Shown: positions 1 to 64,000 of the stretch, one piece after another
How positions within the stretch are numbered: position 1 is the stretch's first letter
How the letters are laid out: every line of letters starts with the position of its first letter
Assembly (NCBI RefSeq): GCF_003347515.1
Contig: NZ_QEII01000322.1
Coordinates: forward strand, 62,001-126,000
DNA length: 64,000 nt
From: Rhodoferax ferrireducens
GTDB lineage: Bacteria > Pseudomonadota > Gammaproteobacteria > Burkholderiales > Burkholderiaceae_C
Direction: 5' to 3'
Program-made: the position numbers and the translations under genes
Notes under the pieces: generated by a model
What the model was told of the DNA's origin: nothing
Database searches by the model: none
Seen by the model: only the letters and a program-made list of their open reading frames with translations

Positions 1-1
1 C

Positions 2-247
2 GTGATCATGACCCTGCTCGATGTCGCCATGTCCAGCGCGGCCCTCTCCAAATCGGGTTTTCAGCGGGCCGTGGTCACCATCGACATGTCCACCAGTTTT
101 CTCAAGCCGGGTCGCGGACGTCTGGTGGCGCACGGCACGGCGCTGGGCGGCGGGCGATCGGTGTGTTTTTGCGAAGCGCGCATCGAGGATGAGGCCGGTG
201 ACCTCGTGGCCAAGGCCATGGGCACCTTCAAATACGTTCAACCATGA
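2..247 (+). CDS. PaaI-family hotdog thioesterase, C-terminal part (cut by window edge)
   Basis: The frame is open from the first bases, so the N-terminus lies outside the window. The 81 visible residues look like the second half of a hotdog-fold acyl-CoA thioesterase of the PaaI/YdiI type: a helix with alternating small residues (LLDVAMSSAAL), then beta strands with VTIDMSTSFLKPG and a C-terminal AKAMGTFKYV strand. Such enzymes hydrolyse acyl- or aroyl-CoA in the cytoplasm. It lies just upstream of a catabolic acyl-CoA cluster on the same strand, which fits a housekeeping or accessory thioesterase for that pathway. The active-site residues sit in the missing part, so activity cannot be judged. 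Confidence 0.7.
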   Translation: MIMTLLDVAMSSAALSKSGFQRAVVTIDMSTSFLKPGRGRLVAHGTALGGGRSVCFCEARIEDEAGDLVAKAMGTFKYVQP

Positions 248-412
248 TGGGCCGGGTTGGACCGTCGCGTGTCGATCGCTTCCGGTGCTTGAGCGGGTCG
301 CCGCGGCCTGAAGGGGTGCCATCCGGAGCGACGTAACTGGACGACCATGGGTAGGCAAGTGCCCACCCATGGTCGTGAGTTCCGATTTTTTACAACAATG
401 GAGACAAAGACT

Positions 413-1396
413 ATGGACAACCTCAAACTTGTCAAGCGTGCCCGTCGCGGGCTTTCTGCGGCCTTGCTTGGGCTGGTGACATTTGGGCCACTGGCCGTGC
501 AGGCGCAATCCTCACAGCCCGTGAGATTGGTCGTCGGCTATGCCGCAGGCGGCCCGGTGGACGCTGCAGCCCGGCTGTTTGCCCCCGCGCTGGCCAAGGA
601 GCTGGGCATGGTGGTGATTGTGGAAAATAGGCCCGGTGCCGGCGGGGTCTTGGCCGGAAACTCGGTGGCCAAAGCAGTTCCTGACGGACTGCAGTTGTTT
701 TTTGCAGGCAGCCCGACCATTACCATCAGTCCGCACGTCCTGAAGTCCATGTCGTTCAACCCGGTCACAGACCTCAGCCCGATCGCTCCCATTCTCAGTT
801 ATACGAACGTGCTGGTGGTTAGCAAGGACCAGCCCTTCAAAACCATCAAGGAGTTGCTGGTCTACGCCAAAGCCAACCCTGGCAAGCTGACCTATGGCTC
901 GGCCGGCGTGGGGGCTTCGAATCACCTCAGTGGCGAGCTGTTTGCCAAGCGCACTGGCACCGAGTTCAACCACATCCCCTACAAAGGCAATGCCCCGGCC
1001 ATGACCGACGTGATTGGCAGGCAGATCAGCATGATGTTCGACATTGTTGGCAGCGCCCGCAACTACATCACCTCGGGGCGGGTGCGCGCGTTGGCCGTGA
1101 CGTCGCGCGAACGCAATCCTTCGCTGCCCGACGTGCCCTCCATGCGTGAAGAAGGCATTGCTGACTACGAGGTGGGTGGCTGGTTCGGCCTGTACGGCCC
1201 TGCCAAATTGCCGGCTGCCATCGTGGACCGCTATAACGATGCGACACGCAAGGCACTTGCCAACGAAGAGCTGCGCAGCAAGCTGGTCGAGCAGGGATAT
1301 GACTTGTGGTTGGGCGCGCCCAAAACCCTGTCGGACCGAGCCAGCAAGGAGCTGGCCCTGTGGGCCACCGTGACCAAAGGCATTCAGGTGGATTGA
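413..1396 (+). CDS. Bug/TctC-family periplasmic solute-binding receptor
   Basis: Predicted 327-aa periplasmic receptor of the Bordetella uptake gene (Bug) family, which binds carboxylates and is very common in Comamonadaceae. The start at 413 is chosen because it has a GGAG ribosome site nine bases upstream and gives a clean signal peptide (MDNLKLVKRARRG, hydrophobic stretch, AVQAQ cleavage site). The mature part opens with PVRLVVGYAAGGPVD and has NRPGAGG, the two usual Bug ligand-loop signatures. No TctA/TctB membrane genes are adjacent, as is typical for orphan Bug receptors. Its place in front of an acyl-CoA ligase suggests that it captures the acid activated by the downstream enzymes. The ligand is unknown. 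Confidence 0.9.
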   Translation: MDNLKLVKRARRGLSAALLGLVTFGPLAVQAQSSQPVRLVVGYAAGGPVDAAARLFAPALAKELGMVVIVENRPGAGGVLAGNSVAKAVPDGLQLFFAGSPTITISPHVLKSMSFNPVTDLSPIAPILSYTNVLVVSKDQPFKTIKELLVYAKANPGKLTYGSAGVGASNHLSGELFAKRTGTEFNHIPYKGNAPAMTDVIGRQISMMFDIVGSARNYITSGRVRALAVTSRERNPSLPDVPSMREEGIADYEVGGWFGLYGPAKLPAAIVDRYNDATRKALANEELRSKLVEQGYDLWLGAPKTLSDRASKELALWATVTKGIQVD

Positions 1397-1501
1397 GAAG
1401 GCCACGCTTCGTACGCTGTGCGAACCGGTGCGCCTGGGGCGATCACCGGGCCGTGCAGCGATAAGCCGCGATTTCTTTTATCTTTTGCCCCGGAACATTG
1501 C

Positions 1502-3007
1502 ATGACTGATCCCCGTATCCATTCCCTGTTTGAGCAGCGCCTGAAGGATTCTCCCGAGCGGCCGTTCCTGATTCTGCCCGGCACGAGCCTGAGCTACGCC
1601 GCGCTGGGCGCCTGGGTAGAGTTGCTGACGCAGGAACTGCGCGCCGACGGCGTGCTGCCCGGCGACCGGGTCATGATAGTGGCCGAAAACTGCCCCGAGC
1701 ACGTGGCGCTGATCCTGGCCTGCAGCCGCGTGGGCGCCTGGTCTTGCGGCGTCAATGCTCGCATGTCGCCCGGCGAGATCAAGGCCTTTGTCGACAAGGC
1801 CGATCCGCGCGTGACTTACTTCACCATGGGCGTGTCGCCGGCGGCGCAGCAGCATGCCGTGCGCGCCGGCGCGCGGGCCTCGGCGCTCGCCGCCTTGCAG
1901 CGCAGCCCGGTGCGGACCGAGGCGCAGGCCGAACAGGGCGAGCTGGTGCCGCGTGTGGCGGCGGTGATCTTTACCTCGGGCACCACCGGCGCGCCCAAAG
2001 GCGTGCTGGTGACCCATGCCGGGCTGCTGCAGTTTGCGCGCCTGTCCGCCGCTTCGCGGGGCCTGGGGCCGGACGACCTGTCTTACGCCTACGTGCCGAT
2101 GACGCATATTTTCGGGTTAGGCACCGTGCTGATGGCCTCGCTGCACGCTGGCGCGAGTCTCGTGATGCGCAGTCACTTCGACCCTGCGGACGTGTTTGAT
2201 GCGCTGGCCCGCCTGGGCGTGTCCAACCTGCAAGGGCCGCCCGCCATGTTCACGCGCCTGCTGGCCTGGCTGGACGAAGCTGGCATCGCCAGGCCGAACT
2301 GCCCCCGGCTGCGCTATGTCTACACGGGCGCCGCGCCGCTGGACCTGGCGCTCAAGCAGGCGGTCGAGGCCCGCTTTGGCCAGCCGCTACACCACGGCTA
2401 CGGCATGTCGGAATACGCCGGCGCGCTGTGCCTGACCCCGCGCGGCGTGGCCCGCACCGACACCTCGGCCGGTTACCCGGTGGAAGGGGCGGAGCTGCGC
2501 ATCGTCGACAGCGAAGGCAGCGAGCTGCCCGCTGGCGAGCGCGGCGAGATCTGGATGCGTGGCGTGGGCCTGATGCCCGGCTACCTGCGCGACGAGGCGG
2601 CCACGGCCCAGGTGATGCGCCCCGGCGGCTGGTACGCCAGCGGCGACATCGGCTACCTCGCGCCGGATGGCGCGCTGTTCGTGGTGGGCCGGCTCAAGGA
2701 GATGATCATCCGCTCCGGCTTCAATGTGTACCCGGGTGAAGTGGAGACGGTGCTCAACCGCTTTGACGGCATCCAGCGCAGCGCCGTGGTCGGGCGGCGC
2801 GAGTCCGACGGCAACGAGGAAATCCTCGCCTTCGTCGAGACCGCGTCCGGCACGGTGCTGGACATGGCGGCCCTGCAGGCCTTCATCCGGGAGAACCTGG
2901 CGCCGTACAAACGGCCGGCGCGGGTCGTGCCGATCACGTCGCTGCCGATGACCCACAGCGGCAAGGTGCTCAAACGCAGCCTGCTTGAACTGTATCCACA
3001 ACCTTGA
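1502..3007 (+). CDS. Class I adenylate-forming acyl-CoA ligase
   Basis: 501-aa AMP-binding enzyme that activates a carboxylic acid to its CoA thioester through an acyl-adenylate. The phosphate loop FTSGTTGAPKG is near residue 155. The A5 motif HGYGMSEY, the A7 hinge region with YASGDIGYL, the A8 stretch GRLKEMIIRSGFNVYPGEVE and the C-terminal lysine motif THSGKVLKR are all present, so it should be active. The start at 1502 gives the usual N-terminus; the frame is open further upstream but without a good start. It ends a few bases before the acyl-CoA dehydrogenase. This is the likely first step of the 413-8420 cluster. Its substrate cannot be read from sequence; small aliphatic or dicarboxylic acids are plausible. 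Confidence 0.9.
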   Translation: MTDPRIHSLFEQRLKDSPERPFLILPGTSLSYAALGAWVELLTQELRADGVLPGDRVMIVAENCPEHVALILACSRVGAWSCGVNARMSPGEIKAFVDKADPRVTYFTMGVSPAAQQHAVRAGARASALAALQRSPVRTEAQAEQGELVPRVAAVIFTSGTTGAPKGVLVTHAGLLQFARLSAASRGLGPDDLSYAYVPMTHIFGLGTVLMASLHAGASLVMRSHFDPADVFDALARLGVSNLQGPPAMFTRLLAWLDEAGIARPNCPRLRYVYTGAAPLDLALKQAVEARFGQPLHHGYGMSEYAGALCLTPRGVARTDTSAGYPVEGAELRIVDSEGSELPAGERGEIWMRGVGLMPGYLRDEAATAQVMRPGGWYASGDIGYLAPDGALFVVGRLKEMIIRSGFNVYPGEVETVLNRFDGIQRSAVVGRRESDGNEEILAFVETASGTVLDMAALQAFIRENLAPYKRPARVVPITSLPMTHSGKVLKRSLLELYPQP

Positions 3008-3015
3008 GTCTATCC

Positions 3016-4185
3016 ATGAAAACCCACATTCCGTCCCACGATGCCCACCAGGAGATGCGCGAAGCCCTGCGCGGCATGTTCGCCAGTTTTGATTCAGCCT
3101 ACTGGCAAAAAGTCGATCATGAGCGCGGCTACCCCGAAGCCTTTGTCAATGCGTTGACCGAGGCCGGCTGGCTGGCTGCGCTGATACCGGCCGAGTACGG
3201 CGGCTCGGGCCTGGGCTTGGCCGAAGCCTCGGTGATCATGGAAGAGATCAACTTCGCCGGCGGCAACGCCGGCGCCTGCCACGGCCAGATGTACAACATG
3301 GGCACCTTGCTGCGCCATGGCTCGGACGCGCAGAAAAAACGCTATCTGCCCAAAATCGCCAGCGGCGAGTTGCGCCTGCAGTCCATGGCCGTGACCGAAC
3401 CGACCACCGGCACCGACACCACGCAGCTCAAGACCGTCGCCGTCAAGAAAGGCGACAAGTACGTGGTCAACGGGCAAAAGGTGTGGATCTCGCGCATCCA
3501 GCACTCCGACCTGATGATCCTGCTGGCCCGCACCACGCCGCTGGCCGAGGTCAAGCGCAAGTCCGAAGGCATGTCGATCTTCATCGTCAATCTGAAAGAT
3601 GCCATCGGCCAGGGCATGGCGGTGCAGCCGATTGCCAACATGGTGAACCACGAGACCAATGAAGTTTTCTTCGACAACCTGGAAATCCCCGCGGAAAACC
3701 TGATTGGCGAGGAAGGCAAGGGCTTCAAGTACATCCTGGACGGCCTGAACGCCGAGCGCACCCTGATTGCCGCCGAATGCATTGGCGACGCCTACTGGTT
3801 CCTGGACAAGGCGCGGCGCTACGCCAGCGAGCGCATGGTGTTCAACCGCCCGATCGGCCAGAACCAGGGCGTGCAGTTCCCGATGGCCGAGGCCTACATC
3901 GAAACCGAGGCCGCCAACCTGATGCGCTTCAAGGCCTGCGCGCTGTTTGACGCCGGCCAGCCCTGCGGCGCCGAGGCCAACATGGCCAAGTACCTGGCTG
4001 CCAAGGCCTCCTGGGAGGCGGCCAATATGTGCCTGCAAACCCACGGCGGCTTTGGCTTTGCCTGCGAATACGATGTGGAGCGCAAGTTCCGCGAGACCCG
4101 GTTGTACCAGGTCGCGCCCATTTCCACCAACCTGATCCTGAGCTACGTGGCCGAGCATGTGCTCGGGCTGCCCCGTTCATTTTGA
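3016..4185 (+). CDS. Acyl-CoA dehydrogenase
   Basis: 389-aa flavoprotein of the acyl-CoA dehydrogenase superfamily, which oxidises the alpha-beta bond of an acyl-CoA and passes electrons to ETF. Visible signatures are AVTEPTTGTDTTQLKT (middle beta domain), VNGQKVWIS, and the C-terminal CLQTHGGFGFACEYDVER segment that carries FAD contacts. The helical N-terminal domain contains IPAEYGGSGLGL. The ATG at 3016 is preferred; a TTG at 3004 overlaps the ligase stop. The stop is followed after 11 bases by the CoA-transferase start, so the genes are probably co-transcribed. The catalytic base was not assigned, so chain-length preference is open. Confidence 0.9.
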   Translation: MKTHIPSHDAHQEMREALRGMFASFDSAYWQKVDHERGYPEAFVNALTEAGWLAALIPAEYGGSGLGLAEASVIMEEINFAGGNAGACHGQMYNMGTLLRHGSDAQKKRYLPKIASGELRLQSMAVTEPTTGTDTTQLKTVAVKKGDKYVVNGQKVWISRIQHSDLMILLARTTPLAEVKRKSEGMSIFIVNLKDAIGQGMAVQPIANMVNHETNEVFFDNLEIPAENLIGEEGKGFKYILDGLNAERTLIAAECIGDAYWFLDKARRYASERMVFNRPIGQNQGVQFPMAEAYIETEAANLMRFKACALFDAGQPCGAEANMAKYLAAKASWEAANMCLQTHGGFGFACEYDVERKFRETRLYQVAPISTNLILSYVAEHVLGLPRSF

Positions 4186-4196
4186 AAGACATTGCC

Positions 4197-5372
4197 ATGC
4201 GTCCATTGGAAGGAATGTTGGTCGTCACCCTGGAGCACGCGATTGCCGCGCCGTTCTGCACCCGTCAGCTCGCTGACCTGGGCGCGCGCGTCATCAAGGT
4301 CGAGCGTCCGGGTGAGGGCGATTTCGCCCGCGCCTATGACACACGGGCCCACGGCTCGGCCTCGCACTTTGTCTGGTGCAACCGCTCCAAGGAAAGCCTG
4401 ACGCTCGACCTGAAAAATCCCGAGGCCCGCGCCGTGCTGCAAAAGCTGGTGCAGCGGGCCGACGTGCTGGTGCAAAATCTGGCCCCCGGCGCTGCTGCGC
4501 GCATGGGGCTGGACCATGCCAGCCTGGCGCCGGTCAACCCCGGCATCGTGGTGTGCGACATCTCCGGCTATGGCGACGGCGGCCCCTACACCGAGAAAAA
4601 AGCCTACGACCTGCTGATCCAGAGCGAAGCCGGTTTTGTGTCGGTCACCGGCACGCCCGAGCACCCTTCCAAGGCGGGCCTGTCGATTGCCGACATCGCC
4701 GCCGGCATGTACGCCTACAGCAGCGTGCTGGCCGCCTTGCTGCAGCGCGGGCGCACCGGGCGCGGCCAGCGGCTCGAAATTTCCATGCTCGAAGCCATGT
4801 CCGAATGGATGGGCTTTCCGCTCTACTACACGCTGGACGGCCAGCCGCCGCCGCCGCGCGCCGGCGCCTCGCACGCCGCCATTTACCCCTACGGCCCGTT
4901 TACCTGCGGCGACGGCAAGCAGGTGGTGCTGGCGGTGCAGCATGACCGCGAATGGGCCACCTTCTGCAACCAGGTGCTGCAGTTGCCCGAGCTGACCGCC
5001 CAGTACCTGGGCAACGCCAACCGGCTGGCCCAGCGCGAGCCACTGCGCAAGATCATCGAAGGCGTGTGCGCCACCCTGACCGCGGCGCAACTGGTCGTGC
5101 GGCTGGACGCGGCGCAAATCGCCAACGGCCAACTCAACGAGATGGCCGACCTGTGGAAGCATCCGCAACTGGCGGCGCGCGGGCGCTGGACCGAGATCGA
5201 CTCGCCCGGCGGCCCGCTGCCCGCGCTGTACCCGCCGCACCATCTCAGCGGCAGCGAGCCGCCGCCCATGGGACCGGTGCCGGCGCTGGGCCAGCACACC
5301 GAAGCCATCCTGACCGAACTCGGCTACGGCGCGACTGACATCGCCCGGCTGCGTGCGGACCAAGCCATCTGA
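4197..5372 (+). CDS. CaiB/BaiF-family (class III) CoA-transferase
   Basis: 391-aa enzyme of the formyl-CoA transferase/CaiB-BaiF family, which moves CoA between carboxylates through an aspartyl-CoA intermediate. The opening MRPLEGMLVVTLEHAIAAPF, the ADLGARVIKVERPGEGD block and SLTLDLKNPEARAVLQKLV are family hallmarks. The conserved aspartate of the SIADIAAGMYAY motif near residue 166 is the expected nucleophile. The start at 4197 leaves 11 bases after the dehydrogenase stop. Together with the CitE-like and citryl-CoA-lyase-like genes it suggests activation of a C4-C6 dicarboxylate such as a methylsuccinate, mesaconate or citramalate type acid. That substrate is inference. Confidence 0.88.
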   Translation: MRPLEGMLVVTLEHAIAAPFCTRQLADLGARVIKVERPGEGDFARAYDTRAHGSASHFVWCNRSKESLTLDLKNPEARAVLQKLVQRADVLVQNLAPGAAARMGLDHASLAPVNPGIVVCDISGYGDGGPYTEKKAYDLLIQSEAGFVSVTGTPEHPSKAGLSIADIAAGMYAYSSVLAALLQRGRTGRGQRLEISMLEAMSEWMGFPLYYTLDGQPPPPRAGASHAAIYPYGPFTCGDGKQVVLAVQHDREWATFCNQVLQLPELTAQYLGNANRLAQREPLRKIIEGVCATLTAAQLVVRLDAAQIANGQLNEMADLWKHPQLAARGRWTEIDSPGGPLPALYPPHHLSGSEPPPMGPVPALGQHTEAILTELGYGATDIARLRADQAI

Positions 5373-5388
5373 GCGCGAGATCGACACC

Positions 5389-6759
5389 ATGACCCTGGAT
5401 ACAAACCCGAGCGCGACGCTGGCCGCCATTGCCGCCGGCCTGCAATTTGACACCATTCCGGCGCCGGTGGTGCGCCGCACCGAAGACCTGTTCCTCGACT
5501 GGTATGCCTCGGCGCTGGCGGGCAAGGGCGCGCGGCCGGTCGAAGCCATCGAGGCCTACGCCCGCAGCATGGGGCCGGACGCCGGCCATGCCGAGGTGCT
5601 GATCTCGCGCCGCATGACTTCGCCGCATTTCGCGGCCATGGTCAACGCCGCGGCCTCGCACTTTGCCGAACAGGACGACGTCCACAACGGCTCGGTGTTC
5701 CACCCCGCGGCGGTGGTGTTCCCGGCCGCGCTGGCGGTGGCGCAGGAGATCGGTGCCAGCGGCCGCGAGTTCCTGGCCGCTGTGGTGGCCGGTTACGAAG
5801 TCGGCATTCGCGTGGGCGAGTTCCTGGGTCGCGCGCACTACCGCATCTTCCACACCACGGCCACGGCGGGCACACTGGCCGCCGCCGCCGCTGCCGGGCG
5901 CTTGCTGAAACTGGACGCCACCGCCATGCTGCACGCCTTCGGCAGCGCCGGCACGCAGGCCGCTGGGTTGTGGGAGTTCTTGCGCGACGCCGCCGACTCC
6001 AAGCAACTGCACACCGCGCACGCCGCGTCCTGCGGCCTGGCCTCGGCCTACCTGGCACGAAGCGGTTTTACCGGCGCGCGCCAGATTCTGGAAGGCGCGC
6101 AGGGCATGGCCGCAGGCATGTCGAGCGACGCCGATCCGGCGCGCCTGACCGACCGCCTGGGCCAGCGCTGGGCCACGGCGGAAACCTCGTTCAAATACCA
6201 CGCCTCGTGCCGCCACACCCACCCCAGCGCCGATGCGCTGCTGGCGCTGATGCAGGCGCACGGCGTGAAAGCCGACGACATTGAGAGCGTCACCACCCAT
6301 GTGCACCAGGGCGCCATTGACGTGCTGGGCCGCGTCACCGTGCCCGCCACCGTGCACCAGGCCAAATTCTCCATGGGCACGGTGCTGGCGCTGGCGGCCG
6401 AATACGGCTTTGCCGGGCTGAATGAATTCGAGCAGCATTACCTCGCCCCGCGTGTGGCCGCCCTGCGCGACCGCGTGACCATGCAGCTCGACGCCGAGGT
6501 CGATCAGGCCTACCCGCAGCGCTGGATCGGCAAGGTGACGGTGACGACGCGCGACGGCCGCACGCTGAATGCGCGGGTCGACGAGCCCAAGGGCGACCCC
6601 GGCAACACCCTGACCCGCGCCGAGCTCGAAGACAAGGCGCAGCGCCTGGCGGCTTACGGCCAGGGGGCCACGCCGGCCGAGATGCAGGCGCTGATTGCCC
6701 GCGTCTGGGCCGTGGCCGATGCGCCGCGCATGGACCGCTGGCTGGTGGCACGCGCATGA
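5389..6759 (+). CDS. MmgE/PrpD family protein (2-methylcitrate dehydratase-like)
   Basis: 456-aa member of the MmgE/PrpD family, whose known members dehydrate 2-methylcitrate or act on related tricarboxylates. Recognisable parts are the helical core with the lid, the block HFAEQDDVHNGSVFHPAAVVFPAALA (read in two pieces around residues 88-110), FKYHASCRHTHPSADALL and the C-terminal small domain. The ATG at 5389 begins shortly after the CoA-transferase stop at 5372. The following lyase starts inside its last codons (ATGA at 6756), indicating translational coupling. No prpB/prpC pair is adjacent, so it is not a standard methylcitrate operon and the physiological substrate is uncertain. Confidence 0.85.
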   Translation: MTLDTNPSATLAAIAAGLQFDTIPAPVVRRTEDLFLDWYASALAGKGARPVEAIEAYARSMGPDAGHAEVLISRRMTSPHFAAMVNAAASHFAEQDDVHNGSVFHPAAVVFPAALAVAQEIGASGREFLAAVVAGYEVGIRVGEFLGRAHYRIFHTTATAGTLAAAAAAGRLLKLDATAMLHAFGSAGTQAAGLWEFLRDAADSKQLHTAHAASCGLASAYLARSGFTGARQILEGAQGMAAGMSSDADPARLTDRLGQRWATAETSFKYHASCRHTHPSADALLALMQAHGVKADDIESVTTHVHQGAIDVLGRVTVPATVHQAKFSMGTVLALAAEYGFAGLNEFEQHYLAPRVAALRDRVTMQLDAEVDQAYPQRWIGKVTVTTRDGRTLNARVDEPKGDPGNTLTRAELEDKAQRLAAYGQGATPAEMQALIARVWAVADAPRMDRWLVARA

Positions 6760-7595
6760 CGGCCCATACCTCTGGCCTGAAGGCTTTGCCGCACGCCTAC
6801 CTTTTTGTGCCCGCCGACCGGCCCGAGCGCATTGCCAAGGCCTGCGCCAGCGGCGCCGACGCGGTCATCGTCGATCTGGAAGACGCCGTGGCCCCCGAGG
6901 CCAAAGTGCGCGCGCGCGAGGTGCTGGCGGCGCTGCTGGACGAGGCCGCGCCGCTGGTGGTGCGCATCAACGCCGCGGGCACGCCCTGGTTTGACGACGA
7001 CCTGGCGCTGTGTCGTCACCCCGGCGTGGCCGCGCTCATGCTGCCCAAGGCCGAGGGCCGCGACGCCGTCTGCACCGTGGTCGAGGCCACCGGCAAGGAC
7101 GTGTTGCCGATCATCGAGTCGGCGCGCGGCCTGCATGAGATGCACAACATCGCACGCGTGCCGGGCGTGATCCGGCTGGCTTTTGGCAGCGTCGATCTGG
7201 CGCTCGACCTGGGCATCGACTGTGACCCCGACGGCGCGGAAATCGAGCTGCTGGCCTTCCGCTCCCAACTGGTGCTGGCCTCGCGCCTGGCTGCGCTGGC
7301 CGCGCCGGTGGATGGTGTGAGCACCGCCATCCACGACCCGCAGCGCCTGCAGGCGGATGCGCAGCGCTCACGGCGTCTGGGCTTTGGCGCCAAGCTGTGC
7401 ATCCACCCCCAGCAGGTGGCCGCCGTGCAGGCGGTGTTCGTCCCCAGCCCGCAGCGCATCACCTGGGCACGCCGCGTGTGTGAAGCCTTTGCCGCCGCCG
7501 GCGGCGCCGCCGTGGCCGTGGACGGCCAGATGGTGGACCTGCCGGTGGTCCAGCGCGCGCGCGCCGTGCTGCGCGACGCAGGCCTGAATGCCTGA
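6756..7595 (+). CDS. CitE-like CoA lyase (HpcH/HpaI aldolase superfamily)
   Basis: 279-aa TIM-barrel lyase similar to CitE and to malyl-/citramalyl-CoA lyases, which cleave 3-hydroxy-acyl-CoA into acetyl-CoA and an oxo-acid with a divalent metal. The FVPADRPERIAKA opening, the metal-site region IVDLEDAVAPEAK, the arginine strand VVRINA, the glutamate motif IIESARGLHEMHNIA and the closing KLCIHPQQVAAV are all present. It overlaps the PrpD-like gene by ATGA. It lacks the long C-terminal region of plant-type malyl-CoA lyases and is of normal bacterial CitE length. It may supply acetyl-CoA from a CoA-activated hydroxy-diacid made by the upstream genes. Confidence 0.85.
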   Translation: MTAHTSGLKALPHAYLFVPADRPERIAKACASGADAVIVDLEDAVAPEAKVRAREVLAALLDEAAPLVVRINAAGTPWFDDDLALCRHPGVAALMLPKAEGRDAVCTVVEATGKDVLPIIESARGLHEMHNIARVPGVIRLAFGSVDLALDLGIDCDPDGAEIELLAFRSQLVLASRLAALAAPVDGVSTAIHDPQRLQADAQRSRRLGFGAKLCIHPQQVAAVQAVFVPSPQRITWARRVCEAFAAAGGAAVAVDGQMVDLPVVQRARAVLRDAGLNA

Positions 7596-7631
7596 TTTTT
7601 TGACCCCACCCCCAACCGACTGGAATTTCTT

Positions 7632-8420
7632 ATGACCCGCAAAACCAAACCCATCCGCTCCGACATTGCCTGGAGCACGCCCGACCGTATCGAAGTGCAT
7701 GGCAAGAGCCTGCCGGATGAAATCCTCGGCCATCTCAACCTGGGCGACATGGCCTTTTTGCAGATCGCCGGGCGCATGCCGACGCCGCAGGAATCCAACG
7801 TGTTCAACGCCATTGCGGTAACGCTGGTCGAGCACGGCATCACGCCCAGCGCCCTGGTCGCGCGCCTGACCTACGCCGGTGCGCCCGAATCGCTGCAGGC
7901 GGCTGTGGCGGCCGGCTTGTGCGGCCTGGGCAGCGTGTTCGTCGGCAGCACCGAAGGCACCGCCAAAATGCTCTACGAAGCCCTGCCGCCTGGAACGAAA
8001 GGGGCGGACCTGGAGCGCATCGCCATCGACACCGTGGCCGCTTTTCGCGCCCGCGGCCAGATCATCCCCGGCCTGGGCCATCCGCTGCACAAGCCGGTCG
8101 ATCCGCGCGCGCCGCGCCTGTTCCAGATCGCCAAAGAGAACGATTTTTCCGGCGACTACATCCGGCTCGAACAACTGATCTGCGCCGAGGCCGAGCGTGT
8201 CGCTGGCAAGATGCTGCCGGTCAACGCCACCGGCGCCATCGGTGCCATCTGCTGCGAGCTTGGGCTGCCCTGGAAGATCGTGCGCGGCATCGGCGTGCTG
8301 GCGCGCGCCATCGGGCTGGTGGGGCACATCCTGGAAGAAAGCAAGAACCCGATGGCAGTCGAGATTTGGCAGCGAGTCGAAGACGAGGCCACCCAGCACA
8401 TCAGACCACAAGGCGCCTGA
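7632..8420 (+). CDS. Citryl-CoA lyase-like (short citrate synthase-fold protein)
   Basis: 262-aa protein of the short citrate-synthase-like family often annotated as citryl-CoA lyase. Key sequence is GQIIPGLGHPLHKPVDPRAP, which matches the citrate synthase active-site loop with the catalytic His and the DPR turn, and the C-terminal PWKIVRGIGVLARAIGLVGHILEE helices. It is well short of the roughly 400-aa full citrate synthases. It follows the CitE-like gene by 36 bases and closes the catabolic cluster. A role in condensing or cleaving a citryl-type CoA ester is inferred from fold and neighbours; direction is unknown. The stop is followed at once by a foreign bioB fragment. Confidence 0.8.
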   Translation: MTRKTKPIRSDIAWSTPDRIEVHGKSLPDEILGHLNLGDMAFLQIAGRMPTPQESNVFNAIAVTLVEHGITPSALVARLTYAGAPESLQAAVAAGLCGLGSVFVGSTEGTAKMLYEALPPGTKGADLERIAIDTVAAFRARGQIIPGLGHPLHKPVDPRAPRLFQIAKENDFSGDYIRLEQLICAEAERVAGKMLPVNATGAIGAICCELGLPWKIVRGIGVLARAIGLVGHILEESKNPMAVEIWQRVEDEATQHIRPQGA

Positions 8421-8535
8421 CGCGCTGTGGCTGGTCAAATTCGATTTCCAGGGTGACAAGTTGCTCACTACCCGTAACTCCGACTGGGCCAGCGATCGAC
8501 GCCTGTTTGATACCCTGGGGCTGATGGCCCGCTGA
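8421..8535 (+). pseudogene. bioB 3' fragment
   Basis: In the frame ending at 8535 the sequence reads GDKLLTTRNSDWASDRRLF and then DTLGLMAR. The first part is the C-terminal end of biotin synthase, matching [19 protein letters not shown] in the intact bioB at 17107-18144. There is no start and no radical-SAM domain, so only the last 30 or so residues remain. It directly follows the citryl-CoA lyase stop and directly precedes a broken panD. The sequence differs from the local bioB, so it is probably the leftover of another bio locus rather than a recent copy of it. Confidence 0.7.
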
Positions 8536-8555
8536 ACTCCTTTGAAGGTGAAACC

Positions 8556-8941
8556 ATGTACCGTACCCTCCTCAAGTCCAAGATCCACCGCGTCACAGTA
8601 ACGGCATGCGAACTGCATTACGAGGGCTCCTGCGCGATCGACGAGGATCTGATGGATGCTCCGATCTGCGCGAGAACGAGCAAATCCACATCTGGAATAT
8701 CGCCAACGGCGAACGCTTCATCACCTATGTCATCCGTGCCGAACGCGCAAGCGGGATCATCCCCCTTAACGGCTCGGCCGTGCGTCGCGCCGTAGTGGGC
8801 GATCTGGTGATCATTGCCGCGTTCGGGCTGGTGGCGGAGACCGATCTCGACAGCGCCCAGCCGCGACTGGTTTTTGTGGATACCGACAACCGGATACGCG
8901 AACTGAGATCGACGATTCCGGTCCAGCGCGCAGAGGGCTGA
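8556..8941 (+). pseudogene. panD: Second panD copy, broken by a one-base frameshift
   Basis: The first frame gives [15 protein letters not shown] and [14 protein letters not shown], including the Gly-Ser self-cleavage site of aspartate decarboxylase. After about base 8663 the homology continues in another frame with [19 protein letters not shown], then [18 protein letters not shown] and PRLVFVDTDN. A single base missing near 8660-8667, against the intact panD at 13378, explains the shift. The rest is full length, so the damage looks recent. A sequencing error cannot be excluded from the sequence alone. It follows the bioB fragment by 20 bases. Confidence 0.85.
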
Positions 8942-8962
8942 AAGAGAATGCGTTAGAGTTTT

Positions 8963-9268
8963 TCACCGCCGGTCTAAGTTGGATCTGGATTGGCTTGCAA
9001 CGGCGGCATGGCGACGCGAAGCGTTGAGTGAACCAAAGGGATTGGTCTTGATGAACTCTTCTTGCATGGCCCATTTGAACAACAGCTTTAGGCTCGCCAG
9101 TCGTCGCTTGATCGTTGTTTCCTTGAACTGCCGATGCTCTCTGAGGTGGCGGATGTATTGGCGCAAGTGATCCTTCTCGACGGAATCAAGCCTTTTTCGC
9201 AGCTCGAAGTACCGTTGGGTGTCGTCAAGGTCAATGTGTGGTGGGGCACTGAAGAGCGACTGGAAGCG
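8963..9268 (-). pseudogene. Tyrosine recombinase (phage integrase) N-terminal remnant
   Basis: The minus frame, open back to a stop at 9269-9271, reads DDTQRYFELRKRLDSVEKD, then LRQYIRHLREHRQ and KRRLASLKLLFKWAMQEEF. This is the SAM-like core-binding domain of XerC/D-type recombinases. The catalytic domain with Arg-His-Arg-Tyr is absent, and the tail after TNPF is unrelated. No good start is present. It is a relic of an integration event beside the bioB/panD scar. Confidence 0.65.
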
Positions 9269-9529
9269 CTAAACACGATCAACGCTACGAATTTGCCAAT
9301 ATAATTATTATTAATTTATAATTATCTAAGAAATGTTTGAAAAACTGAGCGGTAACAGAGTTTTGCCCACTCGAAATGCAACATAGGCCTGGGTATTGGT
9401 TATGTGAGCATCGACACCAGTTCATATTGCGGAACGTCGTTCGGGTTACGCCGCAATAGCGGCGTGTCTGATTCGATAGGCGTGCAAGTATTGAAAACCT
9501 GTCCTGAACATTGTTTGAAGAGAGTCCTC
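9269..9529 (+). promoter_or_regulatory. AT-rich upstream region of sucCD
   Basis: No coding sequence is supported here. Bases about 9297-9335 are very AT-rich (repeated TAATTATTATT and TTATAATTATC), standing out in a high-GC neighbourhood. That is the likely promoter zone for sucC, which starts at 9530. A precise -35/-10 pair was not assigned. Confidence 0.4.
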
Positions 9530-10699
<1,170 letters not shown>

Positions 10700-10708
10700 G
10701 GAAACATC

Positions 10709-11602
10709 ATGTCAATTCTCATCAATAAAGACACCAAGGTCATCACCCAAGGCATCACCGGCAAGACCGGTCAATTCCACACTGAAAAGTGCCAGGAATA
10801 CGCCAACGGCAAAGAATGTTTCGTCGCGGGTGTGAACCCCAAGAAAGCTGGCGAATCCATTTTTGGCATTCCAATCTTCGCCTCCGTCAAGGAAGCCGCC
10901 AAAGATACCGGCGCCACCGTGTCGGTTATTTACGTGCCGCCAGCCGGTGCTGCCGCCGCCATCTGGGAAGCCGTTGAGGCGGATCTGGACCTGGCGATCT
11001 GCATCACCGAAGGCATCCCGGTCCGTGACATGCTGGAACTGCGCAACAAAATGCGCGCCAAAGAATCCGCTGGCGGCAAGAAAACCCTGCTGTTGGGCCC
11101 CAACTGCCCGGGTTTGATCACGCCTGACGAAATCAAGATCGGCATCATGCCCGGTCACATCCATCGCAAGGGCCGCATTGGCGTGGTGAGCCGCTCCGGT
11201 ACGTTGACCTACGAAGCCGTGGCGCAGTTGACTGAAATCGGTCTGGGCCAATCCACTGCGGTCGGTATTGGTGGCGACCCCATCAATGGCCTGAAGCACA
11301 TTGACATCATGCGTGCCTTCAATGACGATCCGGACACCGACGCCGTCATCATGATTGGCGAAATTGGCGGCCCGGACGAAGCTGAAGCCGCGCGCTGGTG
11401 CAAGCTCAACATGAAGAAGCCGATCGTCGGTTTCATCGCCGGTGTAACTGCCCCTGCAGGCAAGCGCATGGGCCATGCCGGTGCCTTGATCTCTGGCGGC
11501 GCCGATACGGCGGATGCCAAGCTGGCAGTGATGGAAGAGTGCGGTTTCACCATCACGCGCAATCCAAGCGAGATGGCCAAGCTGCTCAAAGCCTTGCTGT
11601 AA
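10709..11602 (+). CDS. sucD: Succinyl-CoA synthetase alpha subunit
   Basis: 297-aa alpha subunit carrying the CoA-binding Rossmann domain and the phospho-histidine. [21 protein letters not shown] is the standard opening; [33 protein letters not shown] and GIGGDPI follow. The active-site histidine is in [17 protein letters not shown], near residue 250. The gene lies nine bases after sucC and is followed by about 400 bases without an intact gene. It is complete and should be functional with the upstream subunit. Confidence 0.97.
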
Positions 11603-11776
11603 AGCAGAACGCGTCGACCTGTCCGGGTATCTTTGTCGCATTAATTAACGTCCAATCTTTCTCTTTATGATGAGTCGCTTCAGAAAAACGCCGAAACAGT
11701 GCAAGCGCACTGTGGACAGAAATTGTCAGATGGGTGGACGTGAACAAAGTGGGTTTTCAGTGGCAATAACCGTGCC

Positions 11777-11992
11777 GTGTGCTGGCGCATCAAAGCCGTC
11801 ATGCATGGGCTTAATGAGGGGTCCCGACAAGGCTTGTCAGGCCAGGTCGCTCAGCAGCATCGCCGATGGAGAGCGCCCCAACCGATGTCAGAATTCAAAT
11901 GCTTTCGCATTGTCAAGTCAGCATGGAGCTCCATTGAACTGATGTCCACGATCCGCAAAATTCGACAGAACCAATTCTTTCATTCAACCTAG
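11777..11992 (+). pseudogene. Possible IS6-family transposase C-terminal relic
   Basis: The 11603-12003 interval has no intact gene. One frame ends with QHRRWRAPQPMSEFKCFR and then SSIELMSTIRKIRQNQF. This resembles the end of IS6/IS26-type DDE transposases, where a QDHR motif is followed by GFKSF and IE.M.MIRKGQ. Similarity is short and judged by eye; no inverted repeats were found. It would indicate an old IS insertion between sucD and the thiolase. Confidence 0.35.
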
Positions 11993-12003
11993 GAAAATCA
12001 ACC

Positions 12004-13188
<1,185 letters not shown>

Positions 13189-13377
13189 GGTCGGCTGGTT
13201 CGTCCGCGGGGGCTGAAAAATAGAACCTGAGGGGTCAAAAACTGATCCGTGCAGAGAGCTTTTCCTTACAAATCGACCTGATTTCAGTCCGGGTAGGCCG
13301 TTTCGCGGTATGTTTTCTGCGAAGCCTCATCCAAATGACATCACTGAAAAATTTCCCATTGGCCACTGAGAATCCTC

Positions 13378-13758
13378 ATGTTTCGCACCTTGCTCAAATC
13401 CAAAATTCACCGCGTCGCCGTCACCCACTGTGAGCTGCACTATGAAGGCTCTTGCGCCATCGATGAAGACCTGCTGGAAGCGTCCAACATGGCCGAGAAC
13501 GAGCAGATCCATATCTGGAACATCAACAACGGCGAGCGCTTCATCACCTACGCCATCAAGGGCGAACGCGGCTCTGGCATGATTTCGGTCAACGGTTCAG
13601 CGGCACGGCGTGCTGCCGTGGGCGACCTGATCATCATCGCGGCTTTTGCTCAGGTGCATGACGACCAGGTCGCCGCACACGTGCCCCGGCTCGTGTTTGT
13701 GAACGACAAAAACAAACAGACCGCGTTGCGCCACCAGGTGCCAACCCAGCACCTGTGA
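13378..13758 (+). CDS. panD: Aspartate 1-decarboxylase
   Basis: 126-aa pyruvoyl enzyme making beta-alanine for pantothenate. It opens [19 protein letters not shown] and contains [12 protein letters not shown], whose Gly24-Ser25 bond is self-cleaved to give the pyruvoyl group. [17 protein letters not shown] and the [19 protein letters not shown] core are intact. bioA starts at its stop codon (TGATG at 13756-13760), so it is probably the first gene of the pan/bio operon. A frameshifted paralogue lies at 8556-8941. Confidence 0.95.
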
Positions 13759-15164
13759 TGGGGCACGTTGATGGCGGTCAGCCCGCCGCCTCGCTGGCCC
13801 AGCGCAGTGTGGCGGCCGTCTGGCATCCCTGTACGCAAATGCGACGGGCCGCCACTGTGCTGCCCTTGGCCATCGTTCGCGGCGCGGGACCCTGGCTTTT
13901 TGATGATGCCGGGCAGCGCTACTTCGACACCAGCAGCTCCTGGTGGGTCAACCTGTTTGGCCACGCTGACGCACGCATCAACGCAGCCCTCAAAGACCAA
14001 CTCGACACGTTGCCGCATGTCATGTTGGCGGGCTGCACCCACGCGCCGGCGGTGGAACTGGCCGAACGCCTGTCCAGCCTGACCGGCGGCGTGCTCGGGC
14101 ATTGTTTCTTCGCCAGTGATGGTGCCTCGGCCGTCGAGATCGCACTCAAGATGAGCTTTCACTATTGGCGCAACCGGGGGCGCCCCGCCAAACAGGAATT
14201 CGTCTGCCTGCGCCAGGGCTACCATGGCGAGACGCTGGGTGCACTGGCGGTGACCGACGTGGCCGTGTTCCGCGATGCCTATGCCCCCTTGCTGATGCGA
14301 TCACACCAGGTCATGTCGCCCGACGCGCGCCAGGCGGCTCCGGGCGAGTCCGCCCTGGAGGTCGCCCTGCGTGCGGCGGCCCAATTGCAGACCCTGCTGG
14401 CTGCACGTCACGATCACATTGCAGCCATCATCCTGGAGCCACTGGTACAAGGCGCCACCGGCATGGCCATGTACGACCCTGCCTACTTGCGCGCCGTGCG
14501 TGCCCTGTGCGACCAGTATGAAGTGCACCTGATTGCCGACGAAATTGCGGTGGGCTGTGGGCGCACCGGCACCTTTTTTGCCTTCGAGCAGGCATCGTTG
14601 CCGGACGAGCCCCGGATCTGGCCCGACCTGGTCTGCCTGTCCAAGGGCATCAGCGGTGGCTACCTGCCGCTGTCCCTGGTGCTATCGCGCAACCACATTT
14701 ATGACGCCTTTCTCGATGACGACGTGGCACGCGGCTTTCTGCATTCGCACTCCTACACCGGCAATGCGCTGGCCTGCCGCGCGGCACTGGCCGTGCTTGA
14801 CCGGTTTGAGCAGGACCAGGTGCTGCGCAACAACCGCCAGCAGGCGGCCACCCTGAGCGCTGCGTTGGCGCCCCTGCAAAGCGATGCCCGCATCGAACAC
14901 TGGCGCCACATCGGCATGATCTGGGCCTTTGACGTGCGCGAGGCGTTCGCGGGTCCGCGGTTTGCCGAGCGCTTTCACCTGGCCGGACGCGCGCACGAAC
15001 TCCTGATCCGCCCGATCGGGCGTACCGTCTACCTGATGCCAGCGTATGTGCTGAATGACGAACTCGCCCACTGGCTGGCCGACCGCGTCATCGCCACACT
15101 CAACGATGTGTTAAGCCAAAGTCCCTCCGATGCTGATCGAGCACCTGAACCGCCAACTGCGTGA
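13758..15164 (+). CDS. bioA: Adenosylmethionine-8-amino-7-oxononanoate aminotransferase
   Basis: 468-aa class III PLP aminotransferase that converts KAPA to DAPA with SAM as amino donor. Signatures are WHPCTQM near residue 24, [52 protein letters not shown] with the PLP aspartate, and [17 protein letters not shown] with the Schiff-base lysine. The start ATG at 13758 overlaps the panD stop by one base; a GTG three bases earlier is in frame. The coding end overlaps bioF by 35 bases, so translation is tightly linked. Confidence 0.95.
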
Positions 15165-16359
15165 GCGCGAAGCGCAGGCGCTCAAACGCCAGCGTCGCGT
15201 TGCTGAGTCACCCTGTGCGCCGCACCAGCGCGTCAGCCGGGATGGGCAACCGGCCCGCGAGATGCTGGCGTTTTGCAGCAACGACTACCTGGGCTTGGCC
15301 CATCACCCGGCGCTGATTCAAGCGCTGGCGGACGGTGCACAGCGCTTCGGCGCAGGCAGCGGCGCGTCTCACCTCATCAACGGCCATTCACGCGCCCATG
15401 CCGCGCTGGAAGACGATCTCGCCCACTGGCTGGCACCGTGTATTCCGGAGGCCCAGGCGCTGTACTTTTGCACCGGTTACATGGCCAACCTGGCGCTGCT
15501 CACGGCCCTGGGCGACGCCCACGCCACGATCTTTGCTGACAAACTCAACCACGCCTCGCTGATCGACGGGGCCCTGTTGGCCAAGGCGCCCCTGCAGCGT
15601 TACCCCCACCGCAACCTCGCTACGTTGGAGAGCCAGTTGACGCGCTGTACGACTCCGATCAAGCTGATCGTGACCGACGCCGTCTTCAGCATGGACGGTG
15701 ATCTGGCCGATTTACCCGCGCTGCTGGCGCTGGCGGAGCGTTTTGATGCCTGGCTGATCGTGGACGATGCCCATGGCTTTGGGGTGCTTGGCGCGCAAGG
15801 GCGCGGCAGCCTCTCGCATTTTGAATTGAAGAGTGAACGCCTGATCTACATGGGCACGCTTGGCAAGGCGGCCGGGGTGGGCGGTGCTTTTGTGGCCGCG
15901 CACCCGACCATCATCGACTGGCTGGTCCAGGCCGCCCGGCCCTACATCTACACCACCGCGGCGCCCCCCGCCGTGGCCCATGCGCTGCGTGAGAGCCTGC
16001 GCCTGATGGCGGGGGCAGAAGGCGACCGGCGACGCGCCCACCTGCAACAACTCATCGGGCAGTTGCGCACGCAGCTCACCGCTTTGCTGGCCGCCCACCC
16101 TGCGCTGGGTTGGCGCCTGGTGGACTCCAGCACCGCGATCCAGCCGATCATCGTGGGTGACAACGCGGTCACCCTGGCGCTGGCGGCGGCCCTGGATGCC
16201 CAGGGTCTGTGGGTGCCAGCCATTCGCCCGCCCACAGTACCTGCTGGCACGGCCCGTCTGCGTATCACGCTCAGCGCCGCGCACAGCAGCGACGACGTGC
16301 AGCGGCTGGTTGATGGGCTGGCCCGTGCTGCCGGGGACTTGACCGGAGCCTTGGCATGA
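15130..16359 (+). CDS. bioF: 8-amino-7-oxononanoate synthase
   Basis: 409-aa alpha-oxoamine synthase joining pimeloyl-ACP/CoA with alanine. It contains [68 protein letters not shown] and the lysine motif [16 protein letters not shown]. It begins inside the end of bioA and ends in an ATGA overlap with bioD. Length is slightly above the usual 385 aa owing to the N- and C-terminal tails. The order panD-bioA-F-D-B is as expected for beta-proteobacteria. Confidence 0.95.
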
Positions 16360-17096
16360 CGGCGCTTGCCCCGCTGACGGGTTGCTTCGTCACTGGCACC
16401 GACACCGAAGTGGGCAAGACCCGCATCAGCGCCGCGCTGCTGCACTGGTGTACCCAACAGGGCTGGCGCAGCGCCGGCTTCAAGCCGGTGGCCGCAGGCA
16501 CGAGTCTGATCAATGGCCAGTGGGTCAACAACGATGTGCGCACCTTGCGCGACGCCAGTTCACTGGTCTTGACTGATGCGGAAGTAGGCCCCCTGCAATT
16601 CGAGGCCGCCTGTGCGCCCCACATTGCGGCGGCACTCCAGGAGCAGACCATTGACCGTACCTTTCTCTTGCGCTCGGCCCACGCACTGGCGGCGCGCGCC
16701 GACGTGCTGGTGGTGGAGGGGGTCGGTGGTTTTTGTGTGCCCATGGGCGCCGATTGGGACAGCGCCGATCTGGCCGTCGACCTGCAGTTGCCCGTGGTGC
16801 TGGTGGTCGGCCTGCGTCTGGGCTGTATCAACCATGCGCTGCTCACGGCGCAAGCGGTACGTGCCTGTGGCTTGCAACTGGCCGGCTGGGTGGGCAACGT
16901 CATTAACCCGAACATGCCGTGGCTGGACGAAAATGTCGCCACGTTGCGCCAGCGCTTTCAATTGCAGGGTAGCCCCTGCCTGGGCGTGGTGCCCTACTTG
17001 CCCGACCCCACGCCAGCGGCCGTCGCCGTCCATTTGGACGGTTCCGCCCTGCACACCATTTTTACCGCCACTTCTTCCTTCCTGGCCTCTACCTGA
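16356..17096 (+). CDS. bioD: Dethiobiotin synthetase
   Basis: 246-aa P-loop enzyme that carboxylates DAPA to close the ureido ring of dethiobiotin with ATP. The P-loop [16 protein letters not shown] is at residues 9-24, followed by GFKPVAAG with the substrate lysine and [12 protein letters not shown] with the second signature. The start overlaps bioF by ATGA (16356-16359). Ten bases separate it from bioB. Nothing unusual is seen apart from a short serine-rich C-terminal tail. Confidence 0.95.
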
Positions 17097-17106
17097 AAGA
17101 CATGAC

Positions 17107-18144
17107 ATGACCACCATCACCCTGGTTCCCGTTTCCTCGCTGCGTCCGGCACCGGCGCGTACCGAGGCCCCCAAATTTCACCAACGCTGGCCGGTTCTGG
17201 ATGTGCAAGCCCTGTATGCGCTGCCCTTCATGGACTTGTTGTTTCGCGCCCAGCAGGTGCACCGCGAGCACTTTGATGCCAATGAAGTGCAGTTGTCGAC
17301 CCTGCTGTCCATCAAGACCGGTGGTTGCGCCGAGGACTGTGGTTATTGCCCGCAGGCAGCCAGCGCAGACAGCGGTATTGAGGCCAGCAAACTGATGCCG
17401 CTGGCCGAAGTCATGGAAGCGGCGCAAGCCGCCAAAGACCAGGGCGCGACGCGCTTTTGCATGGGGGCCGCCTGGCGCAGCCCCAAGGAGCGCGACATGG
17501 AGCGCGTCACGGAGATGGTGCGCGAAGTGCGGTCCCTGGGCCTGGAAACCTGCATGACGCTGGGCATGCTCGAAGCTGAGCAGGCCCAGGCACTCAAGGA
17601 CGCCGGGCTGGACTACTACAACCACAATCTGGACAGTGCCCCGGAGTTCTACGACAAGATCATCAGCACCCGCACCTACCAGGACCGCCTGGACACCCTG
17701 GGCCATGTGCGCGAGGCCGGTATCAACGTCTGCTGTGGCGGCATCGTCGGCATGGGGGAGTCCCGGCTCGAACGCGCAGGCCTGATTGCGCAGCTGGCCA
17801 ACCTCAACCCGTATCCCGAGTCGGTGCCGATCAACAACCTGGTGGCCGTTGCGGGGACCCCTTTGGCCAACACCGAGCCGCTGGACCCGTTCGAGTTTGT
17901 TCGCACCATTGCGGTGGCCCGCATCACCATGCCGCGCACCATGGTCCGCCTGTCGGCCGGACGCGAGCAGATGGACGAGGCCTTGCAGGCACTGTGTTTT
18001 GCCGCTGGTGCCAACTCCATTTTTTACGGTGACAAATTGCTCACCACCAGCAACCCCCAGGCCGATCGGGACCGCCAGCTGTTCGAGCGGCTTGGATTGA
18101 GCGTGCAGGGACAGCGCCCTGCACCGCTGCAGCCAACGGCCTGA
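17107..18144 (+). CDS. bioB: Biotin synthase
   Basis: 345-aa radical-SAM enzyme that inserts sulfur into dethiobiotin. The CxxxCxxC cluster is in [13 protein letters not shown] near residue 70, with [35 protein letters not shown] and the conserved [10 protein letters not shown] containing the [2Fe-2S] arginine. The ATG at 17107 is used; the long open frame upstream is non-coding overlap with bioD. A 49-codon ORF starts at its stop (TGATG). A similar C-terminal fragment lies at 8421-8535. Confidence 0.96.
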
Positions 18145-18293
18145 TGAACGCCGTGCTGACCGGGCCGGTGACGGGCAAACGCATCCTGAGTGATGCGTTT
18201 CATGTCAATCCTTACCCGACCTACCAGACTCTGCGGGAACTGCTATCCAGGCAAAAACCGACCCTTTTGGCGCTGGTCGACGAACTGATCTGA
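18144..18293 (+). CDS. Small 49-aa ORF coupled to bioB, unknown
   Basis: The ATG overlaps the bioB stop (tgATG), giving a 49-residue product beginning [16 protein letters not shown] and ending LLALVDELI. The overlap and sensible codon use suggest that it may be translated. The stretch NPYPTYQTLRELL recalls the N-terminal part of cytochrome P450s, so it could be a remnant of a P450 or hydroxylase gene; this is weak. It marks the last recognisable piece before the mobile-element genes start near 18399. Confidence 0.35.
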   Translation: MNAVLTGPVTGKRILSDAFHVNPYPTYQTLRELLSRQKPTLLALVDELI

Positions 18294-18398
18294 GGTACTT
18301 GGCTCAGCCGGTGCCGTAATCCCACCCCTTTTCTCGCTGTTTTAAGTGGCGCTTTGAGACAGGAAGGTTGAGCCTGCCTGATCAGGAGTTTGACGACC

Positions 18399-19604
18399 AT
18401 GGATATTCAGCGTTTCTGCATCAAGGGAAGTGTATTCGGTGCTGACGACCCGAAATTGCAGGGTGCATTGGCGCAGGTCCACGAGACACCAGAGCGTCCG
18501 CGTTGCCTGTGCGTGCCGGGCGGTGTGGAGATGTACGTGGCGCATCACCGGCAATTTGTGGTCAAGCGCATGCCTGAAACGGGGAGTCAGCACCACCCCG
18601 GCTGCCCGTCCTACGAACCCGAACTGCAGCAATCTGGCCTGGGCGAACTGCTTGGCGAAGCAGTGCTTGAGTCAGAGGTGGGCACTGTGGAATTGCGCGT
18701 TGATTTCCCGTGGACAAGGACTACCGGGCGAGGCGTGCCACGCGGGGAGCCACAAGACGCGTCTGAAATTGAAGTGCCGCGCCGACGCATGAGCCTGCGG
18801 GCGTTGATGCACTTTTTGTTCGAGCGAGCAGACTTCAATCGCTGGAGTCCTGCCATGGAAGGCAAACGCAACCAGGGTGTGTTGCACAAGTACTTGCAGG
18901 AGGCTGCCGAAGGCATAGTGGTCAAGGGCGTGGTGCTGGCAGAACGACTGTATGTGCCTGAGCCCTTCAGTGAAGCCGGAAAAACCGCAGTTGCCCAGCG
19001 GCGTCGCGAGAAGCTCGCGGTCTTGCGGCCACGGGAAGGTCAGAGCCCTCTGGCGGTGGTGATTGGCGAGTTCAAGGCGAGCGAAGTGACACCACTGGGA
19101 CGCCGGGTATGGATCAAACACATGCCGGATGCGCCGCTGCTGATGGCCGCCAAGGCATGGGAACGGATCGAGCGGGTGTTTGCTCCGCTGTTGGAGGCTC
19201 GGGATGCCGACGGGGGGCAGAAGGTACGGTTGATGTTGGTCGCATTGATCCGCGCGCGCCGCGAGCATACCTACGAGATCGATGTTGCGAGCCTGATGTT
19301 GGCCAGCGAGCACTGGATCCCGGTCGAAGGCATTCACGAGTTGCCTTTGGTGCAGGCCCTGGTGGATCAGCAGCGGCGTTTCGTCAAACCCCTGCGCTAC
19401 GACGCCAGGAATGCGGCAAGTTTTCCAAATGCCTTATTGCTGGACGCAGGCGCCTCGCCGGTTCCCTTGCATGTGGTCAGTGCTTATTTGGATCCGAAAG
19501 AACAAGCGGCCAAGGCACTTGCTCTGAGAGCGGGTGACGACAAGCAGTGGGTGTGGCATACGAGTGAATCGATGCCGAAATTACCGGTCCGAGCGCGTCC
19601 ATAG
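18399..19604 (+). CDS. DUF1173-like mobile-element protein
   Basis: 401-aa cytoplasmic protein that I place, by eye, in the DUF1173 group found on integrative elements and plasmids of proteobacteria. Clues are the N-terminal block RCLCVPGGVEMYVAHHRQF followed by HHPGCPSYEPE, a possible Cys/His metal site, and the mid-region LMHFLFERADFNRWSPAMEG. The function is unknown. The start at 18399 has AGGAG eleven bases upstream; a TTG at 18390 is in frame. It is the first gene of the mobile-element block and lies about 100 bases after the bioB-linked ORF, so the junction with the core chromosome is probably in 18294-18398. Confidence 0.6.
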   Translation: MDIQRFCIKGSVFGADDPKLQGALAQVHETPERPRCLCVPGGVEMYVAHHRQFVVKRMPETGSQHHPGCPSYEPELQQSGLGELLGEAVLESEVGTVELRVDFPWTRTTGRGVPRGEPQDASEIEVPRRRMSLRALMHFLFERADFNRWSPAMEGKRNQGVLHKYLQEAAEGIVVKGVVLAERLYVPEPFSEAGKTAVAQRRREKLAVLRPREGQSPLAVVIGEFKASEVTPLGRRVWIKHMPDAPLLMAAKAWERIERVFAPLLEARDADGGQKVRLMLVALIRARREHTYEIDVASLMLASEHWIPVEGIHELPLVQALVDQQRRFVKPLRYDARNAASFPNALLLDAGASPVPLHVVSAYLDPKEQAAKALALRAGDDKQWVWHTSESMPKLPVRARP

Positions 19605-19776
19605 CACACTGGCAAATGCGCAGGCGTTGGGTGGCGCCGTACCAGTAGTACTGGGTCAACCGATGTCGAAACATCGCTTCTTTCGCGCTGCTTGTCTCTG
19701 GTGCGTTTCCTGTGTATCCGTGAACATCGTGCTGCTTCGGTTGCCAATGCAACCTCAACCAACCCAACCGCACTTT

Positions 19777-20232
19777 ATGAATCACCAACAGCTAAGCGAG
19801 ATATGTTTCGAAGAAACCTACACCGTGCCATCCAATCAGACGGCGCGTTCACTGTTCACCCGTTTGCCGCATGGAAAACACTATGCCGAGACGCTCATCG
19901 AGTGTCTGGCCACCGGGTACCTGATCGCGGTCGTCGAGTCAATTTGCATCCGGGAGATGCAGCTGCAGATCGATCCTTCGGTGGAGGTGGTTGTTGGCCG
20001 AACCATCCACCTTGAGCATTGCGGCCCGATACCGCCCGGTGCAACGATTCGTCTGTTGGGCTGGGTAGAGCGGCTGGGCCAGCGTAGCGTCACGTTTTGC
20101 ATCAGGGCTTACGACGACCATGAACTCGTTTGCGATGGCAAGGTGACGTTGGTGGCGGCAGACCGTGCGGCGATGGAGTCAAAAATTGCGATCAAGGTGA
20201 ATGGCCTTCAGAAGGTGGAGGCTGTTTCATAG
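19777..20232 (+). CDS. FlK-like hotdog thioesterase
   Basis: About 151 aa from the ATG at 19777; another in-frame ATG lies at 19747 and neither has a strong ribosome site. The product has hotdog thioesterase features like the FlK/fluoroacetyl-CoA group: ICFEETYTVPSNQTARSLF, LIECLATGYLIAVVESICI, and the strands VGRTIHLEHCGPIPPGATI and FCIRAYDDHELVCDGKVTLV. FlK relatives remove small acyl-CoA esters. It sits between two mobile-element backbone genes and is a passenger there. The catalytic Thr/Glu/His set was not mapped with certainty. Confidence 0.65.
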   Translation: MNHQQLSEICFEETYTVPSNQTARSLFTRLPHGKHYAETLIECLATGYLIAVVESICIREMQLQIDPSVEVVVGRTIHLEHCGPIPPGATIRLLGWVERLGQRSVTFCIRAYDDHELVCDGKVTLVAADRAAMESKIAIKVNGLQKVEAVS

Positions 20233-20337
20233 AAGCTGAACAGCTCGGGCGCAGGTTTCTGCTTGCGAATCGATGAATTGGATGCCATTTGCCCCCGCGC
20301 CAAACGGTCGGTTGACACAGTCTCTTTGCGCGAGAGC

Positions 20338-20367
20338 ATGAATCAGCGAGTTGTTTCGCGATTCATG
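20338..20367 (+). promoter_or_regulatory. Nested hairpin just before the ribosome site of the 20381 gene
   Basis: CATGAATC pairs with GATTCATG, and inside it GCGA pairs with TCGC around a short loop. The structure ends immediately before the GAAGGAG ribosome site of the gene at 20381. It could regulate translation or stabilise the message. No T-run follows, so it is not a terminator. Confidence 0.45.
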
Positions 20368-20380
20368 AAGGAGTGCAACC

Positions 20381-21685
20381 ATGTCGAATGCAGTGTTCAA
20401 GGTCCATGGCAGCCAGGCAGAGCTGCCCACCGTGCTCGGGCAAGGCCCGGCACGGATTCCCACCGGCGGTAAAATCCGCGCCGGCATCAAGGTTCTGACT
20501 GCCAAGGCGGCGGCGCACCCCGATGCCCGCGCCATCTACGAGCGGGGCCTGGCGGCAGGCGAATCGTTTGTCCAGATCGAACAGGCGCTTGCCGCTGCGC
20601 TGCCTCAGCTGAAAACCCCGCTAACTCCCAAGAACGTGTCCTGGTTCACGGTGCGTGGCCAGGACTTTGCGAACCCCGAGATCGCCCGGCAGATTCTGGC
20701 GGCCCACAGTGAAGACCGAGGGGACGGTTTCAAGCGCCTCTACCGATTCCCGGTGGTGTTCCCCTCCGACTACTGGCAGGTGGTGATGCCCCACGAACTG
20801 GCGGCCTGGGGCGCGGCAGAGAAACATTACTGGTCTGAATACTCGCCGGATGGCCGTGTGCGCTACTGCAAACAGCACGCGTCTGTGCCCTTCGACGATA
20901 CCGGCAAGCGGGTGATTCGGCTGTTCGGCGGGCGCAAAACAATGTTGCGTGAACAAAACGAGGGCTTGTGCGACCCGGAATCCTGCCGCGAATACCAGCT
21001 TCGCCAGTGCAACCTGACCGGGCGTTTTCTTTTTTTCATCCCCGGCATCCGCTCGATCAGCGCCTTCGAACTGCACACCAACAGCTTTTACGCCATGAAC
21101 ATGGCGATCCAGAAGTTCGAGACCATCAGCTTTCTGCGCGGCGGGCGCATCTCGGGCTTTCTGGACAGCCAGCGCACGCCGTTTTATCTGACCAAGAAGC
21201 TGATGGAGGTGGCGCGCATCGACGAGCAGGGCAGGGCGGTGCGGGTACCGCAATGGATCATCGATCTGGAAGCCCCTGTTGATGTGACGGCGCTGATACG
21301 TCAGAACGAGGATGAAGGTGCTGTCATCGTGCAGGCTCGGCAAGCGGCTCAAGTGCTGGAAGGGGCCAAAGGACTGGAAGAAGGTAATGCCGCTGCCAAT
21401 CAGATGTCCCCAGCGATAGAGCCCGCTGATAGCCCACCCGATGACAAGGTAGCTTGGAAAGACATCGCCGTGAAAGGGCCGACGTTCGAACAGGTCAGTG
21501 ATCGGGCCAAGTCCTATGGCATCGACCGGATCCAGTACGAAGCCTACGCCGACCAGCGCTGGGGCCGTGGCTGGCGCTTGAATGCTTTCGGTCGCCAGCA
21601 CGCGTATGACGAACTGGAACGTTATCGGAACGACCCAAAGGGCTATCTCGACAAGATCGACTGCGCGATGCAGGGGCGGGCGTGA
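20381..21685 (+). CDS. Element-encoded metal-binding/RDF-like protein
   Basis: 434-aa protein like those annotated hydrolase or metal-binding protein in integrative elements. The opening HGSQAELPTVLGQGPA and GGKIRAGIKVLT recalls phage gp3-type recombination directionality factors. Midway a cysteine cluster (RYCKQHA; CDPESCREYQLRQC) suggests a zinc site, followed by FFIPGIRSISAFELHTNSFY. The C-terminal part GPTFEQVSDRAKSYGIDRIQ is alpha-helical. It overlaps the next frame and precedes SbcD- and SbcC-like genes, so the three likely act together on DNA. The exact biochemical role is not known and the RDF comparison is tentative. Confidence 0.55.
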   Translation: MSNAVFKVHGSQAELPTVLGQGPARIPTGGKIRAGIKVLTAKAAAHPDARAIYERGLAAGESFVQIEQALAAALPQLKTPLTPKNVSWFTVRGQDFANPEIARQILAAHSEDRGDGFKRLYRFPVVFPSDYWQVVMPHELAAWGAAEKHYWSEYSPDGRVRYCKQHASVPFDDTGKRVIRLFGGRKTMLREQNEGLCDPESCREYQLRQCNLTGRFLFFIPGIRSISAFELHTNSFYAMNMAIQKFETISFLRGGRISGFLDSQRTPFYLTKKLMEVARIDEQGRAVRVPQWIIDLEAPVDVTALIRQNEDEGAVIVQARQAAQVLEGAKGLEEGNAAANQMSPAIEPADSPPDDKVAWKDIAVKGPTFEQVSDRAKSYGIDRIQYEAYADQRWGRGWRLNAFGRQHAYDELERYRNDPKGYLDKIDCAMQGRA

Positions 21686-21804
21686 GCGGGCAGGAGTCCC
21701 TCAACACCGCGTTGGGCTCTGCGCACACCCTTGATGATTTGGAAATCAAGGGGAAGCTGTTGAAGCCTTCACATATTTACCAGACACCAGTTCAGGAGTT
21801 CGCC

Positions 21805-23121
21805 ATGATCCGTATTGCCCAGTTTTCTGATCTTCACTACAACGCCAAGAATCTGGTCGAGGCTGACCGCTGCTTCAGCCATGCGGTTGACCGCGCCATC
21901 GCCCTGAAAGTGGATGCTGCCGTGGTGTCGGGTGATTCGACGGACCATGCGCTGGATCTGCATTCGCCTGCAGCGGAGCGCCTGGCACGCAACATCCGGC
22001 GTCTGGCTGACCATTGTCCGGTGCTGATGCTGCAAGGGACGTTCTCGCACGAACCGCCGGGCACCTTGGCGATGTTCCGGCTACTGGGCGGGCGATACCC
22101 GGTGCACGTCGCGGACCGGATTGAACAGGTCGGGCTCACGACGGAGGGTCGGTGGGTGGCATCGGAGGCATGGTGCTTCACATCCCTGCCTGCTGGTTTG
22201 TATGCACTGTTTTCTTGCGTGCCGACGGTGAACAAGGCGGTGGTCGCGGCGACCGTGGGTGCCAGTTTGGCGGCGCAAGCGGTGGGTGAGCATCTTGCGT
22301 TGTTGCTGCGTGGGTTTGCCGCCAGCAACCAGGTGGCCCACATGCAAGGTCTGGCCACCATCGGCGTGTCGCACGGCACGGTGTTTGGTTGTATCTCGGA
22401 GCATGGCGTGCCCATGGCAGCCTTTGACCACGAGTTCACGACCGGCGCGTTGTTTGGCGCGCAGGCTCAAGCCTTCATGCTGGGCCATATTCACCGACAC
22501 CAGGTTTGGGAGAACCAGACAACCGCGTTGGGGGGACTGGCCGGGCATCAGTGCATCGCATATCCCGGCTCTATTGGACGCTTCCACTATGGCGAGGAGG
22601 GCGACAAGGGTTTTCTGTTGTGGGAAATTGCCATGGACGAGGTTCGCTTCACGCTGGAGCCGACACCGGCGCGTCGCACCATTAACATTGTGTTTGAAGG
22701 CAAGCCTGACCTTGAGGTGCTGCGCGAAGCCGTCCTACGAGAGGACGTCGCCGGGGCTTTTGTGCGGGTGCGCTGGACCGTGGCCGATGAGGATAGGCAC
22801 GAAGTGAATCGCGCGGCGATCCAGAAGTTGCTGGAGGGGGCGGCCGAGACCCAACTCGAAGGGCGTATCGTGCCGGTGGTGCGCGTTCGGTCAGCAGGCA
22901 TCTCCCAACTCGCGAGCCTTGCTGACAAGGTGCGGGCCTGGGCAAAGTCCACGGATGCGAAACCTGACCCACTGTTGGACTGTCTGCAGGCGCTGGCAAG
23001 CCAGACACCGGAAGCGATTGCCGAGCGAGCCTTGTGCCGAACCGGGACGCCTGCGCCAGCGGTGACGCCTGATTCGACGTCAATCTCGGATGCGCAATGT
23101 CAGTCAGAACTGGTGTTCTGA
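21805..23121 (+). CDS. SbcD-like metallophosphoesterase
   Basis: 438-aa calcineurin-type phosphoesterase, the likely nuclease subunit of an SbcCD/Mre11-Rad50-like pair. Metal motifs are FSDLHYNAK, VVSGDSTDHALD, IGVSHGTV and LGHIHRHQ. The usual GNHD/E motif is replaced by QGTFSHEPPG. The start at 21805 follows CAGGAG and removes a poorly conserved N-terminal extension. The C-terminal half, after PTPARRTINI, would contact the ATPase. A hairpin (23103-23122) covers the stop. The ATPase gene starts 82 bases later on the same strand. Confidence 0.85.
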   Translation: MIRIAQFSDLHYNAKNLVEADRCFSHAVDRAIALKVDAAVVSGDSTDHALDLHSPAAERLARNIRRLADHCPVLMLQGTFSHEPPGTLAMFRLLGGRYPVHVADRIEQVGLTTEGRWVASEAWCFTSLPAGLYALFSCVPTVNKAVVAATVGASLAAQAVGEHLALLLRGFAASNQVAHMQGLATIGVSHGTVFGCISEHGVPMAAFDHEFTTGALFGAQAQAFMLGHIHRHQVWENQTTALGGLAGHQCIAYPGSIGRFHYGEEGDKGFLLWEIAMDEVRFTLEPTPARRTINIVFEGKPDLEVLREAVLREDVAGAFVRVRWTVADEDRHEVNRAAIQKLLEGAAETQLEGRIVPVVRVRSAGISQLASLADKVRAWAKSTDAKPDPLLDCLQALASQTPEAIAERALCRTGTPAPAVTPDSTSISDAQCQSELVF

Positions 23122-23122
23122 C
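23103..23122 (+). promoter_or_regulatory. Eight-bp hairpin over the phosphoesterase stop codon
   Basis: GTCAGAAC and GTTCTGAC pair across a TGGT loop, with the stop TGA inside the right arm. No U-tract follows, so it may be an mRNA processing or stability element between the paired genes rather than a terminator. Confidence 0.35.
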
Positions 23123-23203
23123 GGTGCTATCCAGCGTGCCGATGGACTTGAACAAAACCTCCAACGCGAGAAACTGGTTCCGTCATTCTTCAGGAGCACG
23201 ATC

Positions 23204-25681
23204 ATGCAAATTCTTTCACTGACCCTCAAAGGGTTTCGGGGTATCCGCGATGGCTTGGGCCGCGACGCGTTGAGCTTGGACTTCGAGCGATTGGCCGATG
23301 GCGCCGAACTGGTCGCCATTGCCGGGGCCAATGGACGGGGCAAGACCACCGTCATGGACAACATGCACCCCTACCTGACCATGCCTTCGCGCGCCGCCGT
23401 GGCGGGGCCGGGCGGTTTTTCATATTACGACCACGTCTGCCTGCCGGAGAACGAGAAGGACCTGACCTGGGCTCACGAGGGCCGCAGCTACCGCTCGCAA
23501 GTGGTGATCCGTCTCAATGGTCGGCGCAAGACCGAGGCTTTCCTGTTTGCGCTCAGTGATGCGGGCAGTTGGGTGCCACTGCGGCTGGACGACGGCACCG
23601 TCTCTGATGGCAAGGTGGAGACTTACACCCGGTGCGTGGAGGCGATCTGCGGCAGCGCCGATACCTTTTTCACGTCGGTGTTTTCCGCGCAGGGCAGGCG
23701 CCAGCTCAGCACTTACCGCAACGCCGAGATCAAGACCCTGTTGGCCGATTTGCTCGGACAGGAGGAAATCCGTACCCTGGGGCAGAAAGCGGCGGAGACG
23801 GCGCGGCTGCTCAAGGCCGGGCTGTCGGGGATCCGGCAGGAACTGGCCGGTCTCGACGAGGAAACCGGGCGTGTCGCAAGCGAGCGGCGACGGCTTGACG
23901 GCGCATCGGATCGGGTGGCGCAAGGCCTTGCCGCGCGGCAACTGGCACAACATCAGCTGGATGTCGCCAGAGCAAGGCACGCCACGCTGTCGGCCGAGCG
24001 TGAGCAGTCGCGGGCCGTCGAGACGCGGCGGGCGCAATGGTTGACCGAGCGCCAGGCGCTGGTCGAAGCGGGTACCCAGGCCATCGCGGCGTTTAAGGCG
24101 CAGGATCAAGGCGAGCAGCATCGACTGGAACGCTTGGTGCAACGCATCGCGAATCGGCTGAGTCAGGAATGCGTCCGCAGGAAGGCCTTGCAGTACACGC
24201 AGCGGCAGTGCCGGGCGGTGCTGGATGCGGCGGTGGCGGTCGGGTATGCCGCCGCGCGCTTGCCTTTGGCCGAGCGTGTAGTGTCATTGCGCACCGCGCA
24301 GACCTTGACCTGTCGTCAACAAGCCCAGCGTCTGACCCAATGCCAAGGGGCCGAGCGTGTCGCTGCGCAGAAACTGGCGGGTATTGAGCGCGAGGCCGGC
24401 AAGGCGGTGCTGCATGCCGAGGAACTGGCCCACCGCTTCGGTCTGACGGGCGAGGTGCCGTGTGTAGGAACCGACCTGCAGGGTCAATGCAAGCTGCTGG
24501 GGGATGCGCGAGAGGCCCAAGCCTTGATCCCGAGTGCCAAGGCACAGACCACCCGGTTGGCGCAGGAACGGGCGCAGGTGCAATCGGAGTTGGCGACTGT
24601 CCGTCGCGAGCGTTTGGGACTGGGCGATGTGGCGCAGGCGCTGGCGTGGGCTGAGCACCGGGGCCATAGAGCCCGGGAGCGTGCGTCGCGACTCGCCGTG
24701 CTGGCGGCCAAGTCAGGCGAGATGGCACAGGCGCGCACCACGCTGGCCAGCGCCGAACAGGAACTGGTCGCACTGCAGCAGTGTCATGCCGACCCGTCGC
24801 ACGCGGCCGAGACGTCCGACGAGCAGACCGAGCGCCAGCAGATTGGCGCGGCACGGCAGGCCGTTGCCCAGCAATTGGAGCGACAGTCCCAGCATTTGCG
24901 GACCGGGCTCGATCGGCTGGACGACGCCTTGGCCGCGATGCCTGTGCCCTACGACGACCAACAACTGGCTGTGGCCGTCCAGGCCATGACTCAGGCCGAA
25001 GCGGCGGTCGCGGCAGCCGAGCACTCACACTTGGCCGCTGTGCGGGAAGCGCAGCAGGTCGAGACCTTAGCCCATCAGGCTCAGACCCTCGCTGGTCGGC
25101 ATCTGGAGCTTGCGTCGCGCATGGCCCGTGTGGAGGCCGAACTGGGCGGCTGGAACCTGTTCGCGCGTTGCATGAGCAACGACGGCTTGATTGCCCTGGC
25201 GATTGACGACGCCGGTCCGGCCCTGTCGGGACTGACCAACGACCTGTTGCTGGCCTGTTACGGTCCGCGTTTCACCGTGTCCATCCATACGCTGGTGGAA
25301 ACGGGTAAGGGCGAACAGCGGGAAGGTTTTGACATCGTTGTGCACGACGGCGATTCGGGTGAAAGCAAGAGTGTCGGTTTGATGAGTGGAGGTGAACGCG
25401 TTTTCGTGAATGAATGCCTGACCCGGGCTGTGGCCCTGTACCTGGCCCAGCACTCCGGGCGGCGCTATGCGACGCTGTTTTCTGACGAAGCCGATGGGCC
25501 ACTGGATTCTGAGCGCAAACGCATGTTCATGGCGATGAAACGGGAGGTCTTGCGCCTGGGCGGCTACTCACGGGAGTTCTTCGTGTCGCAGACGCCAGAG
25601 CTGACGGCCATGGCGGATGTGGTGATTGACCTGGATGCGCAGATGGTGTCGAAGTATGCTGTGGAATGCGCGGCCGTTTGA
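23204..25681 (+). CDS. SbcC/Rad50-like SMC-family ATPase
   Basis: 825-aa ABC/SMC-type ATPase. The opening MQILSLTLKGFRGIRDGLG and the Walker A GANGRGKTT near residue 41 are Rad50/SbcC-like. A long helical middle rich in Gln, Arg and Ala forms the coiled coil, with a hook-like VPCVGTDLQGQCKLLG in which the cysteines are spaced CX8C rather than CXXC. The signature LMSGGERVFVNECL and Walker B TLFSDEADGPLD are near residues 725-765. It should work with the phosphoesterase at 21805 in DNA-end processing, possibly for element replication or anti-defence. The start at 23204 follows CAGGAG. Confidence 0.85.
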   Translation: MQILSLTLKGFRGIRDGLGRDALSLDFERLADGAELVAIAGANGRGKTTVMDNMHPYLTMPSRAAVAGPGGFSYYDHVCLPENEKDLTWAHEGRSYRSQVVIRLNGRRKTEAFLFALSDAGSWVPLRLDDGTVSDGKVETYTRCVEAICGSADTFFTSVFSAQGRRQLSTYRNAEIKTLLADLLGQEEIRTLGQKAAETARLLKAGLSGIRQELAGLDEETGRVASERRRLDGASDRVAQGLAARQLAQHQLDVARARHATLSAEREQSRAVETRRAQWLTERQALVEAGTQAIAAFKAQDQGEQHRLERLVQRIANRLSQECVRRKALQYTQRQCRAVLDAAVAVGYAAARLPLAERVVSLRTAQTLTCRQQAQRLTQCQGAERVAAQKLAGIEREAGKAVLHAEELAHRFGLTGEVPCVGTDLQGQCKLLGDAREAQALIPSAKAQTTRLAQERAQVQSELATVRRERLGLGDVAQALAWAEHRGHRARERASRLAVLAAKSGEMAQARTTLASAEQELVALQQCHADPSHAAETSDEQTERQQIGAARQAVAQQLERQSQHLRTGLDRLDDALAAMPVPYDDQQLAVAVQAMTQAEAAVAAAEHSHLAAVREAQQVETLAHQAQTLAGRHLELASRMARVEAELGGWNLFARCMSNDGLIALAIDDAGPALSGLTNDLLLACYGPRFTVSIHTLVETGKGEQREGFDIVVHDGDSGESKSVGLMSGGERVFVNECLTRAVALYLAQHSGRRYATLFSDEADGPLDSERKRMFMAMKREVLRLGGYSREFFVSQTPELTAMADVVIDLDAQMVSKYAVECAAV

Positions 25682-25769
25682 GGCAGTACTTTCATATTGG
25701 ACCCGCCTTGCTTTTGGCAAAATACCTGCAACTATTCCATCAATACATCTCGGTGACAGAGGAGCCAGT

Positions 25770-26225
25770 TTGACACCTGAACGTTTTCATACGCATTCCG
25801 TGGGGCCGGATGAAGCGGCCCTGCGCGCTGCATTCCTCCAATGCAGCGCGCTGATGCAGCAGCGCCATGGCGCGACCATGGGTCTGGCGGTTCACAACAA
25901 AAGCAATCTGGACGGCGTTGTGCGCACCGTCTTCGGTGACAGCGTGGTCAAGGTGCTGGACCGGGATAACAAGCTGGACCTGAAAGGGATCACGATCCAT
26001 CTGCTGACCGAGAAAATCCAACTCCGCAAGCTGGAAGGTCCGGTCGTGGCTGCCTTCGTCAACCCCCACAAGCTTGACAAGATCGTGTCAAGCGCAGGGG
26101 TCACCGATATTGTTTTCGTGCCATGGGCGGAGGAGGAGCTTCCAATCTACCTGGCAGCACATCCCTCGTCTCAGGAGATTTATCGCTCGCCACCGCTTGA
26201 TGGGTCGATAGCCGACGCGGTATAA
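25770..26225 (+). CDS. Unknown element protein, TTG start
   Basis: 151-aa protein in the same direction as the SbcC-like gene. A TTG at 25770 preceded by GAGGAG at 25758-25763 is the best start; the open frame further upstream overlaps the ATPase gene and looks artificial. Readable blocks are LQCSALMQQRHGATMGLAVH, VVKVLDRDNKLDLKGITIHL and TDIVFVPWAEEELPIYLAAH. An alpha/beta fold is likely, but no family is recognised. It is convergent with the next gene, ending 31 bases from it. Confidence 0.65.
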   Translation: MTPERFHTHSVGPDEAALRAAFLQCSALMQQRHGATMGLAVHNKSNLDGVVRTVFGDSVVKVLDRDNKLDLKGITIHLLTEKIQLRKLEGPVVAAFVNPHKLDKIVSSAGVTDIVFVPWAEEELPIYLAAHPSSQEIYRSPPLDGSIADAV

Positions 26226-26256
26226 ACGATTGCCAACTGCTTTCCGCAAGGGCACT

Positions 26257-26967
26257 CTACTGGAAAATTCTCGGTTCGATCGTTTCTCCCCGCATGAATG
26301 CGATGTAGGCGCAGGCTTTGCCCATGTCTTTGAACCGGGCAATCACTTCATTGAGATGAATGACGGCCCAGGGGTTCTCAGGAATGTCCGATGGCTGCAA
26401 AATGAGCTCTGGCTCCCGGTAGGCAGGGTGACGGTACAACGTCCGCCCCGACTTCCAGTCGATGATGTGAAGCACACAAGCCGTGAGGATGGCGCTACCG
26501 CCTGACTCACCGTCTTCCATCAGCAGTGGCACCTTGAGACTACCACCCGAGCGGCCAATCTTGCCGACCACGTCATATTCATTCAGCCACGGTTCTCCGG
26601 TGCGGGTGTCGCCCAACACGAGTCGCACTTTGCCGCCGGTCTGATACCGAGATTCAAGAACGGTGGCAGCTTGGGGATCCGTTCCCGGGTCAAAGTAGGT
26701 CTGCTGGGTCAAGGCTGACTGGGACCACGCCGAAACTGCTTCTTCGTATTTCCTGTACCCGGCGAGTGCCGCGTAGTCGCTCGGGGTGAAAGACAAGTCG
26801 GTCCGGTTCAGGCGCTCAGCAATCTGGTTGGCATGGTCGCGGGCATTGTCGAAACCAAAACAACTGTAGCCATAGTCGGTGGCGATCACGTACAGTTTCT
26901 GCTCAGGGTTGAGGGTCACCTGTGGGGTTGGGCGTTCCTTTCCCAATCGGGTGTTGTCATGTTGCAT
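26257..26967 (-). CDS. Unknown element protein
   Basis: 236-aa cytoplasmic protein on the minus strand. Visible blocks are LYVIATDYGYSCFGFDNARD, SFTPSDYAALAGYRKYEEAV and PWAVIHLNEVIARFKDMGKA. No catalytic motif or membrane segment is seen. It is the last gene of a minus-strand run starting at 27862, separated from it by a strong hairpin at 26986-27016 in its own leader. Proteins of this kind are commonly carried by integrative elements; its role is not known. Confidence 0.6.
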   Translation of the reverse strand: MQHDNTRLGKERPTPQVTLNPEQKLYVIATDYGYSCFGFDNARDHANQIAERLNRTDLSFTPSDYAALAGYRKYEEAVSAWSQSALTQQTYFDPGTDPQAATVLESRYQTGGKVRLVLGDTRTGEPWLNEYDVVGKIGRSGGSLKVPLLMEDGESGGSAILTACVLHIIDWKSGRTLYRHPAYREPELILQPSDIPENPWAVIHLNEVIARFKDMGKACAYIAFMRGETIEPRIFQ

Positions 26968-26985
26968 ACATTACTCCAAAAGAAG

Positions 26986-27016
26986 CAGGGCGTCGGCCTT
27001 GCAGCGCGACGCCCTG
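26986..27016 (-). terminator. Strong hairpin: terminator or attenuator upstream of the 26967 gene
   Basis: On the minus strand CAGGGCGTCG pairs perfectly with CGACGCCCTG (10 bp), followed by CTTCTTTT and then the GGAG ribosome site of the gene starting at 26967. It lies between the stop at 27053 and that start, so it may end the upstream transcript partly (attenuator). Confidence 0.5.
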
Positions 27017-27052
27017 AGGGACTTGAGGCCACCTTTCGGGGGCCGATACGAT

Positions 27053-27385
27053 TCATCCGGCCAGCAGCACCTCGGGCGGCTGGTTAATGTGGTGCCGGAC
27101 CATGCAGTTTCCAGCATGGAACAACTGGTCCAGGTACACCGCTTCCAACAGGCTGTCGGGTACCTTGATGCCCAGTTCAATCAGTTTGTCCGACACCGTG
27201 TTGATATCGGTCCAGTCGCGCTGGGGCTCGTGCAGGCTGCTGTAGAGCACGCATTCCTCGCCGACCTGAGGGGCATCCTCATGACTCAGCACTTGCAGAA
27301 AAAGATCGTTCAGCGGCCGGTCATAGCCGGCGACCACCACGACTTCATCGCCTTGGTAGCGTGTGCGGACAGAATGCTGACTCAC
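27053..27385 (-). CDS. Unknown 110-aa element protein
   Basis: Starts at 27385 with ATGA overlap to the stop of the upstream gene (27382). It reads MSQHSVRTRYQGDEVVVVAG at the N-terminus, with LNDLFLQVLSHEDAPQVGEE and INTVSDKLIELGIKVPDSLL. No catalytic motif is seen. The coupling to a DUF5983-like gene and the zinc-ribbon gene shows a three-gene unit. Function unknown. Confidence 0.6.
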   Translation of the reverse strand: MSQHSVRTRYQGDEVVVVAGYDRPLNDLFLQVLSHEDAPQVGEECVLYSSLHEPQRDWTDINTVSDKLIELGIKVPDSLLEAVYLDQLFHAGNCMVRHHINQPPEVLLAG

Positions 27386-27690
27386 AACGCGTCTCCTGGG
27401 GTGTCAAAGACTGGCAAGCCATCAATGACGGCTGAATCGGCATCGAATTTCAGCCAGACGATACCGGCCAGTTCCGCCGCTTCAAAGACGGCCGCCAGGT
27501 CGGCTTCCGTTGGAATGTCGTAGCGCGGCGAACCGACGTAAACAAAGCCGCCATGTGCGGTGGGATAGGCATTGACCGAAAGGTCATTGCTGATCAACCT
27601 CTGGCGTGTGGTTGGCGTCAAATGCGCACTCGACAGCGCTGCCAGAGGCTCGGCCTGCTGGCGCAAGCTGGTAACAGTGGCTTCATTCAT
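27382..27690 (-). CDS. DUF5983-like element protein
   Basis: 102 aa from the ATG at 27690. The C-terminal half FVYVGSPRYDIPTEADLAAV, then LKFDADSAVIDGLPVFD, looks like the DUF5983 group often carried on mobile elements (low-certainty visual match). It overlaps the upstream zinc-ribbon gene by eight bases and the downstream gene by four, so the three are translated together. Function unknown. Confidence 0.55.
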   Translation of the reverse strand: MNEATVTSLRQQAEPLAALSSAHLTPTTRQRLISNDLSVNAYPTAHGGFVYVGSPRYDIPTEADLAAVFEAAELAGIVWLKFDADSAVIDGLPVFDTPGDAL

Positions 27691-27862
27691 GGGGGCCTCC
27701 TTGGGGTTGGGTTGATTGGATCGCGGCCCGGCGGGCACGGGATGGACGGTTGAAGTCCATCCCGCAGGCCCGGCAGCGAAACCAGCGCCGTTGGCCGAGT
27801 GGGCCAAGCAAAATCCCAAAGCCCGGACACAGGGGGCAACGGGGTTGTGTGGATGCAGGCAT
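27683..27862 (-). CDS. Small zinc-ribbon protein
   Basis: 59 aa from the ATG at 27862, preceded by GAAGGAG. Two cysteine pairs, PRCPLCPG and RCRACGMDF, spaced by about 18 residues form a zinc ribbon. The tail RPSRARRAAIQ is basic, which suggests nucleic-acid binding. It heads a minus-strand unit of three overlapping genes and has a structured leader (27863-27926). Confidence 0.65.
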   Translation of the reverse strand: MPASTQPRCPLCPGFGILLGPLGQRRWFRCRACGMDFNRPSRARRAAIQSTQPQGGPHE

Positions 27863-27926
27863 CGTTTCTCCTTCAGAAAATAGAAGGGCTCGCCAGGCCC
27901 CTATGAGGCAGCAAGCCCCTCGGGGG
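27863..27926 (-). promoter_or_regulatory. Structured leader E (radC-motif-like) of the zinc-ribbon gene
   Basis: On the minus strand CCCC/GGGG encloses GAGG/CCTC (27898-27925), and then CCCTTC pairs with the GAAGGAG ribosome site just before the ATG. This repeats the plan of the leaders at 28542, 37608, 38337 and 51069: a nested hairpin and then a helix that hides the ribosome site. It is the weakest of the five. Confidence 0.5.
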
Positions 27927-27959
27927 AGTAATTTTTTGGTGGGAACGCAGGCCAAGGTG

Positions 27960-28541
27960 TCAGATCAGGCCACGTTCCGCAAAAGAAAGCACGGTGTCGC
28001 CCGCCACGATCAAATGGTCGAGCACGCGCACGTCCACCAGGCTCAGCGCCGTCTTCAGCGTTTGCGTCAAGAACTCATCAGCGCGGCTGGGTTCGGCATG
28101 CCCACTCGGATGGTTGTGGGCGATGACCACGGCGGAGGCGTTCCGGGCAATTGCACCTTTGACCAGTTCCCGCGGATAAACGCTGGTCTGGGTCAAGGTG
28201 CCCCGAAACATCTCCACCGCTTCGATCAACTGGTGTTGCGCGGTCAGGTACAGCACCAGAAACACCTCATGCTCCAGGTTGGCGCAGTGCAGGCGCAGCC
28301 AATCGCGCAGCGCTTGCGGCGAATGCATGACCGGACCGGTACACATCTGAGCCTGCAGGTCACGCAGCAGCAATTCGCGGGCCACGTCAAGTTTGTGGGT
28401 CAGCGCCGAATCGTTGGCGGCGACACCGTGGTAGCCAGCTTCGGTGTCACCGACATGGGGTGCGGTATCAAGAAAATCCAGGACCGGAGGCGCGAGCAAC
28501 TCGCGCACCAGATCGGCGCGGGAAAGAAAGGAAGGATTCAA
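27960..28541 (-). CDS. radC: RadC/JAB-domain protein (DUF2466)
   Basis: 193-aa JAMM-fold protein like the RadC copies of mobile elements, not the chromosomal one. The metal motif VVIAHNHPSGHAEPSRAD is intact, and the core LEHEVFLVLYLTAQHQLIEA precedes it. The best start is a TTG at 28541 with GAGGAG upstream; the frame is open further but runs into the structured leader. Role unknown; once linked to DNA repair, now doubted. Leader A (28542-28608) masks its ribosome site. Confidence 0.85.
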   Translation of the reverse strand: MNPSFLSRADLVRELLAPPVLDFLDTAPHVGDTEAGYHGVAANDSALTHKLDVARELLLRDLQAQMCTGPVMHSPQALRDWLRLHCANLEHEVFLVLYLTAQHQLIEAVEMFRGTLTQTSVYPRELVKGAIARNASAVVIAHNHPSGHAEPSRADEFLTQTLKTALSLVDVRVLDHLIVAGDTVLSFAERGLI

Positions 28542-28608
28542 GGCGTTCTCCTCTATAAACAGAAAAGCGGAAACGCCGATCCCGAGGGGAACAAGGTTCC
28601 CGCTCGGG
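28542..28608 (-). promoter_or_regulatory. Structured leader A upstream of the RadC gene (radC RNA motif candidate)
   Basis: On the minus strand CCCGAG, C, GGGAAC, CTT, GTTCCC, CTCGGG folds into one long nested hairpin (28581-28608). Then GGCGTTTCC (28569-28577) pairs with GGAGAACGCC (28542-28551), which contains the ribosome site and ends at the TTG start. The architecture and gene context fit the published radC RNA motif (Rfam RF01754 from memory), a presumed cis-regulator. Confidence 0.65.
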
Positions 28609-28639
28609 ATGCACAGGCCAGGGCATGCGCGGTTGATAA

Positions 28640-28661
28640 GGCAGGTGTCGACTGCGACGCC
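28640..28661. repeat. 22-nt repeat motif, copy 1
   Basis: GGCAGGTGTCGAC followed by TGCGACGCC. Near-identical copies lie at 38677-38698 and 51324-51345, each upstream of a minus-strand gene with a structured leader. Confidence 0.5.
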
Positions 28662-29002
28662 GGCCAGAGACCGGATGGGCACTCCGCGATGGAATGCACA
28701 GGGATCACCCGCATAGTCTGGCGCGGAGAAGGGCTGCGTTCAAGTGGGGGCGCCACGACACCACCTGCAACTGTCATAAAAGATCGGGTGATTTCGGTGG
28801 CGTATGCCAGGGGTCACTTTTCTGGCATCGGCCCTGTTCCATGGACGCGACGTGGCGTTTCAGATGGGGTCGCAATTCACAGTGGAGGGACACTTGCCCG
28901 CGACTGGAGTAATGCTGGAAATATCTTTTGAGCTCACCACAAAAATCCAGAGATATGCGGGTCAAATTCGGCCAAGATACCGGCCAAACCCATTTGTTGG
29001 GC
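28662..29002. other. Intergenic region between radC and the 29003 gene
   Basis: No gene is supported. Frames here are short and without ribosome sites. It should hold the divergent promoters for the RadC gene on the minus strand and the small gene at 29003. Confidence 0.4.
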
Positions 29003-29224
29003 ATGACTATGATTCGACTCAACGACCAGATTCGCTTGACCCGCAAGGAAATCGAAGTTTTTACCAAGATCACCGACATCGAACCGGTGGGCATTCGCAC
29101 GCTGGGTGACCTGGATGCTTATGTCGCACGGTGCAAAGCGCATTACTGGGGTGTTTCCGAGCAAACGGAGTTCATCCACTGGCTGATTGATCGGGAATAT
29201 CGCCAGTGCCGCCAGGTTGCATAG
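29003..29224 (+). CDS. Small unknown element protein
   Basis: 73 aa from the ATG at 29003 (another Met two codons later). It reads MIRLNDQIRLTRKEIEVF, then DLDAYVARCKAHYWG and FIHWLIDREYRQC. It is helical and charged, with no known motif. It is divergent from the RadC gene. Similar short proteins are common on integrative elements. Confidence 0.5.
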   Translation: MTMIRLNDQIRLTRKEIEVFTKITDIEPVGIRTLGDLDAYVARCKAHYWGVSEQTEFIHWLIDREYRQCRQVA

Positions 29225-29747
29225 CGATTGCGGCCGGAAACTGCTATGGTGCGACTCAAGAGTGCACAACACTTTTTGCGACGGCCTCTGAGAGGAATGC
29301 GGAATAGCGATCTTTCTTCATGCAAGTCAAATATCCACAAAATCAGCGGGAAGGCTTGTTTTTCGAGTGCTGGGTAAAGAATAGCGTCTCGAAATACTTT
29401 TTCAGTTTGCGCCAATTCCATTTACGGCTCGTCCGCTACGCATTTAGCTCGGATACACGCAAAAGACTCCCTGATTTCAGTCAGTCAGAGTTGATGTGCC
29501 AATGGCCCATGGCGACCACCACGGGAGTCATTTTGAATTGCACCCCTTAGCAGTCATTGAACGCTCCTCAATGCTCCCGAGCGAATCGTTGACTTGGCGA
29601 ATGGGGTTCAACATTCGATCAAAGACATCAGACCTTGACCGAACCATGCCAGTCGCGCCCCTAAAAGAAATAGTGTGCCCATCACGGCAAGGCGGATAAT
29701 CCTGATTCGAGGCGTCGTGCAAAAACTCGAAGTCAGGGAGAAAGTAA
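29225..29747. other. Gap before the PAP2/ATPase cargo
   Basis: Only weak frames without family likeness occur here. The sequence is lower in GC than the flanks. It likely marks the left border of the PAP2/P-type ATPase cargo, but no repeats or att-like site were found. Confidence 0.35.
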
Positions 29748-30350
29748 GTGAACAATGCAGAATTTTGGAACCAGACCGTCTTCCTGGCTCTGAACGCCCG
29801 CCCGGGAACTGCGCACTGGATGCTGGCTACAGCGGAGGCGGTTGCCAACGGTTTGATTTACTTGATTCCAATCGTGCTAACGGTGCTGTGGTTATGGGGC
29901 GGCCATCGCCAGCGGGCGGTCGCACTCAAGGCCTGCATTGTCGCGGGCCTCGGGCTTGGTGCAGGCCAGTTGATTGGACTCACTTGGCCGCACCCACGCC
30001 CTTTCATGATCGGGTTGGGGCATACCTGGATGCCGCATGCGGCTGACGCATCGTTTCCCAGCGATCACCTGACGGTGTTCGCCGCTGTCGGTCTTTGCAT
30101 GCTGCTGGACGGAGAGTTGGTACTTGGTCTCGCGTTGCTGGCGGCGGGGCTGTGTGTGGCGTGGGCGCGGATTTTCCTGGGTGTCCATTTCCCGCTCGAC
30201 ATGTTGGGGGCGGCTGGCATCGCCGCCATCATGTATCTGCTCGTCACGCCGGTCTGGCACCGCATGGGTGGAGGCGCGACCCGGCTCGTTGAGTTGGTGT
30301 ACGAGAGAGCGATGGCCTGGCCGATCTCTCGGCGCTGGGTGCGTCCGTAG
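29748..30350 (+). CDS. PAP2-family membrane phosphatase
   Basis: 200-aa membrane protein of the type 2 phosphatidic acid phosphatase family, like small undecaprenyl-diphosphate phosphatases. About five or six hydrophobic helices are visible. The catalytic parts are TWPHPRPF (motif 1), ASFPSDHLTVF (motif 2, PSDH in place of PSGH) and WARIFLGVHFPLDMLG (motif 3 with His and Asp). The stop is four bases before the ATPase start, so the two genes form one unit. Its target may be a lipid carrier or lipid phosphate; the neighbour also ends in a PAP2 domain. Confidence 0.85.
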   Translation: MNNAEFWNQTVFLALNARPGTAHWMLATAEAVANGLIYLIPIVLTVLWLWGGHRQRAVALKACIVAGLGLGAGQLIGLTWPHPRPFMIGLGHTWMPHAADASFPSDHLTVFAAVGLCMLLDGELVLGLALLAAGLCVAWARIFLGVHFPLDMLGAAGIAAIMYLLVTPVWHRMGGGATRLVELVYERAMAWPISRRWVRP

Positions 30351-30354
30351 CACG

Positions 30355-33300
30355 ATGGCCAAGGCATTTGTGCCGAGCGACCTTGCGGGCCTGGACGACG
30401 CTGAGGTCGGGGCTCGGCGCGACCGGGGCGAAGTCAACCGTGTCGCCGAGCCCAAGAGCCGTGGCGCATGGGCCATTGTTCGTGCCAACGTCTTCACCCG
30501 CTTCAATGCGCTGCTGGGTTCACTGTTCACGCTGATGCTGGTGCTCGGACCCTGGCAAGACGCCTTGTTCGGCGGCGTGATTGTCATCAACTCTGTGATC
30601 GGTATTGCCCAGGAACTGCGTGCGAAACGGGCGCTCGACCATCTCGCGATGCTGAGCCAGACACGAGCCCTGGTGGTGCGTTCCGGGCGCGCGATCGATA
30701 TCGCGGCGTCCGAGATTGTCCTCGACGACATCTTCGTGCTTGCTGCAGGCGACCAGGTCCAGGTCGATGCCCTTGTGTTTTCGGCCGAGGAACTCGAACT
30801 CGACGAATCGCTGCTAAGCGGCGAGGCCGAGCCAGTGCTCAAGCACGCGGGCGATGAAGTGCTTTCGGGCAGCCTGGTCGTGGCGGGAACGGCGCGCTGT
30901 CGCGCCACGCGTGTTGGCGCGGCATCGCATGTGCACCGCCTGACGACAGAGGCGCGGCAATTCAGCCTCGCACACTCCGAGCTTCGCGCCGGTATCAATC
31001 GGATATTGCGCTATGTCGCCTGGGCCATTGTGCCGACGGCGGTGTTGCTGGTTGCGAGTCAACTCGGGCTGCGCATGTCTCTGAGCGACGCGCTGCGATT
31101 TTCGGTGGGGGGCTTGGTCGCGATGGTACCGGAGGGCCTCGTGCTGCTGACCAGCGCCGCGCTGGCGCTTGGAGCGATCCGGCTCGCGCGCAACCACACG
31201 CTGGTACAGGACCTACCGGCGGTGGAGACGCTGGCCCGGATCGACACCGTTTGCCTCGACAAGACCGGCACGCTGACGGAACGCGATCCGGAGCTTGTCC
31301 GCGTTGATTGGCTTACCGACAAAGACGTCGGGACCAAAGCGCTCGCAGCACTCGCGGCTGCCGATCCGCATCCGAACACGACGCTGCAGGCGATCGCGCG
31401 GGCTTACGGTGACCCGCAGGCCCCGGCCCCCGAGCACGCGGTGCCGTTCTCGTCGAGCCGCAAGTGGGCCGGTGCACAGTTCGCATCGTTGGGCACCTGG
31501 ATGATCGGAGCGCCCGAGGTCTTACTGCCAGCAAGCGACGGCGATGAAGCGGTGCGTGCACAGGCACAGTCGTTGGCACAAGCAGGGTATCGCGTGCTGC
31601 TGCTGGCGCGGACGGACAGCACCATTGCGGCGGAGCGTCGGCCAGAAGCGGTGATCCCGGTCGCTCTGGTTATCCTCTCCGAGCGCGTTCGGCCTGACGC
31701 CGCGGAGACCTTGCGCTATTTCAGCGAGCAAGGCATCAGCATCAAGGTGATCTCGGGCGACCACCCCGCCACGGTCAGCCAGGTCGCAGGCCGGCTTGGG
31801 ATTGCGGCGGCCGATGCCGCCGTCGATGCGCGGGAAATGTCCACAGACCCCGGCGCATTGGCCGAGCTCGCCGTCACGCGCACCGTGTTCGGCCGTGCGA
31901 CGCCTGAGCAGAAGCGTTCGATCATCGCGGCGCTGCAGGACAAGGGCCATGTTGTCGCGATGATCGGCGATGGCGCAAACGACATTCTTGGCTTGAAGCA
32001 GGCCGACGTCGGCGTGGCGATGGGCGCCGGCATGAGCGCCGCGCGCGCGGTGTCGCAACTCGTTCTGTTGGATAACGCGTTCGCGCGACTCCCATCCGTG
32101 GTCGCCGAAGGGCGACGTGTCATCGGTAACGTGGAACGGGTCGCGGCGTTGTTCCTGACGAAGACGGTCTATGCCATGCTGCTGGCGTTCGCGGTGGGCC
32201 TTGCCGATGTCACGTTTCCTTTTCTACCGCGCCACCTGACGCTGATCGGCGCGCTGACCATCGGCATACCCGCTTTCTTTCTTTCGCTCGAACGCAATGC
32301 TGACCGCGTCCTGCCCGGTTTCGTCGAACGTGTGCTTCGCTTCTCGTTGCCCGCGGGCCTCATAGCCGCCGTGGCTACCTTCGGGGCCTACAGCCTTCTG
32401 GGTGGCGTTCTCGGCGCAAACGTTGCCCAAGCGCGCACCGGTGCTGCGGTGGCGCTGTTCGCCATAGCGGTATGGATTGTCGGGCTGGTTGCGCGCCCGC
32501 TCACCGCGATGCGGACGGGCCTGATCGTAATCATTTGCGTCGCATTCGCGGTGATATTGAGGCTGTCGCCTTTGCGTCTATTTTTTGCACTCGAGCCTCT
32601 GCACGCCATGATGTGGATCGGCGTGGCCGGCATCGTCGCGGTGGCGGGCGGCCTGGCGCTGTGGAGCGTTTCCGTCCCGGCACGCAGGACGCTTCTCCCT
32701 TCGACTATCCCCCGATTCAAGATGCGCGAGATGGTTGCCTGGTTGTTGAGCCGAGGATCACCCAAGTGGTTTCTCATGACGGCGGCGGTGCTTGTTCTCG
32801 GTGGTGCGTGGCTGTTCCTCGGAATACTTGAAGACGTGGTCAGCCGCGATCCGCTCGTGGAGGTCGACGCGTTCGTCTACGAGGTCGTCCGGACCCTGCG
32901 GACACCCAGCGGCGACAGCTTCCTGGTTGCGGTCACCGAACTCGGAGACGTCCAGGTCGTACTGCCGGTCATCCTGGTTGCTCTGGGCTGGTTTATCGCA
33001 CACCGGTTCTGGCGCACTGCCATCTATTGGCTTGCGGCGGTCGGCGTGGCCGAGGCCTTGGTGAAGGTCATCAAACTCGCGCTGCACCGCCCCCGGCCCG
33101 GTGCGTCGTATGCCGGCATTGAGCAGTTCTCCTTCCCGAGCGGTCATGCTACGCTGACCGTTGTTGTCTACGGCTTTCTCGCATTCTTGCTGTCTGTGCA
33201 AGCTTCCCACAGGCTGCGCGTCTCTATCGCGACTGCCACTGCGTTGCTCATCGGTGCGGTCGCGTGGTCCCGGCTCTATCTGGGAGCACACTGGATGTCA

Positions 33301-33507
33301 GACGTCGTGGGTGGTTTGAGCTTTGGTACGGCCTGGATCGCAGCTCTCGCAGTGGCGTATCTCTATCAACGCCACGAAGCGCTGAATACCCGAAGCCTCG
33401 TCACGGCCGTGCTTGTGACCTTCGCCGTTGCAGCCACGGTCCATGTGGCTACCAGCCACGCAGTCGATCTAGTTCGCTATGCACCCGTGCCAGTAGGTAA
33501 TAAATGA
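30355..33507 (+). CDS. P-type cation ATPase fused to a C-terminal PAP2 phosphatase domain
   Basis: 1050-aa membrane protein. Residues 1 to about 780 are a P-type ATPase: LDESLLSGEAEPV (actuator) near 155, AMVPEGLVLLTSA (ion-site helix), DKTGTLTERDPE with the phosphorylated Asp near 302, and MIGDGANDILGLKQADVGVA near 537. It has no heavy-metal domain and resembles CtpE/Ca-type pumps. Residues about 800-1050 are a PAP2 domain with KLALHRPRPG, FSFPSGHAT and SRLYLGAHWMSDV. One frame covers both, with no stop or frameshift. The ATG at 30355 follows the upstream PAP2 gene by four bases. Ion and lipid substrates are unknown. Confidence 0.85.
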   Translation: MAKAFVPSDLAGLDDAEVGARRDRGEVNRVAEPKSRGAWAIVRANVFTRFNALLGSLFTLMLVLGPWQDALFGGVIVINSVIGIAQELRAKRALDHLAMLSQTRALVVRSGRAIDIAASEIVLDDIFVLAAGDQVQVDALVFSAEELELDESLLSGEAEPVLKHAGDEVLSGSLVVAGTARCRATRVGAASHVHRLTTEARQFSLAHSELRAGINRILRYVAWAIVPTAVLLVASQLGLRMSLSDALRFSVGGLVAMVPEGLVLLTSAALALGAIRLARNHTLVQDLPAVETLARIDTVCLDKTGTLTERDPELVRVDWLTDKDVGTKALAALAAADPHPNTTLQAIARAYGDPQAPAPEHAVPFSSSRKWAGAQFASLGTWMIGAPEVLLPASDGDEAVRAQAQSLAQAGYRVLLLARTDSTIAAERRPEAVIPVALVILSERVRPDAAETLRYFSEQGISIKVISGDHPATVSQVAGRLGIAAADAAVDAREMSTDPGALAELAVTRTVFGRATPEQKRSIIAALQDKGHVVAMIGDGANDILGLKQADVGVAMGAGMSAARAVSQLVLLDNAFARLPSVVAEGRRVIGNVERVAALFLTKTVYAMLLAFAVGLADVTFPFLPRHLTLIGALTIGIPAFFLSLERNADRVLPGFVERVLRFSLPAGLIAAVATFGAYSLLGGVLGANVAQARTGAAVALFAIAVWIVGLVARPLTAMRTGLIVIICVAFAVILRLSPLRLFFALEPLHAMMWIGVAGIVAVAGGLALWSVSVPARRTLLPSTIPRFKMREMVAWLLSRGSPKWFLMTAAVLVLGGAWLFLGILEDVVSRDPLVEVDAFVYEVVRTLRTPSGDSFLVAVTELGDVQVVLPVILVALGWFIAHRFWRTAIYWLAAVGVAEALVKVIKLALHRPRPGASYAGIEQFSFPSGHATLTVVVYGFLAFLLSVQASHRLRVSIATATALLIGAVAWSRLYLGAHWMSDVVGGLSFGTAWIAALAVAYLYQRHEALNTRSLVTAVLVTFAVAATVHVATSHAVDLVRYAPVPVGNK

Positions 33508-33735
33508 AGCAATCCGGAGCACAATGTGAGCATTTTGGTTGGCCATCGCCATTGCGGAGAATCCTAATAAGCGCATACGGCATTAGCTTAAACGTCGCTA
33601 TACGCTACGAAAAATTGGTGCGCAACTTCTTTGGCGCGCCCTGTCTCGCTTGCGCCTATATCTGGCTGGCTTGATTGTTAACACGTCTCATTCAATTTCT
33701 AATTCATTGATGTAATAATATCCCCATCAACCCTG

Positions 33736-34296
33736 ATGGAAAAAGTCATGTCGCGTCCTGCCAGCGGAGATGATCGAATATTGATGAAAGCCCGCGAGGC
33801 CATCGCTTCGGCGCAGACGGTGGAACAGTTGCGTCAGGCGCAGGCGGTTGTGTTGCCACTGGACTATGCGATGAGCTTGGCCGACACGGCCCAGGTTATT
33901 GGCGTGTCACCGGGTTGGGCCTGTCAACTGCGTCGGCGCTTTATTCATGGACACAAAGCAGGAGCGCCAGATGCGCCCACCGCGGGCGGGCGCAAACGCC
34001 AGAACATGAGCCTGGAAGAAGAGCGTGAGTTTCTGGCGCCCTTCCTGGAGCAAGCCGCCACGGGTGGCGTGCTTGTAGTCGGCCAGATTAAAGCGGCGCT
34101 GGACAAGCGCTTGGGGCGTGAGGTGGCGCTGGCCTCAGCCTACAACCTGCTGCATCGCCACAACTGGAGAAAGCTCGCGCCCGACAAACGCCATCCTCAA
34201 AGTGACCCGCTGGCTCAGGAGGAGTGGAAAAAAAACTCCCCGAAGCGCTCGCCGAAATCCGCCAAGGCTGGGCACAAGGCAAAACCGTCAAGCTAA
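33736..34296 (+). CDS. IS630-type transposase, N-terminal ORF (orfA)
   Basis: 186 aa, with helix-turn-helix domains for end binding: AMSLADTAQVIGVSPGWACQ, then a winged-helix HNWRKLAPDKRHPQ typical of IS630 transposases. Near the end, an A8 run (TGG followed by eight A, about 34228-34235) lies where the frame must change by -1 to read LPEALAEIRQGWAQGKTVKL, so slippage on A8 would join it to orfB. In this copy the second part is displaced by the IS110-type insertion, so the product is likely inactive. The stop uses the first base of the inserted element. Confidence 0.75.
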   Translation: MEKVMSRPASGDDRILMKAREAIASAQTVEQLRQAQAVVLPLDYAMSLADTAQVIGVSPGWACQLRRRFIHGHKAGAPDAPTAGGRKRQNMSLEEEREFLAPFLEQAATGGVLVVGQIKAALDKRLGREVALASAYNLLHRHNWRKLAPDKRHPQSDPLAQEEWKKNSPKRSPKSAKAGHKAKPSS

Positions 34297-34390
34297 ATAC
34301 GAAGGGACTCCCCACTTTCCGGCAACGGCATCAAGTGCCAAGATTGGTTTATTGGAAAGTCAATCTATAACCTTTGAAAGGGGAAGTCCC

Positions 34391-35461
34391 ATGAGCGAGA
34401 TTACACGAGTCGGAGTGGATTTGGCAAAATCTGTGGTCCAGGTAAACGCCGTTGATGCTGGTGGAAAACTTGTCACCAACCGGCAACTCAGTCGAGACAA
34501 GTTTCTGCCGTGGTGTGCGCAGCTATCGCCAGGCTGCTTGGTGGCGATGGAGGCCTGTGGTGGATCCCACCATTGGGCCCGCAAACTAATTGCTTTGGGC
34601 TTGAATGTAAAAATCATCGCGGCACACTTGGTGACACCTTATCGGCTGCAGGGCAAAGGTGGCAAGAATGACGCCAATGATGCCGCAGCCGTTTGCGAAG
34701 CAGCGTCCAGACCGAACATGCGTTTTGTACCGGTCAAAACCACGGTTCAACAGGGCATTTTGTGCGTGCACAGTTTGCGCGAGGGGTTAAAGGAAGAACG
34801 CACAGCGAGTATCAATCGCATCCGGGGCATGCTGACTGAGTTCGGCCTGGTGGTGTCCAAGAGCCCGGAAAAATTGCGTGAGAAGTTGACCGAAATGTTG
34901 GAGGATGCCAGTAACGATCTATCCGGATTGGCGCGACTGGTCGTTCAAGAGGCCTATGACCATTGGAAAGATATCGACAAGCGCATCGAATGGTGCGATG
35001 AACGTATCAATGCGCACGTCAAGGATGATGCGCAGGCCAAGGCTGCCAAAGAGCTTGTGGGAGTTGGCTCGGTGACGGCTTCGGCTGTGGTGGCGACAGT
35101 CGGCGACTTTAATCAGTTCAAGAATGGTGCGCAGTTTGGCGCTTGGTTGGGGCTGACGCCCAGGCAAAACTCCAGCGGAGGGAAGAATAGTCTTGGCGGC
35201 ATCACCAAGCGCGGCAACATGTATCTGCGCATGTTGCTGATTCAGGGTGCTAAATCGGCGGTGATGACAGCACATATGCGCAGTGACCCCATATCAAAGT
35301 GGCTGTTTCAACTGCGTGAAAAGTCAGGCTGGCAAAAGGCGGCTGTGGCGATGGCGAACAAGAATGCACGCATTCTGTGGGCCATCATGACTAAAGGGTG
35401 TCGTTTTGACCCCAGGCATGTGAGTGTCAAGCCAGCTGGTCCGGCAACAGCAATGGCATAG
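34391..35461 (+). CDS. IS110-family DEDD transposase
   Basis: 356 aa. N-terminal RuvC-like DEDD domain: VGVDLAKSVVQVNAVD (first Asp), VAMEACGGSHHWAR (Glu) and GKNDANDAAAVCEA (paired Asp). The C-terminal Tnp domain has VGVGSVTASAVVATVGD and LGLTPRQNSSGGKNSLGGI with the catalytic serine. Start at 34391 with GGGGAAG upstream. All catalytic residues are present, so it may be active. IS110 enzymes use a bridge RNA encoded in the element. Confidence 0.92.
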   Translation: MSEITRVGVDLAKSVVQVNAVDAGGKLVTNRQLSRDKFLPWCAQLSPGCLVAMEACGGSHHWARKLIALGLNVKIIAAHLVTPYRLQGKGGKNDANDAAAVCEAASRPNMRFVPVKTTVQQGILCVHSLREGLKEERTASINRIRGMLTEFGLVVSKSPEKLREKLTEMLEDASNDLSGLARLVVQEAYDHWKDIDKRIEWCDERINAHVKDDAQAKAAKELVGVGSVTASAVVATVGDFNQFKNGAQFGAWLGLTPRQNSSGGKNSLGGITKRGNMYLRMLLIQGAKSAVMTAHMRSDPISKWLFQLREKSGWQKAAVAMANKNARILWAIMTKGCRFDPRHVSVKPAGPATAMA

Positions 35462-35755
35462 TTGGCTCGGTAGGTGTATTTCTGCAAGACGTGAAATTGA
35501 AGATGCAGTAAACAGGTCAGACCGGCGGCGGGCAAGCTCGATGAAACATCGGGGATTGCATTGGCAAATACCCGTAAGCTAAATGGAGCCCCGCCGAGCG
35601 GTTCGTATCTGGGTCAGCACAATAAGTGCAACAAGGCCGTCTGTAAATGTGCAGTCTGTTCCTCGTTTATCCGCCCCTTCAACTAACGCGAATGTAGAAA
35701 ACCGTAATCAAGAGAAAATCGATATGAGTGCTTGACAGCGTGAGGAGTCCCTGTA
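35462..35755 (+). ncRNA. Candidate bridge-RNA region of the IS1111-group element
   Basis: There is no coding sequence between the transposase stop and the right end (294 bases). In IS1111-group members the bridge RNA is reported from this 3' non-coding end, whereas in the IS110 group it lies upstream. The target core here can be read from the split IS630 gene (CTA/ATG junction), which gives a direct test for the target-binding loop. Confidence 0.4.
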
Positions 35756-36280
35756 ATGTTTCAAGACGAGGCGCGCTTTGGACGCATCTCGGACGTGCGC
35801 AGGTGCTGGGCTCCCAAGCCACTACGCCCAGTCTGCCAAGGCATGCTGACACACGAATACACCTACGCCTATGGCGCAGTGGATGTCTGCACTGGCGAGC
35901 TCGACAGCCTGATCCTGCCGCACGTCAACACCGCTTGCATGCAGTTGTTCCTGGACGAAGTCTCGGCACGCCATCCACAGGATCGCATCATCATGGTGAT
36001 TGACGGTGCGGGCTGGCATCGCAGCGATGCGCTCAAAGCACCAGAAAACATCCACTTGCTGAAACTTCCACCCGACGCGCCCGAGCTCAATCCGATAGAG
36101 CACGTATGGGATGAACTGCGTGAGAAATTCTTTCACAACCGAGTCTTCAAGAGCCTCGATGCTTTGGAAGATCACTTGTCGATAGCGCTGAAAACAATGG
36201 AACTCGACCCCAGCACTGTAGGTTCCATCGTATCCTGGCCCTGGATCATTGGTGCATTTTTAACTTCATTTGTGAATTAG
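35756..36280 (+). CDS. IS630-type transposase, catalytic part (orfB, severed)
   Basis: 174 aa read from the ATG at 35756, which is an internal Met of the original enzyme. It contains MFQDEARFGRISDVR (first Asp), IIMVIDGAGWHRSDAL (second Asp) and LPPDAPELNPIEHVWDELR (Glu), the DDE triad of IS630/Tc1-like transposases. In the intact element it would follow VKL of the orfA frame after an A8 slip. It has lost its natural 5' part because of the IS110-type insertion. Confidence 0.85.
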   Translation: MFQDEARFGRISDVRRCWAPKPLRPVCQGMLTHEYTYAYGAVDVCTGELDSLILPHVNTACMQLFLDEVSARHPQDRIIMVIDGAGWHRSDALKAPENIHLLKLPPDAPELNPIEHVWDELREKFFHNRVFKSLDALEDHLSIALKTMELDPSTVGSIVSWPWIIGAFLTSFVN

Positions 36281-36395
36281 AAATGGAATCAGTAGCCTGG
36301 ACTCCGTGCTCAGTCGTAAAAAAAAGGGCCTGCACGTCCCGAAGGAAAGGGCAGGCGCCAAGGGGGCGTGACGAGGCACACGCCGATGTGGGTCT

Positions 36396-36980
36396 TCAAG
36401 CGACTTTGAGCATCAGGCCGAATAACTGCCCGATGCGCGAGGCATCGCCCGATTGCAGGGCGTGGCAGGCGTTGCTCACGACCGGGTGTACCGCCACATC
36501 GACATCATCTGCCGCGTTCACACTGGCCAGCACGGTGCCGTTAGGTGTCAGAACTTTGAGGGCGCCTCTGCCATTGGTCCAGCTGGCTTCGACTACACAG
36601 TCGGTGCGCGTATCCAGCCGGTCGCAGACCCACTGGACGCCGGTGTCGAAAGCGTCAAGGGTGACGACATCCTCCAGATCACCGCACGCACGGTCATAAA
36701 AGAAGACCTTGTACACCACAGGCTCCAGCGCCTGTATTTCATCAAGACGCAAGTCCGGCATCAGCAGGACTGGCGTATCGCTTTTACTTGCCGGTGTCAC
36801 CATCTGGTCTTGCGCCAGGCGATCCAGCTTCAGCAACAGGGCATCAGCGTGACTGCGGTCTTCCAGCACAAGCATGGTGCGCATGGCGAGGATCTCCTGC
36901 GTCATCAGTCGCAATTCCTGGACGATGGCGCGTTCGGCGCGTGCCTCGATGGCACGCAGGGTATCAGCAATGGAAGTCAT
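36396..36980 (-). CDS. Unknown element protein with helical N-terminus
   Basis: 194 aa from the ATG at 36980. The N-terminus MTSIADTLRAIEARAERAI, QELRLMTQEILAMRTMLVLE is a long helix; a beta-rich C-terminal part reads VYKVFFYDRACGDLEDVVTL and LKVLTPNGTVLASVNAADD. No family is recognised. It ends the minus-strand gene row right of the IS insertion, and its leader carries a GGGCTG/CAGCCC hairpin (37036-37052). Confidence 0.6.
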   Translation of the reverse strand: MTSIADTLRAIEARAERAIVQELRLMTQEILAMRTMLVLEDRSHADALLLKLDRLAQDQMVTPASKSDTPVLLMPDLRLDEIQALEPVVYKVFFYDRACGDLEDVVTLDAFDTGVQWVCDRLDTRTDCVVEASWTNGRGALKVLTPNGTVLASVNAADDVDVAVHPVVSNACHALQSGDASRIGQLFGLMLKVA

Positions 36981-37052
36981 GGATGAACTCTTTTCATGAG
37001 GGATGCCGCCAAGCCCCAAGGCAAGTCGACGGGAGGGGCTGACGTGCAGCCC
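36981..37052 (-). promoter_or_regulatory. Possible structured leader F
   Basis: GGGCTG and CAGCCC pair around CACGT, the same loop as in leader B (51069). Close to the start, ATGAA and TTCAT can pair around AAGAG, the weak ribosome site. It looks related in plan to the other leaders but lacks the GTGTTCC/GGAGAACAC helix. Confidence 0.35.
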
Positions 37053-37067
37053 ACGGGTGTTGACAAC

Positions 37068-37607
37068 TCAGGCCGCCTTGCGGATGGCCGGGGGGAGGAC
37101 CGAATCACCGGCCTGTGCGGTCGTCGCGGCGGGGTCTGACGCGAGCCCCGTTTTTTGCTGACGGAAGTCCGCCTGCGCGGTGGCGAAGGTGGACTCCTGG
37201 GCCAGTTGCCTGGTTTTGGCCATGGCAGGCTCTTTGCCGATGTCCTTGCCGGTCTGGGGCAAACACTCGGCAACGATGTCGCCGCCCTGGCGCAGACTGC
37301 GGCGCAATGCGCTCGGCCATTCCAGGAACAGCTGTGTGAACAGCCCACTGCACAACCAGCGGACGAACAGTCCGATCCGTTTGTTGCGCGCCTGCCAGGC
37401 CTTGTGCGTGCGCAAGGATTCCTTGCAGCCCAGGTAAAGAGCCAGATGGGAACGCTTCATGTCTGGATCGGAATCCAGTTGGGCCAGTACTTCGGTGGCG
37501 AGGGCAAGATCATTGCCAACCCGCTTGTAAAAGCTGACCCATGCTCTTTCTTCCTCGTGCTCGATGCTGGAGCGCTTCGCGCGAGGAGGGGGTTTCTCAA
37601 GGGACAT
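37068..37607 (-). CDS. Unknown element protein with a hydrophobic segment
   Basis: 179 aa from the ATG at 37607 (GGAG ribosome site inside leader C). N-terminal charged part MSLEKPPPRAKRSSIEHEEE, then LATEVLAQLDSDPDMKRSHL and IGLFVRWLCSGLFTQLFLEW, which may be amphipathic or membrane-seeking. The tail is rich in Ala, Thr and Gln. No family recognised. Confidence 0.6.
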   Translation of the reverse strand: MSLEKPPPRAKRSSIEHEEERAWVSFYKRVGNDLALATEVLAQLDSDPDMKRSHLALYLGCKESLRTHKAWQARNKRIGLFVRWLCSGLFTQLFLEWPSALRRSLRQGGDIVAECLPQTGKDIGKEPAMAKTRQLAQESTFATAQADFRQQKTGLASDPAATTAQAGDSVLPPAIRKAA

Positions 37608-37673
37608 GGTGTTTCTCCAGATGAAAGAGGGAACACCTTTTCCCCAGTGGGGAGACGGTGGACTCCCCGAGGG
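37608..37673 (-). promoter_or_regulatory. Structured leader C (radC-motif-like)
   Basis: Hairpin with GGGGAG and CTCCCC arms (37649-37668) inside CCC/GGGG flanks, then GGTGTTCCC (37629-37637) facing GGAGAAACACC (37608-37618) directly before the ATG. The ribosome site GGAG is inside the second helix. Confidence 0.65.
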
Positions 37674-37730
37674 TTTGCAAAGATACGTGTCACTGATAAG
37701 CTCAGTGACAACACAGGAAAGGCCCACACC

Positions 37731-37997
37731 ATGCTTCGTGCAGGCAAGGCGGTACGGTTCACGCCCAACGAAGTCGAGGACTACCGATCACTCGGTATCG
37801 ACTTCGCCGGGACGCGAACGCAGGACGACGTCGAACAGGCGCTGGGCCGCTGGGCTCAGACCCTGGTCGATGAACGTCCTGATCTGCTGCACAAGATCGT
37901 CCTGGAGATGGCGAAGGTCAAGGGCGTGCGACCGCCCTCAGCGCTGGACCTGGTGGTCAACGCCGTGCCTGCTGCCGGTTCTCCCGGGCAATCCTGA
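37731..37997 (+). CDS. Unknown 88-aa element protein
   Basis: Starts at the ATG at 37731 after ACAGGAAAGG. It reads MLRAGKAVRFTPNEVEDYRS, then DFAGTRTQDDVEQALGRWAQ and LLHKIVLEMAKVKGVRPPS. It looks like a compact helical cytoplasmic protein. It is divergent from the 37607 gene, and its end overlaps the minus-strand gene at 37957. Function unknown. Confidence 0.55.
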   Translation: MLRAGKAVRFTPNEVEDYRSLGIDFAGTRTQDDVEQALGRWAQTLVDERPDLLHKIVLEMAKVKGVRPPSALDLVVNAVPAAGSPGQS

Positions 37998-38157
37998 TCC
38001 AGCGGTCGGCAATCTGGTCCAGGTAGACCAGATCGTCGGACTCGATCTCGCCAGACTTCCTCAGCCGGGCGATCACTTCCTTGACCAGTTGAGGGTCATC
38101 CTTGGCGAGTTGAATCGCCATGGTCACGACGCGCTTGCGATAGATACTGGCCAGCAT
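37957..38157 (-). CDS. Unknown 66-aa element protein
   Basis: It begins MLASIYRKRVVTMAIQLAKD and continues VKEVIARLRKSGEIESDDLV, basic and helical. The start comes right after the stop of the 38336 gene, so it is coupled to it, and it overlaps the 37731 gene tail to tail by 41 bases. No motif is recognised. Confidence 0.5.
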   Translation of the reverse strand: MLASIYRKRVVTMAIQLAKDDPQLVKEVIARLRKSGEIESDDLVYLDQIADRWIRIARENRQQARR

Positions 38158-38159
38158 GG

Positions 38160-38336
38160 TCAGGCTACCTCCGCGCAGGTTTCAACGACCGACGCGATTC
38201 GTTTGGAGACGAAGGGATACGGCCTTAACAGCGCGGCTACCAATGGCTTGCGAATCGTGAGCATCCGGGCACGCCCGGACCCTCCCAGCAGCACACCAAG
38301 GGGGCGCGTTTCTCTCGTCACAAGGACTGCGAACAT
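38160..38336 (-). CDS. Unknown 58-aa element protein
   Basis: Starts at 38336 with the GGAG of leader D. It reads MFAVLVTRETRPLGVLLGGS and ARMLTIRKPLVAALLRPYPF. It is short, basic and hydrophobic in part. It forms a two-gene unit with the 38157 gene. No function can be proposed. Confidence 0.5.
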   Translation of the reverse strand: MFAVLVTRETRPLGVLLGGSGRARMLTIRKPLVAALLRPYPFVSKRIASVVETCAEVA

Positions 38337-38405
38337 GGTGCTCTCCTTCAGGGTAAGAAGGGGAACACCCATCCCCGGCAGGGAACTTGGAGTTCCCCGT
38401 TCGGG
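38337..38405 (-). promoter_or_regulatory. Structured leader D (radC-motif-like)
   Basis: GGGAAC and GTTCCC arms (38381-38397) sit inside CCCG/CGGGG, followed by GGTGTTCCCC (38360-38369) opposite GGAGAGCACC (38337-38346) just before the ATG. Same plan as leaders A, B and C. Confidence 0.65.
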
Positions 38406-39017
38406 AATGCTCGGGCCGAAGACGGCCGAGCGACTGGGTGGCGACACCTGGCGGTGTGCCATGAAAACGAAGATCCACAGCTCTTACGAACCGAGACCTT
38501 CTATCGATGCCTGTCCGCAGTGACACACAAGATGTCACCGCGCACGACATTCCATGCCATCGAAACCGGAGCTTCAATGGCAAGCGCAGTGTTCAGCCTG
38601 GGGCTGAACGGATCACGAGGCCATGTGCACGAAGTGCGTGGCCTAACCGAGTCAAAGAAGACCGGCATTTTTCAGAGGCAGGTAACGACTGCGACGCCAG
38701 TCAGGCTGGACTTCAGGAGGAACGGATTCCCCGATGAAGGCTGTGCGGACGCGATGTCCACGGATAGCCTTTGCATTGTCGGATAGGACGACGCACCCGT
38801 TCAAGCTTCGACAGTCACGCTGTGATGGCTTGCCCCCGCAAACGCCTGACAGTTTGGATGGTTTGACGTGGCAATTTCAGGCAACTGCCTGTCAGCGTCA
38901 AAGCAGCATTTGGGCAACTGGATGTACGTGCCTGAGCCAGCAGCGTTTCAGCCCCGGTCTATGACTTTGCTATACGCTGAAATGAACGCCATGGCGCGAA
39001 GGGCGGAGTGATGTGCC
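38406..39017. other. Long gap between the 38336 gene and the toxin-antitoxin pair
   Basis: No gene supported. It contains copy 2 of the 22-nt repeat (38677-38698). The 38454-38786 frame has no ribosome site or family likeness. Confidence 0.4.
38677..38698. repeat. 22-nt repeat motif, copy 2
   Basis: GGCAGGTAACGAC followed by TGCGACGCC; differs from copy 1 (28640) at two positions. Confidence 0.5.
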
Positions 39018-39055
39018 TTGACAAACCACGATCTTTAAGATATCTTTAAGATATC
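39018..39055 (+). promoter_or_regulatory. Promoter and operator of the MazF-like toxin-antitoxin pair
   Basis: TTGACA (39018-39023), a 17-base spacer, then TATCTT (39041-39046). Over and beside the -10 lie two tandem copies of the palindrome ATCTTTAAGAT (39031-39041 and 39042-39052), well placed for autorepression by the antitoxin. Confidence 0.65.
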
Positions 39056-39075
39056 CAAATCAAGGAGGCCTCAAT

Positions 39076-39363
39076 ATGAACAAGCGTAGCTCTGCCAACC
39101 AAATCGCGTTCCGCTACCGTACGGTAGACAGCAGCACCGGCGTGACGCGCGAAACAGCAAAACGCGTGGCGGAACGATTGGGCGTTGATGAAACCCAGGC
39201 CATCCATATGGCCTTGCACGAAATGGCAGTCAAGTTGCTGCCGCAGTATGAGGCCGATGATGCTCCGCTGACGGTGGCCCAAGTGCGCCAGATCAAGAAG
39301 CTTGTTCCGCAGGGCAAGAAGCGTTCAGTGCGATCCAGCCTGTTCGAGGTGGCGTTGGCATGA
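39076..39363 (+). CDS. Putative antitoxin
   Basis: 95 aa: MNKRSSANQIAFRYRTVD, then VTRETAKRVAERLGVDETQA, likely a short DNA-binding N-terminal part with a helical tail (LTVAQVRQIKKLVPQGKK). It is preceded by AAGGAGG and a palindromic operator, and overlaps the toxin gene by ATGATG. Gene order antitoxin then toxin is typical for type II systems. Assigned by position; the family is not recognised. Confidence 0.6.
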   Translation: MNKRSSANQIAFRYRTVDSSTGVTRETAKRVAERLGVDETQAIHMALHEMAVKLLPQYEADDAPLTVAQVRQIKKLVPQGKKRSVRSSLFEVALA

Positions 39364-39770
39364 TGCATCAGTGGTGGGACGAGCCCACTGCTGGCGAGAT
39401 TGTGTGGTGCCACTTCCCCGATGACGTCAACCCACGCCCGAAGCCACGGCCAGCGCTGATTCTGGCAGTATTTGACGACGATGCACCTCAGTTCGAGGTT
39501 CGTGTCGCCTACGGCACCAGCCAGCGCACAAGCACCTTGCACCGAGGCGAATTTTCCATCCTGCGTGACCGCAATCCGGTGGCCTATAGCGCTGCAGGCC
39601 TCAGCTACGATACCAAATTTGATTTGAAACCAGCACTCGATCTGCCGTACACGACCGAGTGGTTTTCGGTGCCGCCCGCCGCGCCGCACGGCCAGACGCC
39701 GAAGCTTGGCACGCTGCACCCTTCGCTGGTGCGAGCCGTGCAGGCCGCATTTCAGGCGGCGACCAGGTGA
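39360..39770 (+). CDS. PemK/MazF-like toxin
   Basis: 136 aa with EPTAGEIVWCHFPDD and PRPKPRPALILAVFDDD, the opening beta strands and RPALIL motif of PemK/MazF-type endoribonuclease toxins. The remainder is more divergent than classic MazF. The ATG overlaps the antitoxin stop. It probably acts on mRNA and is held by the upstream protein; it may stabilise the element. Confidence 0.7.
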   Translation: MMHQWWDEPTAGEIVWCHFPDDVNPRPKPRPALILAVFDDDAPQFEVRVAYGTSQRTSTLHRGEFSILRDRNPVAYSAAGLSYDTKFDLKPALDLPYTTEWFSVPPAAPHGQTPKLGTLHPSLVRAVQAAFQAATR

Positions 39771-39917
39771 ACTGGTGCCTGACCTTGTGATCGACGATGG
39801 TGCTGGCGAATTAAAGAAGCAAAGAACCCGACACCCGGCTTTGCCGGGGATGGTTATTTGATGTATCTCATAGTGAGTCCTCGACATGTTAAAACACACT
39901 TATCGGCGTACTAGCGA

Positions 39918-41156
39918 TTGCAGCACCACAACAATAAAATTGATGCCGGACTGCTCGGTAAAATCGTTCTCGCCCGTTTTCTGGAGTTACCGCTGCGGGC
40001 TTTCGACCTTCTCGTCACCCGAACGGAGTCCTGTGCCGAGTTTGCCGCTTTGCGTCCCTGGGTGACCGTGGGTCAATTGGAAGGCGCACAGGTGGCGCAC
40101 CATGCGGCCCACACCCCTCAAGCCCAAGCCTCCCCGGTTCTGGGGGTGATTCGCGAGGCAAGCTGGGGTCTGATGTTCATCTACTACCGCGACAGCTACG
40201 CGCGGGAATACCGATTGGATGAGGAGGGTGTGACCAACCTGATGTCCGACCCGGACTTCCCCAGGGAACAGGCGAACTTATTGCGCCGGTTGCGCCTCAT
40301 CAATACCCGGAACCGGCTCACCCACGCGCTGATACAGGCCGTGCTGGCATCGCAAGCGACTTATCTGCGCTCCGGGCTGGGCTTGGCGCTCTTGCCTTTG
40401 ACCCAAGCGGAGATTTCTACCCGGCTGCGGTCGGAATCGACTCTTTCCGTGGTCGCAGATCCAGGCCGGATTTCCCGGTTAGTGCGCGTATTGTCTATCG
40501 CGCTGCCGAATGGCGAAGCGGTGCCATTGGGCAGACTTTTCCCGAAGCCGCGGCAGGTTCATTGTCATTTTGTGGACCATGTGATCAAAAGGGAAAAGGC
40601 TTGGATACTCCAAGGGGTGTTGTGCGAGCCGCTGACAGACGAAGCCATCGCTGCCATCCTCAAGCGCGAATACGGCATTCGTTTGTCGCGGCGCACGGTG
40701 GCCAACATCCGACACGACCTGGCGATTCCCGATTGCCGGAGTCGCAGTCAGCGGATGAACTATCTGGCGGCGACCGAGGGGTTTTCCACACTGGTACCAC
40801 TGACCCTTCAAGCACTGCGGACTGTGGTTCCGGCCCAGCCGGGGGTGTACGAAATCCGGGCAACTTTAGGCTCGCCCGTGAGTGAAACAAAAGAGGGATG
40901 CCTTGAGAAAAGCGCGCCGCCGGGGCCGCACAGCGTGGTGTACATTGGCTCGACCGGGGATTTGCGCAAGCGTTTGGGGGATCACCTGCGGGGGAGTAGT
41001 GATAATGTGCTACTTTACAAGCACCTCGTAGACGGTGCTGCTCGGGTGCGATTTCGTCTGATCAGCGAAGGCTGGCGCTGGGCGGAGCGGGATCTGTATC
41101 GGGTATTTTGCGAAACCTTCGGCATGCCGCCGCCGTGCAACCGAATGAGCCCGTGA
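39918..41156 (+). CDS. Sigma-54 (RpoN)-like protein fused to a GIY-YIG nuclease domain
   Basis: Up to 412 aa. Residues about 125-285 follow RpoN: RNRLTHALIQAVLASQATYL, then LLPLTQAEISTRLRSESTLS, and the RpoN-box region EAIAAILKREYGIRLSRRTV, ANIRHDLAIP, close to the canonical ARRTVAKYR box. Residues about 308-412 are a GIY-YIG domain: GVYEIRA and VVYIGSTGDLRKRLGDHLRG, with a late glutamate in WRWAERDLYRVF. There is no acidic or Gln-rich region I of normal sigma-54. No ATG opens the frame; TTG at 39918 is the first start. The role is unknown; a nuclease guided by a sigma-54-type promoter reader is possible. Confidence 0.75.
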   Translation: MQHHNNKIDAGLLGKIVLARFLELPLRAFDLLVTRTESCAEFAALRPWVTVGQLEGAQVAHHAAHTPQAQASPVLGVIREASWGLMFIYYRDSYAREYRLDEEGVTNLMSDPDFPREQANLLRRLRLINTRNRLTHALIQAVLASQATYLRSGLGLALLPLTQAEISTRLRSESTLSVVADPGRISRLVRVLSIALPNGEAVPLGRLFPKPRQVHCHFVDHVIKREKAWILQGVLCEPLTDEAIAAILKREYGIRLSRRTVANIRHDLAIPDCRSRSQRMNYLAATEGFSTLVPLTLQALRTVVPAQPGVYEIRATLGSPVSETKEGCLEKSAPPGPHSVVYIGSTGDLRKRLGDHLRGSSDNVLLYKHLVDGAARVRFRLISEGWRWAERDLYRVFCETFGMPPPCNRMSP

Positions 41157-41225
41157 GAATTGGAAAGCGGTAAATGGGGGTGCACCAGCGTCTGGGGCAA
41201 AAAATATAAACGCGAATTAACAGGA

Positions 41226-41291
<66 letters not shown>

Positions 41292-41333
41292 CCTCCCTTT
41301 TGCCGTCTGCAGCCCCATAGCGGGAACCGGACG

Positions 41334-43556
41334 ATGAAAAATCTCTCGAACGAGGCCGTCGCCGCGCTGGCCCGTGCGATCGGGATCGACGCACAAGAGA
41401 TCACCCAGCGCAAGGCATTCCTGAAGTTCGACGAAACCGATGTCAACTTGCTCACGGAATTGCACGCACGTCTGCACGATGTGTCGCAGCACTTCGTGGA
41501 CGACTTTTACACCCATCTCATCAAATTCGAGGAAACCCGCCGCTTCGTCCCGGATTCACCTTCCCTTGAGCGCCTGAAGCGCTCCCAGGCGACCTACTTC
41601 GACAGCCTGACCGCCGGCGACTACGGCCCCGAATACGTTCTCCAACGCCTGCGCGTAGGCGTCGTCCACCAGCGCATCGGACTCGAACCCAAGTGGTACC
41701 TCGGCGCCTACAGCAAGTACCTCGTTGGGCTGCTGCCCGAGCTGTGGCGCTTACTTGGCGACGACCCGGAAAAGTTTCTCGCCACCTACCACGCGCTGCA
41801 GAAGATTGTGTTCCTGGACATAGGGTTTGCCCTCGACACCTATATGCAAGCCGGCCGGCATACTATTCTCGGCCTCAAGCGCTACGCCGAGAACATCATT
41901 GCGAGCCTGCCCGCCGGGCTGATCGTGGTGAACGACACCCTCAAGGTGCGAAGCATCAACCGCTCCTTCCGCGAAATGTTCGGACTGAAAAACGGAGAAG
42001 ACGTTTGCGGGCGCGAACTCGAAGACATCCTGCCGCTACCCGATCTACGCCAACAGGCACAAGCCGTCCTCGCCAGCGGGATGGCCTTGCGCGGCATTGA
42101 CGTCGCGCTGGGTGAAAAATGGCTGCGACTCACCATCACTGGAATCCGGCTTGCAGAAGAAGAAGAAGAAGAAGAAGAAGAAGAAGAATTGCTGGTCGTC
42201 GTGGAGGACATCACCGAGCTTAAAGTCCAGGCGGCTCATATTGAGCAACTCGCCTTTTATGATCACCTGACCGGCCTGCCCAACCGGCGACTGCTGCATG
42301 ACCGGTTGCAACAAGCACTGTCATTGGGCACGCGCAACCATCTCTACGGTGCTGTGCTGATGCTCGATCTGGATAATTTCAAACGCATCAACGATACCCG
42401 TGGCCATGATGTCGGTGACCGCCTGCTGGTGGAAACAGCACTGCGCATCCAGTCCTGCGTGCGCCAGGCCGACACGGTCGCCCGTCTGGGTGGCGATGAG
42501 TTCATCGTCGTGCTGGTTGATTTGAGCGCGGATGAAGCGCAGGCCGCACTGCAGGCGGAGGGAGTCGGCAAAAAGATTCTGGCAGCCATCAACCAGCCTT
42601 GCATGCTGGCAAACCAGCTTCACCACAGTTCTGCCAGCATGGGGCTGTGCCTGTTTCTGGGTCAAAACGCCACTCTCGATGAGCTGCTCAAACGTGCTGA
42701 CAGCGCCATGTACCAGGCCAAAAGCAGCGGGCGCAATACCCTGCGCTTTTATGACCCGCAAATACAGGCCTCACTGGAAACACGCATTTCACTGGAGTCC
42801 GAACTGCGCAACGCCCTGGCGGGCAGTCAACTCAAGTTGTACTACCAGATACAGATAGACAACACGCAGGGTGTCCTGGGCGCCGAAGTGTTGCTGCGTT
42901 GGCAACACCCCCAACGCGGCCTGGTATTGCCCGATCAGTTCATTCCAATAGCGGAAGAAACAGGACTCATCCTGCCGATTGGCGAATGGGTATTACGCAC
43001 AGCGTGTGAGCAGCTGAAGGTCTGGGCGACTGACCCGGTGACAGAAAAATTTGTGCTCGCGGTCAACGTCAGTGCCCGCCAGTTTCGTCAGTCTGATTTC
43101 GTCTCCATGGTGTGCCAGATATTGGCGCAAACCGGCATCAACCCGGAAAAACTCAAGCTGGAACTGACCGAGAGTCTGGTGCTGCACAACGTGGTTGACA
43201 CCATCGCCAAGATGAAGGCATTGAACCAGCAGGGCATCCACTTTTCAATGGATGACTTTGGCACCGGTTATTCCTCGCTGTCGCAGCTGACGCTCTTGCC
43301 CATTCAACAACTCAAAATTGACAAGAGTTTTGTCAGCAACATTGACACGAACCACAACGACGCCATCGTCGTACAAACCATCATTGGCATGGCCAACAAC
43401 CTGGGGCTGCGCGTGATTGCCGAAGGCGTGGAAACGCAGGAGCAGCGCGCCTGCCTTGAACGTTTTGGCTGCCAGACCTACCAGGGCTATCTGTTCGGCA
43501 GGCCCGTGCCCTTGCGCGAATTTGAAAAACTGGCCATGCAGGGCATCACTGCCTAA
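41334..43556 (+). CDS. Globin-coupled PAS-GGDEF-EAL protein
   Basis: 740-aa c-di-GMP enzyme. Residues about 25-165 are a sensor globin (RVGVVHQRIGLEPKWYLGAY with the likely haem His), so oxygen or NO is the probable signal. A PAS domain (about 180-290, ASLPAGLIVVNDTLKVRSIN) follows, with an 11-Glu run at residues 275-285. The GGDEF domain has RQADTVARLGGDEF, including an RxxD I-site. The EAL domain has GAEVLLRW (EVL in place of EAL, Glu kept), MDDFGTGYSSLSQL and VIAEGVET. Both activities look possible. The (CAAG)8 tract upstream may tune expression. Confidence 0.93.
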   Translation: MKNLSNEAVAALARAIGIDAQEITQRKAFLKFDETDVNLLTELHARLHDVSQHFVDDFYTHLIKFEETRRFVPDSPSLERLKRSQATYFDSLTAGDYGPEYVLQRLRVGVVHQRIGLEPKWYLGAYSKYLVGLLPELWRLLGDDPEKFLATYHALQKIVFLDIGFALDTYMQAGRHTILGLKRYAENIIASLPAGLIVVNDTLKVRSINRSFREMFGLKNGEDVCGRELEDILPLPDLRQQAQAVLASGMALRGIDVALGEKWLRLTITGIRLAEEEEEEEEEEELLVVVEDITELKVQAAHIEQLAFYDHLTGLPNRRLLHDRLQQALSLGTRNHLYGAVLMLDLDNFKRINDTRGHDVGDRLLVETALRIQSCVRQADTVARLGGDEFIVVLVDLSADEAQAALQAEGVGKKILAAINQPCMLANQLHHSSASMGLCLFLGQNATLDELLKRADSAMYQAKSSGRNTLRFYDPQIQASLETRISLESELRNALAGSQLKLYYQIQIDNTQGVLGAEVLLRWQHPQRGLVLPDQFIPIAEETGLILPIGEWVLRTACEQLKVWATDPVTEKFVLAVNVSARQFRQSDFVSMVCQILAQTGINPEKLKLELTESLVLHNVVDTIAKMKALNQQGIHFSMDDFGTGYSSLSQLTLLPIQQLKIDKSFVSNIDTNHNDAIVVQTIIGMANNLGLRVIAEGVETQEQRACLERFGCQTYQGYLFGRPVPLREFEKLAMQGITA
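42156..42188 (+). repeat. (GAA)11 in-frame microsatellite (11 Glu)
   Basis: Eleven GAA codons inside the PAS part of the globin-GGDEF-EAL gene. Slippage would change the length of the acidic run without breaking the frame. Confidence 0.9.
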
Positions 43557-43624
43557 AAAATGTGAGCCACGCAAAGCGGGCAAAGAGGTGTGTTGATTTT
43601 TATTGGTAATCAAAAGGGGAAAAT

Positions 43625-44506
43625 GTGAAAACTGCAGAAGCAAGAAAAGACACGGGCAACGACGTAGTCGGGGAAAAGAAAAAAGAAATCAGTTGGCTTG
43701 CGGTGGCCGCTTCCTTGGTGTCTATCGTCGCCGTTACGCTGGCGTTGCTGGGCTACGGTGTCTCGCTGGCGGCAGAGAATTTGTTCGGGATTCCACACGC
43801 GGCCATGTTTGATTCCGCCTTCGAACTGATAGATTTGGCGAGTGCTGCCGTCCTTCAAATCATTCCAGCCATCGGCCAAGCGTTGACCCAATGGGCGTTC
43901 TACGTCAATCTTTATCGGGCGCAGTGGCCGACCGTTATTCTGGCCGTGGCTGCAGTGTTGTTCATGGCCGTGGTTGGTTGGTACTGGCCTGATTTACGGT
44001 CTAACCTGGTCAAGGCTTACTCTGGTAAAAAGACAAACGATCTAAACGGGGGCCGTTCGGCAGTTCAATATTGGTTCATGCATGCCCTGATGATGCTGTT
44101 CATTTTCTTGTCGCCACTTTTTGCGTTGCTGGGCGTTGTGGTGATTGTGTTTGGTTTGGCACTTCTGGCCATGGTGCCGATCATGGGGATGACTGCAGGT
44201 GAGGCCTATGTGAAAGAGTGGGTTCTCGATCCCGATCATTGCGCGTTGAGTTCTGATTGGAAAAATCGACAGCAGGGACATCACGTCAAAGGCAAGCCCG
44301 GAGCTGTGTGTGTAGCGATCACGAAAGATGGCAAGAACGTAGCCCGTGGCCGCGTCGTGTTCTCCACCTCGAAAACTGTGGTGTTGTTTGACCCGAAGAG
44401 TGGACGGACTCAACGCGTGCCAATTTCCGACGCAGTGGTCGAGGTGGTTGATGATCTTTTGGGAAGCGTTGCCAGCGAAGCCAAGGTCGAGTCAGAAGGC
44501 TCCTGA
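43625..44506 (+). CDS. Unknown membrane protein
   Basis: 293 aa. N-terminal charged stretch, then a helix at SWLAVAASLVSIVAVTLALL, a second around TVILAVAAVLFMAVVGWY and a third MLFIFLSPLFALLGVVVIV. The C-terminal soluble part reads AGEAYVKEWVLDPDHCALSS and VVFSTSKTVVLFDPKSGRTQ. Start at 43625 follows a weak AAAGGGGAAA site. It follows the c-di-GMP gene by 68 bases on the same strand; a shared function is not shown. Not recognised. Confidence 0.6.
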   Translation: MKTAEARKDTGNDVVGEKKKEISWLAVAASLVSIVAVTLALLGYGVSLAAENLFGIPHAAMFDSAFELIDLASAAVLQIIPAIGQALTQWAFYVNLYRAQWPTVILAVAAVLFMAVVGWYWPDLRSNLVKAYSGKKTNDLNGGRSAVQYWFMHALMMLFIFLSPLFALLGVVVIVFGLALLAMVPIMGMTAGEAYVKEWVLDPDHCALSSDWKNRQQGHHVKGKPGAVCVAITKDGKNVARGRVVFSTSKTVVLFDPKSGRTQRVPISDAVVEVVDDLLGSVASEAKVESEGS

Positions 44507-44530
44507 GAAACAGGCCACACCTCGTGCGCT

Positions 44531-44659
44531 AACCCCAACGATCCGAGCCCATCCAAAGGCGTGTTCCTGTTCGTCGGTCCCAGCGGCATCGGCAAAATCG
44601 AAACCTCGTGGGCTGACGTGCTTCGCGTGAAAGAAAAAACTTGCCGCCATCAAAAACAT
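44531..44659 (+). pseudogene. Clp-type AAA ATPase fragment (Walker A only)
   Basis: The frame reads NPNDPSPSKGVFLFVGPSG, then IGKIETSWADVL before a stop. This is the start of the second AAA module of ClpB/ClpV-type unfoldases (normally GVFLLVGPSGVGKTET). Nothing before or after belongs to that family. It is a gene scrap in a junk-like stretch. Confidence 0.6.
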
Positions 44660-44755
44660 GAGTGATTTCACGCTGCATTCTCGAGTTTTGCTTGATTTTT
44701 AGGCAATCCATCCGCATCGTTATCTGACGCGGGCTGCCTGCATGCTGCGGCTTGC

Positions 44756-44778
44756 TTGTCCACAGGAAATGTGGATAA
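44756..44778. other. Inverted pair of DnaA-box-like sites
   Basis: TTGTCCACA (one mismatch from TTATCCACA) and, five bases on, TGTGGATAA (exact reverse complement of the box). The flanks GCTTG and CAAGC extend the symmetry. It could be an origin remnant or a plain hairpin. Confidence 0.4.
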
Positions 44779-44820
44779 ACAAGCGCTAAAAAGACCCCCA
44801 ATTGTCTTTACGCATGTCGA

Positions 44821-44949
44821 TCAAGCCTGCGGTCGCACCTCTTCGGCATCGACCTTTGCGCTGCCCGCTTCAGCTTTGTCTGCGTATTCCAGTGAATACC
44901 GCCACTCATTTCCGTCCAAACCATACCAGTCATTCCAGTGCAAGGCAGT
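44821..44949 (-). pseudogene. C-terminal fragment related to the 46080 methyltransferase-helicase
   Basis: The minus frame ends ADKAEAGSAKVDAEEVRPQA, almost the same as the end of the large gene (DKDEAGSAKVDAEEVRQVA), and a run of about 36 bases is nearly identical. The preceding residues HWNDWYGLDGNEWRYSLEY are different, so the piece may belong to another element gene that shares this tail. There is no start codon except TTG. Confidence 0.6.
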
Positions 44950-45269
44950 TCACCTGTTTCAGTGCAAACTCTACGATGCTAAATAAGCCCAAGGCACGAA
45001 AACTGGATATCTTGAATGATTCCGAATAACAAAAGCCGGGAGATGATGTGTTTCCGCCGACGTCATCTTGGGGGGCAACCGGGATAAGGTCAGAAATCGC
45101 ACATAAGCCTTTTGATTATTTAAAACATGTTTGCTATTCAAAATTTGACCATAAACTTTCACCGGTGAAAGTTTGCCCGATATATTGAGGTCGGACAAAA
45201 GTGCCATTCTCAACCTATTTCTAGACGGCACTACTACTGCTTGGCTAAATTTTCCCAAACAACCATCTG

Positions 45270-45374
45270 AGTGAGAAGGCGGACCTCAAGGTCGTGCGTG
45301 ACAATCTGGGACATGCCAATGTCAGTACCACCAGCCTCTATATTGGCATACCGAGAACAATGCCCGCCATAATG
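45270..45374 (+). pseudogene. Tyrosine recombinase C-terminal fragment
   Basis: Frame reads EKADLKVVRDNLGHANVSTT, then SLYIG. This matches the LGH.....T..Y catalytic end of phage-type integrases, with the likely catalytic Tyr in SLYIG. Only about 25 residues survive; the upstream frame is broken. Confidence 0.6.
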
Positions 45375-45513
45375 TTACGGTTGCCGTGCACTGTGTTGGA
45401 TGGCACACCATGAAACGCAGGGCGCTTTTACGAGCCCTAACTCAAAGCCTCATGTCCATTAAAAAGCAACTTTTCCCATCAAAATTGGCACTTCACAAAT
45501 AATTTTGTCATCG

Positions 45514-45732
45514 ATGTACAAATACGAAGACACCTTAATTTCCCCGACCGGTTTGCGATACACGTCAAAGGAAAACGGGTCCCCCTTTCAGGGCATGGGT
45601 GGCATGGGAGAAACAATGAGTTGCATCAAGTGCGGAGTTCACAAGCTGCGCAAAAACGGGATGATCAAGAGGTATTTGAACTCGCCCATGTTTTTTTGTT
45701 GTGACTGCAAGCCAAAAACTGACAAAAAGTAA
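45514..45732 (+). CDS. Small zinc-binding-type protein
   Basis: 72 aa from the ATG at 45514. Two CxxC pairs, MSCIKCGVHK and FFCCDCKPK, suggest a zinc knuckle; the part between is basic. Lower GC than the flanks. No family is recognised, and it may be a passenger gene near the scrap region. Confidence 0.5.
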   Translation: MYKYEDTLISPTGLRYTSKENGSPFQGMGGMGETMSCIKCGVHKLRKNGMIKRYLNSPMFFCCDCKPKTDKK

Positions 45733-45787
45733 CTTCCCAGAAGCAGGAAGTCAATTTGTCATGTGGCAGATTGAAGATGTCGCCGGG

Positions 45788-45816
45788 GCAAAAAAAACCC
45801 GACGCGAGGCCGGGTT
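45788..45816 (-). terminator. Rho-independent terminator, minus strand
   Basis: On the minus strand AACCCG...CGGGTT form a stem around GCCTCGCGT, followed by eight T (45790-45797 on the + strand as A8). It ends transcription coming from the right. Confidence 0.8.
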
Positions 45817-45900
45817 GGAACGCCTAATCTTGCGATCACGCGCCCGCGCAGGGAGGTGACACGGGGGTGCAAAACACCAATATGGATTTTAGGCGTTTGC
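45788..45900 (-). ncRNA. Candidate small RNA downstream of the methyltransferase-helicase gene
   Basis: On the minus strand, AACGCCTAA (45889-45897) can pair with TTAGGCGTT (45819-45827), closing a domain of about 60 bases; the terminator follows at once. The enclosed part contains CACCTCCC, an anti-Shine-Dalgarno-like stretch. No ORF is present. It could be an independent sRNA or the processed 3' UTR of the gene ending at 46080; no promoter was fixed with certainty. Confidence 0.45.
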
Positions 45901-46079
45901 TTGCAGAAAAATTCACACCATATTTCTATTTGCGAATTAGACGGCGTAAACGAAATCCGAAGTCTCTCATAGTATGAAAAGTCGAATTATCCCGTAATTA
46001 ATCAATTTTCAAACAACGCCAGCAGCCGTGGGAGTAAAAATAGACCCTCATCGCCTTTCAGCCATGGGGGTCCATTCAA

Positions 46080-49000
46080 TCAAGCCACCTGTCGCACCTC
46101 TTCGGCATCGACCTTCGCGCTGCCCGCCTCATCCTTGTCAAGGTCAAGCTGCTTGAGCAGCTCTCGCTGACGGGCGAGGAGATTTACCAAACCACCCTCG
46201 TACTCGAACGGCCGGGCCAGTTCCAGCCGGATGTCTTCCAGCCGTTTGCGCCGCACCTCCAACTGCCCCAGCGCGTCGGCGTGGTGTTTGGTCACCGATT
46301 CCAGCGCTGCCAGCAGGCCTGCCACGAGGGCCGGCCCCGTCTGGTAGGGCTCGGCGTTGTACAGGCAATGGCCTGCCAGGTACAGGTTGGGCACTTCCTC
46401 GCCGTGAGCAGCCAGGATGCCCAGGTCGAAGCCAGCAAAGCGGCCAATCACCCGCTCCATCATCCGAATGGAGGTACGCACCTCTTCTTTGGCTGCCTTC
46501 ACCAGACCTCGCAGGGCATCCCCGACGGCATCCGGTCCGGCGATGGGTCGTCCCGCCAATTCCATCGCAATGCCTTGCATGGTTTGCGGCTCAACCCTGG
46601 CCACGTCCTGGGTAGACAACGCTATCTTCTTCTCCAGGGCCTCGATCATCATGGGCAACCGACCCACTTCGCTTTCATTGGCGTAGCGCTGGTTACGCCA
46701 CAGCGAGAACAGCGTTGAGAGCTTGGCCACTTCGGCATCCACACCGGCCTTTTCGATCACCAGCGGATTGCCGGAAGCCAGGGCTTTCACCTCGGCATAC
46801 GACAGGGTCGCTAGTTCCACGTCCTCCAGCGAGCGGATGCCCTTGTCGCCCTTCATCACCTGGGCAATGAAGCGTGCCTTGGTCTCCAGCGTCTGCCAGA
46901 GGTAGGCATCGAAGCTTTGTTCAGTCACGTACCTGAATATCTCCACCTCCTCGCATTCATTGCCCTGGCGCAAAATGCGCCCCTCTCGTTGCTCGACGTC
47001 ACAAGGACGCCAGGGCGCATCGAGGTGGTGCAGGGCATACAACCGTGTTTGCACATTGGTGCCAATACCCATCTTCGCCGTCGATCCGAGCAGCACCCGG
47101 ACCCGTCCCTCACGCACCGCCTTGAACAGCGTCGCCTTCTGGACGTCGGTGTCGGCGTCGTGCACAAAGGCGATGTCCTTGTCAGGCAGGCCTGCATCGA
47201 TCAGCCGTTGCCGCAAATCGTCATAGACGCTGAACCCTTTACCCCCCTTGGGCGATGAAAGATCGCAAAACACCATCTGGGCACCACGGAAGGTGGACGT
47301 CCTGCGCCAGATGTCCATCACCTCACGCACACAGGCTGCCACCTTGCCCTTGGTATCAAACTTGGCCAGCGGTGCCACCAGCCGGAAATCCAGCGCAGCC
47401 TTGCGACCGTCCGTGGTGATCGCCAGCATGTTGTCGTCCTGCGGCTTCACATCGCCATTGCGGATGGCCTCCGCCCGCAGCACCAGTGTTTGCACAAAAG
47501 CTTTCAGTGCCTTGCTGGCCGGGCAGGCCATGATGCGTGGCTTACCGCCTCTCAATGGTGGCACCGGCAAGTTCAGCATCTCGGCTGTGCGAATGTCGGC
47601 CACTTCGCCGAACACCGCCATCAGCTCCGGCACGTTGATGAAACGCGCAAACCGCGTGTGCATGCGGTAGCCGCTGCCGTCCGGCGCGATCTCAAGTGCC
47701 GTGACGCTCTCCCCGAAGGTGGCGGCCCAGGCATCGAACTGCTGCAAGCCCAGTTCCTCCAGGCGATTGGGCTGCAGGTAGCGCATCATGGTGTGGATCT
47801 CCGCCATGGTGTTGGCCACCGGCGTTGCGGTGGCGAATACCACCCCACGCTGCGCATGGCCATGGATCTGCATGGTGTAGCGCGTCTTCAGGAACAGATC
47901 GAAGGCGCGTTCCGAGCTGGTCAGCGGCAGGCCTGCGACACGGGTCATCTTGGTGAACCGGTACAGGTTCTTATGTAAATGCGCCTCGTCCACGAACAGA
48001 CAGTCAATGCCCAGCAGTTCCCAGGTAAGGAGGTCATCCTTCTTCTGGTCCGCCAGCAGCCGTTCCAGCCGGGCGGCCCAGTTCTTCTTCATCGCCTCCA
48101 GTTGCTTGACGATCCGGTTGGACTTGTCGTTGCTCTTTTCGGCGCGTACGGCCATTTCCAGCTCATGAATGATCTCCTTGATAAAGCCTTCCGTGAATTG
48201 CGGCGACATCTTGATGCGCTCAAAGCTTGAGTGCGTGATGACCACCGCGTCCCAGTTGCCGGTGGCGATGCGCGACACCAGCTCGCGCCGACGGTCGCCT
48301 TCCAAATCCTCCTTGCTGGCCATCAGCACCGACGCGTTCGGGTAGAGCCGAACAAATTCCGCCGTGTATTGCGCCAGCATGTGGTTCGGCACCACATGGC
48401 AAGGCTTCGTGATGAAACCCAGGCGACGCAGCTCCATGCTGGCGATCACGCACACTGCCGTCTTGCCCGCACCGACCACGTGGAACAGTCCGGTGTTGCC
48501 CGACTGCACGATGCGCCAGACGGAATCCAGCTGGTGCGGGTGCAGCGTGAAACAGCGGGAGAACCCCGGCAGCTTCAGGTGGGAACCGTCGAACTGCCGT
48601 GGCCGGGTGGCGTTGAACAGCTCGTTGTAGATGCGGCACAGCCTTTCTCGCCGTGCCGTGTCCTCGAAGGCCCAGTCAGCAAAGCGGTCCTTGATCAGGC
48701 CCAGCTTCTCGCGCGCGGCCAGTGTCTCCCCCGGGTTGACGACATACCTGTCGGTTTCGGGGTCCGGGTCGCGTACCGTGGGTACCTGCACGTTCAGCGC
48801 GCATTGCACCAGCTCCATCGCGTTCATCCGGGATGTACCGAATTCCTGTGTCACTTTCACGTTCTGGCGCGCTGTCCAGTCGTTGTAGCGCACCGACCAG
48901 GCACCGGCCTCGGCCGAATAGCTGACCTCGCAGTCCTGGAGTTCCAGCACGTCTTGCACGAAGCCTTCGACGTCCATGGCTGGAATCCATACCGCACCTA

Positions 49001-51068
49001 GGCGCGGCTCGATGGACGCTGGCGGCAGGTCTTCGGGTTGCACCTGTTCCAGCGCGTTGATATTGCGCCGGTAGGCGCTACCCGACATCACGGCTTGCTT
49101 GAGCTTCGCTTTCACGTTGCCCGACAGGTAGGCGTCGGTAGTTTTCCAGTCAGCGTCCGCCGGGTCGAGAAAGACCTGTCCGGCTTCAGCCAGCGCCTGC
49201 AGCACCGCGTCTTCAGGCGCGGCGAGCAACCCGGCCATGTAAGCTGGATCGACCCGGCCGCGCCATTGGATGGAGGCTGCCAGCGCTTCGGTTGGCTCTC
49301 CCGCCGTGGTCGGCTCCATCACCCGTGTCAGCGTGCGCCGCGTAAACAGCGCCGCCTTCTTGGCGCTGTCCGACTCTTCGTCGTAGTGCTCCAGCGACAG
49401 CAGCAACGGGTAATCCGGGTCACGCCGGAATGCCAATGCATTGGCCCGGGTGCTCAGGCAACCGTATTTGGCAATGAAGCGGTCATAGGTGCCGTTGAGC
49501 AGAGCCCGCAGGTGACCCAGCCGTCCGTCGTTGCTTCCGGACAGCTGGGCATCCAGCAAGGTCCGGGCGTAATCGCGAATCGCACACATACCGGTGATCC
49601 GGCCCCGTTGCGTCGCGTTGAGCCGGTCATGCACATCCGTCATTTCGCTACCGTCCACCCGATGCACCCGCCCCTGGTGGAGGCGGTAGCTGCCGGGGCG
49701 GGCACCGAATTCGGCGGGTACAACGACGCGCAATGGCACAGGCTTTCTCACCAGCGGCTGGTAGACATCGGACGGGAGCAGGGCAACCCGTTCGGGTAAT
49801 ACGGCTTCCAGGTCACCGTCGAACACCGCCACCGGCACTTCCTCGTAGCCGTTGCTCTCCTGCCGAATCCGGCCAATGCAGAACTCCGGGTGTTGGGCGT
49901 ACCAGGCATTGATTTGCAGGTACCTCTGATAGCACTGCGGGTCGCGCAGTGTCTCGGGCACCAGGTTAAGGCTCAGCCAGGTGTCATCGACCTTCTCCGC
50001 CCGCTGCCGCTTGCGCAGGAACAGGATGTCGGTCTGCACGTCGGTGGACGCAATGCCTGCGAAGGCTCCTTTGGGAAGCCGGATCGCGCCCAGCAACTGG
50101 GCTTGTGCGCCGAGGTAGTGGCGCACAGTCGCATCCTGGGCATCCAGCGTGTAGCTGGTGGTAATCAGGCACACCAGGCCGCCGGGCCGAACCAGATCCA
50201 GCGCACGGCCAAAGAAGTAGTTGTGGATGCTGAATCGAGCGTAGGCCCGGTTGCTCACGTCGGCAACCTGGTATTTGCCGAATGGCACGTTGCCGATGAC
50301 CAGGTCGAACCAGTTGTCGGCCAGGGCGGTTTTCTCGAAGGGGGAAATCCGCACATCGACACCACCCAACGCATACAGCGCGTGCAGCATGCGCCCGGAC
50401 AACTGGTCGATCTCGACTGCCGTGACACTGCTGCATTCAGCGATGGCCGGTGGCATGGCACCAATGAAGTGGCCAATACCCGCAGCGGGCTCCAGGATGC
50501 GCCCGCCACTGAAGCCAAAGCGCAGCACGGCCTGCCACATCGCCTCGATCACGTGGACCTCGGTGTAGTGGCTGTTGTTGACCGAGGCACGGGCGGATTC
50601 GTACTCAGCCGGGGTCAGCAGTGCATTCAGCTGCCGTGCGCGGTGACCCCAGGCGGCATCCTCTGTTTCGAGGTTGAAGCTTGCTGGTAAGCCGCCCCAG
50701 CCGGTGTAGCGCAGCAGGGTGCTGCGTTCGTCCGGGGTAGCCGGGCGTTGCTCGGATTCGATCTGGCGCAGTATCTCGATCGCGGCCAGGTTGGCCTCGA
50801 ACTTGGTGACGCTGCCGCCCAGCTTGTACAGCTCGGCGCGGGTCAATTGCGGCCACAGGCTGCGGGTTGCAGTTTTTGCGGTGCCGCTGAGCACACGCCA
50901 GTTGACACGCTGACGGGCGGATTCGACCGACTCATCAGCAGAACTTTCCTCCATTGAAGTGGCCAGTTCAGAAGCCGGCGGTTCGGTCTCGATGACAAGA
51001 GCTGCGGGCTCGGACGGCTCCGGATTGAACCCGGGTAGCCATAGGGAAGGCGCGGTATAGCGTGCCAT
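46080..51068 (-). CDS. Giant N6-methyltransferase-like/SNF2-type helicase protein (DarB-like)
   Basis: 1662 aa from the ATG at 51068. An N-terminal Rossmann methyltransferase domain has RILEPAAGIGHFIGAMP near residue 190 and the motif IV-like VIGNVPFGKY near 255 (NVPF in place of NPPY/F). The helicase part begins around residue 860 with VVGAGKTAVCVIASM, then CLFVDEAHLHKNLYR near 1021, FATATPVANTMAEI, and DVEQREGRILRQGNE near 1360. A helical tail follows. Such fusions occur on phages and integrative elements; phage P1 DarB protects incoming DNA from restriction. A defence-evasion role is inferred. The ribosome site is masked by leader B. Confidence 0.85.
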   Translation of the reverse strand: MARYTAPSLWLPGFNPEPSEPAALVIETEPPASELATSMEESSADESVESARQRVNWRVLSGTAKTATRSLWPQLTRAELYKLGGSVTKFEANLAAIEILRQIESEQRPATPDERSTLLRYTGWGGLPASFNLETEDAAWGHRARQLNALLTPAEYESARASVNNSHYTEVHVIEAMWQAVLRFGFSGGRILEPAAGIGHFIGAMPPAIAECSSVTAVEIDQLSGRMLHALYALGGVDVRISPFEKTALADNWFDLVIGNVPFGKYQVADVSNRAYARFSIHNYFFGRALDLVRPGGLVCLITTSYTLDAQDATVRHYLGAQAQLLGAIRLPKGAFAGIASTDVQTDILFLRKRQRAEKVDDTWLSLNLVPETLRDPQCYQRYLQINAWYAQHPEFCIGRIRQESNGYEEVPVAVFDGDLEAVLPERVALLPSDVYQPLVRKPVPLRVVVPAEFGARPGSYRLHQGRVHRVDGSEMTDVHDRLNATQRGRITGMCAIRDYARTLLDAQLSGSNDGRLGHLRALLNGTYDRFIAKYGCLSTRANALAFRRDPDYPLLLSLEHYDEESDSAKKAALFTRRTLTRVMEPTTAGEPTEALAASIQWRGRVDPAYMAGLLAAPEDAVLQALAEAGQVFLDPADADWKTTDAYLSGNVKAKLKQAVMSGSAYRRNINALEQVQPEDLPPASIEPRLGAVWIPAMDVEGFVQDVLELQDCEVSYSAEAGAWSVRYNDWTARQNVKVTQEFGTSRMNAMELVQCALNVQVPTVRDPDPETDRYVVNPGETLAAREKLGLIKDRFADWAFEDTARRERLCRIYNELFNATRPRQFDGSHLKLPGFSRCFTLHPHQLDSVWRIVQSGNTGLFHVVGAGKTAVCVIASMELRRLGFITKPCHVVPNHMLAQYTAEFVRLYPNASVLMASKEDLEGDRRRELVSRIATGNWDAVVITHSSFERIKMSPQFTEGFIKEIIHELEMAVRAEKSNDKSNRIVKQLEAMKKNWAARLERLLADQKKDDLLTWELLGIDCLFVDEAHLHKNLYRFTKMTRVAGLPLTSSERAFDLFLKTRYTMQIHGHAQRGVVFATATPVANTMAEIHTMMRYLQPNRLEELGLQQFDAWAATFGESVTALEIAPDGSGYRMHTRFARFINVPELMAVFGEVADIRTAEMLNLPVPPLRGGKPRIMACPASKALKAFVQTLVLRAEAIRNGDVKPQDDNMLAITTDGRKAALDFRLVAPLAKFDTKGKVAACVREVMDIWRRTSTFRGAQMVFCDLSSPKGGKGFSVYDDLRQRLIDAGLPDKDIAFVHDADTDVQKATLFKAVREGRVRVLLGSTAKMGIGTNVQTRLYALHHLDAPWRPCDVEQREGRILRQGNECEEVEIFRYVTEQSFDAYLWQTLETKARFIAQVMKGDKGIRSLEDVELATLSYAEVKALASGNPLVIEKAGVDAEVAKLSTLFSLWRNQRYANESEVGRLPMMIEALEKKIALSTQDVARVEPQTMQGIAMELAGRPIAGPDAVGDALRGLVKAAKEEVRTSIRMMERVIGRFAGFDLGILAAHGEEVPNLYLAGHCLYNAEPYQTGPALVAGLLAALESVTKHHADALGQLEVRRKRLEDIRLELARPFEYEGGLVNLLARQRELLKQLDLDKDEAGSAKVDAEEVRQVA

Positions 51069-51132
51069 GGGTGTGTTCTCCAAAAAATGGGGAACACAGC
51101 CACCCACTGGGGAGACGTGCTCCCCGGGTGGG
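51069..51132 (-). promoter_or_regulatory. Structured leader B (radC-motif-like) of the methyltransferase-helicase
   Basis: CCCAC/GTGGG enclose GGGGAG/CTCCCC with a CACGT loop (51103-51132). Then GTGTTCCCC (51089-51097) faces GGAGAACAC (51073-51081), which holds the ribosome site next to the ATG. Confidence 0.7.
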
Positions 51133-51580
51133 AATGAATGAGAGGGTCAGGAATGACCCCCGTGTGTGAATGCGAGCACGCCGGGTTTCGGGGGAAGCTG
51201 GCGGGCTCAATGGGCTATGGAAAAATGAAACGGTCTGCCGTCAGACGACAGCAAGCGGATGTCTCAAGTGGGGCAAGAACCCAGGTGCCAATGACAGCCG
51301 CAGGGTGCAGCGCCAATAGGGAAGGCGGGTAACGACCGCAACGCCTGAGCAGACTCAGGGGCGCTCCGACGAGCGCGCTTTGGCCGAGGCCAAGATGCGG
51401 GATCAGTGTGACCTTATTGAAAGGAGGGCGCGAGCGTTTTGGGTGAATCGCCAGCACAATCGTCGAGAAATACGGAGGACTTCGGGTGGCAATTGCTTGG
51501 CTGGAATGTTCGCCGGTGGTAAGTCGCGAGAACGGAGGCGTATTTGGGGCTTCTGGTACATTCGAAAAAAAGGGGGCTAA
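51133..51580. other. Intergenic region between the helicase gene and the NA37-like gene
   Basis: Contains copy 3 of the 22-nt repeat (51324-51345). No coding sequence supported. GC falls towards 51580, marking the start of a lower-GC cargo (51581-53652). Confidence 0.4.
51324..51345. repeat. 22-nt repeat motif, copy 3
   Basis: GGCGGGTAACGAC followed by CGCAACGCC; three mismatches from copy 2. Confidence 0.45.
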
Positions 51581-52669
51581 ATGGAACTGGTGAACTTGCA
51601 GTTGTCTCGTGTCGTAATTCACGAGGTTTTTCAAAGGGCCGACGACAAGAAAAAAATCCCGCCGGTGTACGGCGATTCAGTTGAAAACCTCGACCTGGAA
51701 GCGATGGACGCACTCCGCAACAGAGTTGTTGCCGCGATGTCCAGTCCTGCTCGGTGCATTCAGATGACTATCGAGAAAACACAAGTCGGTAGCATGTGCT
51801 CGTTCGCCTCAACGCTCGTGGACGCGGACGAAGCGTTGTACATCCAGCAATCGCGGGGTGTGGCTGACCTTCTGGCTGATGCCCAGAAGTTTCGTAACCT
51901 TCCAGGCGGGATTGTTGTCGTTTTTGTAGGAACTGCAGGCGTGCCTGCCAGACGGCTGATGGGTGTCATCAAAGCTGAAGTGCACAATGGGTTCACACGC
52001 GAACAGCAGCAGCAGGGTGGGCTCGCATTGAAGTTCCTGAAGAACTTGCTTCTTACCGCGCAGACAAAGTTGTACAAGATTGGACTCTTTGTCGAGTCGG
52101 ATCCTGCGGCCGCAGGCGGGTTGCCTGCTGGCTGGGATGCCTACATTTACGATGAGACGCTGACCCTTGCCAACCGATATGGCGCAGCGCAGTATTTCTA
52201 CGAAGGATTTCTGGGTTGTCAGTTCCCGCAATCCAGCGCTCGTCAGACCAAGCAGTTTCATGATTTGACCAAGAGTTTCATTCGTTCGATGAGTATTCCC
52301 GAAGAGGAGCGCGCCGTGTTGCACAACGCGCTGGTCACGTATCTCAAGGCGGACCAAACACCTACAGTCAGTGTTGCAGATTTTGGTCAAAGCTATTTCG
52401 CTGAAGGTGAGATTCGGGACGCTTATGGCACGCACATGACGACCGCTGATTTCCCCAACACGGCCGTAAATAAAGACTTGGCTGACGTGAATGTGTCACT
52501 GCGCCTTCGGAAGCTGACGTTCAAAAATCAGATTAAGGTGACCGGGCCGGCCGAAGGCTTCGAAGACCTGATGAAAATTGACATCATCGATGGAGTGCCA
52601 CCGGGACCCAACGGGCCTCCGAGATGGACCATGCTAACGGTTAAAGCAGATATCGCGAACCAGGAATGA
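51581..52669 (+). CDS. Nucleoid-associated NA37/YejK-like protein
   Basis: 362 aa. SMCSFASTLVDADEALYIQQ, GGIVVVFVGTAG and ALKFLKNLLLTAQTKLYKIG resemble the NA37 (NdpA/YejK) family of nucleoid-associated proteins; the match is by eye. The start at 51581 has GGGGG upstream. It overlaps the RelA/SpoT-domain gene by ATGA (52666), so the two are made together. GC is lower than the backbone on both sides. As part of this pair it may sense DNA state or foreign DNA; that is inference. Confidence 0.65.
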   Translation: MELVNLQLSRVVIHEVFQRADDKKKIPPVYGDSVENLDLEAMDALRNRVVAAMSSPARCIQMTIEKTQVGSMCSFASTLVDADEALYIQQSRGVADLLADAQKFRNLPGGIVVVFVGTAGVPARRLMGVIKAEVHNGFTREQQQQGGLALKFLKNLLLTAQTKLYKIGLFVESDPAAAGGLPAGWDAYIYDETLTLANRYGAAQYFYEGFLGCQFPQSSARQTKQFHDLTKSFIRSMSIPEEERAVLHNALVTYLKADQTPTVSVADFGQSYFAEGEIRDAYGTHMTTADFPNTAVNKDLADVNVSLRLRKLTFKNQIKVTGPAEGFEDLMKIDIIDGVPPGPNGPPRWTMLTVKADIANQE

Positions 52670-53652
52670 ACGAAGCGGAATTTCTCGCGAAGTGGCAATC
52701 CGAGGAGCCCATCTATCGGGCATGGGGTAGCTTCGTGCAGGAAGAAATCGAACGTACTTTGCAAAACACCAGTCCATCTGTTGATTTGCAGTCCTTTCTG
52801 AAAATTCCGCCACAACCGCGGCTGAAAACGGTTGACTCATTGATTGGCAAGGCCTTTCATAGAGGTAAACCGTATCAGGACCCGTATGCCGACATTGAGG
52901 ATAAGGTTGGACTTCGCTTCGTGGTTCTTCTGACGGCTGACATCCTCAAACTGAAAGATGTCATAGAGTCATCGGATCGTTGGTCGTGGAGTCTTGACAA
53001 AGATTTTGAGGCTGATCGTGATTCTCGTCCGATGGAGTTTGCATATCAATCCAAACACTATGTGTTGAAAGCGGCGTCTGATACACAGACTGCTGGATTG
53101 GTCGTTCCGAAGGGCACGCCGTGCGAAATTCAGCTTCGCACGCTTTTGCAACATGCGCACTCTGAACTCACGCACGACAACATTTACAAACGCGATCCCG
53201 GCACCGAGATAACCAAAAAAATCGAACGAACGGTTGCCAAGAGCATGGCGTTGATTGAGGCGGTTGATGATTTCTTCGCACAAGTTCTGGATGAGCTGGA
53301 AAAGTCCAGCGAAGCAGAAAGAAATGCGTTGACAGACTTGTCTCAACTGTATGTTCAACATGTCGGTAGGACTGCGCACGTTGATAAATCGAATGCAATT
53401 GTTCTGCACGCGTTCAGGGACCAGCTTGGAAATACGTTTCGCCCCAGATTGGAGGCGCTACTTGCGTCGAAGCCATTCATTGCTGAGCGCATACGGGATC
53501 GTTTTGGAAGTCAATATACGTTTCGCCAAGCTTGGATTCTTCTCGCCTATCTTGTGGTATCGGAAATTCCAAATGTCACTGCGGAGCGGTGGCCACTGAC
53601 GGTTCAGGAGATTGAGCCGGTGTTCACAGACATGGGGAAAACCATCACGTAG
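52666..53652 (+). CDS. RelA/SpoT-domain nucleotide pyrophosphotransferase-like protein
   Basis: 328 aa. Synthetase-domain signs: RLKTVDSLIGKAFHRGK, then DIEDKVGLRFVVLLTADI (residues about 56-95), the G-loop-like EFAYQSKHYVLKA near 125, and CEIQLRTLLQHAHSELTHD near 152-170, matching the E.Q.RT...H...E.. motif. There is no HD hydrolase domain and no TGS/ACT region, so it is of the small-synthetase type with a roughly 140-residue C-terminal extension. It could make (p)ppGpp/(p)ppApp or modify tRNA as toxSAS proteins do. It is coupled to the NA37-like gene. Confidence 0.8.
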   Translation: MNEAEFLAKWQSEEPIYRAWGSFVQEEIERTLQNTSPSVDLQSFLKIPPQPRLKTVDSLIGKAFHRGKPYQDPYADIEDKVGLRFVVLLTADILKLKDVIESSDRWSWSLDKDFEADRDSRPMEFAYQSKHYVLKAASDTQTAGLVVPKGTPCEIQLRTLLQHAHSELTHDNIYKRDPGTEITKKIERTVAKSMALIEAVDDFFAQVLDELEKSSEAERNALTDLSQLYVQHVGRTAHVDKSNAIVLHAFRDQLGNTFRPRLEALLASKPFIAERIRDRFGSQYTFRQAWILLAYLVVSEIPNVTAERWPLTVQEIEPVFTDMGKTIT

Positions 53653-53703
53653 CTTGGGTGACATTGGCGACCACGGGCGTTGACCCAGAGCCAGGGCCGC
53701 GAG

Positions 53704-54033
53704 TCAGCTCAGGTGCAGATTCACCAGCCGCATCATGGGCTGAGTTAGGGTCTTTTTGGCTTCTGTCGCGAGCTGCACTGTTCGACCGCCGGTAAAGCGC
53801 AGTTCGCCTTGCTTATCGTCGAACCACAGCAGCCCCTCTTTGAATGTCCGTTGCCGTTGCGGGCCATCGGCCATGTCCACGAACTGAAGCACCGTGACGG
53901 TCGTTTCCTGTATCCACAGCCATTGGTACACCGTGGTTTTGGGTGTATCTGCTGGCAGGTCCAATCGCTTGATCTCCGCGAGATACCCTTGTGGTGCCGA
54001 AAACAGGAGCAGGACTTCGTACAGCGGTGGCAT
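53704..54033 (-). CDS. Unknown 109-aa element protein
   Basis: Best start is the ATG at 54033, giving MPPLYEVLLLFSAPQGYLAE and QWLWIQETTVTVLQFVDMAD; an upstream extension is Pro/Ser-rich and less likely. Beta-rich, with GLLWFDDKQGELRFTGG near the end. It is divergent from the ParB-like gene. No family is recognised. Confidence 0.5.
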   Translation of the reverse strand: MPPLYEVLLLFSAPQGYLAEIKRLDLPADTPKTTVYQWLWIQETTVTVLQFVDMADGPQRQRTFKEGLLWFDDKQGELRFTGGRTVQLATEAKKTLTQPMMRLVNLHLS

Positions 54034-54218
54034 GGATAGTGACGGCGGGGGTGGAGCGGAAAAAATACGTTGAATTCGGGTTGAAATTTGGCGCACGATT
54101 TTCCGTGGGACATGGCGCGATGCTATCGCACAGTGGGCTTGAAGAACGCGCAGCGCATGAGATTCTGAAGGCATGGGCAGCACGTCGCTGGTCCCTTTTT
54201 AACCCTTCAGGAGTCTCC

Positions 54219-56279
54219 ATGAAATTCTCGAAAGCCGAAATCGAAGCCGTCATCGAAGCATCCCCCCGCACCACCATCCCCTTCAACAAGTTGATCTTGT
54301 CGGTGACCTACCAGGCGCGCCCGGCTGGCAGCACGTCGAAGTTGAGCATCGCCGAACTGGCAGCATCCATCAAGGAAAGCGATGTCCTGCAAAACCTGAT
54401 CGTTGTGAAGGGCGCACGCGGTCTATTCGAGGTTTGTGCAGGCGGTCGCCGTCTCGAAGCACTGGCCCTGCTGGTCATGAACGGCGACATTCCCGACAAC
54501 TACCCTGTGTCCGTGTTGATCGTGCCCGCCGACAAGGCCCTGATCGCTAGTCTTGCGGAGAACTGCTTCCACATTCCCATGCACCCGGCTGACGAATACA
54601 CCGCCTTTGCCAAGCTGACGGCCCAGGGCAAGTCGGTTGAAGACGTAGCAGCAGCCTTCGGTGTCACGCCGTTGGTGGTCAAACGTCGCATGAAGCTGGC
54701 CACGGTCTCTCCCCAACTGATGGCTCAGTTCCGGGAAGACAAGATCGGTCTGGACTGCCTCATGGTGCTGGCCTCGGTGGATGACCACGACAAGCAGGAG
54801 CAGACCTGGGCCGGTGTGCCGACCTGGAATCGTCGCCCCGACTACCTGCGCCAATTGCTCACACAGGGCGAGATTGAGTCTGACCGCGACCCGGTGGCCA
54901 AATATGTGACCGTCAAAGCGTATGAGAAAGCCGGTGGCACCCTGCGCCGCGACCTGTTCAGCGACGACGACAAGAAAGCCTACCTGCTGGATGCAGCACT
55001 GCTGGAGAAGCTGGCGACCGACAAGCTGCAGAAAAAGGCCAAGCAGGTCGCCGCTGATGGCTGGAAGTGGGTTGATGTCCGTGTCCGCTACAACTACGAT
55101 GAATTCGTCAAGTACGGCGCACTGCGTAAAATCCGGCGCGAGCCGACCGAGCAGGAAGCCGCCGGTATCGCTGAGCTCCAAGCCAAAGCGACAGCGCTGT
55201 ATGACCAGATGGAAGCCCTGGCCGAAGCAGAATCGGATGAGAGCGATGAAAACGTCGAATACGACAAGCTCGAAGCCGAGTTTGAGAGTTTGCAGGCGCA
55301 GATCAAGGCACTGGAAGACACCCTCAGCGTCTGGCCCGCCGACCTGATGGCCCAGGCCGGGTGCGTGGTTTATGTCGGCAGCGACGGCGCAGCGGCCCTC
55401 AAATGCGGCTTAGTTCGCCCCGAAGACCGCAATGACATGGTGCAGGCGGCGCGGCTGACAGGCGAGGGTGGTGACGATGAATCTCTGGTGTCGCTGCCCT
55501 CACCCAAGACCCGACCCATCCATTCCGACAAGCTGATGCGCCGACTTACCGCCCACCGGGTTGCTGCAGTCCAGGCCGAACTGATTGACCGACCCGACGT
55601 GGCGCTGGTCGCGATTACGGCCCATCTGGCCGGGAAACTGCTGATCGACAGCTACCGCCGCCACTACGGCAGCGACGATGTTTTGACGGCGAGCGCGACC
55701 AACACGCATGCAAGCCTGCCATCCGAAGCTGATGACATGAAGACCAGCGCCGCTTGGCAGAAGATGGATGCAGAGCGCGCAACCTGGGCGGCACGACTGC
55801 CGGAATCGGTGGATGCAATCTTCCCGTGGGTGCTGGCGCAGGAACCCATCACTGTGCAGCAATTGCTGACCTTCCTCATTGCTTCGACCGTCACCGGTGT
55901 CTACGGTGTGGAGCGCAGCAAGCAGAGCATCGATGCGCTGGCCGTAGCGCTGGGGCTGGACATGAGTAAGTGGTGGTCTGCCACTGGTCCATCGTATTTC
56001 AACCACGTGTCCAAGGGCCGCATCCTGGAGGTGGTAACGGAAGCCGTCGATGCCAATGCGGCCAGTCCGCTGGCCGCACTCAAGAAGGATGCGGTGGTGA
56101 TGGGGGCCGAGCAGACAATAGTGGGCACGGGCTGGTTACCCACCGTGCTACGGGTCGGGATGCCTGAGAAGGTCAACCCGTCTGGAGATAGCGACGAACC
56201 GCCTGTGACGCATGGTGAAGAGCATGTGGAACCGGACGGCGCAGCACAGCGGGCGCAGGAGCCCGCATTGGCCGGGTAA
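54219..56279 (+). CDS. ParB/RepB/Spo0J-family protein
   Basis: 686 aa from the ATG at 54219 (CAGGAG upstream). ParB N-terminal domain at residues about 20-110 with LSIAELAASIKESDVLQNLI and VCAGGRRLEALALL, then VEDVAAAFGVTPLVVKRRMK as the HTH. An acidic coiled coil lies near 300-365 (AELQAKATALYDQMEALAEA). The long C-terminal part is variable. Proteins of this size on integrative elements and plasmids are thought to act in partition or regulation; no parA is adjacent. Confidence 0.88.
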   Translation: MKFSKAEIEAVIEASPRTTIPFNKLILSVTYQARPAGSTSKLSIAELAASIKESDVLQNLIVVKGARGLFEVCAGGRRLEALALLVMNGDIPDNYPVSVLIVPADKALIASLAENCFHIPMHPADEYTAFAKLTAQGKSVEDVAAAFGVTPLVVKRRMKLATVSPQLMAQFREDKIGLDCLMVLASVDDHDKQEQTWAGVPTWNRRPDYLRQLLTQGEIESDRDPVAKYVTVKAYEKAGGTLRRDLFSDDDKKAYLLDAALLEKLATDKLQKKAKQVAADGWKWVDVRVRYNYDEFVKYGALRKIRREPTEQEAAGIAELQAKATALYDQMEALAEAESDESDENVEYDKLEAEFESLQAQIKALEDTLSVWPADLMAQAGCVVYVGSDGAAALKCGLVRPEDRNDMVQAARLTGEGGDDESLVSLPSPKTRPIHSDKLMRRLTAHRVAAVQAELIDRPDVALVAITAHLAGKLLIDSYRRHYGSDDVLTASATNTHASLPSEADDMKTSAAWQKMDAERATWAARLPESVDAIFPWVLAQEPITVQQLLTFLIASTVTGVYGVERSKQSIDALAVALGLDMSKWWSATGPSYFNHVSKGRILEVVTEAVDANAASPLAALKKDAVVMGAEQTIVGTGWLPTVLRVGMPEKVNPSGDSDEPPVTHGEEHVEPDGAAQRAQEPALAG

Positions 56280-56296
56280 ACGGAAGTCGGCGGGCA

Positions 56297-56384
56297 GCAA
56301 CCCTGCAAAGGGTTGCCTCAGTGGTCTGACACGAGAGCGTGTCAGACCATGAGTTTTGAACTGTAGCAACGGAGGTTTCAAATC
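56297..56384 (+). promoter_or_regulatory. Two-hairpin leader of the 56385 gene
   Basis: GCAACCC/GGGTTGC (56297-56316), then GGTCTGACAC/GTGTCAGACC (56323-56348, 10 bp) and finally TTTGAA facing TTTCAAA around the GGAGG ribosome site. The plan recalls the minus-strand leaders but the sequence differs. The second hairpin has no U-run. Confidence 0.5.
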
Positions 56385-56591
56385 ATGCAGAGAAAGTGGA
56401 ACGTGTATGTGATCCGGGAAGGCCGGTCGCAGTACATCGGTGAGGTGAACGAATCCAGAGAGGAAATGGCCCGGTGCGCCGCGCTGTCCCGGTTCGGTGT
56501 CGGCGAGGACGAGATCGACGCCGGGGAGGCTCCGCCGCGCTGCGTGGCGATCTACCCCGATGATGACTTCGAGGTGTCGCCCGCAGCATAG
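56385..56591 (+). CDS. Small unknown element protein
   Basis: 68 aa: MQRKWNVYVIREGRSQYIGE, REEMARCAALSRFGVGEDEI, ending in PDDDFEVSPAA. It has GGAGG before the ATG and a strongly structured leader. Beta-alpha pattern like small element proteins; no function known. Confidence 0.6.
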   Translation: MQRKWNVYVIREGRSQYIGEVNESREEMARCAALSRFGVGEDEIDAGEAPPRCVAIYPDDDFEVSPAA

Positions 56592-56673
56592 GGGGACGAT
56601 CTCAATAGCCGTGGTGCACCATAAGTGCAAAATTGGTGCATAATTTGGTTGACAATTCGTTTGAGAGGAAAAT

Positions 56674-57081
56674 ATGCACACCGCAACCCTTCAGGTTTCC
56701 CCAGCCTTGAGTCACGGTTTCGATGGTTTCATCGATTTCCTGCGCGACCAGGAAACGGGGGCGTCCACGTTGTCGCCGAAGCGATTCGGCGACGTGCTGA
56801 GCATCGATATCCAGACGCTTGCCACCCAGGCCCATGTCCATCGCAACACGATCAGCCGGGCACCGGCATCTGAGAGCGTGCAGAAATTTCTGCGCGAGGC
56901 GCTGCGCGTGATGCGCGCGGCCCATGACCTGTCCGGCGATGTCACCCGTGCCATCTTTTGGTATCGCAACGAGCCCTTGCCCCCGTTTGGCTACAAGACA
57001 GCAGAGCAACTGGTATCGGAAGGGCGCACCGAGGATGTTCTGCGTTATGTGGAGTCGCTCGAAGCGGGTGCAGCAGGATGA
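56674..57081 (+). CDS. Xre/MbcA/ParS-type antitoxin
   Basis: 135 aa. The N-terminal half contains RFGDVLSIDIQTLATQAHVH and NTISRAPASESVQKFL, an HTH region; the C-terminal half DVTRAIFWYRNEPLPPFGYK and TAEQLVSEGRTEDVLRYVES is the MbcA/ParS-type toxin-binding domain. It overlaps the RES-domain gene by ATGA. Upstream, GTGCA steps repeat around 56612-56640 and may be the operator. Confidence 0.85.
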   Translation: MHTATLQVSPALSHGFDGFIDFLRDQETGASTLSPKRFGDVLSIDIQTLATQAHVHRNTISRAPASESVQKFLREALRVMRAAHDLSGDVTRAIFWYRNEPLPPFGYKTAEQLVSEGRTEDVLRYVESLEAGAAG

Positions 57082-57599
57082 AGCTGACCGCGTTGGCCGA
57101 TGTCACGGCTTACCGGATGCAAGTGCCCCGATGGGCAGTCGCGCCAACCAGCGGGGCGGGGGCGGCCAAGCATGGCGGGAGAGCCAACCGTCCCGGCGTG
57201 GAGGCCCTTTATCTGGCGCTGGAGACGGAAACAGCGGTTCGCGAATACCAGCAAGTTTCCACGTTGTTGCCGCCCGGCACGTTGACGAGCTATCAACTGA
57301 CGGCTGCGCCGGTGGTCGATTTCACTGCGGGCTACAGCGCGTCTGTGTGGCCCCCCATTTGGGAAGACTTCTACTGCGAATGGCGTGAACTGTGGTTTAA
57401 CCAACGTGTCGAGCCGCCAAGTTGGGTCGTTGGGGATATGGTGATTGCTGCGGGGGCGAAAGGTATTTTGTTTCCTTCGCGTCTGGCCAAGGGCGGAACC
57501 AACCTGGTGTTATTTACCCAGATGCTGGCTGTGCCGGATGTGTTGGAAGTTTTTGATCCAGGAAAGGCACTGCCGCAGACTCAGGCCTCCTGGTCTTAA
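57078..57599 (+). CDS. RES-domain toxin
   Basis: 173 aa with AYRMQVPRWAVAPTSGAGAA, then GGRANRPGVEALYLALETET, the RES-family arginine, tyrosine and glutamate region. RES toxins degrade NAD+ and are held by Xre/MbcA antitoxins. The start at 57078 overlaps the antitoxin stop. The R-Y-E positions look intact. Likely an element-stability module. Confidence 0.87.
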   Translation: MKLTALADVTAYRMQVPRWAVAPTSGAGAAKHGGRANRPGVEALYLALETETAVREYQQVSTLLPPGTLTSYQLTAAPVVDFTAGYSASVWPPIWEDFYCEWRELWFNQRVEPPSWVVGDMVIAAGAKGILFPSRLAKGGTNLVLFTQMLAVPDVLEVFDPGKALPQTQASWS

Positions 57600-58071
57600 G
57601 TGGAATGGCTAGCGAATTGGATTCGCCAGTTGTCTGGTGGGCCGCTGGCATGCAGCAATCCCGGACCAGTTCACTCATCTTGCCAGTTTCGGTGGGGGCC
57701 GTTCTCACTGTCATGGGCTGTCTCCGAATCACTGAACTCCACTGATACTGCTGGAGTGGAGTGTCTGCAATACGCCGATCAATGTCATCGACATTCGCAG
57801 TCGCGAGCTATCGGGATCGGAACCAACGTCAGCGTCAGCCATCGGTCACGCGTGGTCAGTCGCTGCTCAATGAGTTGGTTGCAGCGTGTGTCGAGTCCAA
57901 AGATTGTGGTGGCTGAGGGGGCCTCATCATGTAGTGCTCCTCCGCAACGATAATATGTTCGACACTGCTCTTGAGAAAAGTCTCGATTGACTGATCCTAA
58001 TTATGGCGCAGCAACACATTTCACGTGGTTCTGTACAGGACTTTTTGAACCCAAAACGATAACTAGGAATT
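57600..58071. other. Gap right of the RES toxin
   Basis: No gene is supported; frames are short. It may contain the right border of the mobile-element backbone, since the following genes differ in style, but no att site or repeat was found. Confidence 0.35.
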
Positions 58072-59025
58072 ATGAGATGCGATTTGAACGCGAAAGTGAG
58101 TGGGCGGGCGGGCGGCGCATTCTTACCCACCAGCCCGTTCCTGGCCGTTTGCTCCGTCGCAACGAAATATCAATGCGACATTGCCATACCCAATGTCACG
58201 GGAATCGGCGACGTGCTGATGTACACAAGAGTCGTAGAAGAACTAGCCATGCGGAAGGGCCGTCCGCTCAACATCCTGACGGGACGGATGGTGCCGATAG
58301 ATGTCGGAACTGTGGACGACGAAGAGGCTTACCCGATATGGAAAGCAAATCCATTCGTAAACAAGATCGTGGATGCGCAGGCCATCGCACCGGGGCTTCT
58401 GCAGGAGATCAATGCAGTCCACGAGAACCATTGCCAGTTTGGCCACATGATTTCCAACATCTGTGCGGAGTACGGGCTGGTTCCCAGGATGCTACGGCCA
58501 AGCCTTTATCTAACGGAAGCCGAATGCCGGGAAGCGCTGCTGAGGCTTGCAGACCTTCCCCGGCCGATACTCTGCGTGCACCCTTACGGCACCAGCTCTC
58601 CGATGGAAAACCATCCCTGGTACAAACAGGAATGGATAAAGCTGATCGATGAACTGCCATCGGGTTTTTCGGTCGTCGAAGTGGGCCTGCATCCCCAGGA
58701 GAACAAGTCGCTTCCGACAAAAAGATTCCGGACGACTCTGCGCCAGATGATGGCAATCGTTTGGGCATCTGATCTGTTTGTGGGATTCGACAGTTCCGTG
58801 GCTCATGTTGCGACGGCCTTCAGCAAGCCAGCGATGGTTCTGTGGGACCCCATTCGCAAAAATGAAATTGACGAACGGGTGCAGCCAGGCTTTGGACCCG
58901 CCGCGTTTTCCCGTTGGAGCTACCCACAGAACAGGAATGTGATGCTGCTCGGTGAACGGAACGGAGAAATCCGAAAGCTCGCCCTCAGCTGGATTGGCGA
59001 GTTCCATCGTTCAATAGGCACCTAA
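58072..59025 (+). CDS. Glycosyltransferase family 9-like protein (heptosyltransferase fold)
   Basis: 317 aa. The N-terminal IPNVTGIGDVLMYTRVVEEL and the C-terminal LCVHPYGTSSPMENHPWYKQ, IVWASDLFVGFDSSVAHVAT and KPAMVLWDP are like ADP-heptose:LPS heptosyltransferases (GT9). It is smaller and diverges in the middle. It has AGGA before the ATG. The 3' end overlaps the STAND gene tail to tail by 15 bases. No other LPS gene is near, so it may glycosylate something in a defence or interbacterial system. Confidence 0.7.
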   Translation: MRCDLNAKVSGRAGGAFLPTSPFLAVCSVATKYQCDIAIPNVTGIGDVLMYTRVVEELAMRKGRPLNILTGRMVPIDVGTVDDEEAYPIWKANPFVNKIVDAQAIAPGLLQEINAVHENHCQFGHMISNICAEYGLVPRMLRPSLYLTEAECREALLRLADLPRPILCVHPYGTSSPMENHPWYKQEWIKLIDELPSGFSVVEVGLHPQENKSLPTKRFRTTLRQMMAIVWASDLFVGFDSSVAHVATAFSKPAMVLWDPIRKNEIDERVQPGFGPAAFSRWSYPQNRNVMLLGERNGEIRKLALSWIGEFHRSIGT

Positions 59026-61884
59026 AACCAATTCAAGGTCTCCACATTTCGCGTACCGATTGCCGTTCGCCCTTGATCCGCCCGGTAAAAGCAGTTCGGG
59101 CCGTAGGCAACTGAGAGCCAGTTCACTCATCCCCAACCTGGGCGCAATCGTCGCGATGTTTCCCAATATTTCGAAGAACACGCCGCAATATTCTGGAGGA
59201 CTGCCTGGCTTGAAAAGCGGTGACTGTTCGACGGCCAACTTCTTGGCAGCATCGCGACACTCATTGAGGGCCTTTGGCACTAACCGCGTCATGCGCTCAA
59301 CTGCCTCAAGCAATTTTTCAAACTCGTCGATGAAGGCAGTGAGGCGCGTCCTGGCTTGGTCAAGATTTCCCTCCAGAAAGGAAAGAAGCAGCAAATCGTT
59401 GAGAACCGGCAATTCGAATTCGTTCAGGTGGTACAAGTTGACCAAGGTGGAAGTCCGCTCTATCCATTGACGGGCATTCACTAGGTCGCCTGCTCGTAGA
59501 TAGAGGGAGCCTCGCAGCAAACTAGCCCGAGTCAGGACTTCTGAAAATCTGTTTTGCGAAGAAGTCGTCCACAGCTGGCTAAAGGAGTTCAGATCGAGCT
59601 CGCCTCCCATGTGGAGGCTTTCCAAAACAAGTATGTCAAGTACGTTATATGAGCGCTGACACTCATCGCTCGCTAGGTCGACGCCTTGGCGGAAAAGGGA
59701 AAGCGCAGTATCAGGTTCAGCATGCGCGTAGAGGGCACCCATCTCCGAACAAATGACAGCGCCCTCATTTTCCCGAAGGCCTTCCCCGATGTAGTTAAAC
59801 GCCAACTCCGAAAACTCGAATCCAGCTTGGGGATATCCAAACCGGGCACAGAAAAGTACCAACCTGTTAACTATTGAATTGAAAGTGACCGGTGTTTGAC
59901 GGCGCTTTAATACGGCTATCGCATTGTTGAGGAATGCCAGCGGCTCCATCAGTTCAAGGTCAATACCGATGGCGCGCCGGTAGGCATCCGTGGCGATTGC
60001 TTCCGCGAAGCTGAAATCCCCTGTCGCTATCTGCTGAGCTTCATGGGCAAGTAGGAGATAACGCTGACGTGCAACGAGCAGCGAATCGGAAACCCATTCC
60101 GCCCAAGCCAAGCCACTCATCAAGTCGAGCCGCTCTTCAGCGTTGGAAGACTTGGGCAACAGGGCAAGAAGTTGGGCCAGGAAGGACACGAGATGCCCGT
60201 AGTCGCTGGCTTCCTTGGCGGCTTGGACGCCCAATCGTAGTTCCACCTCCAAGGCAACGCGGTCTGCTATCACCGAAAAAATTCGCGCGCGCAGGTATCG
60301 AATTTGGAGCTCATTTTCTTTGTTCACGGCCAAGACAAGCCTATCCGCAATCTCCCTAGCGGACACAACGAACCTCTGATCTTCTCTCGCCACCGAAATC
60401 ATCGCGGTTCGCAGCAAGTCGTGGCGAAACACGATCTCCCCGTCAGGACGCCAATACCCGAGGTTGCCAGCATCCACCGCCAACTGGATCGCGCGTAACC
60501 GCTCAGGAGAAATGCTTAAAGCTTCCAGGATGAATGATTGACTCGTCGCACTGTCGGTCACCGCAACCAATCCCAATTGGGTCGCCACCATATTCGCATC
60601 GTCGCCAAAGGTTTTCTGAAGCCATGTGCGCATCCGGTCTTCCAGGATGAGTGCGCCGCTGACTGGAAGCGTGTCGGAAAGAACTTGCGCTGGTTGGCTA
60701 ATAGAAAGTCGCGGCGGATTGCCTCGATCCCACACAACGAAGCCAAGGTCGAGCAGACGACACAGGTAGGATTCCAGGAAGAGCGGCAGTCCCCCAGTTC
60801 GTTGCATCAAACACGCCGCGATCTCCGGGGTGACGTGGCGAAAAATCTTTGCCGCCGTGGCCGACAGCTCACCTTGGGTCAATGGGACCAACGGCTTCGT
60901 CAGCAACACCCGGCGAATTCTCAGCTTGATCTTTGTGACCAGCGACTTGATTGCTTCGTTAAGGGTTGCATCGGGCTGGCGATACTCCAGGACGAGCCGT
61001 ACGCCGCCCCAGCCCGCGTCATTGAGCGCAACGACTAGCGCCCATATCTGATTTGCAACCTGCGCATTCAGGAGCTGGCAGTCTCGCAATACGATCACTC
61101 TTGGTCCCATGCGGATGGCGACTCGGGCCAGCAGGCCCACGTTGGCTTCCAAGTTGCCGGCATCCAACTCATCGGAGAGAAGCACCTTCTGGACAGCCTG
61201 AGCAACCTCCTGAAAGCTTTTTTGATGTATGGAGGGCGTGAGGCACGCGCGGAGCAATGCGGCTAAAAGGTGTCCTTGATGCTCATCGGTGACAGTGAAC
61301 GACACGACATCGAAGCCATACTTTGTCCGCAGCGCTTCAGCCGCCCGTTCGACGAAATGCGTCTTGCCCACGCCAGCTTCTCCGTCGACCAGCACCAGTC
61401 TATGCAACCCGGACGGGCCAATCTGCCGACACATGTCACCAATCTCTTCTTGACGCAGTTCCGGTAGCACTGCAACGAAGCCTTCCACGCGGAGCTCACC
61501 AACTGGAATCCGTTCCTCCATCACACCTGAAGAGATTTTCAGACTCGCGCGATAAATCTGATCAGCATCCAGACACGCCGTGTCGATGAGATAGGTATGT
61601 CTCGTAGCGGCAGACTCGTCATGTTCAATCGAACCTGCCGCTGTCCAACTGCCTTCTGGGATACCGACAAGTTCGATATCGCCAACACGCTGGCTCGGGT
61701 ACTCCAGGACTACCAGCAATAAACAACCCTTTCGAACGAAAATTTGCCGGTTGGACTGCGCAGATGATGCAATCTCGGTCTCTGAGAATCCAGAACATTC
61801 GGTCATCCACCACGATACCTTGGCGTTTTCATCTCCTCGCTCGGAGCCACCCTCATTTCCTTTGTGGATGACCGTCGCGCTCAA
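59011..61884 (-). CDS. STAND-type P-loop NTPase with helical repeat C-terminus
   Basis: About 957 aa. Walker A VDGEAGVGKTHFVERAAEAL near residue 170, Walker B-like RVIVLRDCQLLNA near 270, and the GxP signature QRTGGLPLFLESYL place it in the STAND/AAA_16 group. Residues about 600-950 form an alpha-solenoid of TPR type. The N-terminal 130 residues are beta-rich (a possible sensor or effector). TTG at 61884 is the first usable start, ATG at 61806 another; the frame stays open back to a stop at 62083, so the N-terminus is uncertain. Likely a signal-dependent regulator or defence protein. Confidence 0.75.
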   Translation of the reverse strand: MSATVIHKGNEGGSERGDENAKVSWWMTECSGFSETEIASSAQSNRQIFVRKGCLLLVVLEYPSQRVGDIELVGIPEGSWTAAGSIEHDESAATRHTYLIDTACLDADQIYRASLKISSGVMEERIPVGELRVEGFVAVLPELRQEEIGDMCRQIGPSGLHRLVLVDGEAGVGKTHFVERAAEALRTKYGFDVVSFTVTDEHQGHLLAALLRACLTPSIHQKSFQEVAQAVQKVLLSDELDAGNLEANVGLLARVAIRMGPRVIVLRDCQLLNAQVANQIWALVVALNDAGWGGVRLVLEYRQPDATLNEAIKSLVTKIKLRIRRVLLTKPLVPLTQGELSATAAKIFRHVTPEIAACLMQRTGGLPLFLESYLCRLLDLGFVVWDRGNPPRLSISQPAQVLSDTLPVSGALILEDRMRTWLQKTFGDDANMVATQLGLVAVTDSATSQSFILEALSISPERLRAIQLAVDAGNLGYWRPDGEIVFRHDLLRTAMISVAREDQRFVVSAREIADRLVLAVNKENELQIRYLRARIFSVIADRVALEVELRLGVQAAKEASDYGHLVSFLAQLLALLPKSSNAEERLDLMSGLAWAEWVSDSLLVARQRYLLLAHEAQQIATGDFSFAEAIATDAYRRAIGIDLELMEPLAFLNNAIAVLKRRQTPVTFNSIVNRLVLFCARFGYPQAGFEFSELAFNYIGEGLRENEGAVICSEMGALYAHAEPDTALSLFRQGVDLASDECQRSYNVLDILVLESLHMGGELDLNSFSQLWTTSSQNRFSEVLTRASLLRGSLYLRAGDLVNARQWIERTSTLVNLYHLNEFELPVLNDLLLLSFLEGNLDQARTRLTAFIDEFEKLLEAVERMTRLVPKALNECRDAAKKLAVEQSPLFKPGSPPEYCGVFFEILGNIATIAPRLGMSELALSCLRPELLLPGGSRANGNRYAKCGDLELVLGAY

Positions 61885-62222
61885 GTTCAGCAGGTTATCG
61901 GTCTGCCAATGGCGAAAGACGATGGACCTGAATATCGGATTGCCATGGCCCCCGACGTCAAATAGTCTGGACGCGTAGTTCGATATCGGCTCCGCGCATG
62001 GTCTGGTGCTCTTGGGGCTTGCAATATTGCCTCGTCTATAACGTTTGAGCCGTGGCAGGGGTCGACCTTGGAGCGAGGTATTTCAGCAGCCTGCTAAGAG
62101 CAGTTTCAGTTTGAAAAATGAAGAAAAACTGTTGACCGAACCGAGAAGTTTTGCGTGCAGGATTTTTCAGTGCAGTTCGCACGAACAATAGCCGCCAATC
62201 AGGCAGCATCAGGAGGAAAGCA
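61885..62222. other. Gap between STAND and NYN genes
   Basis: The minus frame of the STAND gene remains open up to 62082 without an ATG, reading RLFDVGGHGNPIFRSIVF among others, so part of this gap may encode its N-terminus. The rest should hold the divergent promoters. Confidence 0.4.
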
Positions 62223-62783
62223 ATGGTCAGCCCAAAAGTTCATTTATTCGTGGATAACTCAAACTTAAAGGTCGAAGGTGCTCGACTGGCATATGCGAAG
62301 CGGATCAACGGGGGAAAGCGCAGTAAGCAAACCGACGATAGCTACGAGATCGACTGGGGTAAGTTCATACACCTCGTCAAGAGTCGCGGAGATCGACTCT
62401 TGGCGCAGGTTCCTGTACTTTATGGTTCGCGCCCTCCGCCTGACGATAGCGTTTGGCAGCAGATACGAAACGAAGGTTTCGACGTCAAACTTTTTGATCG
62501 CAATATTCGCGACAAAGAAAAGGGAGTTGACATGGAGATGGGAATGGACGTCGTGGAACGATTCTTCGAAGTCAATCCACCAGCAACGATGGTAATAGCG
62601 GCCGGGGACGCAGACTTTAAGGGGATGGTTGAACGAGCCAAGAAAAGGGGATGGGCCGTTGAGGTGTGGTTCTGGGGTAATGCTGCTGTTGAAATGCAAA
62701 ACGTGGCTAACTATTTTGATATCGACAAGGCTTTCGACTATCTCAAAAAAGGCGGTGGAGTTCCCCTTCCCCCAAAAATGTAG
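62223..62783 (+). CDS. NYN-domain (LabA/DUF88-like) protein
   Basis: 186 aa from the ATG at 62223, preceded by AGGAGGAAA. VHLFVDNSNLKVEGARLAY, KGVDMEMGMDVVERFFEVN and MVIAAGDADFKGMVERAKKR carry the three Asp regions of the NYN/PIN-like nuclease fold. The family cleaves RNA or acts in signalling and is often near defence genes. It is divergent from the STAND gene. Confidence 0.85.
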   Translation: MVSPKVHLFVDNSNLKVEGARLAYAKRINGGKRSKQTDDSYEIDWGKFIHLVKSRGDRLLAQVPVLYGSRPPPDDSVWQQIRNEGFDVKLFDRNIRDKEKGVDMEMGMDVVERFFEVNPPATMVIAAGDADFKGMVERAKKRGWAVEVWFWGNAAVEMQNVANYFDIDKAFDYLKKGGGVPLPPKM

Positions 62784-62861
62784 AGAAAATTATGGCGACT
62801 ATCCCCTCCACACTTCCATGAACAGGTATCCTTGAGTGCGGCAATGAAATGCCTGCCTTTG

Positions 62862-64000
62862 CAGGGCAATTGCACCTAAATTGATAGCAGAAATCCATGT
62901 TGCCAAGCCAAAAGTGAGGAAACTATAGGCTTCTCATTTTGGAATATGGATTGCTGATGATCGAAAGTGCAGGGACCAGCCTGCTGGAGCACTTGGGCAG
63001 AGTCCCCGATCCCCGGGTCAAACGCACGCGGCGCCACGAACTGATGGATATTTTGGTGATCGCGTTGTGTGCCGTCATTGGCGGCGCTGATGATTGGGTT
63101 GAAATCGTGCAATTCGGCAAAGCCAAGAAGGACTGGTTCTCCACATTTCTGAAGCTACCCAATGGGATTGCCTCGCACGACACCTTTGGTCGGGTGTTCC
63201 AGATCCTGGACTCCCAGGTGCTCGAACAAGTGTGCATTCAGTGGCTGCAAAGCATCGCAGGCCAGGTTGAGGGCGTGGTGGCCATTGATGGCAAAAGTCT
63301 GCGCGGCGCGCGCTGTGGCAAGCAGTCCCCGCTGCACATCGTGAGCGCCTGGGCGTGTCAGAACAGCATGCTGCTGGGACAGGTGCAAACGGACAAGAAG
63401 TCCAATGAAATCACCGCCATCCCCGAACTGCTGAAGCTGCTCAGCATCCAGGGTTGCATCGTCACCATTGATGCCATGGGCTGTCAAAAGGCGATCACAA
63501 AAGCCATCATCGACAGTGAAGCCGACTACGTGCTCAACCTCAAATCCAACCATCGCCATCTGCATGGGCAAGTGGCTTCGTGGTTTCAAGAAAACCATGA
63601 AACCGACTTTACCCAACAAACGTACAGCTACAGCCTGGAGAACGCACAGAGCAACAACCACGGGCGCATAGAAAGCCGGGAGCTTTGGCTCATGGAGGTG
63701 CCAGAGCATTTGAAGCGGGCCACCAAGTACTGGACGAAGCTGCAAACCATCGCCATGGTGCGGCGCACGCGCCAGGTAGGCGAGGAGGCGCATTACTACA
63801 TCAGCAGCCTGCCACTGAGCGCAGGCGCGCAGAGCATTGCCAAAGCGATCCGCAGCCACTGGGCGGTGGAGAACTCACTGCATTGGTCGCTGGACGTAGC
63901 CTTTCGCGAAGATGCCAGTCAGGTGCGCAAAGACGAAGGGCCTGCCAACCTGGGGTGCCTGCGCCGCGTGGCGCTGACGCAACTCAAACGCGAGACAAGC
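62862..64000 (+). mobile_element. ISAs1-family insertion sequence, left part (runs off window)
   Basis: The left end is placed at CAGGGCAATTGCACCTAAAT (62862), which looks like the ISAs1 terminal repeat. The transposase frame is open to the window end, so the right end is not seen. Confidence 0.75.
62957..64000 (+). CDS. ISAs1-family transposase (3' end beyond window)
   Basis: At least 348 aa from the ATG at 62957; no stop before the window end. It has DPRVKRTRRHELMDILVIAL and GADDWVEIVQFGKAKKDWF (N-terminal domain), VVAIDGKSLRGARCGKQSPL (first Asp), GCIVTIDAMGCQKAITKAI (second Asp) and HWAVENSLHWSLDVAFREDA (Glu), the ISAs1 DDE signature. Frame checked codon by codon: intact. Only the last few dozen residues are missing. 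Confidence 0.93.
   Translation, partial: MIESAGTSLLEHLGRVPDPRVKRTRRHELMDILVIALCAVIGGADDWVEIVQFGKAKKDWFSTFLKLPNGIASHDTFGRVFQILDSQVLEQVCIQWLQSIAGQVEGVVAIDGKSLRGARCGKQSPLHIVSAWACQNSMLLGQVQTDKKSNEITAIPELLKLLSIQGCIVTIDAMGCQKAITKAIIDSEADYVLNLKSNHRHLHGQVASWFQENHETDFTQQTYSYSLENAQSNNHGRIESRELWLMEVPEHLKRATKYWTKLQTIAMVRRTRQVGEEAHYYISSLPLSAGAQSIAKAIRSHWAVENSLHWSLDVAFREDASQVRKDEGPANLGCLRRVALTQLKRETS

What the first reader, a model, noticed from the sequence alone, without database searches (positions are those of the whole stretch)
51581..53652. Coupled NA37-like and RelA/SpoT-domain pair: candidate alarmone-type defence or toxin system
A nucleoid-associated-protein-like gene overlaps by ATGA a small RelA/SpoT synthetase with a C-terminal extension. 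The pair sits as a lower-GC cassette between two conserved element genes, a typical place for defence cargo. A DNA-associated sensor controlling an alarmone or tRNA-modifying toxin would be new to me; CapRel and toxSAS show the enzyme class can do this.
Basis: partly seen in the sequence, partly recalled or inferred. Interest (0 to 1): 0.8.

Follow-up and report, generated by a model that had tools for sequence, protein, structure and literature searches.

The report
Coupled nucleoid-protein and alarmone-synthetase gene pair
Two overlapping genes, one for a protein built like a DNA-binding nucleoid protein and one for a small enzyme of the stringent-response type, travel together through prophages, plasmids and defence-gene clusters, and probably form an undescribed phage-defence or toxin system.

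Summary
Gene 1 (51581-52669) is a distant NA37/YejK-family protein; gene 2 (52666-53652) is a RelA/SpoT-type small synthetase with a helical C-terminal extension; they overlap by ATGA. The pairing is conserved: 67 of 69 viral-contig loci found with the synthetase profile have the partner next door (the other two start at a contig end). It recurs in genome assemblies and plasmids, up to a Streptomyces plasmid. Identity matrices of the partners correlate (r = 0.92), and synthetase motif residues are invariant in 57 of 57. Here the pair is a low-GC insert that one related element lacks. Elsewhere it lies beside phage repressors or among defence genes (115 PADLOC families in 69 flanking ORFs, 5 in 117 control ORFs). 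Eleven of 83 operons, including all three E. coli copies found, add a SLATT/DUF4231-type membrane protein. By sequence and fold the enzyme is nearer to alarmone synthetases RelQ/RelP than to tRNA-modifying CapRel or FaRel2. Best reading: an abortive-infection or toxin-antitoxin module in which the YejK-like protein restrains and triggers the synthetase. Function is untested. A 2026 paper reports a YejK-domain E. coli defence system; its partner genes could not be seen.

The parts
51581..52669 (+). NA37/YejK-like protein, 362 aa, upstream gene of the pair
   Evidence: ORF; Pfam NA37 31.4 bits, cut-off 24.6; PHROG 1974 of unknown function E 3e-37; AlphaFold2 model pLDDT 86.8, closest solved structure E. 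coli YejK 9be2, Z 14.2 over 309 residues
52666..53652 (+). RelA/SpoT-type small synthetase, 328 aa, with helical C-terminal extension from about residue 215
   Evidence: ORF; Pfam RelA_SpoT 48.1 bits; PHROG 32462 of unknown function E 1e-75; model pLDDT 95.6, RelP 6ewz Z 18.9 over 197 residues
52666..52669 (+). ATGA stop/start overlap of the two genes
   Evidence: sequence; the same -4 geometry in 37 of 83 pairs, -1 in 24
51346..54207 (.). approximate inserted cassette (the pair plus flanking bases) absent from a related element
   Evidence: in L157 the same flanking genes are 449 bp apart; matches to the window resume at 54208, and a 24-bp match ends at 51345; one relative only, so the borders are rough
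53704..54183 (-). ORF of 159 aa inside the cassette, no assignable function; may or may not be a gene
   Evidence: ORF; no PADLOC hit; no tblastn hit at E 0.01 in the loci held
46080..51107 (-). flanking element gene, 1675 aa, Eco57I-type methylase match (likeness to DarB-type helicases is recalled, not tested)
   Evidence: Pfam Eco57I E 5e-7; 72% identical in L157
54210..56279 (+). flanking element gene, ParB-N-like protein
   Evidence: Pfam ParB_N E 4e-5, 24.0 bits, just under its cut-off of 26.3; 57-66% identical homologues in the 7 related stretches fetched

Best explanation
It is a two-gene module of prophages, plasmids, islands and integrative elements that protects its carrier by stopping cell growth when a competing phage is sensed (abortive infection or superinfection exclusion), organised like a toxin-antitoxin pair. 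The downstream gene is the effector: an intact small RelA/SpoT synthetase that transfers pyrophosphate from ATP, most likely to a guanine or adenine nucleotide (an alarmone) rather than to tRNA. The upstream YejK-like protein is its dedicated partner: it binds the synthetase, keeps it off and, being built like a DNA-associated protein, reports a change in DNA or nucleoid state caused by infection. Co-translation through ATGA keeps partner and enzyme in step. In some operons a SLATT/DUF4231-type membrane protein is added as a further effector or sensor. Shown here: the coupling, the conserved active-site motifs, the predicted folds, the mobile and defence-gene contexts. Inferred: complex formation, DNA binding, inhibition, trigger, product, defence.
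For: Co-occurrence: 67 of 69 viral-contig loci found by the synthetase profile (the other two begin at a contig end), 85 pairs in all, against 0 of 27 loci of more distant synthetases, seen with about 1.5 kb of flank. Overlap -4 or -1 in 61 of 83 pairs. Identity matrices of the two proteins correlate at 0.92 over 54 loci, permuted maximum 0.19. R52, K54, K62, D79, R84, Y127, H131, E154, Q156, R158, H170 in 57 of 57. Fold and sequence nearest to RelP/RelQ. NAP model matches YejK over its length. Phage placement: 7 of 42 upstream ORFs match the phage repressor family phrog_4; flanks of six loci chosen for a repressor hold phage replication, integrase and CII-like genes. Defence-gene neighbourhoods: against control; an hsdR-like gene (by eye) beside the Trinickia pair. 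SLATT-type gene in 11 of 83. A prophage (p)ppGpp-synthetase/partner pair, Phrann gp29/gp30, confers defence (PMC9262239, passage), and a YejK-domain E. coli system was validated against phage (PMC13092281, section 5).
Against: No activity was measured. Ten ORFs near the window pair gave no PADLOC hit at E 1e-5. No YejK-fold antitoxin is known to me. No inverted repeat for autoregulation was found upstream. Upstream genes vary; 25 of 67 viral loci had no same-strand ORF of 90 aa or more within 400 bp, so the repressor position is one context of several. Both proteins are acidic (pI 5.7 and 5.6), which does not favour non-specific DNA binding. The pair is rare: 5 of 399 genomes of the order and 3 of 5426 E. 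coli genomes. The matrix correlation shows joint inheritance, not binding. In the named phage collection the NAP gave no match.
Confidence: 0.55

Rival explanations
1. Plain toxin-antitoxin stabilisation module: the YejK-like protein is only an antitoxin and the pair keeps the mobile element in the cell, with no role against phage.
For: Antitoxin-first, overlapping gene order; carriage on plasmids and islands; copies in pieces exist (N. gonorrhoeae L011 and L080).
Against: The partner is a 362-aa structured protein with its own invariant residues, larger than usual antitoxins (recalled); more defence families in flanks than in controls.
Confidence: 0.2
2. tRNA-modifying toxSAS: the synthetase pyrophosphorylates tRNA 3' ends like CapRel and FaRel2, with the YejK-like protein as a new type of antitoxin or sensor. 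(Overlaps with the best explanation except for the product.)
For: CapRel is found by sequence (E 1.6e-6) and fold (Z 13.4); prophage toxSAS modules give defence (PMC9712102, PMC11559606, passages).
Against: RelQ/RelP closer by both measures (E 1.4e-17 and 4e-13 or better; Z 16.4-18.9; FaRel2 Z 8.0). The N-terminal 44 residues are net negative in 46 of 57, zero in 4, positive in 7, unlike the K28/R29 basic patch that FaRel2 uses for tRNA (PMC11559606). YxxY in the C-terminal part of only 9 of 57.
Confidence: 0.2
3. Prophage regulator: the pair tunes lysogeny or induction of its own prophage through an alarmone and nucleoid binding, not defence.
For: Position next to repressor and CII-like genes in several phage-like contigs.
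Against: The same pair occurs on plasmids, in tRNA islands and among defence genes.
Confidence: 0.15
4. Kiwa-like system: the YejK-like protein is itself a DNA-binding effector related to KwaB, the synthetase and SLATT-type protein being regulators.
For: KwaB chains rank second and third after YejK for the NAP model (Z 5.7 and 5.5, residues 1-213); a membrane protein is present in some operons.
Against: Z under 8 can mean only a common arrangement (note); membrane gene in 11 of 83 only; KwaA was not looked for by profile.
Confidence: 0.1

Closest known systems
toxSAS toxin-antitoxin systems (PhRel:ATphRel = Phrann gp29:gp30, FaRel2:ATfaRel2, fused CapRel)
   Same: RelA/SpoT synthetase domain with a partner, prophage carriage, proposed abortive infection (PMC9712102, PMC11559606, PMC9262239; passages)
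   Different: Partner is a YejK-fold protein; synthetase nearer to RelP/RelQ; YxxY in only 9 of 57 C-terminal parts
Canonical small alarmone synthetases RelQ (YjbM) and RelP (YwaC)
   Same: Fold Z 16.4-18.9 over 184-197 residues and conserved motif positions
   Different: About 115 extra C-terminal residues, a partner gene, mobile context
E. coli YejK / NdpA (PF04245)
   Same: Fold match Z 14.2 over 309 residues
   Different: About 11% identity in that alignment; not a housekeeping gene here: the window genome has no other NA37 match
DefensePredictor YejK-domain system (PMC13092281; sections 5, 7, 15, outline and passages seen)
   Same: YejK nucleoid-associated domain in a validated E. coli anti-phage operon
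   Different: Partner genes not stated in the held text, so identity with this pair cannot be judged
Kiwa (KwaB)
   Same: N-terminal half of the NAP model resembles KwaB weakly (Z 5.7)
   Different: Different partner enzyme; weak score
PADLOC candidate PDC-S33
   Same: Synthetase matches the model, E 1.7e-7, 29 bits, residues 50-228
   Different: Weak match; no PADLOC model matched the NAP
SLATT-containing systems (e.g. DRT10)
   Same: SLATT/DUF4231-type protein beside 11 of 83 pairs; SLATT is needed for DRT10 defence (PMC12632851, preprint, passages)
   Different: The neighbouring enzyme here is a RelA/SpoT synthetase; 72 of 83 pairs, the window's type included, showed no SLATT hit nearby

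Membership tests
RelA/SpoT small synthetase (SAS) | synthetase domain fold | tested here: met
   RelP 6ewz Z 18.9, rmsd 3.0, 197 aligned; Pfam RelA_SpoT above cut-off
RelA/SpoT small synthetase (SAS) | catalytic and substrate residues intact | tested here: met
   R52, K54, D79, R84, Y127, H131, E154, Q156, R158 in 57 of 57; columns line up with RelQ motifs; which RelQ residues are catalytic is recalled
RelA/SpoT small synthetase (SAS) | makes (p)ppGpp or another alarmone | not testable with these tools
   needs enzyme assay
toxSAS / CapRel | C-terminal antitoxin-like domain with YXXY motif (CapRel) | tested here: not met
   YxxY in 9 of 57 C-terminal parts; CapRel aligns to profile positions 31-167 only and to model residues 1-203
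toxSAS / FaRel2 | N-terminal basic patch for tRNA acceptor stem | tested here: inconclusive
   first 44 residues net negative in 46 of 57, zero in 4, positive in 7; charge is only a proxy
toxSAS | toxicity neutralised by the adjacent gene | not testable with these tools
   needs expression assay
NA37/YejK | Pfam NA37 above gathering score | tested here: met
   31.4 against 24.6 bits; homologues L003, L009, L013 also above
NA37/YejK | YejK fold over the whole chain | tested here: met
   9be2 Z 14.2, 309 aligned, model 4-362; rmsd 10.4 is high, probably domain placement
NA37/YejK | DNA binding | not testable with these tools
   stated for E. coli YejK in PMC10561277 (passage); not tested for this protein
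Kiwa | KwaB-type protein | tested here: inconclusive
   Z 5.7 and 5.5, below the level that excludes a common arrangement
Kiwa | KwaA membrane partner | not tested
   no KwaA profile was run on its own
PADLOC PDC-S33 | match to the model | tested here: inconclusive
   29 bits, E 1.7e-7, residues 50-228
SLATT-linked systems | SLATT gene in the operon | tested here: not met
   no hit of the eight-seed SLATT profile in window ORFs at E 0.1; found near 11 of 83 pairs elsewhere

The most novel reading that the evidence does not exclude
A new class of nucleotide-signalling immunity: a YejK-fold protein sits on DNA, senses phage replication or nucleoid damage, and switches on a dedicated small alarmone synthetase; the alarmone both arrests growth and, in SLATT-bearing operons, gates a membrane effector, in the manner of CBASS but with a RelA/SpoT enzyme as the signal source.
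Probability: 0.25. Interest if true: 0.88.

Novelty: new variant of a known kind. Interest (0 to 1): 0.72.

Why it matters
Synthetases of the RelA/SpoT class are proven phage-defence effectors, and the partners described in the papers I saw are antitoxins that bind them or hydrolases (PMC9712102, passage). A conserved YejK-type partner would give YejK-fold proteins a clear setting and would suggest DNA or nucleoid state as a trigger for alarmone-type immunity. The SLATT-bearing operons make the question 'can an alarmone drive a membrane effector?' directly testable in E. coli K-12. Two PHROG families without a function (1974 and 32462) would get one.

Tried and rejected

Housekeeping YejK: rejected, because the window genome has no other NA37 match; it has two long RelA/SpoT enzymes and one other small synthetase besides this one.

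Effector swap: the Streptomyces plasmid pair (L013) looked at first like a NAP with another partner; the 'hypothetical' neighbour is a RelA_SpoT protein, so no swap.

Independent second coupling in Rhizobiaceae plasmids (L120, L163, L164: diverged NAP plus a 203-aa synthetase without the C-terminal extension): the quick tree puts them apart (two changes), but holding all 32 paired rows together gives a better likelihood (7.0 units, p-AU 0.67), so one origin is not rejected.

CapRel-type C-terminal switch: YxxY in only 9 of 57. Autoregulatory inverted repeat upstream: none found. Promoter/terminator scan: no more than in shuffles. NAP in the named phage collection: no match at E 1e-3; synthetase there: 2 and 5 records with partial matches for two queries, two of them opened, neither with a NAP-type gene. 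A viral-contig scan with the NAP alignment could not be run. The Burroughs 2015 nucleotide-systems paper is not held. Literature: searches (three of them empty, several with long hit lists of which 15-20 were shown) gave no paper that, by title, abstract start or the passages I opened, describes this gene pair; the library is partial.
Full report
What is there. Two ORFs lie at the stated places: 51581-52669 (+, 362 aa) and 52666-53652 (+, 328 aa), sharing ATGA. Gene 1 matches Pfam NA37 (E 1.7e-7, above the curated cut-off, though only residues 199-275 align), gene 2 matches RelA_SpoT (E 1.6e-12) and, weakly, the PADLOC candidate PDC-S33. Both fall into PHROG families of unknown function, 1974 (E 3e-37) and 32462 (E 1e-75). 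NCBIfam gives nothing above cut-off for either.

The cassette. The pair is lower in GC (0.533 and 0.492) than the 1675-aa Eco57I-motif gene on its left (0.624) and the ParB-like gene on its right (0.609); third-position GC shows the same (0.61 and 0.52 against 0.78 and 0.74). Of seven stretches fetched around close ParB-like homologues, one (L157) also has the left gene (72% identical), and there only 449 bp separate the two genes, against 3102 bp in the window. Matches resume at window 54208 and a 24-bp match ends at 51345, so the insert is about 51346-54207. The other six stretches did not show the left gene, so they say nothing about the site. The window genome has two long RelA/SpoT enzymes, one further small synthetase and no other NA37 gene.

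Coupling. Starting from gene 1: in 399 genomes of the order 5 matched (the window's own included), and all four others have the synthetase next to it; in 369 genomes of the class 4 matched, own included, two strong ones both paired and one weak partial match (L086, E 1e-4) unpaired; in plasmid records 5 of 5 matches are paired (one of the two similar Neisseria records was opened). Trinickia terrae has the pair beside a 1042-aa hsdR-like gene and an integrase-like gene (these two names are by eye). Starting from gene 2: a scan of viral contigs gave 69 loci; 67 have a NAP ORF adjacent and upstream (four of them, L015, L046, L047 and L080, with a shortened or split ORF), and the two exceptions, L049 and L077, have the synthetase at the contig start. 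In 398 genomes of the phylum, where most of the 135 genomes with any match show weaker synthetase relatives, the two other full-length strong matches (L087, L088) are paired, and the 27 next-best loci (L089-L115), held with about 1.5 kb of flank or less, show no NAP. With the E. coli and Rhizobium loci, 83 pairs were measured, 69 clusters at 90% identity: overlap of 4 bases in 37, of 1 base in 24, all within 60 bases; two more Rhizobiaceae pairs came later. Identity matrices of the two proteins over 54 loci correlate at 0.92 (2000 permutations: maximum 0.19), and the nearest neighbour agrees in 33 of 54. This shows joint inheritance, not binding. The pair is uncommon: 5 of 399 genomes of the order, 3 of 5426 E. 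coli genomes.

Tree. On the synthetase domain, 29 paired rows, the Streptomyces one included, form one side of a branch (SH-aLRT 91, quick method, not starred); three Rhizobiaceae pairs with a 203-aa synthetase lacking the C-terminal extension fall elsewhere on a long branch. Holding all 32 paired rows together gives a higher likelihood (p-AU 0.67), so one origin is possible. Solo relatives of similar length exist in a Vibrio filamentous phage and a Mycobacterium prophage (L165, L118).

The synthetase. The model is confident (pLDDT 95.6). Best structural matches are RelP (Z 18.9, 197 residues) and RelQ (18.7), then CapRel (13.4), Tas1 (10.9) and FaRel2 (8.0). A profile of 57 members finds RelQ at E 1.4e-17 and CapRel at 1.6e-6. 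Nineteen columns are invariant in that alignment, and the positions that line up with the RelQ motifs are invariant in 57 of 57; which RelQ residues are catalytic is recalled knowledge. The C-terminal part is helical, 111-132 residues long, with few strongly conserved positions (best G324, Y295, W309, P310), and was not covered by the matches. The N-terminal 44 residues are net negative in 46 of 57, unlike the basic patch described for FaRel2 (PMC11559606, passages). I therefore favour an alarmone product over tRNA modification, with about 60:40 odds. The odds given for the rival explanations are not exclusive of one another.

The partner. The model (pLDDT 86.8) matches E. coli YejK over its length (Z 14.2, 309 residues, rmsd 10.4), and next the two KwaB entries of Kiwa (Z 5.7, 5.5, residues 1-213); the latter is weak and may be only a common arrangement. 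H14, R48, K131, K166, D191, A203, Y205, F206 and F268 are invariant in 54 of 54. DNA binding is inferred from the YejK fold; pI is 5.7.

Contexts. Of 67 viral-contig pairs, 42 have a same-strand ORF of 90 aa or more within 400 bp upstream; of these 42, 7 match the phage repressor family phrog_4, 2 match integrase and 2 match methyltransferase families. Six loci chosen for a repressor-like neighbour carry, in 56 ORFs scanned (the repressors included), replication initiators, a DnaB helicase, a DnaC-like loader, CII-like activators, integrases and a Sak4-like protein. So some copies are prophage-borne and sit in the lysogeny region, where superinfection-exclusion genes are expected (recalled: lambda rexAB). 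For eight pairs in genome assemblies, 69 flanking ORFs of 150-1500 aa matched 115 PADLOC families at E 1e-15 or better, among them type III and II methyltransferases, PDC-M01A/B, TmtA, MkoB and PDC-S22; 117 ORFs from eight control stretches matched 5 families. Limits: several families can hit one ORF, the number of ORFs hit is not reported, only the first 25 families were shown, and the controls come from three of the eight genomes. Ten ORFs around the window pair gave no PADLOC hit at E 1e-5.

A third gene. In K. pneumoniae (plasmid), in both distinct E. coli loci and in some viral contigs, a SLATT/DUF4231-type protein lies just upstream, in L054 just downstream. DUF4231 is above its Pfam cut-off in five of the eight seeds (L009, L025, L035, L116, L054) and the SLATT/DUF4231 matches are below cut-off in L029, L072 and L117, the last annotated SLATT by NCBI. 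A crude hydropathy scan shows one or two membrane segments each. A profile of these eight proteins finds hits near 11 of 83 pairs, the seeds included; the three others are L051 (a near-duplicate of L035), L032 and L088, in the last on the opposite strand. In 5426 complete E. coli genomes three carry the pair, all three with the SLATT-type gene, beside tRNA-Thr and an integrase gene in the two loci opened. SLATT proteins are required in DRT10 defence and are predicted to form pores (PMC12632851, preprint, passages). The window has none by this profile.

Literature. Phrann gp29/gp30, a prophage (p)ppGpp-synthetase and partner, protects against other phages (PMC9262239, passage); CapRel and FaRel2 are tRNA-modifying relatives (PMC9712102, PMC11559606, passages). 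DefensePredictor lists a YejK nucleoid-associated domain among domains newly validated in E. coli defence (PMC13092281, sections 5, 7, 15, outline and passages); its partner genes are in a table and figure that I could not see. This is the nearest thing in print and could be the same or another YejK system. Phage-borne NdpA/YejK genes are noted in two Pseudomonas phages (PMC10305613, passages); their neighbours were not checked. My searches gave no paper that I could see describing this pair.

Verdict. Shown are the coupling, conserved motifs, predicted folds and contexts; inferred are complex formation, inhibition, DNA sensing, product and protection. I rate it a new variant of the known SAS-based toxin/defence kind.

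Noticed in passing
window 59011-61884 (-): 957-aa protein with AAA/NACHT-like matches below their cut-offs (AAA_16 E 3e-7, NACHT E 7e-4); could be a STAND-type defence protein, but no PADLOC model matches at E 1e-5.
   Followed up: partly
L163, L164, L120 (Rhizobiaceae plasmids): A short-form pair: diverged NAP plus a 203-aa synthetase without C-terminal extension, overlapping start and stop; a DarT-family gene (L120), an AbiJ-NTD4 protein (L163) and a TIR-domain protein (L164) are annotated nearby.
   Followed up: partly
L011 (Neisseria gonorrhoeae, a 2.2-Mb record filed as plasmid): The pair is present with the synthetase split into two ORFs and, by eye, a disturbed NAP start, as if decaying.
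   Followed up: no
L073:10077-11084: A second NA37-like protein (weak hit to the family profile; one ORF of the scanned set matches phrog_3767 nucleoid associated protein) on the same viral contig as a pair.
   Followed up: no
window genome, contig C311:37359-37889: Another small RelA/SpoT synthetase (367-aa frame) in the window's genome; the genome's only NA37 match is the window's own.
   Followed up: no
window 41334-43556: Protoglobin-PAS-GGDEF-EAL protein, a likely gas-sensing cyclic-di-GMP enzyme, left of the 1675-aa element gene.
   Followed up: no
window 53704-54183 (-): 159-aa ORF inside the inserted cassette without a match among the loci held.
   Followed up: partly
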